A program made the position numbers and the translations under genes. 39,571 nt of DNA, from positions 1 to 39,571 of IMG/VR virus record IMGVR_UViG_3300024346_007619; one strand, 5' to 3'. A model generated the notes under the pieces. That model was not told the DNA's origin, ran no database searches, and saw only the letters and a program-made list of their open reading frames with translations. This stretch comes from a virus. How positions within the stretch are numbered: position 1 is the stretch's first letter; every line of letters starts with the position of its first letter. Shown here piece by piece: positions 1 to 39,571 of this stretch.

Positions 1-360
1 ATTAAAGACCCAAAAGCTGGTTATGAATGTAAACGTTCAGTAGCATGGTTGAAGTTGAAGCCATTTATTGAAGTAAGTTTGGAGGTAGTAGATGTCGAAG
101 AAGGCACGGGACGAAACGTTAGCAGGCTTGGAGCGATTGTCTGCCAAGGAGTCGATGACGGAAAAGCTATTCGGGTCAATGTTGGCAGTGGTTTTAGTGA
201 TAGTGATCGTGATAACTATTGGAGTTCACGTGATTCCTTACCTGGTCAGATCGTGGAAGTGCGAGCAGACGCAGTCACACAAAACCAAGACGGAACATAC
301 AGTTTGCGCTTTCCAAGGTTCCTACGGTTCCGGGGATTTGAAATAGGAGAAAAACTATGA
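1..360 (+). CDS. ATP-dependent DNA ligase, C-terminal part (5' end outside window)
   Basis: The frame is open from base 1, so this is the 3' end of a longer gene. The first residues contain WLKLKP, the K-x-K of nucleotidyltransferase motif V that ends the adenylation domain of ATP-dependent ligases. What follows is the OB-fold domain, with phage-ligase signatures VEEGTGRN, VGSGFSDSDR and PRFLRFRGFE. The family seals nicks in DNA with ATP; in T4-like phages it joins Okazaki fragments and serves repair. The catalytic lysine and the start lie upstream of the window. The TGA stop overlaps the ATG of the next gene (ATGA at 357-360), suggesting coupled translation. A TTG at 49 is only an internal Leu codon. 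A second reading frame with its own Shine-Dalgarno is nested inside (92-346). Family assignment is secure; cofactor and phage role are inferred from the family. Confidence 0.9.
   Translation: MKDPKAGYECKRSVAWLKLKPFIEVSLEVVDVEEGTGRNVSRLGAIVCQGVDDGKAIRVNVGSGFSDSDRDNYWSSRDSLPGQIVEVRADAVTQNQDGTYSLRFPRFLRFRGFEIGEKL
92..346 (+). CDS. possible nested small membrane protein inside the ligase gene
   Basis: This 84-codon frame is shifted +1 relative to the ligase. It begins at ATG 92 and is preceded at good distance by a full Shine-Dalgarno GGAGGT (79-84). The product would have a charged N-terminus (MSKKARDE), one strongly hydrophobic segment at about residues 30-52, and a Lys/His/Cys-containing tail. 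It stops at 344-346, just before the start of the next gene (357), which would suit translational coupling. Against it: in T-ending codon usage the +1 frame naturally becomes hydrophobic, and the ligase frame clearly is coding. I recognise no family. Nested small membrane genes with this geometry are known in phages (Rz/Rz1 spanins), but no lipobox or spanin feature is visible here. Confidence 0.35.
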   Translation: MSKKARDETLAGLERLSAKESMTEKLFGSMLAVVLVIVIVITIGVHVIPYLVRSWKCEQTQSHKTKTEHTVCAFQGSYGSGDLK

Positions 361-554
361 CAGTTAATAGAGTAACTGCACAAAATGCAGAAATGTATCG
401 ACAAACAGAAATTAAAAAGTTGGACAAGCGTCACGAAGAGCTTAGATTAGAAGAACGACGTGTAAAAGCAAATATCAAAGCAAACGAAGAAGCAAGAGTT
501 GAAATGAATCGCCGGATGAATCGTCCAGGACAAAATGTAGATAGGATGGCATAA
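357..554 (+). CDS. small charged coiled-coil protein, unknown function
   Basis: A 65-aa protein rich in Lys, Arg and Glu. Residues 17-52 form an almost uninterrupted charged amphipathic stretch (KKLDKRHEELRLEERRVKAN and onward), so a helical or coiled-coil structure is expected. ATG 357 overlaps the ligase stop, and AGGAGA lies at 345-350. The stop overlaps the start of the MazG-like gene (TAATG at 552-556). It is therefore part of the same transcription unit as its neighbours. I do not recognise the family; small basic helical proteins like this are common between replication genes in T4-like phages. Confidence 0.75.
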   Translation: MTVNRVTAQNAEMYRQTEIKKLDKRHEELRLEERRVKANIKANEEARVEMNRRMNRPGQNVDRMA

Positions 555-925
555 TGACAAACCCGTTTAGAGATCAAGAAAAATTTATGAAGGCTTGCGA
601 TCAAAGTGTTGACAAGTTTAACGAAGACCAGTACAATATGTACTTGGGCTTAATCGAGGAAGAGCACAAAGAATTACAAATGGCAATCGATTCCTTTGAT
701 CAAGTGGAACAATTGGATGCATTGATTGATATTTTAGTTGTTACTATTGGAGCGATCCATAGTGCAGGATTTGATGCAGAAGGTGCATGGAAAGAAGTTA
801 TGAAAACCAACTTTGCCAAAGTTGACCACAACACAGGCAAGGTGCGTAAGCGTGAGGATGGTAAAGTGTTAAAACCAATTGGTTGGAAGTCGCCTGAGTT
901 GGCGCAATTTATTAAAGGAGAATAA
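554..925 (+). CDS. MazG-like nucleotide pyrophosphohydrolase
   Basis: 123 aa with the signature of all-alpha NTP pyrophosphohydrolases (MazG/HisE/dUTPase superfamily). The metal-binding EExxE is in LIEEEHKEL (about residues 33-41), and a second acidic cluster is in EQLDALIDIL (52-61), with E52, D55 and D59 positioned as in the family. The C-terminal part (EGAWKEVMKTNFAKV, then DGKVLKPIGWKSP) is typical of phage MazG-like proteins. The family hydrolyses (d)NTPs to (d)NMP and pyrophosphate; phage versions have been proposed to adjust nucleotide pools or (p)ppGpp during infection. Substrate cannot be told from sequence. It overlaps the upstream gene by one base and is followed two bases later by the BI-1 gene, whose Shine-Dalgarno lies inside its last codons. 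Confidence 0.85.
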   Translation: MTNPFRDQEKFMKACDQSVDKFNEDQYNMYLGLIEEEHKELQMAIDSFDQVEQLDALIDILVVTIGAIHSAGFDAEGAWKEVMKTNFAKVDHNTGKVRKREDGKVLKPIGWKSPELAQFIKGE

Positions 926-926
926 C

Positions 927-1622
927 ATGTTTGGTGCAAATTATACAAATGGCGGTATCGTAAATTACCGTTCAGCAGGAGAAATTAATTCAGCAATGGG
1001 CCGTGTTTACGGACACATGAGTCTTGCTGTTATCGTATCCATGTTTGTCAGTTACATTGTGGGCTCTAGCCCGGAGTTGGTGGCATTCTTTTTTACAGGT
1101 GTACTAAAGTGGATTGTGATTTTTTCACCACTTGCGGCAATCTTTGGTATTAGCTATGTGCTAGGTAATAACCCTAGTAAAGGTGTGGCGCAGTTGTGCT
1201 TACATGGTTTTGCGGCATTGATGGGGCTGAGTTTTGCTACAATCTTTGCTGTATTCACTATGGGTAGTATTGTAAGTGCATTTATGGGTGCGGCAATCTT
1301 ATTCGCTGTAATGAGTGGATATGGTTACTTTACCAAAAAGGATTTGACATCAATGGGGTCGTTTATGTTTATTGGTCTAATTGCCATTATCATTGCCAGC
1401 ATTGTTAACATCTTTATTGGTAGTACTGTTATGCAGATGGTTATTAGTGCTATTGCTATCATTATCTTCTTGGGTCTTACTGCTTACGATACACAACGTA
1501 TTCGCGAAATGGTTAGCGTTGATACTAGCCCAGCTGTTGAAGTTAGCGGAGCATTGAGTCTATATATGGACTTTATCAACTTGTTTATCAACTTGTTACA
1601 ACTGTTTGGCGATAGAAAATGA
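927..1622 (+). CDS. Bax inhibitor-1/YccA family membrane protein
   Basis: 231 aa. I choose ATG 927 because AAAGGAG (914-920) stands before it; longer in-frame starts would run into the MazG-like gene. The protein has about seven hydrophobic segments and the C-terminal family signature GLTAYDTQRIREM, then ALSLYMDFINLFINLLQLFG, which identify the BI-1/TMBIM/YccA family of inner-membrane proteins. Known members include E. coli YccA, a substrate and modulator of the FtsH protease, and BsYetJ, a pH-dependent calcium leak channel. The two conserved carboxylates of the pore (D in YDTQ, D in YMDF) are present. In a phage a role in membrane protease or ion control during infection is plausible but not shown. 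The stop overlaps the next ATG (ATGA at 1619-1622). Confidence 0.9.
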   Translation: MFGANYTNGGIVNYRSAGEINSAMGRVYGHMSLAVIVSMFVSYIVGSSPELVAFFFTGVLKWIVIFSPLAAIFGISYVLGNNPSKGVAQLCLHGFAALMGLSFATIFAVFTMGSIVSAFMGAAILFAVMSGYGYFTKKDLTSMGSFMFIGLIAIIIASIVNIFIGSTVMQMVISAIAIIIFLGLTAYDTQRIREMVSVDTSPAVEVSGALSLYMDFINLFINLLQLFGDRK

Positions 1623-2056
1623 TTAGAGAATTTATCAACATTGTAGAAGGGCTTGCCATTACCGATGCCTGGTTCAAAGACGGCGGCTTTAAAACTTACA
1701 AACGTCCTGCCAAAGAACGTTATGAGATTGCTGACAAACCTGGCACTATTGATACACTCGAAGGCCCAGTTAAGTATCCTGCGGGCTACTACATCATGAC
1801 TGGCCCAAAAGGTGAGCAGTATCCTATTACTCCAGAAAAGTTTGATGAACTTAAAGACGATTTGGGAGATGGTGTCTGTACACCAAAGAAGATTATCAAA
1901 TGGGCCAAGTTGGCAGATCGTTCCGGAAGTGTTGACACATCATGGGGTGAGAAGTTACACTATAATCCAGACGAAGATGTTATTGTTCGTCACGGTGAAA
2001 ACGACTACGGTGTAGTCAAACGAGATATATTTGCACAAACATACGAGAAAGTATAA
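1619..2056 (+). CDS. duplicated-domain protein with possible capsid-targeting leader
   Basis: 145 aa, family not recognised. Two features are visible. First, the body contains an internal duplication: residues about 38-79 (ADKPGTIDTLEGPVKYPAGY onward, ending in a Phe-Asp) and about 98-142 (ADRSGSVDTSWGEKLHYNPD onward) share AD-x-x-G-[ST]-[IV]-DT, a G, a Tyr, and a later G-x-x-x-Y/F. Second, the N-terminus MIREFINIVEG resembles the capsid-targeting leaders of T4 internal proteins, with I8-x-E10 before a small residue, which fits the gp21 prohead-protease site ([LI]-x-E). If real, the mature protein would start at Gly11 and be packaged in the head. It overlaps genes on both sides by four and one bases. 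The duplication I can see; packaging is inference. Confidence 0.8.
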   Translation: MIREFINIVEGLAITDAWFKDGGFKTYKRPAKERYEIADKPGTIDTLEGPVKYPAGYYIMTGPKGEQYPITPEKFDELKDDLGDGVCTPKKIIKWAKLADRSGSVDTSWGEKLHYNPDEDVIVRHGENDYGVVKRDIFAQTYEKV

Positions 2057-2898
2057 TGGCACAACACACACATTACTGGTCATGCACACCGTTCGCAGAT
2101 TGGCTTCGCGGCACTAAGAAATTGAGTGCGGGTACCAGTGAAGAATGGGATGACTGGACCACTGCGGCTCAGATGAAGCACAATTTTCGTTACTGGCTAG
2201 CTGAAGAGGCCCTAGGCTACATCCAGGATTTTGTCACTTGGCCCGTTAGAAAGATCTACGATGTTAAGTATTACATCAATAACCGCTGGGTTACTCGTAC
2301 TCACAGTCTTACCGCCCATGCTCGTGATATTAAGCCTGGCAATTGGTGTGATGTTGGCAATCGGTTCCTGCCATGCCTATTTAACGAGTTGGTTGATTTC
2401 GTCGAAATTGAATCCGCATGGTCGCACATCGCCTGGGGAGATAAGGAAGCTCGCGCAAAGTATGATCCTCCCTTCTATGCTTCTGGTTGGTTCCGCTGGC
2501 GTACTTGGCGTTGCCCTCAAGCAGGTATCGATCATCTTGACTGGGCAATGACTCTAACCAACACTGATTGGTGCGAGCCAGATCACCCCGAGTACGGTAA
2601 ACCTACCGGACAAGCTATCCGTGCTAAAGAGATTAAAGAACTATATGTATGGTGGACCACTGTCTATCCTAATCGTCCAGATGCTCATGACGCAAGTGGA
2701 TGGAGTGCTTACTGCGAAGCGGCTCGTGTAGCCAATGGCGGCAAGCTAAGTTGGCTGGGCAGTGACAAGACTCCAGAACTTCGTAAGATGGCTGACAAAG
2801 CACTTAAACTTAGCACAAAAATTGAGGCGGCCTACGATAAAGAAGATACCGAAATGATGATTCGACTTATCAAAGCTCGCGATAGCCTCTGGACTTAA
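2056..2898 (+). CDS. conserved Trp-rich phage protein, unknown function
   Basis: 280 aa with about 20 tryptophans (7%), an unusual composition for a soluble protein. It begins HYWSCTPFADWLRGT and contains ASGWFRWRTWRCPQ in the middle. The C-terminal quarter (about 225-280) is a charged helical region (KALKLSTKIEAAYDKED). No signal peptide or membrane segment. I believe similar proteins recur in large phages as conserved hypotheticals, but I know no function. Codon usage here is GC-richer than in the next block: by my count 2461-2520 holds 32 G+C in 60 bases. The ATG overlaps the upstream stop (TAATG), and its own TAA directly abuts the ATG of the first radical SAM gene. Confidence 0.8.
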   Translation: MAQHTHYWSCTPFADWLRGTKKLSAGTSEEWDDWTTAAQMKHNFRYWLAEEALGYIQDFVTWPVRKIYDVKYYINNRWVTRTHSLTAHARDIKPGNWCDVGNRFLPCLFNELVDFVEIESAWSHIAWGDKEARAKYDPPFYASGWFRWRTWRCPQAGIDHLDWAMTLTNTDWCEPDHPEYGKPTGQAIRAKEIKELYVWWTTVYPNRPDAHDASGWSAYCEAARVANGGKLSWLGSDKTPELRKMADKALKLSTKIEAAYDKEDTEMMIRLIKARDSLWT

Positions 2899-4326
2899 AT
2901 GCAATATAACAGGAATATTAAAGGCAACGGTCTTAGAAAAATAAACGGCAGATACGAATCTAGGTACTTACACGACTCTGAGTTTGTGTTTAATAAACTT
3001 AATGAGGTAAGTCCTAGTTTTTGTCTTGCTAAATGGTTTAATGTTAGCATACATTTACCTACTGGAAAAACACACAGTTGCTATCATCCAGATGCTCATA
3101 CAATTCCATTAGAAGAAATTAAAATTGATGTTAGTGCATTACATAACACTAATTATAAAAAAGAGCAACGTAAATTAATGCTCGATGGTACACGCCCTAG
3201 CGAGTGCAAATTTTGTTGGCAAATTGAAGATAGTGGCGATAATTTAAGTGATCGAGCATATCGTAGCAAAGATGTCTACGAAGAAGGTCTTATAGAAGAA
3301 GCGCAAGCATTATCATTTACTGGTAATGCTAAACCTCGATATGTCGAAGTTAATTTTAATCAAGCCTGTAATTTTAAATGTAGCTATTGCAGTCCGCATT
3401 TGAGCACAGCATGGATGGATGAAATACAAAAGCATGGCGCATTTATATTAGAAGATCGATGGCATAACGATATGTCATGGATGAAGGCCAATATGCCCGA
3501 CAATAGTCCATCCAATCCGTATGTTATTGCATTCTGGGAATGGTTGCCACAAATTTATCCTACACTGCAAACCTTCCGAATGACTGGTGGTGAGCCGTTG
3601 ATGGACAAAAATACCTTCCGTATGTTTGATTATGTTAAAGAACATCCTAAGGAAGATTTGCATTTAAGCATCACTAGTAACTGTTGCCCGCCGGGCGATC
3701 AGTGGAACAAGTTCATGGTTAGTTTAAAAGAAATAACAGATAAAGATGCTATAGATCATTTTATGTTATTTTGTAGTTTAGACTCATGGGGCAGACAAGC
3801 AGAGTATATTCGCAACGGTATGGACTTTGATTTGTTATACAGTAATGTTACGGATTATTTAGAAAATAGCAGTAAGCACAGCATAACCTTTATTGTTACT
3901 TTTAATGCATTAAGTTATACTGGCTGGAATACATACATTGAAAACATTCTAGAATTGAGAAAACGATTTAATACCGACCGACAATTAGTATGGTTTGATG
4001 TTCCTCAACTGCATAACCCAGACTATCTTAATCCTAAATTAATTCCAGAACTAGTAGTTGAATTAGAAAAAAGTTTAGAATTTATGAAAGCTAATCCGGA
4101 AACTAGACATAATGAGTTTAAAGGTTTTAGCGATTTTGAAGTTAGTAAAATACAACGCTTAATCGATTGGATCAAATCTGAAACTGGGTTTAATCGGGCG
4201 TTAGCTATGAAGAATTTTTATTTGTTTTTTAGCCAACACGATGCACGCCGCGACACTGATTTTGTAAATACGTTTCCTGAATTATTAACATTTTGGAATG
4301 AATGCAAGGACTTAAATGGATCATAA
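2899..4326 (+). CDS. radical SAM protein 1, N-terminal twitch domain
   Basis: 475 aa. The radical SAM cluster motif CNFKCSYC (C157, C161, C164) follows a beta-strand YVEVNFNQA, and the glycine-rich SAM-contact motif TGGEP is at about 229-233. Upstream, four cysteines (VSPSFC, HSCYHP, ECKFCW; residues about 42-110) form the N-terminal twitch/SPASM-like set expected to bind an auxiliary [4Fe-4S] cluster. Radical SAM enzymes cleave SAM to a 5'-deoxyadenosyl radical; twitch/SPASM members often modify peptides or sugars. It is strongly paralogous to the next gene along its whole length, including a C-terminal FYLFFSQHDARRDT-type motif. Start ATG 2899 abuts the previous stop; its end overlaps the next gene by 11 bases. 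The substrate is unknown. Confidence 0.9.
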   Translation: MQYNRNIKGNGLRKINGRYESRYLHDSEFVFNKLNEVSPSFCLAKWFNVSIHLPTGKTHSCYHPDAHTIPLEEIKIDVSALHNTNYKKEQRKLMLDGTRPSECKFCWQIEDSGDNLSDRAYRSKDVYEEGLIEEAQALSFTGNAKPRYVEVNFNQACNFKCSYCSPHLSTAWMDEIQKHGAFILEDRWHNDMSWMKANMPDNSPSNPYVIAFWEWLPQIYPTLQTFRMTGGEPLMDKNTFRMFDYVKEHPKEDLHLSITSNCCPPGDQWNKFMVSLKEITDKDAIDHFMLFCSLDSWGRQAEYIRNGMDFDLLYSNVTDYLENSSKHSITFIVTFNALSYTGWNTYIENILELRKRFNTDRQLVWFDVPQLHNPDYLNPKLIPELVVELEKSLEFMKANPETRHNEFKGFSDFEVSKIQRLIDWIKSETGFNRALAMKNFYLFFSQHDARRDTDFVNTFPELLTFWNECKDLNGS

Positions 4327-5671
4327 ATTACAATATATTAAACTAGTTAGAGACAAACTAAACAACGTTAGTCCTAGTTTTTGCACTATGAAATGGTTGC
4401 ATCAAACACTATATCTACATACGGGTGATAATCATAGTTGTTATCATCCAAGGCCGCATCGTATTGGCTTAGACGAGATTGCAGAAAATCCGGCAGCACT
4501 ACACAATACTAAACATAAAAAAGAACAACGTAAAAAGATGTTGGAAGGCGAGCGGCCGGGAGAATGTCAATACTGCTGGAACATTGAAGACTTACCAGGT
4601 GAACATATTAGCGATAGGATGATTCATAGTGCAAGCGATTACAGTGTGCCTATCATCGACGATGTTGCTAAATTACCGTGGGATCGAGATATCAATCCAC
4701 GCTATTTAGAAGTTAGCTTTGGCAATAGCTGTAACTACCGTTGCGGTTACTGTTGCCCGCAGGCAAGTACTATGTGGACTGAAGAAATTAAAAAGCATGG
4801 CAACTACGATTTAACCTACAATCAGTATGGCATAGAGTTCATGAGTAATGGCTCTTACTACGGTCCTAAAGATGACAATCCTTACATCGAAGCATTTTGG
4901 AAGTGGTGGCCTAGTCTGCGTAAAGATTTGCACACACTTCGTATAACAGGTGGTGAGCCTCTAATGAATCCCGGTGCAATGCAGTTCTTTGACTTGTTAG
5001 AAACAGAACCGGCACCTAACTTAGAAATTACAATTAACAGTAATTTAGGCGTATCGTTTGCCAAAGTAGATAGTTTAATCGAGCGTGTGGGTTCATTGTT
5101 ACAACAAAAGAAAATTCGTAGTTTTAGTTTTTACACTAGTATAGATAGCTGGGGCGAACAAGCAGAATATATGCGCACAGGATTAGATTGTATTCACTGG
5201 GAACGTAACATGAGGGCTGTACTTGCTACCGGCACTTCAGTTAATTTTATGTGTACATTTAATGTCCTATGCGTTACTAATTTCAAATCCTTATTAGAAA
5301 AAGTAATCGAATGGCGTAAAGAATTTGGTAAGGAAGCAATTAAATTCGATACTCCTTACTTAAAAGAACCTCCGCACTGGATGATTAACATCTTGACAGA
5401 TGACTTTATTCTGCATATGGATGATACTCTTGCATTTATCAAATCTAGCGAGTGGTTAAGCGACTTAGAATACGAAAAATTCCTACGTGTAACAGATTAC
5501 ATGAAGGCTAAAACTATTCCTGAAGAAAAAATTCGTGCGGGTCGCCGAGATTTTTACAGTTTCTTTACCGAAAATGATAAAAGATTAAATACAAACTTGT
5601 TAAAGACATTTCCGGAATACAAAGAGTTTTACGAGCTTTGTAAACAAACATATGAAAATTATGATAACTGA
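4316..5671 (+). CDS. radical SAM protein 2, N-terminal twitch domain
   Basis: 451 aa, a clear paralogue of the preceding protein. Shared N-terminal elements are VSPSFC-x-x-KW, HSCYHP-x-x-H-x-I-x-L-x-EI and EC-x-x-CW-x-IED, giving the auxiliary-cluster cysteines. The catalytic cluster is CNYRCGYC (C139, C143, C146) and the SAM motif TGGEP is at about 211-215. A conserved Asp-Ser/Asp-Gly strand (FYTSIDSWG) follows, as in SPASM enzymes. The C-terminus (DFYSFFTENDKRLNT then TFPEY) repeats the pattern of protein 1. Tandem duplication followed by divergence is the simplest origin. It overlaps both neighbours. Its product may act as a partner of protein 1, or on a related substrate; this is inference. 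Confidence 0.9.
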   Translation: MDHKLQYIKLVRDKLNNVSPSFCTMKWLHQTLYLHTGDNHSCYHPRPHRIGLDEIAENPAALHNTKHKKEQRKKMLEGERPGECQYCWNIEDLPGEHISDRMIHSASDYSVPIIDDVAKLPWDRDINPRYLEVSFGNSCNYRCGYCCPQASTMWTEEIKKHGNYDLTYNQYGIEFMSNGSYYGPKDDNPYIEAFWKWWPSLRKDLHTLRITGGEPLMNPGAMQFFDLLETEPAPNLEITINSNLGVSFAKVDSLIERVGSLLQQKKIRSFSFYTSIDSWGEQAEYMRTGLDCIHWERNMRAVLATGTSVNFMCTFNVLCVTNFKSLLEKVIEWRKEFGKEAIKFDTPYLKEPPHWMINILTDDFILHMDDTLAFIKSSEWLSDLEYEKFLRVTDYMKAKTIPEEKIRAGRRDFYSFFTENDKRLNTNLLKTFPEYKEFYELCKQTYENYDN

Positions 5672-6884
5672 AAAAAATAAACACACTTGGTGCGTAAATG
5701 CAGTCCACGGCATGAGTGGTAATAACGACGGTAGCACTAAAATGTGTTGTATGGCTCAGAGCAATTATCGCACCGGAAATAAACTTGGTAAGAAAAGCAT
5801 TCTTGAAAACTTTAATAATCCAGATGCAATTGCGATACGTGAAAATTTAGATAACGGTATTAGAGATATCGGTTGTAGATTATGCTGGGAAGAAGAGGAT
5901 GGCGGCCGGAAAAGCAAACGTGTCAGAGATAACGATAGGTACAATCATGAAGTATCCAACGGCTTAAGACAACCTTACCAAGGATTGGCAAAATTAGAAT
6001 TAAACTTGGGCAATACATGTAATATCAAATGTAGAACTTGTCATTCTACTATTAGTTCAACGTGGATGAAAGAAGATTACGATCTAAATCATAAAACTAT
6101 TACTTTTAAAGACTATAGTGCTAATATGAAACAGTATCATCAAACATATGATGAAGATAGTCCATTCTGGGAAGATTTAAAAGAAAATTTATCTACTATT
6201 AAACAATTTGATTTTTATGGTGGTGAACCATTCTTAAGTAAAAAGATGTGGGAAATACTTCGTATATGTGTTGATAAAGAATATGCAAGTGATATCGAGT
6301 TACACTATAATACTAATGGTACAACATGGCCGGCAGATGTGGAACTATTTAAAAATTTTAAATCTGTAAATTTAAGTTTTAGTATTGATGGTATAGGTGA
6401 TCGATTTGAATACATGCGATCTCCGGCGGTATGGGATGAAGTTAAAGCAAACATGAGAAGTGCTGTTCTGTTTAACGACAAGCATAAAAACTTATCACTA
6501 AGCTGGTGTATAACACTTAGTAATCTAAATATATTTTATCTCCCAGAAGTTCTCGACGAGTACTATAACAATTGGAATGAGTTTGGATTTTATTTAAATT
6601 TAGTCCATGGGCCTAAACATTATAATGTTAGTATTATGCCCGATAACGTTAAGGTAAAAGTATTAGAAAAATTGGATACAATTTCAAAATCATATACCGA
6701 TGCATGGTTCCATTTAGAAGGAATTATTGGATTTATTAAAAATGGAACTTTTAACAAACAAAAATGGGATCTTTTTGTTAACACAGTTAAAACACATGAC
6801 GACTATCGTGAGCAAGATTACAACACTACCTTTAGAGAATTTGGAAAAATCATACATGAATCAAATAACACATTTTTGGAATAA
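5652..6884 (+). CDS. radical SAM protein 3, N-terminal twitch domain
   Basis: 410 aa from ATG 5652; ATG 5661 three codons later (MITEKNKHTW) is an equally possible start. N-terminal cysteines WCVNAVHG, MCCMAQ and GCRLCWEEED match the twitch-type auxiliary cluster. The radical SAM motif is CNIKCRTC (C123, C127, C130), followed by HSTISSTW, and the SAM-binding GGEP lies at 190-193 (FYGGEPFLSK). SIDGIGDRFEYMRSPAVW is the Asp-Gly strand and following loop seen in SPASM/twitch enzymes. It is shorter and more diverged than proteins 1 and 2. The gene overlaps the upstream stop by 20 bases and the downstream start by 29 bases. Substrate unknown. Confidence 0.9.
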   Translation: MKIMITEKNKHTWCVNAVHGMSGNNDGSTKMCCMAQSNYRTGNKLGKKSILENFNNPDAIAIRENLDNGIRDIGCRLCWEEEDGGRKSKRVRDNDRYNHEVSNGLRQPYQGLAKLELNLGNTCNIKCRTCHSTISSTWMKEDYDLNHKTITFKDYSANMKQYHQTYDEDSPFWEDLKENLSTIKQFDFYGGEPFLSKKMWEILRICVDKEYASDIELHYNTNGTTWPADVELFKNFKSVNLSFSIDGIGDRFEYMRSPAVWDEVKANMRSAVLFNDKHKNLSLSWCITLSNLNIFYLPEVLDEYYNNWNEFGFYLNLVHGPKHYNVSIMPDNVKVKVLEKLDTISKSYTDAWFHLEGIIGFIKNGTFNKQKWDLFVNTVKTHDDYREQDYNTTFREFGKIIHESNNTFLE

Positions 6885-8118
6885 GAATGAGCTTAGCCAG
6901 CTACACGTAGAACTTACTAATGCTTGTAATGCGGCTTGTCCTATGTGTGTTCGGTTTCATAATAATAGCCCGTTAGCACGTCCCGATCTCGAAATTGGGC
7001 AAATTACTGCTGAGAAATTTAAAAATTACTTTCCTCCAGAAATTATTAAAAAATGTAAATTAATATTATTTTGCGGTGTGCATGGTGATCCTTGTGTTGC
7101 ACGAGATATGTTGGAAATTTGCGAATACATTGATTCTGTATCTTCTAACACCGCAGTTCGTGTTAATACAAACGGCGGTATGCGTAAGGCAGACTGGTGG
7201 GGTACATTAGGAAAACTATTTGCAAAACACCCAATTACTACACGAAATTATTGGGAAGTTACTTTCAGCATTGACGGGTTAGAAGATACTAACCATCTTT
7301 ACAGACGTAATGTAAATTGGGGTATACTAATGGAAAATGTTGATGCTTTTATTAAAGCAGGTGGCAATGCAAGATGGGACTATTTAATTTTTAAACACAA
7401 CGAACATCAAATACATGAAGCCAATACATTATCAAACACTATGGGTTTTACAGATTTTGTTCCAAAGAAATCACTTGGTGTCGATAACGGCACTAATTTA
7501 AAAGCAATGCCTGCTTTGACCAAAGATGGAGAATTAGATTACATAATCGAAGCCCCTACGGATCCTAAAAACCGAAATCTTGAAAATCCAGCTGGTACCG
7601 AGCCGTTGGTGTTTTGGAAATTTAATCCTGAAGATTATCGAAAAGATAAAGCAGAAAAAAATGTTGGGAAGAATTTCCAAGCAGAAGTTAAAACTGTGTA
7701 TGAAGATAGAATTTTAAAAGAAGATAATACAAAGTATAATAATTGCAAGATTAAATGTAAGTCTAAAATGCACGACGGCGGCAAAGAAATTTTTGTAGAC
7801 AATTTTGGTAGAGTTATGCCATGTTGTTATGTTGGCACACACCTTAATGGAGTATATACTGATACCAGAACTTTACAACTGCACAAACATATGAACGATT
7901 ACGGTTGGGAGCATTTTAGTTTAGACAGTCATTCGTTAGCAGATATTTTAGATGGTGGGCATTTAGATCGAGTATTTGCAGATTCTTGGGATAAACAGAC
8001 TGTGGAGGAAGGAAGACTCAGCTACTGCTCAGATACTTGCGGTACATTTAGTAGCATTGATCGAATTTTTTCGCATGAAATTAATAATAAAACAAATAAA
8101 GGGCCATGCGTTGTTTAA
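6856..8118 (+). CDS. radical SAM/SPASM protein 4
   Basis: 420 aa with ATG 6856 as start; the frame is open further upstream, but that would overlap protein 3 by more than 150 bases. The radical SAM cluster is near the N-terminus: LTNACNAACPMC (C24, C28, C31), with GVHGDP in place of the usual GGEP. Unlike its neighbours it has no N-terminal twitch; it carries a classical C-terminal SPASM region instead: C297 and C301, then IFVDNFGRVMPCC (C323/C324), then YCSDTC (C391, C395). SPASM enzymes use auxiliary clusters in peptide maturation (AlbA, PqqE, anSME) or carbohydrate chemistry. The HGDP variant is seen in some SPASM proteins from large phages and bacteria. The downstream SGNH-like gene overlaps its 3' end. 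Confidence 0.88.
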   Translation: MNQITHFWNKNELSQLHVELTNACNAACPMCVRFHNNSPLARPDLEIGQITAEKFKNYFPPEIIKKCKLILFCGVHGDPCVARDMLEICEYIDSVSSNTAVRVNTNGGMRKADWWGTLGKLFAKHPITTRNYWEVTFSIDGLEDTNHLYRRNVNWGILMENVDAFIKAGGNARWDYLIFKHNEHQIHEANTLSNTMGFTDFVPKKSLGVDNGTNLKAMPALTKDGELDYIIEAPTDPKNRNLENPAGTEPLVFWKFNPEDYRKDKAEKNVGKNFQAEVKTVYEDRILKEDNTKYNNCKIKCKSKMHDGGKEIFVDNFGRVMPCCYVGTHLNGVYTDTRTLQLHKHMNDYGWEHFSLDSHSLADILDGGHLDRVFADSWDKQTVEEGRLSYCSDTCGTFSSIDRIFSHEINNKTNKGPCVV

Positions 8119-8935
8119 ATTAAACCAAATACATCGATTAGTTGCTTATGGATGCAGTTATACTCAAGGAGCTGAATTAGCCGATGCTGATTTTATTCCT
8201 GGATTAACTATAGATCAAATAAATTCAGAGAAAAATTTGTTAGGAAATCCTGGGTTTTATAACAAATATCTTGGCTCATGGTTCGACGATACTCGAGGCG
8301 CAACTATTAGAGAAAAAGAAATTTTAAGAGCGTGGCCTTCAAAACTAATTAAAGAGCTTGGTGTGCAATGGTCGTATTTGAATAGAGCAAGACCTGGGTC
8401 GTCGATGCAGGAAATAGTATTTACATTAGAAAAAGATCTATATAACGGTGTTATTGGAGATAACGATTTAATTATTATTGGTATAACAAGTCCGTTACGA
8501 GTTTTAAAATTTAATGACCGAGGCGACCCTCAGAGTTTAGTCTGTACAGATTTAGATAGTCGATGGCACAGTCCAGCTATGCGTGAATTATTCATTCAGC
8601 AATTTGTTAATAAATATTGGGAATTATATCATTGGTATCAAAGTATTAACTATATTGATCTGTTATCTGAAAAATTTAATAATCGAATTTTACAACAATA
8701 TTTGCATCTTACCTATACTCAGCATACCAGTAATACAGAATTAAAAACAGAATTTTTAAAAATTACTAACAATCTAGAAAATTGTAATTCAATAGTAGAT
8801 TCCAACTTATCGTTTTATACTACAGATGGTGGATGGGATAATACTTGTACTCATGGATTTCATCATCCATATGAAAGTGTACATGCTAGTCTTGCAAAAC
8901 GACTAGCTATAAAAATTAAAGAGAAATACGCATGA
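8075..8935 (+). CDS. SGNH-hydrolase-like protein 1
   Basis: 286 aa if started at ATG 8075; a TTG at 8111 with AAAGGG just upstream is an alternative that removes 12 residues and places the first strand nearer the N-terminus. The strand-and-loop RLVAYGCSYTQGAEL matches block I of SGNH/GDSL-type hydrolases, with the Ser of CSYT as candidate nucleophile. NDLIIIGITSPLR fits the block III strand, though the usual GxND Asn is not obvious. GFHHPYESVH near the C-terminus could provide the catalytic His. SGNH proteins include esterases and O-acyl transferases that act on polysaccharides or glycoproteins. It overlaps radical SAM gene 4 upstream and overlaps gene 5 by four bases (ATGA). Enzymatic activity is uncertain because the blocks are diverged. 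Confidence 0.65.
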   Translation: MKLIIKQIKGHALFKLNQIHRLVAYGCSYTQGAELADADFIPGLTIDQINSEKNLLGNPGFYNKYLGSWFDDTRGATIREKEILRAWPSKLIKELGVQWSYLNRARPGSSMQEIVFTLEKDLYNGVIGDNDLIIIGITSPLRVLKFNDRGDPQSLVCTDLDSRWHSPAMRELFIQQFVNKYWELYHWYQSINYIDLLSEKFNNRILQQYLHLTYTQHTSNTELKTEFLKITNNLENCNSIVDSNLSFYTTDGGWDNTCTHGFHHPYESVHASLAKRLAIKIKEKYA

Positions 8936-10086
8936 AACAAGAAACATTTTGTAGTTTGCCATTTTCAGAAATATTCTTAGGAGCAGATGGCGGTATTAAA
9001 CCATGTTGTAGTATGAGGGGAGACCTTGGCAATATTAATCAATCTACGTTAGTTGATATCTTAAACGGTACAATTGCGCAAAGTGTCAAAACATCAATAA
9101 TTAACGGTGAGTGGCATCCAAACTGTAGCCAATGCCAAGAATTAGAATCTCTTGGCGGTAGGACTGAAAGACAAGGTACACTAATAGATTTTGATAGATT
9201 CAAGAATTATGCAGCCACCGATTTTACTTTAGAAAAACTTGATCTTCGTTGGAGCAATACTTGCAATTTAAGTTGTAACTATTGCTACGAATACTTTAGC
9301 AGTCAGTGGGCAAACATCAAAGGAATTAAGGTTAATGCCAACAAACCGTCTGCTGAAGATTCTATTTTTTCATTTATCAAAAATAATAAAGACAAGATTA
9401 GCAATATCAATTTACTCGGTGGTGAACCATTATTACAAAAACCCAACATAAAATTATTGAATCTTGTTCCAGATTCCTATTACTATATCTTAACTAATTT
9501 ATCAACTGAGATAGAAGGAAACAAACTAGCAGAACAATTATTAGCTAATCCAAAAGTTTCTTGGGGAATTAGTTTTGAAACAGTTGGTGACCGATTTGAA
9601 TACGTTCGTAATGGTGCTGACTGGAACAGACTTGTGCATAATTTGAGATTATTAAACCATCACAAGGTTCCAAACATAGATGTACATCCGTTGTATTGCA
9701 TATATTCAGCTTTTAATTTATGCGAGTTTTACGAATTCCTAGAAGGTGAGGGGTATTTTAATAACATATACTGGCAACTATTACAAAATATAAAGGGGTT
9801 AGATGTATTTAGGTCTCCTAAATCTTTAAAAATCAAAGCAGTTGCTGAATTAGAATTGTGTATTTCTCGTTATGAAGATAAATTCAATATGGACCTATTA
9901 AAAAATATCCATAAAAAAGTAGTTGCTAGTCTTAGCGATCAGCAAGAATATACAACTATAGAACATGCAAAGTGGTTAGATGAGTTGAACGGACAAATAC
10001 CAAACAAAAAATCCGCATTCATTGAACTATGGCCTAGCATATATCAAGAAATTATAAATTTACAATACAACAATGATAAAGTATGA
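8932..10086 (+). CDS. radical SAM protein 5, N-terminal twitch domain
   Basis: 384 aa. The N-terminus TFCSLPFSEIFLGADGGIKP, then CCSMRG, then NCSQCQELE, is the typical N-terminal twitch arrangement (C, CC, C-x-x-C). The catalytic cluster is CNLSCNYC (C111, C115, C118) and the SAM motif LLGGEP is at about 161-166. GISFETVGDRFEYVRNGADW replaces the usual SIDG strand: the Asp-Gly is changed to Glu-Thr. The C-terminal FIELWPS resembles the TFPE motif of paralogues 1 and 2. It is the most diverged of the four twitch-type copies. The start overlaps the SGNH-like gene (ATGA), and its end overlaps the glycosyltransferase-like gene by 14 bases. Substrate unknown. Confidence 0.9.
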   Translation: MKQETFCSLPFSEIFLGADGGIKPCCSMRGDLGNINQSTLVDILNGTIAQSVKTSIINGEWHPNCSQCQELESLGGRTERQGTLIDFDRFKNYAATDFTLEKLDLRWSNTCNLSCNYCYEYFSSQWANIKGIKVNANKPSAEDSIFSFIKNNKDKISNINLLGGEPLLQKPNIKLLNLVPDSYYYILTNLSTEIEGNKLAEQLLANPKVSWGISFETVGDRFEYVRNGADWNRLVHNLRLLNHHKVPNIDVHPLYCIYSAFNLCEFYEFLEGEGYFNNIYWQLLQNIKGLDVFRSPKSLKIKAVAELELCISRYEDKFNMDLLKNIHKKVVASLSDQQEYTTIEHAKWLDELNGQIPNKKSAFIELWPSIYQEIINLQYNNDKV

Positions 10087-11002
10087 TTCGCAAATAAACG
10101 GCCTTGGATCGACTATAGGCTGGATGTCATTTTTATTACATGCTAATACTCCGGTAACAATTCAAGCGAGTCCTGATCAAATAGATCAAGTTGATGTGGT
10201 TAATCGATTAAAGAAAATATTTGATATTTCAGACTCTAAGATTTTATTGGAAATTGATAATAGTTTGACTAACATGAAAGAATTAGATAGACCCGGCGAC
10301 ATGTCTAAATTATTTGCACCGTACATAAAATATTTAAGGTATGTGCCGACTGAAAAAAAACCGTGTATTGGGTTTGCATGTTCTAATAAATCTGAAGATA
10401 TTTTTACAAAGGATCAATTTAGTAATATTAATCCCAAAGTATTTCCTTATAATAAGTACTATACAATCGAAGATAATGCCAAAATATTTGAGCTGATTAA
10501 ACGTGCAGGGTATGACGTAATAACTTTTGATCATTTAGATTTTGGCATCGAACAAAAAATTACAACAATGGCAAACTTATGCGATGCTGTAATTGGGTAC
10601 GAAGGTGGGGTATGTCACATTGCTCATACATTAAGGATACCGACTATTATTTTACCATGGCACTGTACTACGGACGGCATGAAACCGGCGAATCACTGGC
10701 TATCGTTAGTTACTCAGCTATTACACTTAGATGAAAACACATTTTTTTTAAATAATATATCTGAGATTTCAAATTGGAGTCCTAATGATTTAATTAGCAA
10801 GATACATGAACTTAAAGAAGGACATGGTAATAATAGTTTTTTAAATCCAAACTCTTGTGTTAGAATGTCGGCAGATCTTTCAACACTATATTTTAATAAT
10901 TTTGAGTTTCCAAATTTATTATCATCCCACGAGAAAGATTTTGTAGGGAAATACTACGATAGTTTAAAACTAGGCGGAATAAAGGAAATAGAATTTATAT
11001 GA
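10073..11002 (+). CDS. glycosyltransferase-like protein (GT-B, GT9-like C-terminal half)
   Basis: 309 aa. The segment LCDAVIGYEGGVCHIAHTLR (about 175-194) followed by IPTIILPWHC strongly resembles the nucleotide-sugar site of GT-B heptosyltransferase-type (GT9) enzymes, where an Asp/Glu-Gly-Gly/Ser-x-x-H-x-A-x-x-L-x-x-P-T pattern is diagnostic. The N-terminal half (about 1-100) is diverged, and I cannot align it. If active, it would transfer a sugar to an acceptor made or altered by the neighbouring radical SAM proteins. It may equally be a degenerate fold used for binding. The ATG lies inside the end of radical SAM gene 5, and the stop overlaps the next gene (ATGA). Codon usage is AT-rich like the rest of the block. 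Confidence 0.5.
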   Translation: MIKYDSQINGLGSTIGWMSFLLHANTPVTIQASPDQIDQVDVVNRLKKIFDISDSKILLEIDNSLTNMKELDRPGDMSKLFAPYIKYLRYVPTEKKPCIGFACSNKSEDIFTKDQFSNINPKVFPYNKYYTIEDNAKIFELIKRAGYDVITFDHLDFGIEQKITTMANLCDAVIGYEGGVCHIAHTLRIPTIILPWHCTTDGMKPANHWLSLVTQLLHLDENTFFLNNISEISNWSPNDLISKIHELKEGHGNNSFLNPNSCVRMSADLSTLYFNNFEFPNLLSSHEKDFVGKYYDSLKLGGIKEIEFI

Positions 11003-11769
11003 TATTACATTCATTTGGGGATAGTTTTGTGATGGGAGACCAAGATGACTTTTGGCACGAATTTCCGGCACATAACAAACCTAATCATAATTTTACAGAC
11101 TATAGTGAACATGTAAAATACTTAAAAGCAAATGTTAGTTTTCCATCTGTCATAGGTAAAGAATTAGACATTCAATCATTTAATCATGCTGAGCGTGGTA
11201 GCGGTAATTATCCACAACTAGATAAACTATGGATAGCATTGACCAATAAGAAAATTAATTCAGACGATTTAGTACTATTTGGAATTACTACTGGATGCAG
11301 AGACCGGCCGTTTTTGTTTGACGTACCGCGTGTTCTTGGAACAATTCCATGCGGTGAGTGTATGGTCGATAGAGATCTAATTAACAGCAATAATCATGGT
11401 CTTATATACCAAATGGATCATTTTTATATCCATAGCATACTGGCACAACTGAGTAAAACATTTAACGTTAAAATTATTAAAATTAATCTTTTCGACAATC
11501 CGTTGGATGAGTTTGACGATAATATCGCCAATTTGTTTAAATTTGATAATTTTATCGGCGCAGGCGTTCGAGGCAATACCTTAATTGACATTTTGAATGA
11601 TACGTGGGGGCAAGGTATAAGACATCCATACCATGATCGATTGGTAGTTCCGCTGGGCTACGAGCACTTGTATAGTGCCAAAAAACATCCAAGTATTGCA
11701 GGTCACCAAAAAATAGCTAAATGGTTACTGGATAATGTTGCGGAATTACAACAATTAAAAAACCGTTGA
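10999..11769 (+). CDS. SGNH-hydrolase-like protein 2
   Basis: 256 aa. LHSFGDSFVMGDQDDF at the N-terminus is a clean block I (GDS, Ser9 candidate nucleophile). NHAERGSGN supplies a block II Gly. LVLFGITTGCRDR sits where the block III GxND is expected, but Asn is not obvious. KHPSIAGHQKIAKWLLD at the C-terminus is block V, with His as base and a Lys instead of the usual Asp three residues earlier. The family includes esterases, deacetylases and acyltransferases acting on glycans. AAAGGAA stands before ATG 10999. It is the last gene of the AT-rich radical SAM block: a new promoter starts inside its stop region (11766). A role in acylating or deacylating the same product as the block enzymes is inference. 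Confidence 0.7.
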   Translation: MILHSFGDSFVMGDQDDFWHEFPAHNKPNHNFTDYSEHVKYLKANVSFPSVIGKELDIQSFNHAERGSGNYPQLDKLWIALTNKKINSDDLVLFGITTGCRDRPFLFDVPRVLGTIPCGECMVDRDLINSNNHGLIYQMDHFYIHSILAQLSKTFNVKIIKINLFDNPLDEFDDNIANLFKFDNFIGAGVRGNTLIDILNDTWGQGIRHPYHDRLVVPLGYEHLYSAKKHPSIAGHQKIAKWLLDNVAELQQLKNR

Positions 11770-11794
11770 CATCATAAGAGCTCGATGCTATAAT
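11766..11794 (+). promoter_or_regulatory. strong sigma70-type promoter for gene 11825
   Basis: A consensus -35 TTGACA (11766-11771), a 17-bp spacer and a consensus -10 TATAAT (11789-11794) preceded by TG-n (11786-11788), making an extended -10. The -35 overlaps the stop codon of the SGNH-like gene. This is the best host-RNA-polymerase promoter in the window, so early transcription of 11825 is expected. AGGAG (11815-11819) precedes the ATG. Confidence 0.9.
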
Positions 11795-11824
11795 ATATAC
11801 ATTGTTAAACGAACAGGAGCAGAA

Positions 11825-13036
11825 ATGGCTACAGTAGCAGGCATTAAAATTAAACCTAAGGCAAAAAAAGAGTCCAAGCGCATTACCAGTGTAAGTATTC
11901 GCCAAAACGCCAAAAAGGATCACAGCCCAGTGTGGACTGATGTGGACACAATGAGCGCGGATAAGTTTCTGCGACACTGGCACATTGCTATGGAATACTA
12001 TCGATTGGAGTTTAGCGGTAAAGATTTAAAGCCTGCTGTGCTTAAATGGATGGCCGCTAACGATTGCGCCAAAGAAGATATTGCGGCGTTCAAGCGAACT
12101 AAAGATACACGATGTAACATTACAATGGGAGCCATTGCTTCCTGTCTGCTTCGAGGAATGCCTGCGATTCGAGCAGATTTTAATGAAGGCAGAAGTTCTG
12201 CACTTTGGTTGACTAAGGCTATCTCGCAAGTAATAGGAGAAGGCACCCATGACATCGACGACGAAGCTGTCGCTGAGGTTAAATCCACTGTTCCTGTGAT
12301 TACTATTCAGGAACGAGTACGCGATGCCGCATACGCAATGACTGAAGAAATTGAAGATGCCATTGAAGGCTTCCAAGCTGATCCTGAAAACTTTGACCCA
12401 AAAGCATTTAAGATGCTTAACTTGTTAAAAGGTAAAGAAGTCAAAGCCGCTCATGCACGTATTATTAAAAACTTGTATGCAAGACAACTGGCTGAACTCG
12501 AAGAACTTGCTAGCGGTAAAGCAGACGAACAGTTGAAAGAGGGCTATAGTCATCGTAGCAAAAAGCAGATTAAGAACTTGATTGCATTCTATCAAGAAAT
12601 TGCCAGTGCTTGCGATATGTTAGCGCAAGAAGCTAAAGTAAATCGGGCGCCTCGTAAAACTAAAGAAGTTAGCAAGGAAAAACTTGTTGCTAAACTCAAG
12701 TTTATGAAGAGCAATGAACCTTTGAAACTAGTGTCTGTTAACCCAGTAGACATTATTGGTGCTGGCGAACTGTGGATCTTTAACACTAAGAGCCGCAAGT
12801 TGGGCAAGTATGTTGCCGCAGAGTTCCAAACATTAGGAGTAAAAGGCACTACAATTACAGGGTTTAATGAACATACTAGTATTCAAAAGACTATTCGTAA
12901 GCCCGAAGAAAAGCTCAAAGAGTTCAAAGCCGCAGGTAAGATCCAACTACGCAAGTTCATGGATGATATCAACGCTACAGATACTAAAATGAATGGGCGC
13001 ATTAACGAAGAAACCATTCTACTTAGGGTGGCATAA
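11825..13036 (+). CDS. conserved phage protein, unknown function (early promoter)
   Basis: 403 aa with a basic N-terminus (KIKPKAKKESKR), a mostly helical, charged middle (about 145-260, with EIEDAIEGFQADPENFD) and a C-terminal domain ending FNEHTSIQKTIRKPEEKLKE, then LRKFMDDINATDTKMNG, then RINEETILLRVA. No membrane segment. The C-terminal region looks like a protein conserved in T4-like phages of aquatic bacteria, but I know of no assigned function. The perfect promoter directly upstream suggests strong early expression, unlike the late-box genes that follow. The basic N-terminus could bind nucleic acid; this is a guess. Codon use is GC-richer than in the radical SAM block before it. Confidence 0.85.
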   Translation: MATVAGIKIKPKAKKESKRITSVSIRQNAKKDHSPVWTDVDTMSADKFLRHWHIAMEYYRLEFSGKDLKPAVLKWMAANDCAKEDIAAFKRTKDTRCNITMGAIASCLLRGMPAIRADFNEGRSSALWLTKAISQVIGEGTHDIDDEAVAEVKSTVPVITIQERVRDAAYAMTEEIEDAIEGFQADPENFDPKAFKMLNLLKGKEVKAAHARIIKNLYARQLAELEELASGKADEQLKEGYSHRSKKQIKNLIAFYQEIASACDMLAQEAKVNRAPRKTKEVSKEKLVAKLKFMKSNEPLKLVSVNPVDIIGAGELWIFNTKSRKLGKYVAAEFQTLGVKGTTITGFNEHTSIQKTIRKPEEKLKEFKAAGKIQLRKFMDDINATDTKMNGRINEETILLRVA

Positions 13037-13051
13037 TTTGGTAGTTTATTG

Positions 13052-13089
13052 ATGGAGTCTCTGATAAATATTAGATAAAGAGACTCCAT
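13052..13089. repeat. perfect 11-bp inverted repeat enclosing a late promoter box
   Basis: ATGGAGTCTCT (13052-13062) and AGAGACTCCAT (13079-13089) are exact reverse complements, separated by 16 bases that contain GATAAATA (13063-13070). There is no T-run after the second arm. It could be a stem-loop ending the 11825 transcript or an operator over the promoter of gene 13091. Confidence 0.8.
13063..13070 (+). promoter_or_regulatory. T4-late-type promoter box (GATAAATA) for fibre gene 13091
   Basis: GATAAATA matches the NATAAATA late consensus of T4-like phages, in which the sigma factor is gp55-like and no -35 element is needed. By T4 spacing the transcript would start near 13076, leaving a short leader before ATG 13091. 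Confidence 0.65.
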
Positions 13090-13090
13090 T

Positions 13091-14302
13091 ATGACAACAC
13101 AACAATTAACCGTACGAAACGATAGATTATGGGCAGATAGCAACCTAGATCTGTCTGCCGACCATGTTTACAAAATTGATAATACACCCGTGTTATCAGC
13201 TACTGAACTTGGCCTTACTGTTATCAAAAGCAATCTAAGAGAAATTGGTACTCTTAAAAGCCTAGAAGTATCGGGCACCACAACTTTAGCAGAATTTGCA
13301 CATTTTAACAGTGCAAACGGACGATTGGGTCTTGGAACCGTAGATGCCAATGCTAGCATCAGTATCCTTGACAATGACGTTGAAATTGCTATTGGCAGTC
13401 CAGAGCCAGGCATTGCACATTTTGGAACGTATTCCACTAGCGATGTTGCTATCATTTCTGACAATATTCCTCGAATACTTGTAAAAAGCAACGGCGAAGT
13501 AATCATTGGCAGTGAAGCAGGAAAAACTGGCGTGTTGCGGGTGCATGGTTCATTGCACGTTGACAATTTTGTTTCAGATACACGTATCGAACGTAACAGC
13601 CCATTAGAATTTAAAGCCAACAGAGATGGCAGTATTTACGGATTGGGATTGGTTTGGTCTGCAGACCGCATTACTCGTCAGCTGATCATGCGAGATGGCC
13701 CTGATAGATTATGGGCCAGCACATCAATCGATATTGACGAACATCAGTCATACTATATAAATGGTAGATCGGTATTAAGTGCAACTGATTTAGGCACTAG
13801 TGTTGTCAACAGCAATTTAATTACAGTAGGGCCGTTACAGTCGTTAACTGTTACCGGGCCTGTTGAAATACAAGGCGATCTGGCAGCTAGTCAAAGTAAT
13901 GCTAGCTTTAAATCCGTATTCATTAACAATGGTATCGAAAGTTTATCAGTAACTGCACACGGTATTAACAGTAATAAACATCATAAAATTTCCGTTAATG
14001 AAGAAGATGTGTTCTATGGCAGCAATGATGAAATCATCATTGGAAATTCAAACTTTGGACGTAGACCTGTCAAAGTGTTTGGGCCAATTGTCACAACCTC
14101 AGACTTAACAGTTAACGGTGCAGTTACTTTAAACAATAAGAAATTTATCAAAGGCGATCAAGTTCCAACAGAAGGACAATTCAACAAGGGCGATATTCAA
14201 TGGAATGAGAACCCAGTTGAGAGTGGTTATGTTGGTTGGGTATGTATTGCATCCGGAACTCCTGGACAGTGGTTACCATTTGGTGCTATTGCTCGCCAAT
14301 AA
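13091..14302 (+). CDS. tail fibre-like structural protein with internal duplication
   Basis: 403 aa, beta-rich, with Asn, Ser, Thr and Gly in abundance and no signal peptide. Residues about 11-64 (DRLWADSNLDLSADHVYKID, then VLSATELG, then LKSLEVSG) are repeated at about 205-258 (DRLWASTSIDIDEHQSYYIN, then VLSATDLG, then LQSLTVTG), so the fibre is built from two related units. The C-terminus (GDIQWNENPVESGYVGWVCI, then SGTPGQWLPFG) is a short tip motif common at the ends of T4-like phage fibre and neck proteins. A late box (13063) lies upstream, as expected of a virion protein. It is separated from the main fibre operon (18721 on) by metabolic genes. Function as a fibre is inferred from composition, tip motif and late control. 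Confidence 0.8.
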   Translation: MTTQQLTVRNDRLWADSNLDLSADHVYKIDNTPVLSATELGLTVIKSNLREIGTLKSLEVSGTTTLAEFAHFNSANGRLGLGTVDANASISILDNDVEIAIGSPEPGIAHFGTYSTSDVAIISDNIPRILVKSNGEVIIGSEAGKTGVLRVHGSLHVDNFVSDTRIERNSPLEFKANRDGSIYGLGLVWSADRITRQLIMRDGPDRLWASTSIDIDEHQSYYINGRSVLSATDLGTSVVNSNLITVGPLQSLTVTGPVEIQGDLAASQSNASFKSVFINNGIESLSVTAHGINSNKHHKISVNEEDVFYGSNDEIIIGNSNFGRRPVKVFGPIVTTSDLTVNGAVTLNNKKFIKGDQVPTEGQFNKGDIQWNENPVESGYVGWVCIASGTPGQWLPFGAIARQ

Positions 14303-14304
14303 AC

Positions 14305-14332
14305 TTGACCTTGCGCTATAAAAGCGTATAAT
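14305..14332 (+). promoter_or_regulatory. sigma70-type promoter for the QueD-like pair
   Basis: TTGACC (14305-14310), a 16-bp spacer and TATAAT (14327-14332), beginning two bases after the fibre stop codon. The expected transcript has a leader of about 65 bases before ATG 14406. Confidence 0.75.
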
Positions 14333-14339
14333 TATATTA

Positions 14340-14380
14340 TGCGGACTTAGACGCTCATCCCGCAATATAAACTCTGCGTG
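14340..14380 (+). promoter_or_regulatory. possible structured leader (pseudoknot) before the QueD-like genes
   Basis: TGCGG (14340-14344) can pair with CCGCA (14360-14364). The loop between them contains ACGC (14351-14354), which can pair with GCGT at 14376-14379, giving an H-type pseudoknot. It does not match the preQ1-I consensus as I know it. The stems are short and could arise by chance. Confidence 0.25.
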
Positions 14381-14405
14381 TCATTGTTAACAAGGAAAAA
14401 CAACA

Positions 14406-14912
14406 ATGGCAACTCTACAACCAGTAGCATACAAATATACTAGCACTAAAGAATACATCGACGCATTTCCGTGCGCTTATCGTCAATGGCGAGCTGACTC
14501 GCATTGTAATTTAAATCACGGTTACAGTTTTTCAATGAAGTTCTATTTTGGTACAAACGACTTAGATGTCCGTAATTGGGCTGCCGATTATGGTGGTTTG
14601 AAAGAATTGAAGAAGCTTCTCGAAAGTCAATTCGATCATACAACATTAGTAGCAGAAGACGATCCAGAACTTGAGTTCTATAAAGAAATGGAACGTCGCA
14701 AACTAGCAAAACTAACCATCCTTCCTAAATTAGGTTGCGAAGGATTAGCCGATCAACTTTACAAATACGTTAACGGTGTCTACATTCCAGAGATGTGGGG
14801 AACAGGAGAAGCTAAACGATTATGGTGCTATCGCGTAGAAGTACGTGAAACACAAGCTAATATGGCTTATCGTGAAGGACATCGTGAATGGAATGAGGAC
14901 TTATTCGCATAA
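14406..14912 (+). CDS. QueD/6-pyruvoyltetrahydropterin synthase-like protein 1
   Basis: 168 aa of the tunnelling-fold PTPS/QueD family. Family marks are CAYRQWRADSHCNLNHGY (about 23-40), with the catalytic Cys and the first His of the HGH pair; NWAADYGGLKELK; FDHTTLV with the conserved Asp-His; and the C-terminal VRETQAN Glu. Two classical zinc ligands look changed: the early His (SAAH in QueD) is Tyr, and HGH is HGY. A neighbouring His (SHC) may substitute. QueD converts dihydroneopterin triphosphate to 6-carboxytetrahydropterin on the way to queuosine and 7-deazaguanine DNA bases; PTPS makes a biopterin intermediate. No FolE, QueC or QueE gene is seen here, so the pathway cannot be fixed. 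AAGGAAA precedes the ATG; the stop overlaps the paralogue's ATG. Confidence 0.8.
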   Translation: MATLQPVAYKYTSTKEYIDAFPCAYRQWRADSHCNLNHGYSFSMKFYFGTNDLDVRNWAADYGGLKELKKLLESQFDHTTLVAEDDPELEFYKEMERRKLAKLTILPKLGCEGLADQLYKYVNGVYIPEMWGTGEAKRLWCYRVEVRETQANMAYREGHREWNEDLFA

Positions 14913-15436
14913 TGGCAAAATACATTTCAACAAAAACATACGGTAACGACCGCGGACTTTCATGCTGTTTTAGACAGTGGAGAAGTACACATTCACATTG
15001 CTCATTACTACACGGATACTCAATCGGTATCAAATTAATTTTTGAATCAGAAACACTAGACGACCGCAATTGGGTCATGGACTTTGGTGGACTCAAAGCA
15101 TTTAAAGAGTGGAGTGAATATATGTTTGATCACACACTAGTGATTGCACATGATGATCCTCATTTAGAAAAATTCCAAGCACTTGCTAGTTTAGGATTGC
15201 AGGCTCAAGGCGGTGTATGCGATATTCGTATTGTAGAAGCTGTTGGTTGTGAAAAGTTCAGTGAAACAGCTTTTATGAAAATGAAAGACATACTTGAAAC
15301 TTTCCAACAAGGAAAAGCATACACATTAGAAAACGGTAAGACATTTGAGTGCCGCTATCCTGTAGGACAAGGCGTTAAACTTCGTTCAGTAGAAGTATTC
15401 GAGCACAACGCTAACTCGGCATCTTATGAGGTTTAA
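14912..15436 (+). CDS. QueD/6-pyruvoyltetrahydropterin synthase-like protein 2
   Basis: 174 aa, a tandem paralogue of the preceding protein. It shares CFRQWRSTHSHCSLLHGY (about 19-36), NWVMDFGGLKAFKEW, MFDHTLVIAHDDPH and a C-terminal EVFEHNANSASY with the conserved Glu. It has the same HGH-to-HGY change and the same extra His before the Cys, so these changes are a shared trait of this subfamily rather than decay. An insertion of about 15 residues (ENGKTFECRYPVGQG, about 144-158) distinguishes it. Two copies in tandem may form a hetero-oligomer (the family is usually hexameric) or have different substrates. It is translationally coupled to copy 1 (TAATG), and its stop overlaps the start of the 52-aa gene in the same way. 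Confidence 0.82.
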   Translation: MAKYISTKTYGNDRGLSCCFRQWRSTHSHCSLLHGYSIGIKLIFESETLDDRNWVMDFGGLKAFKEWSEYMFDHTLVIAHDDPHLEKFQALASLGLQAQGGVCDIRIVEAVGCEKFSETAFMKMKDILETFQQGKAYTLENGKTFECRYPVGQGVKLRSVEVFEHNANSASYEV

Positions 15437-15594
15437 TGAAACAACTTTGGCGGTTATGGGCTAAAGCACTGGGTGAAAAGTCAGGTAGTTCGGACGAGGA
15501 ATCGGACCGAATTGCTTGCGTTCGTACTGTAATTGTGTTAATATATGTTATTACTAACTTCTTTATAATTGCAGGTGTTATACGACACTGGTGA
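15436..15594 (+). CDS. 52-aa single-pass membrane protein, conserved phage type
   Basis: ATG 15436 overlaps the stop of the second QueD-like gene (TAATG), and TGA is at 15592-15594. The product starts MKQLWRLWAKALGEKSGSSD, has an acidic patch (DEESDR), and then a hydrophobic segment of about 20 residues (about 31-49) ending in VIRHW. This Trp- and Lys-rich head followed by a membrane segment looks like a small protein I associate with T4-like phages of aquatic bacteria, function unknown. Orientation with the charged head in the cytoplasm is likely. Confidence 0.75.
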   Translation: MKQLWRLWAKALGEKSGSSDEESDRIACVRTVIVLIYVITNFFIIAGVIRHW

Positions 15595-15603
15595 AAGGCA
15601 CAA

Positions 15604-16632
15604 ATGGGCAAAATAGGCTTCGCATGTAAATGGATCGATCATGCAGATCAAGTAAACGGCATTAAAAAAGATGATGATGCTAAACAATACAACACCGGTA
15701 CAACTACCATAAGTTGGTTAAATAGACAGAGCAAGGATATTGCAGAACAACGGCTCTGGGACTTAATGGTCCAAAACATTACGGCTACACAAAAACTTGT
15801 AGACCGTGTAGGAGAACTAGATGAAAATCTTAGGATGGTTCGCATTAGTAGCGACATTCTTCCTGCTTATACCCAGCCTGATTGGAGTTATTTTTGGCGC
15901 AGGCCTGACGTTATTAGCTATCTTGAGCGCAATTTTATCCTTATTGGTAATAGTGCTCGTGCAAGCAATACCCGTCTTTCTATGCATCCTGGCCAGTTTG
16001 TTGTTCTTGCTAGTATTAACGAAGGCATTGTTGGAAGAAGTATAGATGAATTCGAATACCATGCGGATATGGCCCGTTACATGGGCTACGGTAAGACTTT
16101 TCAAGATTTTAAAATCAACGTCCACATCTCCGGTAAACAAGGTCCCGAAGGTATTCGGCGTGCCCATGGCAGACTTAGTCCCGAAGCCCGGAATTGTATT
16201 ACAATCGAAAATGAAGAAAACTCATGGGGTCTAGATGACTGTTTATCTATTAGCGATGTCGTTCCTATTGTGCTCGATATACACCATCATTGGATTCGTG
16301 AAGGGGAATATATCTTTTCGACAGACGATCGTGTTAAACGTGTCGTGGATAGTTGGCGTGGTGTGCGCCCTACTATGCATTATTCAGTTAGTCGTGAAGA
16401 TTATCTCGTGGAGCATGACAACCTTGTCGCTCCTGTTCACAGCCAACTACTTCTAGATGGCTATAAGAAACAAAAGCTGAGGGCACACAGTGACTTTTAT
16501 TGGAATCAAAAAACAAACGAATGGGCAATAACTTTTCTAAAACAGTTCGACATGATGTGCGAAAGCAAGGGCAAAAATCTAGCCAGCATGGAACTGTACA
16601 ATCAAACCAAAAGCTATCTCGAGAACAACTGA
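15604..16632 (+). CDS. uvsE: UV damage endonuclease UvdE
   Basis: 342 aa, close to the family length of about 300. A TIM-barrel endonuclease with the expected metal-ligand motifs in order: VRISSDILP (about 79-87), SMHPGQFVVL (about 125-134), KINVHISGKQG, CITIENEE, IVLDIHHHW, TMHYSVSR and LRAHSDFYW. UvdE nicks DNA 5' to UV photoproducts (cyclobutane dimers, 6-4 products) and abasic sites using two or three metal ions (Mn/Zn), starting an excision pathway separate from UvrABC. In a sunlit-water phage it would protect the genome; T4 itself uses DenV instead. AAAGG (about 15594-15598) precedes ATG 15604. A frame with its own Shine-Dalgarno is nested inside (15821), and the next gene overlaps its 3' end. 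Confidence 0.93.
   Translation: MGKIGFACKWIDHADQVNGIKKDDDAKQYNTGTTTISWLNRQSKDIAEQRLWDLMVQNITATQKLVDRVGELDENLRMVRISSDILPAYTQPDWSYFWRRPDVISYLERNFILIGNSARASNTRLSMHPGQFVVLASINEGIVGRSIDEFEYHADMARYMGYGKTFQDFKINVHISGKQGPEGIRRAHGRLSPEARNCITIENEENSWGLDDCLSISDVVPIVLDIHHHWIREGEYIFSTDDRVKRVVDSWRGVRPTMHYSVSREDYLVEHDNLVAPVHSQLLLDGYKKQKLRAHSDFYWNQKTNEWAITFLKQFDMMCESKGKNLASMELYNQTKSYLENN
15821..16045 (+). CDS. possible nested hydrophobic small protein inside uvsE
   Basis: A 74-codon frame, +1 to uvsE, with GGAG (about 15811-15814) seven bases before ATG 15821. Nearly the whole product is hydrophobic (starting MKILGWFALVATFFLLIPSL) and could form two or three membrane spans, ending KALLEEV. It resembles holin-type small membrane proteins only in general character. 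As with the frame nested in the ligase gene, T-rich third positions of the host gene make the +1 frame hydrophobic, so chance is a serious alternative. Confidence 0.3.
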   Translation: MKILGWFALVATFFLLIPSLIGVIFGAGLTLLAILSAILSLLVIVLVQAIPVFLCILASLLFLLVLTKALLEEV

Positions 16633-16751
16633 TACATAGGTTGGAAACTCTTAAGGAAGAGCTAGAAGAAAATCCTAATTTAAGCGATCAGCGTCGAGCT
16701 AAAATCCAAGAGGACATGTCTCGATATGCTGATCAATTAAACAAGTTTTAA
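16521..16751 (+). CDS. small charged helical protein, unknown function
   Basis: 76 aa from ATG 16521; a TTG at 16500 in the same frame would add seven residues. The first third overlaps the 3' end of uvsE in another frame. The N-terminus is basic and polar (KTVRHDVRKQGQKSSQHG). The C-terminal half (REQLIHRLETLKEELEENPN, then LSDQRRAKIQEDMSRYADQL) is a predicted helical hairpin or coiled coil with well-formed heptads. No clear Shine-Dalgarno precedes the ATG, so the start is uncertain. It ends in a strong bidirectional terminator that begins in its stop codon. I do not recognise it. Confidence 0.6.
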   Translation: MGNNFSKTVRHDVRKQGQKSSQHGTVQSNQKLSREQLIHRLETLKEELEENPNLSDQRRAKIQEDMSRYADQLNKF

Positions 16752-16769
16752 GGGCTTAATGCCCTTAAA
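16747..16769. terminator. bidirectional terminator between convergent genes
   Basis: TTTAAGGGC (16747-16755), loop TTAAT, GCCCTTAAA (16761-16769): a perfect 9-bp stem with A/T flanks on both sides. It begins in the stop codon region of the plus-strand gene and abuts the end of the minus-strand gene (16770). Confidence 0.8.
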
Positions 16770-17009
16770 TTATTTTACTACTTTAGGTACTTTTGGAGCA
16801 CGTGGCTTTTTAGCGGCCGGGGCTTTCTTAGCCACAGTTTTCTTTGCCGCCGGGACTTTCTTAACAGCAGGTGCAATCGATTCCACTACTGCTTGTGTAG
16901 CTTGTTCTACAACAGGAGTTGGAGCAACTGGCGCTTCGACTTTATATGGTACTTCTGCTACTACTTCAGCAGGTTTGCCTGTAAAAAACTCTTTAATTTT
17001 ATTGAACAT
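16770..17009 (-). CDS. histone H1-like Lys/Ala/Pro-rich late protein
   Basis: 79 aa. The N-terminus MFNKIKEFFTGKPAEV is amphipathic. The middle is Pro/Val/Ala-rich and acidic (VAPTPVVEQATQAVVES), and the C-terminal 30 residues are a Lys-Ala-Pro repeat tail (KKVPAAKKTVAKKAPAAKKP and on to KVVK) like bacterial histone-H1-type and AlgP tails that bind DNA. A perfect late box TATAAATA (17031-17038, minus strand) and a strong AAGGAGG lie upstream, so high late expression is expected. Roles in DNA condensation, packaging or as an internal head protein are plausible. It is the only gene on the minus strand in this part apart from the zinc-ribbon gene at 18048. Low sequence complexity makes family assignment unsafe. 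Confidence 0.8.
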   Translation of the reverse strand: MFNKIKEFFTGKPAEVVAEVPYKVEAPVAPTPVVEQATQAVVESIAPAVKKVPAAKKTVAKKAPAAKKPRAPKVPKVVK

Positions 17010-17030
17010 GTTATGTTCCTCCTTGTGGTT

Positions 17031-17038
17031 TATTTATA
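17031..17038 (-). promoter_or_regulatory. perfect T4-late promoter box TATAAATA (minus strand)
   Basis: TATTTATA on the plus strand reads TATAAATA on the minus strand, identical to the T4 late consensus. It lies 21 bases upstream of ATG 17009, with AAGGAGG between. It stands two bases from the plus-strand late box at 17041. Confidence 0.8.
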
Positions 17039-17040
17039 CT

Positions 17041-17048
17041 GATAAATA
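17041..17048 (+). promoter_or_regulatory. T4-late-type box GATAAATA, plus strand, for SOD-SGNH gene
   Basis: GATAAATA ends five bases before ATG 17054. With T4 late spacing (box at -13 to -6) the transcript would begin at the A of the ATG, so the mRNA would be leaderless; no Shine-Dalgarno is present. Confidence 0.65.
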
Positions 17049-17053
17049 TCATT

Positions 17054-18070
17054 ATGTATAACTTTATTCGTCACATTACGCTCAACGAAGGCAACACTCC
17101 TAAAACCTTAACTCAGGCTGTTCTGCCCTATAAGAAGGACGATTTAGAACCAGCAATTTCGGAAGATACTATTAATTATCATTATGGTAAGTTGTATAAA
17201 ACCTATGTAGAGCGTTTTAACAACGGTGAAGGCGATGCAGACTTCAACGAAGCGGGTGCGTTTTTACACCATTTATTGTTCACACAATATCAAGCGCCAC
17301 AGACATCCAATGCTCCTACAAACATTGCTGAAAACTTTATCAACAAATACTTTAAGAGTTTTGATAATTTTAAAGATGCTTTTCAAAAAGAAGCAATGAA
17401 AATACAAGGTAGCGGGTGGGTATATTTGTCAACTGATGGCAGTATTAAAACTATCAAAAATCATCAAATAAAAATGGACATTGTATTCATTGTTGACTGG
17501 TGGGAGCATGCCTTTCAATTTGATTACGGTAGTGATAAAAAATCATACCTCAACAATCAGTGGAAAATTATCAACTGGAACATTGTTAGTTCTAGAATTG
17601 GTAACAGACAACTTGTATCGGAGGCTAAGTTTTCTAAGGTAGTCATCGTGGGAGACAGTATTGCACTTGGACTTAGTAGATCGTTTCCTACAGCACAAGT
17701 GGATGCCGTAGTTGGTCGCAGTACCAACGCAATTTTATCAGCAGTTGCCGGCAATAAAAGTATTCAAGGTGCAGATTTAGCAATAGTCAGTGCTGGCACA
17801 AATGATTACCCGTTGGCCAATGGTGGCAAAAATAAAAATCCAGCGGCTACTATTGCTAACATAGAAAGTATTAGATCTTTGTTAAAAGCTAAACAATACA
17901 TATGGGTTTTGCCGTTTAACAGAAGTGCCGCTAACGATGTTAGATCTAGCATTGGCGGAGATGCTAGCATTGATTTAGGCGAAGTATCAACCACTCAAGA
18001 TAAACTTCATCCTACAAATTATGGTTCTGTAGCTAGCGAAATCAAAGCTAGAATTGGTCTAAGGTCTTAA
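17054..18070 (+). CDS. Fe/Mn superoxide dismutase domain fused to SGNH hydrolase domain, with capsid-targeting-like leader
   Basis: 338 aa in three parts. Residues 1-12, MYNFIRHITLNE, then Gly13, look like a T4-type capsid-targeting leader with an L-x-E prohead-protease site. Residues about 22-175 align with Fe/Mn SOD: VLPYKKDDLEPAIS, NYHYGK (H43), H73 in LHHLLF, GSGWVYLSTDG, and DWWEHAFQFDY (D148, H152). All four metal ligands and Tyr51 (Y34 of the family) are kept, but the conserved His30 position is Leu47 and the Gln69 position is Ala69; His137 may stand at the Gln146 site. Residues about 195-338 form an SGNH domain: VGDSIALG (S202), a GRS Gly, SAGTNDY, and DKLHP (D316, H319), a complete catalytic set. 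A late box precedes it. Packaging and catalysis are inference; the domains are clear. Confidence 0.85.
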   Translation: MYNFIRHITLNEGNTPKTLTQAVLPYKKDDLEPAISEDTINYHYGKLYKTYVERFNNGEGDADFNEAGAFLHHLLFTQYQAPQTSNAPTNIAENFINKYFKSFDNFKDAFQKEAMKIQGSGWVYLSTDGSIKTIKNHQIKMDIVFIVDWWEHAFQFDYGSDKKSYLNNQWKIINWNIVSSRIGNRQLVSEAKFSKVVIVGDSIALGLSRSFPTAQVDAVVGRSTNAILSAVAGNKSIQGADLAIVSAGTNDYPLANGGKNKNPAATIANIESIRSLLKAKQYIWVLPFNRSAANDVRSSIGGDASIDLGEVSTTQDKLHPTNYGSVASEIKARIGLRS

Positions 18071-18335
18071 GACTACTTACGGGCATATCCCATACCTTAC
18101 GTGCTTCCACACCCTTTAGCTGTGCAAATTTCTTAGGGTCACAATCTCCACATACGTGATAGAAATTGTTGTTTAATCGTTTAGGGTCCATTGATCCCTT
18201 TTCTCGATTAAACACTCCTTGGCAACAATCGCACTTAAACAATACTACGGTTATCTTACGGCTGTAAGAATGGGTCTTGCCCTTCTTACTGGTGCGTATG
18301 TGCTGGTTTATTCTAAATTCTGTTCCAATATACAT
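18048..18335 (-). CDS. zinc-ribbon protein, conserved phage type
   Basis: 95 aa. C35/C38 (CDCC) and C62/C65 (CGDC) form a four-Cys zinc ribbon. The basic N-terminal part (INQHIRTSKKGKTHSYSRKI) and KGSMDPKRLNN between the Cys pairs look like a small protein conserved in T4-like phages of aquatic bacteria; function unknown, DNA or RNA binding likely. It converges on the SOD-SGNH gene and overlaps its 3' end by 23 bases (stop TAG at 18048-18050). A late-like box (18341-18348, minus) sits five bases before its ATG with no Shine-Dalgarno, as for the gene at 17054. Confidence 0.8.
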   Translation of the reverse strand: MYIGTEFRINQHIRTSKKGKTHSYSRKITVVLFKCDCCQGVFNREKGSMDPKRLNNNFYHVCGDCDPKKFAQLKGVEARKVWDMPVSSLKTLDQF

Positions 18336-18340
18336 AACTG

Positions 18341-18348
18341 TATTTACA
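18341..18348 (-). promoter_or_regulatory. late-like box TGTAAATA (minus strand) for the zinc-ribbon gene
   Basis: It reads TGTAAATA on the minus strand, one mismatch from NATAAATA. It is five bases from ATG 18335, the same spacing as the 17041 box to its ATG, again predicting a leaderless start. Confidence 0.4.
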
Positions 18349-18368
18349 TTAAGGTTATAAAATCCTTT

Positions 18369-18376
18369 GATAAATA
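18369..18376 (+). promoter_or_regulatory. T4-late-type box GATAAATA for the A-type Fe-S carrier and fibre operon
   Basis: GATAAATA, 17 bases before ATG 18394, with AAGGA (18384-18388) between. The predicted start is about 18382. It probably drives the Fe-S carrier and the giant fibre gene directly behind it. Confidence 0.65.
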
Positions 18377-18393
18377 TTCAATCAAGGACAAAT

Positions 18394-18717
18394 ATGATTA
18401 CTATTTCAGACTCAGCAAAAACAAAAATTAAAGATTTACTACTCGAAGAAAATAATCCCAAACTAGCTTTACGTACATTTGTACAGGGTGGAGGTTGTAG
18501 TGGGTTCAGCTACGGCTTCACTTTTGACGAAGAAGTCAATGAAGACGATTTTGAAGTTCCATTAGACGAATTCAAAGTCCTTGTGGATGCAATGAGTATG
18601 CAATATCTACAAGGTGCAGAAATAGATTATAAAGAAGATTTACAGGGCAGTTCATTCAGCATAAAGAATCCCAACGCACAGTCAACATGTGGCTGCGGTT
18701 CTAGCTTTGGAGTTTAA
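18394..18717 (+). CDS. A-type iron-sulfur carrier (IscA/ErpA/HesB family)
   Basis: 107 aa, full length for the family. [11 protein letters not shown] (first Cys at about 34) and the C-terminal STCGCGSSF (CxC at about 100-102) are the three invariant cysteines that hold a [2Fe-2S] or [4Fe-4S] cluster. [20 protein letters not shown] is the family's diagnostic stretch. A-type carriers pass clusters from the ISC/SUF scaffold to target enzymes. ATG 18394 is chosen over an upstream in-frame TTG because AAGGA and the late box precede it. It sits immediately before the giant fibre gene. Such genes occur in T4-like phages of aquatic bacteria; in this window it may serve the five radical SAM proteins and the ferredoxin, although the late box would place its expression late. 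Confidence 0.93.
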
Positions 18718-18720
18718 TAA

Positions 18721-21700
18721 ATGACACAACAACTAATCGATATTGGCGTACAAGGTAATGACGGAACAGGCGATAGTATTCGCGAATCTTTCCGTAAGGT
18801 TAATGAAAACTTTAACGAAATCTACTCCGTTTTTGGGCTTGGCGGAACTATTAGATTTACAGACTTAGGCGATACACCTGCCAGTTATACTGCTAATCAA
18901 GTTATCATGAGTGATACTACTGGGACAAGTCTAACTGCTAGAGATTTGATTGCTGGTGCTGGAATTGCAATTAATAAGACTAGTAATACCACTGTAACTA
19001 TTACATCAACTACTACAGGATTAATTGGGGATAATGCGCCTAGTTTAGGGTTGAGTTTAAATGCAAATAATTTTACAATTGCTCGTCTTGCAAATCCTAG
19101 TCAATCGTTAGTTGATGCATTTAACGCATCCTATGCCAATTTAGGAGTATCAACTACACTTGCACAATTGGCTATCAACAAAGGATATGCCGATAGTAAT
19201 TATGTTGCTGTCTCGAATGGATATATTGTCAACGCATTAAAAACACGCGACGAGCCAGCCATTCCAGAAATTAATGATCCAGATTATGATGCAACTTTGA
19301 CTGGCAACTATGTTTCTACCGAAGTAATGCAACGTAAAGATACAGTATATCGTGGTGGAGATACCATGACTGGTGCATTAACATTGAACGACCATCCGGC
19401 TCCGTTGACTGGATTTGGTACTCCCAACGGTGCTACTGATTTGCAAGCCGCTACCAAATACTACGTTGATAACAACAGCTATTCTAGCAATGTTAATTTA
19501 TATGTGTCAACAGCTAGCGGAGATGATCAACAAACAAAAAGTCCTGAAGGAAAGGAAGGTCGATTTTGGCAGTATGCTTATAAAACAGTTGGGCAAGCCG
19601 CATTGGCTGCTGAGAATTTAATTAATTTAGCAAGTCTTGAGCCAGGCCCATATAAGCAAAAAATTGCATACACTGTTGGCGTAAATCAATCATTCAGCAC
19701 AATTCAAAGTGTAACATTGAGTGGTGGCAACTCAGGAGTTAGCGGTTATGAACACGCAAGCCAACTGTTAAGTCTTAACAAAGGATTTATACAAAGTGAA
19801 ACTATTGCATATCTTAATAAAAAATATGTAAACTATATTCCAATCGACAATGCTCGATATAATACAATTATTGGTAATATAGTAGACGGTATCGGTTATG
19901 ATTTAGTATTAAACACCAACTATAATAGTATAACTCAAGCTTCAAAATTATTTAATCCAACAAACCTAGATTTAGTTACGGAACAATTGACACAACTAAT
20001 AGACGGTATAGAGTATGCTAAAAGTATAATTTTAGCTTATAGCTATAGCACAGTTAACGCACAAAATTATATCGGCGTAGTTATAGATGCGCTTTGTTAT
20101 GATTTAGTATTTCAAGGTTCATTCCAAAGTATTCAAATAGCACTAGCGTTTGAACAATATAATACCGGACTTGACCTGGAAGAAATCAAAGCTACTTTAT
20201 TAAATTTAGGAACTACTTTAACAGCAATCGCTTCAGTCGCGGTATCACCAAATGCTGTTTCCTCGATTAACAACAATATCACCATTATTAACAACTTGTT
20301 AACAACTGGCGTTATTCCAACTGTATCATTTCCATCGATTCAAACTACCGCTAACGGCTTAAAGAGCGCACGAGATTTGTTGTTGGATAACGTACCATTT
20401 ATTCAAGCGGAGATTACTGCTTACTTAAGAGCAAACTTTCCTACAGTATTATACAATGTAGAAACAAATAGACGCAATGTCGAATACATAGTTTGGAGTT
20501 TAATATATGATTTAATGTACGGCGGCAATCAACAAAGTGTTTATGCTGGATTACAATATTGGCAAGGCGGGGTTTATCAATTACTGGCTTCTGAGAAAGA
20601 AGCTAATGTTGCAGCCATTGGTTATATCAATACCTTAGCACAAGCTATTATTACTAATACTGCTCCTGCAACTGTATATCAAACCAGTTTTAGACAATAC
20701 ACAAACGAAACTATTACAGGCGGCGCGGCGGCGGCAACTAGCATTTCAACAAACATAGCCTCCATAGTAAGTATTGTTAATGCGGTTAGTTTACCTACTC
20801 CTACTATAGTTGACCCTACAATTAGTTCTGTGTCTTCTGTATTGTTAACAGCAAGAACTGACATACTAGCTCAGCAATCAGCGTTAAAGACAGCGGCAAC
20901 AACATACATTAACTCTAATACAAGTTTTTCTGTTATCAACAACGAAATCATAAATGGTATTATTACCACTAATTTCGATACTATAACAAATATATTAACA
21001 TTGGGAATTAGTACAAGATCTGTTCCTACTTATGTTAGCCCGACTGGGTTAAGTACAGGTTTTACGTATGCTAGACAAGCACTACTGGCTAACATTAACT
21101 TCCTAGTGGAAGAAACTTATGCGTGGCAACTAGCACAAACTCCTACTTTTGTTCCTGCTGAAGGAGTTGCAGGTTTTAAACGTAGACTGGGATATTTTAT
21201 AGAAGCAGTTGCGTACGATATTACTTACGGTGGAAATTCAGGTAGTTTACCAACCGGTTACGAATATTGGATTAACGGAGTATCGACATTATCAAGTAGC
21301 GAACGGGCCATTTATGTACAATCAATCAGCCGATTACAAAATATAGCATCGTTGGCCAGCTCGAATTCAATAGTGTCTCCGACATTCCAAGGCGTTGTTA
21401 CTCAAACATTTAATATTTTGTGGGCAGGTGGAAGTGCGGCCCAATCAACTATTAATGAAAGATTTTCAAACATTTCAACAATTATACAAAATAACACATC
21501 ATTGGTATACGTATATCCAAATTTAGATGCATACGATAGCGTATACAGAGCCGCAAGAATAACGATTATTGGTAATAGATTGTCAATATCAACTGATGTA
21601 GTTAATTATCTAACTGCAAAATATAAAGGCGGATTTAGTTATAACGAAACAACTTGTTATAGAGATATTGGTTATATCATCGAAGGTATGCGTATTGATT

Positions 21701-24700
21701 TGTTAACTGGTGGAAATTATCAAACTGTTACTGCTGGTAAGAGTTATTACAAAAGTGCCAGTGCTAGGCTGGCTATTACAACACAGTTGACAGAAACCGT
21801 CGACGGTATTACATTTGCTAAAAATTTAGCGTTACAGGTTTTAAATCAAACTACAGCTACTCGATTCCAAACATTAGTTTCACAAGTATTCAACGGGACG
21901 TTAACTGCATCAACTGCCGCGAAGACTACACTTACTAATAACATGAATACCATCCTTAGTATTATTGCTAACGGATATGGTTCAGCTCCTGCGGCTAGTT
22001 TTGGTACTGGAATATATAATGTTGTCTTTAGCAATGGCGGTAACGGTTATGTAGACCAAGGATCGCCAGGAAGTGTTCATATTATTCCTGCTAAAATATT
22101 ATTAGGCAGTACATCAGGTGCGGCCGGTAGTATTGTAAAATATCATCCAGGTAGTGGTGCTAGTGTAGATTCTATTCAACTTAGATTAACTCAGCCAGGC
22201 TTCTTCCAAGTGGGAGAAGAAATGGAGTTTGGCGAGACTGTTAAAGATCTTAATATTACTATTTTTGTGGAAAGTGGTATCTATCGAGAGGACTATCCGA
22301 TACGACTGCCCGCTAACTGTAGCATCAAAGGTGATGAATTCCGTAGAACAATTATTCGACCATTAGATAGAGTTAGTCAAAGTCCTTGGAGGAAAATCTT
22401 CTTCTATAGAGATGCAGTTATCGATGGATTGCAAATTGGTTTAACAAATACATCCGTTGACTATGCGCCGGCGGCAAGTATTACCCTAGGCGGTACTACC
22501 AATAAAATTGTTATTACTCTGGGTAGTGGCCAAGCACAGGCTAGTTGGATTGGAAAAATTATTCAAGACAACAATGTTCCGGCCGGTAAAGCGGTAGTCG
22601 AAACAGTAGCAGGCAATACTATGAACTGCGGAGTTATCTATCCGTTTGCTACTAGAACAACATATGCATCGGGCAACTGGCATATTTACGGAACTTATAA
22701 CTACGGAAGACACTACTTAACTAATCCGTTAGATATTACAAGCAATGCAAAAAATAATCGAGACATAGACGTTATGCTATGCGGTGACGCTACTAGGATC
22801 AGTAATATTACGTTCCAAGGCCACGGTGGGTTTGCTATGGTACTTGATCCAGAAGGTCAAATTAAAACTAAATCACCATACGGTCAAGTTTGTACAAGTT
22901 TTAGCCAGTCAGTGAACAAACAAGCATTCCGGGGTGGACAATTTGTCGACGGATTTGCCGGAAGACTATTTGGTACTATTACTAATGTAGCTGAGGCGGG
23001 TATCACTGTTACGGTCACCGGTAGTGTTAATAGTGGGTTAGATATTCGACCACCGCAAGCACCATGTGTATTCTACGTTCAAGGAAATCGATTCCAAGTT
23101 AATGATATTGTCAGTTTTGATCCAGCCACATATACAGTTGTATTAACCTTAGATGTATCAACACCGTTTAATACAGTTAACATTTATAATACTGCTAATT
23201 TCTCTACTGAGGTAGGTCTGCGTATTGACGAGTTGACTACTGATCTAGTACTGGGTTCAAACTTTCAAAGTATCAAAGCAGGATTATATTATCTACAAAC
23301 TGCAAATGTTGTGGTTGGTATACAACAAATATATCGAATAGCCGGATTAAACAAAACTCGAGAGTTAATGAACGCGGCTATTTCTAACGGAGCTTCACGA
23401 GATATTATAACAAGTCAGATGATCACAATCACTGACATGGTAACTAATGGATTTGCGGCATTGCCTAGTGCAACATTCCCTGAGCCGGCGGGCGTAGCTA
23501 CAAACGTATCACGTGCAAAAAATATATTAATTGCCAATAAACAATTTATTCGATCCGAACTAGTTGCGTGGGTTGCACAAAATTTTGCAACTAGAGGATA
23601 TCCTGGATATAATGCATTTATCTTAAGTCAACGTATGGGATACTTGATCGATGCGATGACCTACGATTTATTATACGGTGGTAACAGTTCAACTAGAGAC
23701 ATTGTACAACTATATTATAGTAATAATATTACTCAGATTCAAGGTTTAGAATATTTGTATGCAAGCACAATTTCTAGACTTATATCTTTAGTAAAATCTG
23801 TAGTAGAAAATATTGTTATAACCCCAACTGTTGGAAACGTATCTCTACAAGTTACTAATTTACCTGCGGCTACTTCGGCACAAGGAATAATATTAGCTAA
23901 TTTGGCTAGTTTAGCAATCGACTATGTTGTAGATGGTAATTTTAATAATGCCATTATCGGTACCATCACTAGCGGAAGTCCTAACATAACTAACGTATCG
24001 TACAATCCTGCTTTATTAAATGGAGTAACGATTGCCAGTGCAGTCAATGCGGGAGTACCTTTAGGAACAACTATTATTTCCTACGACCCAGTGACTAACA
24101 TTGTTGTTATGAGCGCAAACGCAACTCTTACCAGCACCAATTTAAAACTAATAGTGGGAGGTACTGTACCAAGTAGAATCACTCCTACCTTAACTGGACA
24201 AAATGCACAACGTATAGCTGATGCTGGTACTATTGTTTCTGCAAAAACTTCCATACAGACTGGAGTTATTAGTTTCTTAAATGCGGGTGGCGGCACAGCC
24301 ATTAACATCGAGATGGGTGGTAACCGTAGTATGTTAGCCAATGACTTTGCTATGATTAACGACTTAGGCTATGCTATTGTAGCTACCAACGGTGGAGTGA
24401 CGGAACAAGTTTCAACATTTACATATTATTGTCATACTCACTACTGGGCCAACAACGGCGGACAAATTCGTTCAGTAGCAGGATCGAATGCACATGGTAA
24501 TTTTGGTTTAAGATCCAGCGGTTATGATGTAACAGAATTGCCGGATGCTGTAAAATTAGCTGATGATATGGTGCAGACAGCACTGGTATATAAGCAAGGA
24601 TTAGTCTCTGGACAAATGGTTCCAACTATCTCTACTCAAGCGTTGGGAATTTGGATTATTGGTTATACATATAATCCGCCAAATAATGCAGAACTTGAGA

Positions 24701-27700
24701 TAGATCACTCTGCGCAAGGCGGCCCCGTTTATCGATATCTTATCAGTACTGTCGAACATACTACCATTACTGTTAATGGACAAAATGTACTTAAATTAAA
24801 TTTATCAACTGCTGGCACAAACAGTACCATCACAACCGGATTGCAGTATGCGTTATACGATGGTCAGATGGTGACTATTCGTGTTAATCAAAATATTAAA
24901 TTTAATAATATTGATAACGTTAAACCAACAAGACCAAGTACTGCGGTTCAGTACAGTGAAAACTTAGGTGACATTTATAGAATTATTGCTTATAATTTAG
25001 TAGAGTCAACAGGAGAATTATTGCCGGCAAACGTTGCTATTTTACAAAGTGATGCATCATTCAATTACTATAAACTTACAACTGACGGTACAAGTATTAC
25101 TCAGGTGGATCCTGGTGATCCTACTAAAACACAAGGTAGTAAGGTTGGCGATAATAAAATTGCCATATTGCAAATCAGTCAACAAAGTCAAATTGACCAA
25201 TTAAATAAAGGAATTTTCTTACTAGGATGGAACGGTAGAGTACATCGTATCACTGGGTATACTCCTCCGTTGTTTATTGCCACTGGAGCATTTAACAGCT
25301 ATAATGATGGAACACTTACACTAGTTGTGACCAACGTAGCGGGTTCCATCGATATCGGCGACGTAATAACTGGAACAGGATTTACCAGCGGCCAGACTGT
25401 TGCAAATGTCGTACTTACAGGAACTAGTACTATAACTGCAACAATCACTTTGAGTGCATTGGCAGATACAACACCTGCAGGTACTATTACATTTGGTGTT
25501 AACAAAAACGGATACTTGAGTATAGATCCAAATTCTGTTCTTAATAATTCAGCTGATGGTACCGGCATTGCTTCGATGAATTATTTCTCCAAAACTAGCG
25601 GCCCAACTGGTACAACTTACACTCAGGTAAATGTTGACGTTCCATTTACTACCACACTACCAGTTGTAGACAGTTATTTAACAGTTGCAAATCAAGGAAA
25701 TACTGCATACAATGGAACATATCAAGTTCTATCAGTTACAAGTAAAACACAAATTAGTATTGCCAGCACTAGTGCATTATCAGTAGGAATGGTTATTGCC
25801 AGTTCAGCGGCTGGCGCATATATTCCGAGCACTTGTGTAATCCAAAGTATTGACAGTCTAACTGCATTTACAGTCAGTCCAGCGGCATGGATTCCAGCAG
25901 GAACAAGTATTGTTTCAACTCTGGTTGCTTACTTGTCAGGTATAACTCTTAGTAATCCTGGTACTAATTATACGATAGTTCCTCAAATCACAGTGTCAGG
26001 AGGCGGCGCATTAGTGCAGGCCATTGTCACATGTGTTGTTGCCAACGGCAGTATACAAGCAGTAAACATTATTAGTCCAGGTTATGGATACAGCAGTCTT
26101 CCTAACATTACTGTCAGTTACGGCGATGCTGTGTTAATCCCAATTCTTTCAGAATCTCCACAAATTAATTCTACAGTAACATCGGGCATTATAACAACTA
26201 GGTTAGGATTAATTTATCCTAGCGACCCTGGAGTCTTTACAGTCGGCACTGTTAGAACTGTTAGTGCATTTTCTAGCATTACTGGCAGTGGTCCTTATAT
26301 AGTTAATTTAACAATAGATAGTGGTGCAGTACCTGCCGCAGGCACTTGGTACCAAGTTAGTGGTAATACAAATGCTTTATATAATGGGTTTTATAAAGTC
26401 GATGCCACAGGATCAACAACAACCAATATTGCATTAATTTATAATTATAATCCAGGAACTTGGAGCAGTGATACACCAACAACAGTAACATTATCAATAA
26501 CCAATGCCACTAGTACGCAATTAGGTATCAGTAAGCCATTTAGTTCAAGCACTGCTGTAACCTTACGAGCAGGATATCCTGCAGAGTCAGGAGCGCAAGT
26601 CACTACACGTATTAGTACTTGCCGAGTCACAGGTCATGATTTGTTAGACATTGGCACTGGTAGTTATAATACAACTAACTGGCCAACTGTAATTTATGGT
26701 AACCCAGCAAAAATATACCAACAAAGTCAGGAAGTGCTAGAAGAAGGTGTAGGTCGTGTGTTCTATGTAACAACTGACCAAAACGGTATTTTCCGTGTGG
26801 GTCGATTCTTTACAGTTGATCAAGGTACTGGAAGTGTTACATTCTCAGCGTCGATTGCCTTGAGCAACTTGGATGGTTTAGGATTTAAGCGTGGAGTTGT
26901 TGTGAGCGAGTTCTCAACTGATCCAAGCATGACTAACAACGCCAGTGACACTGTCCCAGTACAAAGTGCAATTCGATCATACATCGATAAACGCTTGGGA
27001 ATAGATCACGGCGGTAGTCCAGTTGCACTGGCAAACTTGATTGGTGCTGGATATATGCCATTGAACGGTACCTTGGCAATGAAGTCTACTCTTAACATGG
27101 GTAATTTTAACATTGTTAACTTAGGTACTCCTGGTGCCGACTACGAAGCCGCAAACAAACTATATGTTGACAATCAAGTAGTAGCATACAATTCTATTAG
27201 TAAATTAATTGACGTAGCTATTACCTTCCCATCAGCAAATAACATTCTTGTTTACGATCAATCAGTTAGTAAATGGAAGAATAAATCTATCGTTGGCGAT
27301 GTAGCTCTAGACTTTAATACAGGTACAGGTGTATTATCTGCGGTTATACAACCTAGTTCAATTGTCAACGCACAAGTTTCACCTAGTGCAGGCATTTTAC
27401 AAAGCAAATTGTCTATGAACATTGCCGGCACATTGGTATCGGCACCTAGTGGAAATGCGGCTTCAATACAATCCAGCAACGGACTAGTTAGTTTTAATAA
27501 TAATGAATTTTTATTATTTAATGGTTGGGCCAGTTTGCGAACTAGTTCTAGTGCAACTACTGGTGTAACTTTAAGTAAAATACAACAGATTAGTAACGGA
27601 ACCTTGCTGGGCAATAGAAGCGGTTCAGCGGCAAGTCCTGTTGAAGTGACTCCAGCACAGGTAGTAAGTGATGCCGGTGGACTTACAAACACATTGTTCA

Positions 27701-28593
27701 ATGCTAGCGGTGCTATAACTGTTGCATTTGATGGCACAAACGTGGCAAATAATATATACGCCGTAACTGGTATAACTACCGCACGAGCTGTTAATAGCCT
27801 AGTCAAAACAGACAGTGCAGGCGGTATTGATGTTAACTATGTCAAGGTAGGTGGATATAAAGCATTGGGTATTACATCCTTGACTAATACATTTACTACT
27901 CCTGGTGGATTTGATTACATGAATGTTATAGGAACATCGTCAAGTAATTCTACCATGACTGTGTTTGGTACACTGGATGTAAGCAACGGTACATTAAAAA
28001 CCAACTTGTTGACTACTGACAAATCAGGTGCGCCAAGTGGTCCTAACGCAGGTAGTGCAAGTATTAACGGCTGGTGGGCTGTACAGGCATCCAGTCAAAT
28101 TGACTTCAGTCTGGGCACATTAAAATCGCTAACGCTAACAACTGGCGGTGAAACTGTTAACGGTACTATGACCGGGCGTTGGACACTGGCTGGTGCAAGT
28201 CGACTACAAGCTACCTACGCTGACTTGGCAGAATACTATGAAGGTGATCAAGACTACGAAGAAGGTACAGTATTGGTGTTTGGTGGTGACAAAGAAGTTA
28301 CTACTACAACACAAATAAATGACACAAGAAGTGCTGGCGTAGTCAGTGCTAACCCAGCGTATGTTATGAATGGTGAGCAAACAGGTATTAAGGTCTGTAT
28401 TGCACTTGCCGGTCGTGTGCCAGTAAAAGTTATTGGGCGTGTTAAGAAAGGTGACATGCTGACCACCAGTGCCACTGCTGGTTATGCTGTTAAGGCTTTA
28501 AATCCTACTTTGGGTGCAGTAATTGGTAAAGCACTGGAAGATAAAGACTACGGAGAAGCAGGTATGATACAAGTTGCTGTGGGGAGAGTATAA
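18721..28593 (+). CDS. giant tail fibre-type structural protein (3290 aa)
   Basis: One uninterrupted frame of 9.9 kb, GGAG 18709-18712 before the ATG. Parts in order: an N-terminal attachment module (IGVQGNDGTGDSIRESFRKV, then NENFNEIY) shared with two downstream proteins; a fibre element (DTMTGALTLNDHPA, then ATKYYVDNN, about 216-258); at about 380-1670 at least seven copies of a helical unit with the core GY-x-I-x-x-x-x-YDL-x-YGGN-x-x-S; a right-handed beta-helix-like region (about 1180-1370, VESGIYREDYPIRLPANCSI); Gly/Thr-rich beta repeats (GTNYTIVPQITVSGGG); a second fibre element (LAMKSTLNMGNFNIVNLG, about 2785); and a C-terminal domain (ADLAEYYEGDQDYEEGTVLV to VAVGRV) of the type found at the ends of T4-like phage fibres, possibly related to Peptidase_G2 autoproteolytic tips. 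Host-receptor contact is inferred. Confidence 0.88.
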   Translation: MTQQLIDIGVQGNDGTGDSIRESFRKVNENFNEIYSVFGLGGTIRFTDLGDTPASYTANQVIMSDTTGTSLTARDLIAGAGIAINKTSNTTVTITSTTTGLIGDNAPSLGLSLNANNFTIARLANPSQSLVDAFNASYANLGVSTTLAQLAINKGYADSNYVAVSNGYIVNALKTRDEPAIPEINDPDYDATLTGNYVSTEVMQRKDTVYRGGDTMTGALTLNDHPAPLTGFGTPNGATDLQAATKYYVDNNSYSSNVNLYVSTASGDDQQTKSPEGKEGRFWQYAYKTVGQAALAAENLINLASLEPGPYKQKIAYTVGVNQSFSTIQSVTLSGGNSGVSGYEHASQLLSLNKGFIQSETIAYLNKKYVNYIPIDNARYNTIIGNIVDGIGYDLVLNTNYNSITQASKLFNPTNLDLVTEQLTQLIDGIEYAKSIILAYSYSTVNAQNYIGVVIDALCYDLVFQGSFQSIQIALAFEQYNTGLDLEEIKATLLNLGTTLTAIASVAVSPNAVSSINNNITIINNLLTTGVIPTVSFPSIQTTANGLKSARDLLLDNVPFIQAEITAYLRANFPTVLYNVETNRRNVEYIVWSLIYDLMYGGNQQSVYAGLQYWQGGVYQLLASEKEANVAAIGYINTLAQAIITNTAPATVYQTSFRQYTNETITGGAAAATSISTNIASIVSIVNAVSLPTPTIVDPTISSVSSVLLTARTDILAQQSALKTAATTYINSNTSFSVINNEIINGIITTNFDTITNILTLGISTRSVPTYVSPTGLSTGFTYARQALLANINFLVEETYAWQLAQTPTFVPAEGVAGFKRRLGYFIEAVAYDITYGGNSGSLPTGYEYWINGVSTLSSSERAIYVQSISRLQNIASLASSNSIVSPTFQGVVTQTFNILWAGGSAAQSTINERFSNISTIIQNNTSLVYVYPNLDAYDSVYRAARITIIGNRLSISTDVVNYLTAKYKGGFSYNETTCYRDIGYIIEGMRIDLLTGGNYQTVTAGKSYYKSASARLAITTQLTETVDGITFAKNLALQVLNQTTATRFQTLVSQVFNGTLTASTAAKTTLTNNMNTILSIIANGYGSAPAASFGTGIYNVVFSNGGNGYVDQGSPGSVHIIPAKILLGSTSGAAGSIVKYHPGSGASVDSIQLRLTQPGFFQVGEEMEFGETVKDLNITIFVESGIYREDYPIRLPANCSIKGDEFRRTIIRPLDRVSQSPWRKIFFYRDAVIDGLQIGLTNTSVDYAPAASITLGGTTNKIVITLGSGQAQASWIGKIIQDNNVPAGKAVVETVAGNTMNCGVIYPFATRTTYASGNWHIYGTYNYGRHYLTNPLDITSNAKNNRDIDVMLCGDATRISNITFQGHGGFAMVLDPEGQIKTKSPYGQVCTSFSQSVNKQAFRGGQFVDGFAGRLFGTITNVAEAGITVTVTGSVNSGLDIRPPQAPCVFYVQGNRFQVNDIVSFDPATYTVVLTLDVSTPFNTVNIYNTANFSTEVGLRIDELTTDLVLGSNFQSIKAGLYYLQTANVVVGIQQIYRIAGLNKTRELMNAAISNGASRDIITSQMITITDMVTNGFAALPSATFPEPAGVATNVSRAKNILIANKQFIRSELVAWVAQNFATRGYPGYNAFILSQRMGYLIDAMTYDLLYGGNSSTRDIVQLYYSNNITQIQGLEYLYASTISRLISLVKSVVENIVITPTVGNVSLQVTNLPAATSAQGIILANLASLAIDYVVDGNFNNAIIGTITSGSPNITNVSYNPALLNGVTIASAVNAGVPLGTTIISYDPVTNIVVMSANATLTSTNLKLIVGGTVPSRITPTLTGQNAQRIADAGTIVSAKTSIQTGVISFLNAGGGTAINIEMGGNRSMLANDFAMINDLGYAIVATNGGVTEQVSTFTYYCHTHYWANNGGQIRSVAGSNAHGNFGLRSSGYDVTELPDAVKLADDMVQTALVYKQGLVSGQMVPTISTQALGIWIIGYTYNPPNNAELEIDHSAQGGPVYRYLISTVEHTTITVNGQNVLKLNLSTAGTNSTITTGLQYALYDGQMVTIRVNQNIKFNNIDNVKPTRPSTAVQYSENLGDIYRIIAYNLVESTGELLPANVAILQSDASFNYYKLTTDGTSITQVDPGDPTKTQGSKVGDNKIAILQISQQSQIDQLNKGIFLLGWNGRVHRITGYTPPLFIATGAFNSYNDGTLTLVVTNVAGSIDIGDVITGTGFTSGQTVANVVLTGTSTITATITLSALADTTPAGTITFGVNKNGYLSIDPNSVLNNSADGTGIASMNYFSKTSGPTGTTYTQVNVDVPFTTTLPVVDSYLTVANQGNTAYNGTYQVLSVTSKTQISIASTSALSVGMVIASSAAGAYIPSTCVIQSIDSLTAFTVSPAAWIPAGTSIVSTLVAYLSGITLSNPGTNYTIVPQITVSGGGALVQAIVTCVVANGSIQAVNIISPGYGYSSLPNITVSYGDAVLIPILSESPQINSTVTSGIITTRLGLIYPSDPGVFTVGTVRTVSAFSSITGSGPYIVNLTIDSGAVPAAGTWYQVSGNTNALYNGFYKVDATGSTTTNIALIYNYNPGTWSSDTPTTVTLSITNATSTQLGISKPFSSSTAVTLRAGYPAESGAQVTTRISTCRVTGHDLLDIGTGSYNTTNWPTVIYGNPAKIYQQSQEVLEEGVGRVFYVTTDQNGIFRVGRFFTVDQGTGSVTFSASIALSNLDGLGFKRGVVVSEFSTDPSMTNNASDTVPVQSAIRSYIDKRLGIDHGGSPVALANLIGAGYMPLNGTLAMKSTLNMGNFNIVNLGTPGADYEAANKLYVDNQVVAYNSISKLIDVAITFPSANNILVYDQSVSKWKNKSIVGDVALDFNTGTGVLSAVIQPSSIVNAQVSPSAGILQSKLSMNIAGTLVSAPSGNAASIQSSNGLVSFNNNEFLLFNGWASLRTSSSATTGVTLSKIQQISNGTLLGNRSGSAASPVEVTPAQVVSDAGGLTNTLFNASGAITVAFDGTNVANNIYAVTGITTARAVNSLVKTDSAGGIDVNYVKVGGYKALGITSLTNTFTTPGGFDYMNVIGTSSSNSTMTVFGTLDVSNGTLKTNLLTTDKSGAPSGPNAGSASINGWWAVQASSQIDFSLGTLKSLTLTTGGETVNGTMTGRWTLAGASRLQATYADLAEYYEGDQDYEEGTVLVFGGDKEVTTTTQINDTRSAGVVSANPAYVMNGEQTGIKVCIALAGRVPVKVIGRVKKGDMLTTSATAGYAVKALNPTLGAVIGKALEDKDYGEAGMIQVAVGRV
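19865..23725 (+). repeat. seven-fold protein-level repeat inside the giant fibre
   Basis: Cores begin near 19870, 20067, 20470, 21178, 21657, 23207 and 23628. Each reads like [DR]-x-GY-x-[IV]-[DE]-[AG]-x-x-YDL-x-[YLF]-x-[GN]-N-x-x-S-x-x-A, and most are preceded by FI-x-x-E-x-x-A[YW]. The DNA copies are diverged, so this is an old duplication, not a recent tandem array. The gap between units 5 and 6 holds the beta-helix-like region. Confidence 0.75.
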
Positions 28594-31019
28594 TGGCTAA
28601 ACTAAATGTTAATATTGGACTCAGTGTCAACGACAAAACCGGTGACACACTGCGCACAGCGTTTGATAAAATAAATCAAAACTTCACTGAACTGTATACC
28701 TTGACAGGTGGTACCAGTACAGCATTAACGGAACTGGCGCAGGACTATGCGGCACCCATGTTCAATCATGCTAATCATACCAACATCACTGTGACCTATG
28801 ATGATGCCAGTAATAAAATATTACTAACTGGTGTTGCGGCACAGGTACAAAGCAACTGGACTGCAACTACTGGCTTGGGTGTTATACTAAACAAGCCCAC
28901 AATTCCTACTAGCTTTGCTAACACTGGCGACTTTACCTTTACAAGCAGTGCGGCCACGGTGCCAGTCAACACAACACTTACACTTACTGCATTTAATAAT
29001 ACTACTAAAGAATCTAAATTAACACTGAGTCCAACAACTACATCCAGTTTATATGCGGCCAATAATTTAGAATTTGGAATAGGATATGGTACAGGGTTTG
29101 AAAAATATTGGCTACTCGGTGCTGACGGAAGTTTAAGATTTCCAGATACCACTGTACAAACCACAGCCTGGACTGGCAGTGTGGCTTATTCCAGCGTAAC
29201 AGGTACTCCAACAATTCCAACCAGCTTCAGCAGTTTGGTCAACAGCACAAAAACCGTTAGTCTTGCTTCAACTGGTATCTTATCATTGCCAGCACAGGCT
29301 GTTCCACTGACCACGGTTAGCCAGATTACCTCAGCCACAATCAATCGAACCGGGGCCAGTATAGATACTGAAGCAATTGCTGCCTCTCGAGACACTTGGC
29401 TGGGCATAGAACAAACATTTACAGATATACGTGATCAGGATGAACAAACATTTGCTACTGGTACAAGACCGTGGGTAGGCTTGCCGAGCTGGGAAGCATA
29501 TCCGTTAATACAGTCTTATACACCCCCGGGCGCTTCACTGCCCCCAACAAGTTCTTTAATAGTAGCGGCGGCGACGGCTACAACGGCTTACCTAGCATAC
29601 AAAGAACTGGTATCCAACATTGATATTGTGTCAGGCAACCAGATATTCAGCTTTGAAAATTCAGGAACTTTGAGAGTTCCAGGAGTGATAACCAAAGACA
29701 ACAACTTGGCATTGGTCAGCACAGGAGTAACTGGTGTATTACCAAATGGAATGGTTGCGTCAGTTACCGCTGACGGCCAGGCTGGAAGAGTATTCATAAG
29801 AACTGACAGTGGAACATTACGCACTTGGCAGTTTGATGCTAATGGTGTGTTGACATTGCCTGGTAATTTAACATTGCCCTCAGGTGCTGGCATAAACACT
29901 GGCACCGATATGCGTCTGCGATCAGGAACGGGTGCTGTAACAATTACCACCAACTATGAAGTTGGCAATGCTACTCCACAGGTTTGGCAATTTGGCAACA
30001 CTGGCACTTTGCAATTACCCTTAGGCGGCGTCATTGCAGAAGGTGGCGGCCTCACTGGTGCTATCAAACTCACCCCCGCAGGTGGTGCCAACGCAAATCA
30101 AGCATTGCTAATTTACCCCACTGCGGCCGGAGATGGTGACCATGTACATTTGACCGCAGGTGGCGGTGCCACTGAATTGTATCTTGGCGATGACAGCCGC
30201 TATGTCAAGTTGGTCAATGGTGGCAATATAGAAGTACGAGCCACCACTACAAACGCTTCGGCTTCTGCGTCATGGACCTTTGGCACAGATGGTGCCATAT
30301 CTACTACTGATCCTTTGATAATAAATGTTCCAAACGGTGTACCAACTGGCGTTGGTGCTATTGCGGCCACTACTGGCAGCTGGGAGCAAAATCCTTTATC
30401 CAACTTGGCCACAACAGGCGGGTCAGGAACTGGATTAAGAGTAAACGTTACTTATACTGGAGGATATGCCAGTGCAATTGCTATTGATACTGCTGGTACT
30501 GGCTATCTAGATGGCGAACTTATAACAGTTACAAGTGGCAGCTCAAGTGCATCATTTACTATTGCTGTCACAGGAACCATCAATTGGAGATTTGGCACAG
30601 ATGGCAACTTAACATTCCCAGACGCCACAGTTCAAACCACAGCCTACCTAGCACCAACCACTGGCAACAATGTGATTAGCTCTGCAGAGCCTCTTACTAT
30701 TAGTAGGAACGGTATGACCATCAGAGTCACATCAGCGGGCATGATACAAATGTCTTTTAACAGTGTAATCAATATCACAGGACGAAGTTCAATTAACAAT
30801 GCTGATTCGGTGGTTATCTCATCACCCAACGGAGTCACTACTGCTAATACTCAATACAATATTGGAGCAGTATTAGCATTGGGCGATCATTTAACAGCCA
30901 CCATTGTAGACCATAGTTTTCATAGGATCTACAGACTAACTGTGATTATACGCTCCAAAGACACAACTCCTGGACTGGAACTAGTAGTAGCATACGCAAT
31001 TATCGAACAGATACAATAA
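28593..31019 (+). CDS. tail fibre-type structural protein (808 aa)
   Basis: 808 aa. The N-terminal module IGLSVNDKTGDTLRTAFDKI, then NQNFTELY, is homologous to the N-terminus of the giant fibre and of 31047. The body is Thr/Ser/Gly-rich beta structure with repeated trimer-type motifs such as LRFPDTTVQTTAW (about 190), WQFGNTGTLQLP, WTFGTDGAIS and WRFGTDGNLTFPDATVQTTA (about 670-690): a 'W-x-FG-x-[DN]G-x-L' repeat typical of fibres in T4-like phages of aquatic bacteria. No transmembrane segment. ATG 28593 overlaps the stop of the giant fibre (TAATG). Likely a secondary fibre attached at the same baseplate or fibre hub through the shared N-terminal module; this is inferred. Confidence 0.85.
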   Translation: MAKLNVNIGLSVNDKTGDTLRTAFDKINQNFTELYTLTGGTSTALTELAQDYAAPMFNHANHTNITVTYDDASNKILLTGVAAQVQSNWTATTGLGVILNKPTIPTSFANTGDFTFTSSAATVPVNTTLTLTAFNNTTKESKLTLSPTTTSSLYAANNLEFGIGYGTGFEKYWLLGADGSLRFPDTTVQTTAWTGSVAYSSVTGTPTIPTSFSSLVNSTKTVSLASTGILSLPAQAVPLTTVSQITSATINRTGASIDTEAIAASRDTWLGIEQTFTDIRDQDEQTFATGTRPWVGLPSWEAYPLIQSYTPPGASLPPTSSLIVAAATATTAYLAYKELVSNIDIVSGNQIFSFENSGTLRVPGVITKDNNLALVSTGVTGVLPNGMVASVTADGQAGRVFIRTDSGTLRTWQFDANGVLTLPGNLTLPSGAGINTGTDMRLRSGTGAVTITTNYEVGNATPQVWQFGNTGTLQLPLGGVIAEGGGLTGAIKLTPAGGANANQALLIYPTAAGDGDHVHLTAGGGATELYLGDDSRYVKLVNGGNIEVRATTTNASASASWTFGTDGAISTTDPLIINVPNGVPTGVGAIAATTGSWEQNPLSNLATTGGSGTGLRVNVTYTGGYASAIAIDTAGTGYLDGELITVTSGSSSASFTIAVTGTINWRFGTDGNLTFPDATVQTTAYLAPTTGNNVISSAEPLTISRNGMTIRVTSAGMIQMSFNSVINITGRSSINNADSVVISSPNGVTTANTQYNIGAVLALGDHLTATIVDHSFHRIYRLTVIIRSKDTTPGLELVVAYAIIEQIQ

Positions 31020-31020
31020 C

Positions 31021-31028
31021 GGTAAATA
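31021..31028 (+). promoter_or_regulatory. late-like box GGTAAATA for gene 31047
   Basis: GGTAAATA starts two bases after the stop of the 808-aa fibre gene, one mismatch to NATAAATA, 18 bases before ATG 31047, with GGGAG (about 31036-31040) between. Confidence 0.4.
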
Positions 31029-31046
31029 CACTAACGGGAGCACAAC

Positions 31047-31631
31047 ATGCCAATACAACAAATTGAAATAGGTGGATATGCAAATGACGGTACTGGTGAC
31101 GATTTGCGCACGGCATTTAACAAGGTCAATGCCAACTTTGCGCTGTTGGACAGCGATGCACAAATCAATGACGGTGCTAATCTAGGCACAGGCGTTGCTG
31201 TGCTAAAGGGCAAAACCAGCACTATATTGCAGTTTAAAACCCTTACCAGCACAGACTCATCAGTTACCTTGACCGCAACAGACAACACTGTAAATTTAAA
31301 AGCCAACACTATATTATCCACAGACCTTGCTCCAACATTGAGCGGGAATCTAAACCTCAATGGAAATAATATATTAGGTGCTGGATATACTAACTTAGCA
31401 GGTACTGCGTTTACAGGAGATGTCAAGTCCTCGGTATGGGGAGTTGACATTGTAGCACTAAACTCCCTGGTTGCGTTATTAATTGAATCCAATAATAATC
31501 TTGCTGTTGACCTTGGTTCGTTTAACAACCCAACCGGTTATGAAACTAATGCTAACGGATATGCCTTTGACATGGGCACGTTTGTTGGTTATAATCCCAC
31601 TAATAGATTTAATTTTGGTACGTTTGTTTAA
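31047..31631 (+). CDS. small structural protein with fibre attachment module
   Basis: 194 aa. Starts IGGYANDGTGDDLRTAFNKV, then NANFALLD, the same N-terminal module as in the two preceding fibres. The middle resembles the fibre element LTPTLSGNLNLNGNNILGAG (here APTLSGNLNLNGNNILG at about 100-116). The C-terminus repeats a short Asp/Asn-Phe-Gly pattern (DLGSFNNPTGY, FDMGTFVGYNPT, NFGTFV), a likely beta-strand tip. Separate RBS GGGAG. Probably a virion protein in the tail or fibre network. I infer the role from the module and neighbours only. Confidence 0.75.
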   Translation: MPIQQIEIGGYANDGTGDDLRTAFNKVNANFALLDSDAQINDGANLGTGVAVLKGKTSTILQFKTLTSTDSSVTLTATDNTVNLKANTILSTDLAPTLSGNLNLNGNNILGAGYTNLAGTAFTGDVKSSVWGVDIVALNSLVALLIESNNNLAVDLGSFNNPTGYETNANGYAFDMGTFVGYNPTNRFNFGTFV

Positions 31632-31642
31632 TTGAGACACCT

Positions 31643-34267
31643 ATGGCATTGAATATTTGGTCACAACCGTCCGGCTATACATTTGGAACATTCCAAGAAC
31701 AGGATATCTTTAATAGGCCTTTGCCGTTAGTAGTTGGGTACGTCAGCGGAGCAACCTTTAAAATTATTTCAGGAAAGTTGCCGCCTGGGCTAAACATTGC
31801 GGGTAGTACAATTACTGGAACTCCATATTCCGTATCTGACATCACTGTATTCACATTTTGTGTCAGAGCAACTTTAACTTCTACAGGCGAAATATCTGAT
31901 AGAACATACTCCATAACTATCGAAGGCGCAGATGCTCCAGAGTTTGTAACTCCAACAGGAAGATTAGCAGTTGGTACCCACCAACAAATGTATGTTCTGG
32001 ACAAAACCTATATCAATTATCAAATTGAAGCATTTGACTTAGATACCAGCGCCGGTCAAAAATTAAATTATTTTATATCTTCAGGCGATGGTGCGTTGCC
32101 TCCAGGTTTAACCATGTCATCAACTGGCAAAATTAGTGGATTTATTTTGCCGGCTGTAAAAATTAAACCGGAGGATGGTACTGGCACTTACGACCAGGCA
32201 TACTACGATGCGGCTGCTTTTGACTTTGGTTTACGTCCTACCAACGGTTTTGATAGTTATATTTACGATAGAGTATTTTATGATTACAACTTACCCAATG
32301 TTAGACCATCAACATTAAATATTAATTATCAATTCAAAGTAACCGTGAGTGATGGCACTAGCATTGCTCAAAGAATTTTTAAAATATTTGTTGTAGGTGA
32401 TGACCAGTTTAGGGCAGACACAACAACTACAGATGGATTTGCTGACGAATTATTTACAGCTGACGTCACGTATCTAAGACAGCCTGCGTGGCTCACTAAT
32501 CCTAATATAGGATTATTTAGAGCTAACAACTATCTAACTGTACCAGTTGCACTGTATGATAACTCTAACGTATTTTATAATTTAGAATTAGTTAATCAAG
32601 AAGTAAAAGTACAAGCAGTTAATATTTTACCGTCGGATAATTTTAAAACTGGCAATAAAATAACTGTAACTAATGTTACTGGAACAATACTGCCTGGATA
32701 TTTTTGTCACTTTGAAGGAATTGTTGTAGGTGCAACTGATCAACTTTATAAAATCAGTGTAGTAGAAGATTTAGGTAGTGGAAGATATCGTCTTACTATC
32801 CTAACACCATTACAAGTAAGTATTCCAACTGGTACTAGTTTTTATATAGGAACTTTAAGTACATTACCAAAAGGCACGAGTTTTGATGTACAGACTGCTA
32901 CTATATACGGACTAGTTCCTTACCAACCTGCTATTACAAAAAACTATAACTTTACTATTACTGCCACTAGATTTGGTGATAAACAAGATAGTGCAACTGC
33001 ATCGAGAACATTTACTATTGGTATTATTGGCGAAATTGACAGCGTAATTACGTGGTCAACTGACGCTGACTTGGGCAGTATCAATGCAAACTTTATTTCT
33101 AATTTGCATGTTTCAGCATCTAGCACAATACCCGATGCTATTGTATCATATACATTGATTAGTGGAAGCCTTCCTCCAGGATTGACTTTAAATTACGACG
33201 GAGAAATAATAGGTAAGGTTAACCAGTTCTATGATGCCACATCAGGGCTACTTGGGCTTACAAGATTTTTTGATGCGCTACCTCAATTTACACCCAAGAC
33301 ATTTACAACATTTGATTTTAATACTACTAGTATAGATAAACAATATACGTTTACTGTACAGGCTAGAGATCAATATGACTATAGTGCAACTTCTCGTACA
33401 TTTACCTTGTATGTTGATACACCTAACGATATAAGTTTTAGCAATATTAGGACAAAGCCTTTCTTAAAACAATCACAGCGAACACTTTGGAAATCTTTTA
33501 TTAACGATACTTCTATTTTTACTCCTGACAGTATTTACAGAACTAACGATGCTAATTTTGGAGTTCAAACTGATTTAAACATGTTAGTTTACGCAGGCAT
33601 TGAAACTAAGGATGCCGCAAGATTTGTTGGAGCGATAGGTTTAAATCATAAAAGAAAACGATTTACTTTTGGGCTAATTAAATCAGCAGTTGCTATTCAA
33701 CCTGGTACTACTAATGCAGTATACGAAGTAGTATATGTCAATATCGTAGATCCGCAAGAACCTAATGGTAAATACTTGCCAAGAAAAATACAATTGCCTG
33801 GGCTATCTAGTGATACAATAACTATCGATAGTAGTGGTGATATTTGGAGCAGAACTTTAGATTCGTTGGGTACAGATAGTCCAGAAAGTGTTAGACCAGA
33901 GCCGATAATTACTGCTGATAGCACAGGGTATGAAGTTTCAAATCCTAATGTTAATAGCTATTTTCCAAACAGCATTACCAATTGGCGCAGTAGAATTAAA
34001 GATACAGGCGCAACAGAACGTAACTACCTGCCGCTTTGGATGCGTAGTATCCAGCCCGGACAAAGCCAAGAACTAGGATTTGTCTTGGCTATTCCAATTT
34101 GCTACTGCGAAGTGGGTAAAAGTGCTGATATTTTACTAAACATAAAACAGAGCAAATTTGATTTTAAATCTTTAGATTACACAGTGGACAGGTATATAAT
34201 AGATTCTGTCACCGGTTCGATTAACGATAAATATCTTGTATTTAGAAACGATAGGATAACAGTATGA
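31643..34267 (+). CDS. structural protein with putative Ig-like (He_PIG) domains
   Basis: 874 aa. Three copies of the PPGL-type Ig-fold signature are visible: GKLPPGLNIAGSTITGTP (about 48-65), GDGALPPGLTMSSTGKISGF (about 149-168) and SGSLPPGLTLNYDGEIIGK (about 508-526), typical of He_PIG/cadherin-like domains that bind surfaces or space out adhesins. Each is followed by a Y-x-F-x-[IV]-x-[VA]-x-D-type strand (YQFKVTVSDG, YTFTVQARDQYD). The C-terminal 250 residues are a separate domain (TLWKSFINDTSIFTPDSIYR onward) not recognised. The gene lies between fibre genes and overlaps the next by four bases (ATGA). A fibre or whisker component that contacts the host surface is likely. Confidence 0.8.
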   Translation: MALNIWSQPSGYTFGTFQEQDIFNRPLPLVVGYVSGATFKIISGKLPPGLNIAGSTITGTPYSVSDITVFTFCVRATLTSTGEISDRTYSITIEGADAPEFVTPTGRLAVGTHQQMYVLDKTYINYQIEAFDLDTSAGQKLNYFISSGDGALPPGLTMSSTGKISGFILPAVKIKPEDGTGTYDQAYYDAAAFDFGLRPTNGFDSYIYDRVFYDYNLPNVRPSTLNINYQFKVTVSDGTSIAQRIFKIFVVGDDQFRADTTTTDGFADELFTADVTYLRQPAWLTNPNIGLFRANNYLTVPVALYDNSNVFYNLELVNQEVKVQAVNILPSDNFKTGNKITVTNVTGTILPGYFCHFEGIVVGATDQLYKISVVEDLGSGRYRLTILTPLQVSIPTGTSFYIGTLSTLPKGTSFDVQTATIYGLVPYQPAITKNYNFTITATRFGDKQDSATASRTFTIGIIGEIDSVITWSTDADLGSINANFISNLHVSASSTIPDAIVSYTLISGSLPPGLTLNYDGEIIGKVNQFYDATSGLLGLTRFFDALPQFTPKTFTTFDFNTTSIDKQYTFTVQARDQYDYSATSRTFTLYVDTPNDISFSNIRTKPFLKQSQRTLWKSFINDTSIFTPDSIYRTNDANFGVQTDLNMLVYAGIETKDAARFVGAIGLNHKRKRFTFGLIKSAVAIQPGTTNAVYEVVYVNIVDPQEPNGKYLPRKIQLPGLSSDTITIDSSGDIWSRTLDSLGTDSPESVRPEPIITADSTGYEVSNPNVNSYFPNSITNWRSRIKDTGATERNYLPLWMRSIQPGQSQELGFVLAIPICYCEVGKSADILLNIKQSKFDFKSLDYTVDRYIIDSVTGSINDKYLVFRNDRITV
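34226..34233 (+). promoter_or_regulatory. internal T4-late-type box GATAAATA for gene 34264
   Basis: GATAAATA lies within the last codons of the Ig-like protein gene (N-D-K-Y-L), 30 bases before ATG 34264. It would give a leader of about 25 bases. Because it is inside coding sequence it may be chance. Confidence 0.4.
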
Positions 34268-35355
34268 CCAGTCAAATAAATGTCGGAACAATTAACACAT
34301 CTTACCCAGTTGCAGGTGTTGATAACAACAGCCAAGGATTTCGTGATAATTTTACAGCTATTTCAGCAGGATTAGCCACAGCCAAAACAGAACTTACAGC
34401 ATTACAAACTAATGCTGTATTAAAAGCAAACCTTACAACCAATACAGTTGTTAACAATGACTTAAATGGTAGCACAATAAGCAACGGTTTGTACAATAGA
34501 TTTTACGGTGTATATTTTAGCGGAGGTACTGTTTCAGCAGCCGCTAATATAGATCTAGTTAACGGTCCTGTGCAAAAATTTGTTCTTTCAGGAAATGCAA
34601 CTTTGACTTTCACTGGATGGCCAACTGCGGGAAAAATGGGTCTAATTCGCGTATTGATTGCTAGCGATTTAAATGGTGTGCGTACTCCTGGATTTGCCAC
34701 TGGAGGTGGTGGCGCAATACGCTATGATGTAGCATATCCTACGTTACCAAACAGTTCGAGTCAAGGATTTAAAGTTGGTGGAGAAAGTGTTAGAAGCGTT
34801 ACCGTTGATGTTCCTGGCAGTAGATACATTACTCCAACCACTGTATCGTTTACTAGTCCCACATTAACAAATGGAACTCCTGCTAGTGCAACTGCTATCT
34901 ATAAAGTACTTTCTGCAACTGCCACAGTAGGTGCATTGGGCGCTGGTTACACAACCGGCGACTTGTTAGTTGTAAATCAAGATTCAAAAATTGTGCTGTC
35001 AGTTACTGGAGTAAATGGTTCCGGTGGCATTACTAGCCTTAGCCCCACTCAACCGTTAGGCTTAATATCGCCGCTGGCTGGGTCAAAAACTGTTACAGCA
35101 TTAACAGGTTCGGGAACTGGTGCTAGAGTAGATTTAGTATGTGCTATTGATACTATAACTGTAACAGACAGCGGAGATGGTTGGTCTACCGTTCCTCCAA
35201 TTGTGACTATTGGGGCTCCGAGTAGTGGCGGTGATCAAGCAACTGCAACGGCTGTTTTGACAACTATAACAACGGACAATGTTAAAGTAATAGAAGCATG
35301 GTCTATCGATGGCGGTCTTAACGTGTATCTCAGATACATAGGCGAATACAATTAA
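34264..35355 (+). CDS. structural protein, fibre region (363 aa)
   Basis: 363 aa. N-terminus INVGTINTSYPVAGVDNNSQ, then GFRDNFTAI, is a variant of the fibre attachment module (here D-N-N-S-Q-G-F-R-D-N-F). The middle has a strand-rich part (VQKFVLSGNATLTFTGWP, about 103-120) and Gly-rich repeats of the 'G-x-GY-x-x-P-x-V' type (GSRYITPTTVSF; GAGYTTGDLLVV; GDGWSTVPPIVTI). The end (VIEAWSIDGGLNVYLRYIGE) resembles the C-terminus of structural proteins in T4-like phages of aquatic bacteria. It overlaps the previous gene (ATGA) and the next ATG by one base (TAATG). Probably a virion component. Confidence 0.78.
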   Translation: MTSQINVGTINTSYPVAGVDNNSQGFRDNFTAISAGLATAKTELTALQTNAVLKANLTTNTVVNNDLNGSTISNGLYNRFYGVYFSGGTVSAAANIDLVNGPVQKFVLSGNATLTFTGWPTAGKMGLIRVLIASDLNGVRTPGFATGGGGAIRYDVAYPTLPNSSSQGFKVGGESVRSVTVDVPGSRYITPTTVSFTSPTLTNGTPASATAIYKVLSATATVGALGAGYTTGDLLVVNQDSKIVLSVTGVNGSGGITSLSPTQPLGLISPLAGSKTVTALTGSGTGARVDLVCAIDTITVTDSGDGWSTVPPIVTIGAPSSGGDQATATAVLTTITTDNVKVIEAWSIDGGLNVYLRYIGEYN

Positions 35356-35585
35356 TGCATCCATTAATATCAAATTTAGAAAATTTGAAGGATAGTGAGA
35401 TCGATTTTAAAATTAACGATCTCACTAAAAAGTATTTTCAATCTTCAAATCCAGATTTAAGACAACAAGTTTCATTGGCTTTGGATACTTATAAAAACGA
35501 ACAGTCTAGACGTCAACGTGCTGAATGGCAAAAAATGGTTGATAATCGCGATAAAAACCTTGACAAATTAATCAACATACAGTAA
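35355..35585 (+). CDS. small helical protein, conserved phage type, unknown function
   Basis: 76 aa: HPLISNLENLKDSEIDFKIN, then LTKKYFQSSNPDLRQQVSLA, then a basic helical C-terminus (NEQSRRQRAEWQKMVDNRDK). Predicted all-helical. Its position right after the fibre genes and overlap with the last one (TAATG) would suit a small chaperone or assembly factor, but I know of no assigned function. The 3' end contains a sigma70 promoter for the next gene (35560-35588). Confidence 0.75.
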   Translation: MHPLISNLENLKDSEIDFKINDLTKKYFQSSNPDLRQQVSLALDTYKNEQSRRQRAEWQKMVDNRDKNLDKLINIQ

Positions 35586-35588
35586 AAT
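35560..35588 (+). promoter_or_regulatory. sigma70-type promoter for gene 35596
   Basis: TTGACA (35560-35565), 17-bp spacer, TAAAAT (35583-35588), spanning the end and stop of the previous gene. The expected start falls at or next to ATG 35596, which has no Shine-Dalgarno, so a leaderless mRNA is predicted. Confidence 0.65.
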
Positions 35589-35595
35589 ATAGGCT

Positions 35596-36108
35596 ATGCG
35601 CCTAGACAAATACAGTAATCCTATATTTTCAGAACAAGATCTGTTTGATGCTTTATATCAAAATTATCAGTTTAATGCCGGCGATACTATACTTGTGGAT
35701 CAACGATCCAACTCAATCAAACAGTTAGAATCGCAAATAGGATTCAAATTATTAGAACCCTATGAAACTCACTTTGAAGTTACCGACTACGATTCAGCTT
35801 GCCAATCAAATTGGTATATGCCCGAAGAATACAAAACACTGGATATAGAAGCATGGATTTGGGAACAAACTCCTCCTTGGGATCCTCAACATACAAGAGT
35901 TACTGAAGAACTGGCGGCATTCAAAGAACGTAATATGATGGATTTACTACGTTGGCTCAAGTACTTTGTAGACACTTGTAACAAAAACAACGTAGTTTGG
36001 GGTGTAGGTAGAGGATCTAGTGTAGCCAGTTACATACTCTATTTAATAGGGGTACACCACATCGATAGTATTAAATATAATCTCGAGTGGCAGGAATTCC
36101 TGAGATAA
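35596..36108 (+). CDS. DnaE-palm-like fragment protein, function unknown
   Basis: 170 aa. The last about 35 residues (VVWGVGRGSSVASYILYLIG, then VHHIDSIKYNLEWQEFLR) match the N-terminal palm segment of bacterial DNA polymerase III alpha (DnaE/PolC), where GPGRGSAAGSLVAYLLGI, then DPIKYNLLFERFL, is diagnostic. The protein ends just there, so the catalytic Asp residues of the polymerase, which lie further on, are absent. The N-terminal 130 residues (FDALYQNYQFNAGDTILVDQ onward) are not PHP-like and are not recognised. No sign of a frameshift: the next gene starts soon with its own RBS. It cannot be an active polymerase; perhaps it interacts with replication proteins or DNA. Confidence 0.75.
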   Translation: MRLDKYSNPIFSEQDLFDALYQNYQFNAGDTILVDQRSNSIKQLESQIGFKLLEPYETHFEVTDYDSACQSNWYMPEEYKTLDIEAWIWEQTPPWDPQHTRVTEELAAFKERNMMDLLRWLKYFVDTCNKNNVVWGVGRGSSVASYILYLIGVHHIDSIKYNLEWQEFLR

Positions 36109-36135
36109 GTACTAGTATAATCAAGGAGATTTAAA

Positions 36136-36438
36136 ATGGAACAACAACCAAAACAAATATATCGTTCAATGCAGGGCAAAGAAGTTGATATGAATCGATT
36201 AGTAAACATAAACGAACTTACTCCAGCAGTGGGTAATCTTAAAGTTAATGCACGTGGCGACGAGCTTGGCGCTGGCGGCAGAATTATTAGAAAACGTGAA
36301 GACATTTTAAGAGAAGCGGAAGCTAATAGAATTGTACCTGATCAGATTAATGTCAGAGCAGTTGAAGAAGTTGTTACTGCAAAACCTGTAGTTGCTAAGA
36401 AAAATGTAGCAGACATGGATCCTGAAGGAAACGAATGA
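36136..36438 (+). CDS. small conserved phage protein, unknown function
   Basis: 100 aa: KQIYRSMQGKEVDMNRLVNI, then NELTPAVGNLKVNARGDELG, then AGGRIIRKREDI. The C-terminal 30 residues (VRAVEEVVTAKPVVAKKNVA) are low in complexity. The AVGN-x-x-VNARGD core looks like a protein conserved in T4-like phages of aquatic bacteria; I recall it only as hypothetical, possibly structural. AAGGAGAT (36123-36130) precedes the ATG; the stop overlaps the GroES-like start (ATGA). Confidence 0.75.
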   Translation: MEQQPKQIYRSMQGKEVDMNRLVNINELTPAVGNLKVNARGDELGAGGRIIRKREDILREAEANRIVPDQINVRAVEEVVTAKPVVAKKNVADMDPEGNE

Positions 36439-36845
36439 AAAGAGTACCAGTATATGCTAGCAAATTAAAACCAATACGCGATAACATTGTTATTGTTGAT
36501 ATGGATTTTGGCGAGCAAAAAACCAAAGGCGGTCTTGTACTATTAAGCGACGATGGTAAAAGCGAAGGTGTTAAAAGTCGTTGGGGTCGAGTGTATTCTG
36601 TTGGCCCAAGCCAGACTGACGTAAAAGTGGGTGAGTGGATTTTACTCGAACATGGTCGCTGGTCGCGTGGGTTCACTGTACTTGATGACGATGGCGTTGA
36701 TATGATCATTCGACGTGCCGATCCAAAAGGAATCTTAGCAGTTTCAGATGAAAAACCAAATGAGACGATATTCGGTTCACATAGCACAGTGACCCATGCA
36801 ACATTTGATCCAGCATCGTTTGCAAGGCCAAGTTTCGAACAATAA
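36435..36845 (+). CDS. GroES-like co-chaperonin (T4 gp31-type role)
   Basis: 136 aa. LKPIRDNIVIVDMDFGEQKT, then KGGLVLLSDD (about 11-40), contains the GroES start strand and a mobile loop before GGLVL. GRVYSVGPSQTDVKVGEWIL is the 'G-x-V-x-x-VG-x-G...VK-x-GD' strand of GroES. Family length is about 97 aa; here there is a C-terminal extension of about 35 residues (from DEKPNETIFGSH). In T4, gp31 replaces GroES so that GroEL can fold the major capsid protein gp23; the same role is likely. It is coupled to the upstream gene. The surrounding genes are head/tail or replication genes. Confidence 0.85.
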   Translation: MKRVPVYASKLKPIRDNIVIVDMDFGEQKTKGGLVLLSDDGKSEGVKSRWGRVYSVGPSQTDVKVGEWILLEHGRWSRGFTVLDDDGVDMIIRRADPKGILAVSDEKPNETIFGSHSTVTHATFDPASFARPSFEQ

Positions 36846-36850
36846 TCTTC

Positions 36851-36880
36851 TTGACTGTTAGATAGCGTTCATTGTATAAT
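36851..36880 (+). promoter_or_regulatory. sigma70-type promoter for gene 36912 and the clamp-loader operon
   Basis: TTGACT (36851-36856), 18-bp spacer, TATAAT (36875-36880), in the 66-bp gap after the GroES-like gene. AAGGAGAT (36901-36908) stands before ATG 36912. It likely drives 36912, the clamp loader, the ferredoxin and the deaminase as one early/middle operon. Confidence 0.8.
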
Positions 36881-36911
36881 TAGAGCAAGAGTTTCTAATT
36901 AAGGAGATACA

Positions 36912-37175
36912 ATGAACGCTAAAGATCAAGCAAAGCAAGATTACGAAGCAAATATTCAACTAATGCAAGACCTCATGGGTCGATTAGATGCAGTAGAGAA
37001 AAAAACTACTAGCGAAGTTGAGCATCCCGATCCAACTAAACACAAATATATTAGCTTTGTAAAAAGCTTCTTTAGAATTATTGCTGGCATTGCATTGTGC
37101 TTCGGCGAATTTACTATTGCTGGTGTACTATTGATTGTTGCAGAAGCACTTGGCATTTACGAGGAAATGGTTTAA
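36912..37175 (+). CDS. small membrane-anchored protein, unknown function
   Basis: 87 aa. The N-terminal 45 residues are polar and helical (QAKQDYEANIQLMQDLMGRL, then DAVEKK). The C-terminal part has one or two hydrophobic stretches (about 51-82: FVKSFFRIIAGIALCFGEFT, then IAGVLLIVAEALG). Topology with a cytoplasmic coiled-coil head is likely. It is the first gene of a transcription unit that continues with the clamp loader. I do not recognise it. Confidence 0.75.
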   Translation: MNAKDQAKQDYEANIQLMQDLMGRLDAVEKKTTSEVEHPDPTKHKYISFVKSFFRIIAGIALCFGEFTIAGVLLIVAEALGIYEEMV

Positions 37176-37176
37176 A

Positions 37177-38091
37177 ATGAAAGAATTATGGGTGGAAAAA
37201 TATCGTCCTAACACTATTGATGGTTATGTGTTTAGAGATAATCATCAAAAAGAACAAGTAGAATCTTGGATTAAACAAAAATCTATCCCGCATTTGTTGT
37301 TTAGCGGCAATGCCGGCATTGGTAAAACTACTCTAGCAAGAGTATTGTTTAACGAATTACAAGTTAATGATCTAGATGTCTTGGAAATTAATGCGTCACG
37401 CACAAACTCGGTAGAAGATGTTCGTGATAAGATTGTTAATTTTGTACAGATGATTCCATTTGGGGACTTTAAGGTAGTATTGTTAGATGAGGCAGATTAC
37501 TTATCACCCAACGCACAGGCCGCATTGCGTGGTGTCATGGAAGAATACCATACGACCGCTCGCTTTATTCTTACTTGCAACTATCCTAATAGGATCATAC
37601 CTGCATTACATAGTCGTTGCCAAGGGTTTCATATTGAACGAGTCGACATTGCAGAATTTACTGCTCGGGTTGCTACTATTCTTATGGAAGAATCTGTAGA
37701 GTTCGATCTTGACACCCTGGATACCTTTGTCAAAGCCACTTATCCAGACCTGCGCAAGTGTATTAACACTACACAAATGAACAGTATGGATGGAAAATTG
37801 CACACTCCTGAAAAAGCAGATAGTGGGCAAGCTGATTATAAATTAGACATGGTTCGATTATTCAAGGCAGGAAAAATTACAGAAGGTCGTAAACTTGTTT
37901 GTAGTCAAGCACGACCTGAAGAGATGGAAGAAATATTCCGGTGGCTGTATGATAACGTAGAAATCTTTGGTGACGAAGCAATCCAAGACAAAGCAATTCT
38001 TATCATTAAACAAGGACTAGTGGATCACACATTAATCATTGATCCAGAGATTAATCTTGCGGCAACTTTAATTAGGCTGAGTCATCTATGA
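37177..38091 (+). CDS. 44: sliding clamp loader ATPase subunit (T4 gp44-like)
   Basis: 304 aa from ATG 37177; a longer in-frame start would overlap the preceding gene. AAA+ signatures: [13 protein letters not shown] near the N-terminus, Walker [11 protein letters not shown] (K50), Walker [11 protein letters not shown] (D104-D107), sensor 1 [10 protein letters not shown] (N135) and the arginine finger SRC (146-148). The C-terminal collar domain follows. In T4, four gp44 and one gp62 load the gp45 clamp onto primer-template. No gp62 gene follows: the next genes are a ferredoxin and a deaminase, so gp62 and gp45 lie outside the window. GAGGAAA upstream acts as RBS, and its end overlaps the ferredoxin gene (ATGA). 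Confidence 0.93.
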
Positions 38092-38411
38092 CATATTTGG
38101 TATTAGAGAACTGTATTAAATGTAAGCATACAGACTGTGTAGAAGTATGTCCTGTTGATTGTTTTAAAGAAGGTCCTAATTTTCTTGTCATCGATCCGGA
38201 CGAATGCATCGACTGCGGTGTATGTGTGCCTGAATGTCCCGTAGACGCCATTGTACCCGACACTGATAAAACAGTTGATGTTATTTTTTGGACTGAACTT
38301 AATACTAGACTTGCTAAAAAATGGCCCACTATTACTAAACGTAAAGCCGCATTACCTGATGCTGAAGAATGGAAAGATAAGCCTAATAAACTAGACTTGT
38401 TAGAAGAATGA
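38088..38411 (+). CDS. fdxA: FdxA-type 7Fe ferredoxin ([3Fe-4S][4Fe-4S])
   Basis: 107 aa, the same length as Azotobacter vinelandii ferredoxin I, and similar from end to end. C9, C17 and C50 are placed for the [3Fe-4S] cluster, and C21, C40, C43 and C46 for the [4Fe-4S] cluster: [19 protein letters not shown], then [18 protein letters not shown], then ECPVDAI. The FdxA-specific C-terminal tail ([20 protein letters not shown], then DAEEWKDK) is present. FdxA is a low-potential one-electron carrier. In a phage it could feed electrons to phage or host enzymes; in this window the radical SAM proteins are the obvious candidates. It lies in the operon between the clamp loader and the deaminase, overlapping both by four bases. 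Confidence 0.95.
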
Positions 38412-38851
38412 AAGAAAAATTTATAGATGCATACATGGATGTTGCTGAACGATTTGCACAATTAAGCTCAGCACGTAGACTTCATGTCGGTGCTATTGTA
38501 GTCAAGGATGATAGAATTATTAGTATTGGCTACAATGGTATGCCGGCTGGTTGGGATAATAATTGCGAAGATGAAATTCAGTACCCTGATGCAGAAGGGA
38601 TTACATTAAAAACTAAACCGGAAGTTCTTCATGCTGAAACAAATGCCATTGCAAAACTCGCTAAGTCTAACGAATCTGGTCTGGGTGCTACTATGTTTAT
38701 TACCCATGCTCCATGTTTGGACTGTGCCAAACTTATATACCAAAGTGGTATTGGCAGTGTTCTATATAGGAACACTTATCGGGATACTGGTGGTATCTCG
38801 TTTCTTGAAAAATCAGGCGTAATTGTTACACAAATAAAAAAGGGCCCGTAG
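38408..38851 (+). CDS. deoxycytidylate/cytidine deaminase family protein
   Basis: 147 aa. Zinc site HAETNA (H75, E77) and PCLDCA (C103, C106), the standard signature of the CDA fold, and [20 protein letters not shown], then GYNGMPAG, as in dCMP deaminases such as T4 Cd and ComEB. dCMP deaminase makes dUMP for dTTP synthesis and fits the nucleotide-pool function of phage operons. The protein is somewhat shorter than T4 Cd (193 aa). It starts with ATGA overlap to the ferredoxin gene and ends inside a perfect terminator hairpin. Substrate (dCMP or other) is inferred from similarity. Confidence 0.88.
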
Positions 38852-38861
38852 GCCCTTTTTT
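38836..38861. terminator. bidirectional terminator shared by deaminase and phoH
   Basis: AAAAAAGGGCC (38836-38846), loop CGTA, GGCCCTTTTTT (38851-38861): a perfect 11-bp stem with A-run on one side and T-run on the other, a functional rho-independent terminator in both directions. It contains the stop codon of the deaminase gene and reaches the stop codon of phoH. Confidence 0.95.
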
Positions 38862-39571
38862 ACGAATCGCCGTATAGTGCTAGTACTTCCTTAACAGCAT
38901 TATGACGTTCAATATCCTTGGCATTAAATTGCACAATGTCAACGTGCTTCAATCCCTGCTTTCCTCCAAGTAAATTACAAAAATTGATTAATCCATTATC
39001 ATTTAATCTATCTGCTTGAGCTAAGTCTCCTGTTACCACCATTCTAGAATTATCTCCAAGTCTAGTTAACAACATTTTCATTTGGTTTACAGTTGTATTC
39101 TGACACTCGTCAGCGATAATGTAAGCGTTTTTAAATGTTCGGCCTCGCATATAAGCGAGCGGGCTTATTTCGATAGTTCCATCCTCCAACATTTTTGCAA
39201 TGTCTTTTTGTTGGTAATACTCTCCTAAGACGTCGAATATAGGTCGTGTCCAAGGCGCCATCTTTTCATTTAGCGTTCCTGGCAAAAATCCTAAATCTTC
39301 ATCTACACTGACGGCGGGTCTGGTCACAATGATTTTATCAACTTTACCCTCTTGGAACAATCTAATCCCGTTCTGTACGGCTAGCATAGTTTTACCCGTG
39401 CCGGCTGGACCAATGGCTAGGATAATGCTTTTAGCATCATCTTGCAATTTTCTAACGTATAGTTCTTGATTAGCGTTGCGTGGTGATAATTGTACACGTT
39501 GCTTCTTTTGAGGCAAGTATGGTTGAAAATCAATTATGTTAACTTCTGATGTAAAACGTTTTTTCAGTCGT
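38860..39571 (-). CDS. phoH: PhoH-like ATPase (N-terminus outside window)
   Basis: The frame stays open to the right edge of the window; upstream of TTG 39516 the translated residues (KKRFTSEVNIIDFQPYLPQK) continue as PhoH-type sequence, so the true start lies beyond 39571. Seen here: LSPRNANQELYVRKLQDD, Walker A AIGPAGTGKT, VTRPAVSVDEDLGFLPGT, the conserved ISPLAYMRGRTF, Walker B YIIADECQN, and MVVTGDLAQAD. PhoH is a P-loop ATPase; some bacterial relatives, fused to a PIN domain, act on RNA, but its role in phages is not known. It is one of the most common auxiliary genes of marine phages. Its gene points towards the deaminase and shares a terminator with it. Confidence 0.93.
   Translation of the reverse strand, partial: RLKKRFTSEVNIIDFQPYLPQKKQRVQLSPRNANQELYVRKLQDDAKSIILAIGPAGTGKTMLAVQNGIRLFQEGKVDKIIVTRPAVSVDEDLGFLPGTLNEKMAPWTRPIFDVLGEYYQQKDIAKMLEDGTIEISPLAYMRGRTFKNAYIIADECQNTTVNQMKMLLTRLGDNSRMVVTGDLAQADRLNDNGLINFCNLLGGKQGLKHVDIVQFNAKDIERHNAVKEVLALYGDS

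Follow-up and report, generated by a model that had tools for sequence, protein, structure and literature searches.

An ordered radical SAM gene block with SGNH-fold and GT9-like genes in uncultured phages, a possible exchangeable cassette for sugar tailoring

Lake and sea phages carry many radical SAM genes, and in the literature we found no substrate named for them. The window analysed here is an entire IMG/VR virus record (IMGVR_UViG_3300024346_007619, 39,571 nucleotides), a linear fragment of a large uncultured phage in which five such genes are packed together with SGNH-like and glycosyltransferase-like genes. What does such a block make or modify, and does it form one system? An earlier note on this DNA proposed a pathway making or altering a glycan, a peptide or the virion surface.

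The block (2899-11769) comprises eight overlapping genes, all on the + strand, encoding five radical SAM proteins, two SGNH proteins and one GT-B protein (Table 1). The junctions across it measure 0, -11, -20, -29, -44, -4, -14 and -4 nt, up to the block end at 11769. The likely start codons are ATG 6856 for S4 and ATG 8075 for the first SGNH gene; the longer TTG-start ORFs of both overlap heavily with the neighbouring genes. The sigma-70 consensus falls in the 55-nt gap behind the block and, from its sequence, could be the start of the next transcription unit, and the T4-type late promoter TATAAATA has no match on the + strand of the window.

Table 1. Features of the block and of the region directly downstream
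Feature	Position	Strand	Evidence
T1 (P0001), N-twitch radical SAM, 475 aa	2899..4326	+	NF033640 306.9 bits; CxxxCxxC at 157
T2 (P0002), N-twitch radical SAM, 451 aa	4316..5671	+	NF033640 302.9 bits
T3 (P0003), N-twitch radical SAM, 410 aa	5652..6884	+	NF033640 297.2 bits
S4 (P0004), radical SAM, C-terminal SPASM-like Cys set, ~420 aa	6856..8118	+	PF04055 E 5e-4
P0005, SGNH-like, 'after S4' subfamily	8075..8935	+	GCSYTQG block I; profile convergence
T5 (P0006), N-twitch radical SAM, 384 aa	8932..10086	+	NF033640 211.5 bits
P0007, GT-B, GT9 heptosyltransferase-like, 309 aa	10073..11002	+	AlphaFold + fold search
P0008, SGNH-fold protein, 256 aa, 'after T5' subfamily	10999..11769	+	AlphaFold + fold search
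Sigma-70 consensus, perfect, extended -10	11766..11794	+	12/12 matches, TG ahead of -10
Fibre-like virion protein, downstream of block	13091..14302	+	PHROG virion structural / tail fibre matches

All five radical SAM proteins carry the superfamily motif CxxxCxxC (5/5) and match PF04055 with E values of 5e-4 to 2e-10, two of the five above Pfam's own cut-off. T1, T2, T3 and T5 belong to NF033640 ('twitch domain-containing radical SAM protein', NCBIfam curated cut-off 170 bits), which names a subfamily without a function, and score 307, 303, 297 and 212 bits, while S4 lies outside it (41.7 bits). The N-terminal cysteines of T1 are at positions 42/61/103/106, T5 has a SPASM-type PF13186 match over residues 7-69, and the C-terminal cysteines of S4 (297/301/323/324/391/395) are invariant in alignment A2, as is its CxxxCxxC. 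The description in the earlier note is thus borne out: its motif positions (C157, C139, C123, C24 and C111) are exact in the ORF translations, the ORFs overlap or abut on one strand, and the division into four N-terminal-twitch enzymes and one C-terminal-SPASM enzyme agrees with the NF033640 scores and the P0004 C-terminal Cys set. None of the five scores above the cut-off of any sugar-modifying family; the best matches among solved structures are BlsE and ChlB, both weak, and PDB profile searches with T1, GT9 and SGNH alignments gave no meaningful match.

Two readings are decided largely at this level. Viperin-like antiviral enzymes directed against competing phages are suggested by sub-threshold viperin matches, but the best of these reaches 37.9 bits (NF038283, cut-off 180), the matches are confined to the shared radical SAM core and an N-twitch domain is no viperin feature, which leaves this reading extremely improbable. 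Hypermodification of phage DNA nucleobases of the 7-deazaguanine type, in which the radical SAM enzymes would stand in for QueE, would accord with two QueD/PTPS-like genes downstream of the block (14406-15436); it is very unlikely, the QueE model (TIGR03963, cut-off 260.1) giving at most 33 bits, and QueC finding no match in the window or its nearest relative (G001) and only weak matches in 6/20 block-bearing records. On the curated cut-offs, both the viperin and the queuosine readings were rejected.

The window also encodes an A-type Fe-S carrier (18394), a ferredoxin (38088) and a superoxide dismutase (17054). A specific role of these in cofactor supply for the block was considered and is unsupported by occurrence counts: A-type carriers are present in 13/19 block-bearing records and in 7/8 comparison records (chosen for having no block near the GT9 gene, three of them holding other twitch radical SAM genes), the FdxA-type ferredoxin family in 1/19 block-bearing records and superoxide dismutase in 2/19.

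The order T1-T2-T3-S4 is conserved in 48 non-redundant loci, ascertained by the S4 gene, with T5, SGNH and GT9 genes then following. T1 is a single orthologue in each of 38/48 loci and T2 orthologues occur in 44/48 (clade support 1.0 for each), T3 orthologues in 43/48, S4 in 47/48 (by which the loci had been ascertained) and T5, behind S4, in 19/48. Co-occurrence in related phages, which had been named beforehand as a test of the proposal, is observed as the same genes in a fixed order. Among phage isolates, the first 25 kb of the window found no DNA similarity, and tblastn of P0008, P0007 and P0006 no match. The block is not a chance cluster, since four of its genes are strong profile matches, its order is kept in dozens of phages and its G+C deviates (34.4% vs 37.8-41.6% in equal-length stretches rightward of it).

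The compactness of the core bears on whether a protein is the substrate. Radical SAM enzymes with SPASM or twitch domains are mostly peptide maturases and are best known for peptide modification; several are among the best weak NCBIfam matches of the block. In the window the block has the fibre-like gene next to it, and some relatives have virion-like genes on its upstream side. These observations are consistent with modification of a tail fibre, of some other virion protein or of a protein on the host surface, the SGNH and GT proteins adding further groups. This reading is nevertheless a tentative one, and rather unlikely: 34/37 T1-S4 cores have no uncovered gap of more than 8 nt, leaving no space there for the precursor ORF of a RiPP cluster, as is also the case within the window block, although a precursor might be encoded elsewhere in the genome; no peptidase, transporter or leader-recognition gene was seen among the recurrent neighbours, and the annotated ones are sugar genes.

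The sugar context includes the GT-B-like protein of the block itself. The AlphaFold model of P0007 (pLDDT 85) has GT9 enzymes as its best eight matches in the VIA-align list (Z 10.5-11.6, ~200 residues), which gives it, as modelled, a two-domain GT-B fold nearest to GT9; P0007 itself has no Pfam match, and PF01075 was found in 7/13 members of its family. It shares a common fold with the GT9 heptosyltransferases WaaC, WaaF and TibC at 10-15% identity, and has GG..H at the place of DTG..H, which we take to be the corresponding GT9 enzyme motif. The GT9-like family is common in phages lacking the block, with radical SAM genes nearby in 20/48 loci found through GT9. A GT8 pair (profile vs glycogenin, E 1.6e-6) lies upstream of the block in 34/48 loci; no GT8-like genes were seen in the window itself. 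Further sugar-type neighbours in relatives are DUF6492-SGNH fusions, UDP-sugar dehydrogenase, sugar C-methyltransferase, carbamoyltransferase and cytidylyltransferase/mannose isomerase. Family c0, also upstream in relatives and with a DxD look, was considered as a glycosyltransferase and set aside for want of library support.

The SGNH proteins are assigned by profile convergence only for P0005, and by an AlphaFold model (pLDDT 81.5) and fold search for P0008, with SGNH/GDSL proteins in all 50 of the 50 matches listed (Z up to 14.2). Profile iteration ends in a common set of ~96 proteins whether it is begun with P0005, with P0008 or with the T1-slot SGNH, and PF00657 was found in 8/15 members of the SGNH family; single-protein IMG/VR scans with P0008 and P0005 gave no confirmed relatives, alignments being required. 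Both fold claims, SGNH and GT-B, had been set beforehand as possible points of failure and are supported for P0008 and P0007, with PF00657 and PF01075 in the respective homologues. As judged from sequence, the SGNH active sites are non-canonical: the Ser and His blocks are kept (GDSF and HPSxxGH in P0008), block III reads GITT..RDR in P0008 and GITSP.R in P0005 where the canonical block has GxND, and P0008 is without the canonical block-III Asn and the block-V Asp (the Asp at the DxxH position).

SGNH genes account for 47/132 non-radical-SAM ORFs inside the block vs 5/393 outside (Fisher p 5e-26), an enrichment of ~43-fold. On the SGNH tree the slot label changes 5 times vs 23.4 (minimum 18) with labels shuffled, and nearly all S4-slot proteins fall in one group. 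SGNH subfamilies are thus tied to particular slots, each behind one radical SAM gene, a pattern that could be plain positional orthology. P0008-type SGNH genes occur without radical SAM genes in 6/24 loci, some on short contigs.

Comparison of the window with two close relatives (L006/L087) gives identities in the outer flanks of 87-92% upstream and 75-86% downstream (11825-14302). Within the block T1 is 96% identical, T2 55%, T3 38% and S4 42%, and the remainder is replaced; most of the block has been exchanged between close phages, its flanks being conserved. Identities correlate at 0.79 for T3-S4 and at 0.26 for T1-S4. Conservation is good for T1 and T2, divergence runs in step for T3 and S4, and the accessory T5, SGNH and GT9 genes vary. 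Such swapping of T3-S4 and accessory genes between close phages is unlike a conserved housekeeping pathway and speaks against classical auxiliary metabolism, in which the block would make or alter a small-molecule cofactor or host metabolite and no surface structure. That reading draws on sub-threshold matches to radical SAM models for cofactor enzymes, MoaA-like ones among them, and on the PTPS genes downstream; with no match above cut-off to any cofactor enzyme, it is quite improbable.

The pathway proposed earlier is partly supported: its glycan arm is favoured by the fibre-like gene near the block and by the sugar genes, GT8-like ones included, that adjoin the block in relatives. We propose, with a probability of about one half, that the block is an exchangeable cassette whose radical SAM enzymes work as an assembly line that produces or tailors an unusual sugar. 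The sugar genes that accompany radical SAM genes in the phages Mosig and CP220, described below, also count in its favour. Against it count the lack of matches above cut-off to sugar-modifying families, the peptide-modifying record of SPASM and twitch enzymes, the GT8-like genes not seen in the window, the possible positional orthology of the SGNH genes and the occurrence of GT9-like and P0008-type genes apart from radical SAM genes. T1 and T2 would carry out shared early steps of C-H functionalisation on a single sugar or nucleotide-sugar, by dehydrogenation, epimerisation, dehydration or C-C chemistry, and T3, S4 and T5 would catalyze later, strain-specific steps. The SGNH proteins, with their non-canonical active sites, may act at particular steps on a substituent of acyl or related type, and the GT9-like enzyme here, like the GT8-like pairs in other phages, may attach the product to a glycan of the host envelope or the virion. 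Variation might pay off in recognising hosts, in excluding rival phages or in evasion. A bolder and doubtful extension has several radical SAM steps each with a non-hydrolytic SGNH partner, the product being a radically rewritten sugar of a new class, swapped like serotypes to change the host or virion surface. The fixed four-enzyme order, constant T1/T2, variable T3/S4 and slot-specific SGNH partners turn a domain list into a testable pathway; if sugars are the substrate, this would be a radical-chemistry route to phage surface diversity and a source of new sugar-modifying enzymes.

Swappable multi-radical-SAM modules have been reported in Campylobacter phages CP220/CPt10 (PMC2853527). These resemble the present block in lying in T4-like phages, with a compact five-radical-SAM operon, a cluster swapped between close relatives and adjoining sugar-transferase genes. 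In CP220 the five radical SAM genes accompany an amidinotransferase and two NDP-sugar transferases; the amidinotransferase is a difference from the present block, as is the lack of any SGNH or GT9 match in the stretch examined. The CP220 radical SAM proteins score 76-83 bits against the S4 profile and at most 42 against the twitch profile, too low for orthologues of T1-T3. The pelagimyophage host-recognition cluster (HRC), defined as the island between VrlC and gp14, has LPS-type glycosyltransferases and cassettes of radical SAM genes (PMC7029224). It is likewise a hypervariable region next to fibre genes in which radical SAM genes, glycosyltransferase genes and sugar genes are combined; the window has fibre-like genes near the block, and neither VrlC nor gp14 was identified in this linear fragment. 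In Mosig EXVC030M, a Pelagibacter phage and the nearest cultured one found to have an S4-SGNH stretch, an S4-like gene lies two genes ahead of an SGNH-like gene, in a stretch adjoining UDP-L-Ara4N aminotransferase and carbamoyltransferase genes; Mosig differs in lacking the T1-T2-T3 core, the twitch profile matching its S4-like gene alone (21 bits).

Environmental viral genomes of T4-like type that encode A-type Fe-S carriers and as many as 12 radical SAM genes (PMC5332604) share with the window the combination of many radical SAM genes and an A-type carrier in a single phage; the relevant passage of that report centres on Fe-S metabolism and mentions no connection to glycans or SGNH proteins. 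Bdellovibrionia chromosomal clusters in draft bacterial genomes (L091-L093) contain relatives of S4 with 28-37% identity. In L092 and L093 these are joined by several genes of the twitch radical SAM type and by a B12-type radical SAM relative, and L092 has an SGNH gene as well; the clusters differ in having genes on both strands and no fixed T1-T2-T3-S4 order. The view that this is not a described system stands for the exact gene set, which we did not find described, and gives way for swappable radical SAM modules, which had already been reported (PMC2853527, PMC7029224). What is new, relative to the systems found described in the literature, is the ordered T1-T2-T3-S4 core with its slot-specific SGNH partners.

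ORFs are found for all eight genes of the block at the place given in the earlier note, on a single strand and with junctions of 0 to -44 nt, and the five CxxxCxxC motifs lie at C157, C139, C123, C24 and C111, as the earlier note had read them. The N-twitch radical SAM genes T1, T2, T3 and T5 (P0001, P0002, P0003 and P0006) score above the cut-off of NF033640 (NCBIfam) and are members of that family; the SPASM-type S4 (P0004) is not. The window, a linear fragment from IMG/VR, has a G+C content of 34.4% in the block, versus 37.8-41.6% in same-length stretches to the right of the block. Its first 25 kb have no DNA similarity to phage isolates, and by its clamp loader the nearest isolates are PA5oct/Paride-type Pseudomonas jumbo phages (56%).

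Coordinates of features in the window
Position	Feature	Profile
924-1622	Phage-encoded Bax inhibitor-1 family membrane protein	PF01027, E 1e-54
2899-11769	The block
11766-11794	Perfect match to the sigma-70 promoter consensus with extended -10, within the gap of 55 nt that follows the block
11825-14302	Downstream flank compared with L006/L087
14406-15436	Two adjacent PTPS/QueD-like genes	PF01242 (checked on first)
17054-18070	Fe/Mn superoxide dismutase, SGNH-like domain fused at C-terminus	PF00081 + PF02777
18394-18717	A-type Fe-S carrier	PF01521
35596-36108	Fragment-sized DNA polymerase III alpha domain (170 aa)	PF07733
38088-38411	FdxA-type ferredoxin	PF11953 + Fer4

Among the other genes of the window, the A-type carrier is equally common in comparison phages and block-bearing phages. 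QueC was not found in the window fragment, and the phage with the polymerase fragment also has a T4-type clamp loader.

IMG/VR scans with a T1 query and an S4 alignment collected 84 loci, with a non-redundant set of 48, window included. With 225 radical SAM sequences in the tree, positional clades are formed by T1 (38 sequences) and T2 (44 sequences), both with support 1.0, and more weakly by T3, S4 and T5 (0.75-0.86). Since loci were ascertained mostly by S4, its count tells us little; the order is what is informative. The conserved order for which the earlier note suggested a search is present: nearly all complete loci keep T1-T2-T3-S4 (the core), sometimes with T3 duplicated and often with T5 next.

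Between the window and its relatives L006/L087, the outer flanks agree at 87-92% upstream and 75-86% downstream, and the core genes at 96% (T1), 55% (T2), 38% (T3) and 42% (S4); the remaining block genes differ in content. In five phages the same two flanking genes bound an island with different contents (T, twitch; S, SPASM type; G, SGNH; B, GT9): TTTSGTBG in the window, TGTTTSG plus sugar genes in L087, TGTTS in L007, TTTS plus two DUF6492 genes in L065, and TTTSBG in L073. T1 and T2 form the conserved end, while T3 and S4 diverge and co-vary at 0.79 (36 loci).

SGNH genes make up 47 of 132 non-radical-SAM ORFs within the block versus 5 of 393 outside (p 5e-26), and their subfamily tracks the radical SAM gene ahead of them. 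This slot changes 5 times on the SGNH tree, versus a mean of 23.4 and a minimum of 18 in 2000 shuffles. Such slot-specific subfamilies are compatible with functional pairing, and inheritance in place would give the same pattern. A strict T5-SGNH pairing is counted against because in locus L025 a T5-type SGNH gene adjoins GT9 and T5 is absent. In a separate scan, radical SAM genes were nearby in 18 of 24 loci found via the family of P0008, the SGNH protein behind T5.

AlphaFold models of P0008 and the GT9-like P0007 were built from homologue alignments, and both folds proposed earlier are recovered. For P0008 (pLDDT 81.5), 50 of 50 among the structural matches listed are SGNH/GDSL. The SGNH proteins retain the Ser and His blocks, the block-III Asn is gone (GITT..RDR in P0008, GITSP.R in P0005 behind S4), and P0008 is without the block-V Asp. 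SGNH is therefore a safe assignment for the modelled fold; plain hydrolase would not be a safe assignment of function from such sequences. Fusions with a DUF6492 domain occur in some of the SGNH proteins. The SGNH-like domain of the dismutase fusion has canonical GDS, GTND and DxxHP motifs, and the dismutase family occurs in 2 of 19 block-bearing relatives.

The best 8 structural matches of the P0007 model (pLDDT 85.3) all belong to the GT9 heptosyltransferase family (Z 11.6-10.5, ~200 residues), among them TibC, WaaF, WaaC and a Veillonella GT9. Foldseek's own rank 1 is YjiC, another UDP-binding enzyme, with E slightly above 0.001. PF01075 matches 7 of 13 P0007 homologues, and a separate scan via the GT9 family gave 20 of 48 loci with radical SAM genes nearby. 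P0007-family proteins also occur in many phages without the block (L122-L149), some with an adjoining SGNH gene.

Recurrent neighbours in relatives include a GT8-like pair (its profile matches glycogenin), GT9, UDP-glucose/GDP-mannose dehydrogenase, sugar C-methyltransferase, carbamoyltransferase and cytidylyltransferase/mannose isomerase, and point to sugars. Near T1 in L009 lies a DAHP-synthase-family gene, KdsA-like by our reading. Modification of a protein is the alternative, and 34 of 37 loci have no space for a precursor peptide within the core. Given these neighbours and cores, we rate glycan tailoring above protein modification, at about two to one. Any chemistry assigned to individual steps, or placing of the product on host or virion, would be inferred.

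Draft-genome stretches of Bdellovibrionia (L091-L093) carry S4-like radical SAM genes. In L092 and L093 these are accompanied by several genes of the twitch radical SAM type and by a radical SAM relative of B12 type, and L092 (936-kb contig) has an SGNH gene as well; because of these related clusters, the chemistry may reach beyond phages. A 5.5-kb contig in a Flavobacteriales MAG bin (L090) has T2-SGNH-SGNH-T3-S4, with S4 identity of 74%, and is probably phage DNA inside that bin.

Radical SAM modules in Campylobacter phages were treated by Timms et al. 2010. The module of that report (PMC2853527) is interchangeable and has five radical SAM genes. The pelagimyophage host-recognition cluster combines radical SAM cassettes with LPS-type glycosyltransferases (PMC7029224, 2020), and a 2017 report notes that one T4-like genome contains 12 genes of the radical SAM type (PMC5332604). 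The cultured Pelagibacter phage Mosig has an S4-like radical SAM gene two genes ahead of an SGNH-like gene, in an island of the host-recognition-cluster kind. Full-text searches, outside which most subscription papers lie, found no paper in which SGNH genes are linked with radical SAM cores of phages. The earlier view that this is not a described system thus holds in part: swappable phage radical SAM modules are already known from the Campylobacter and pelagimyophage reports, and what is new is the ordered core with its slot-specific SGNH partners.
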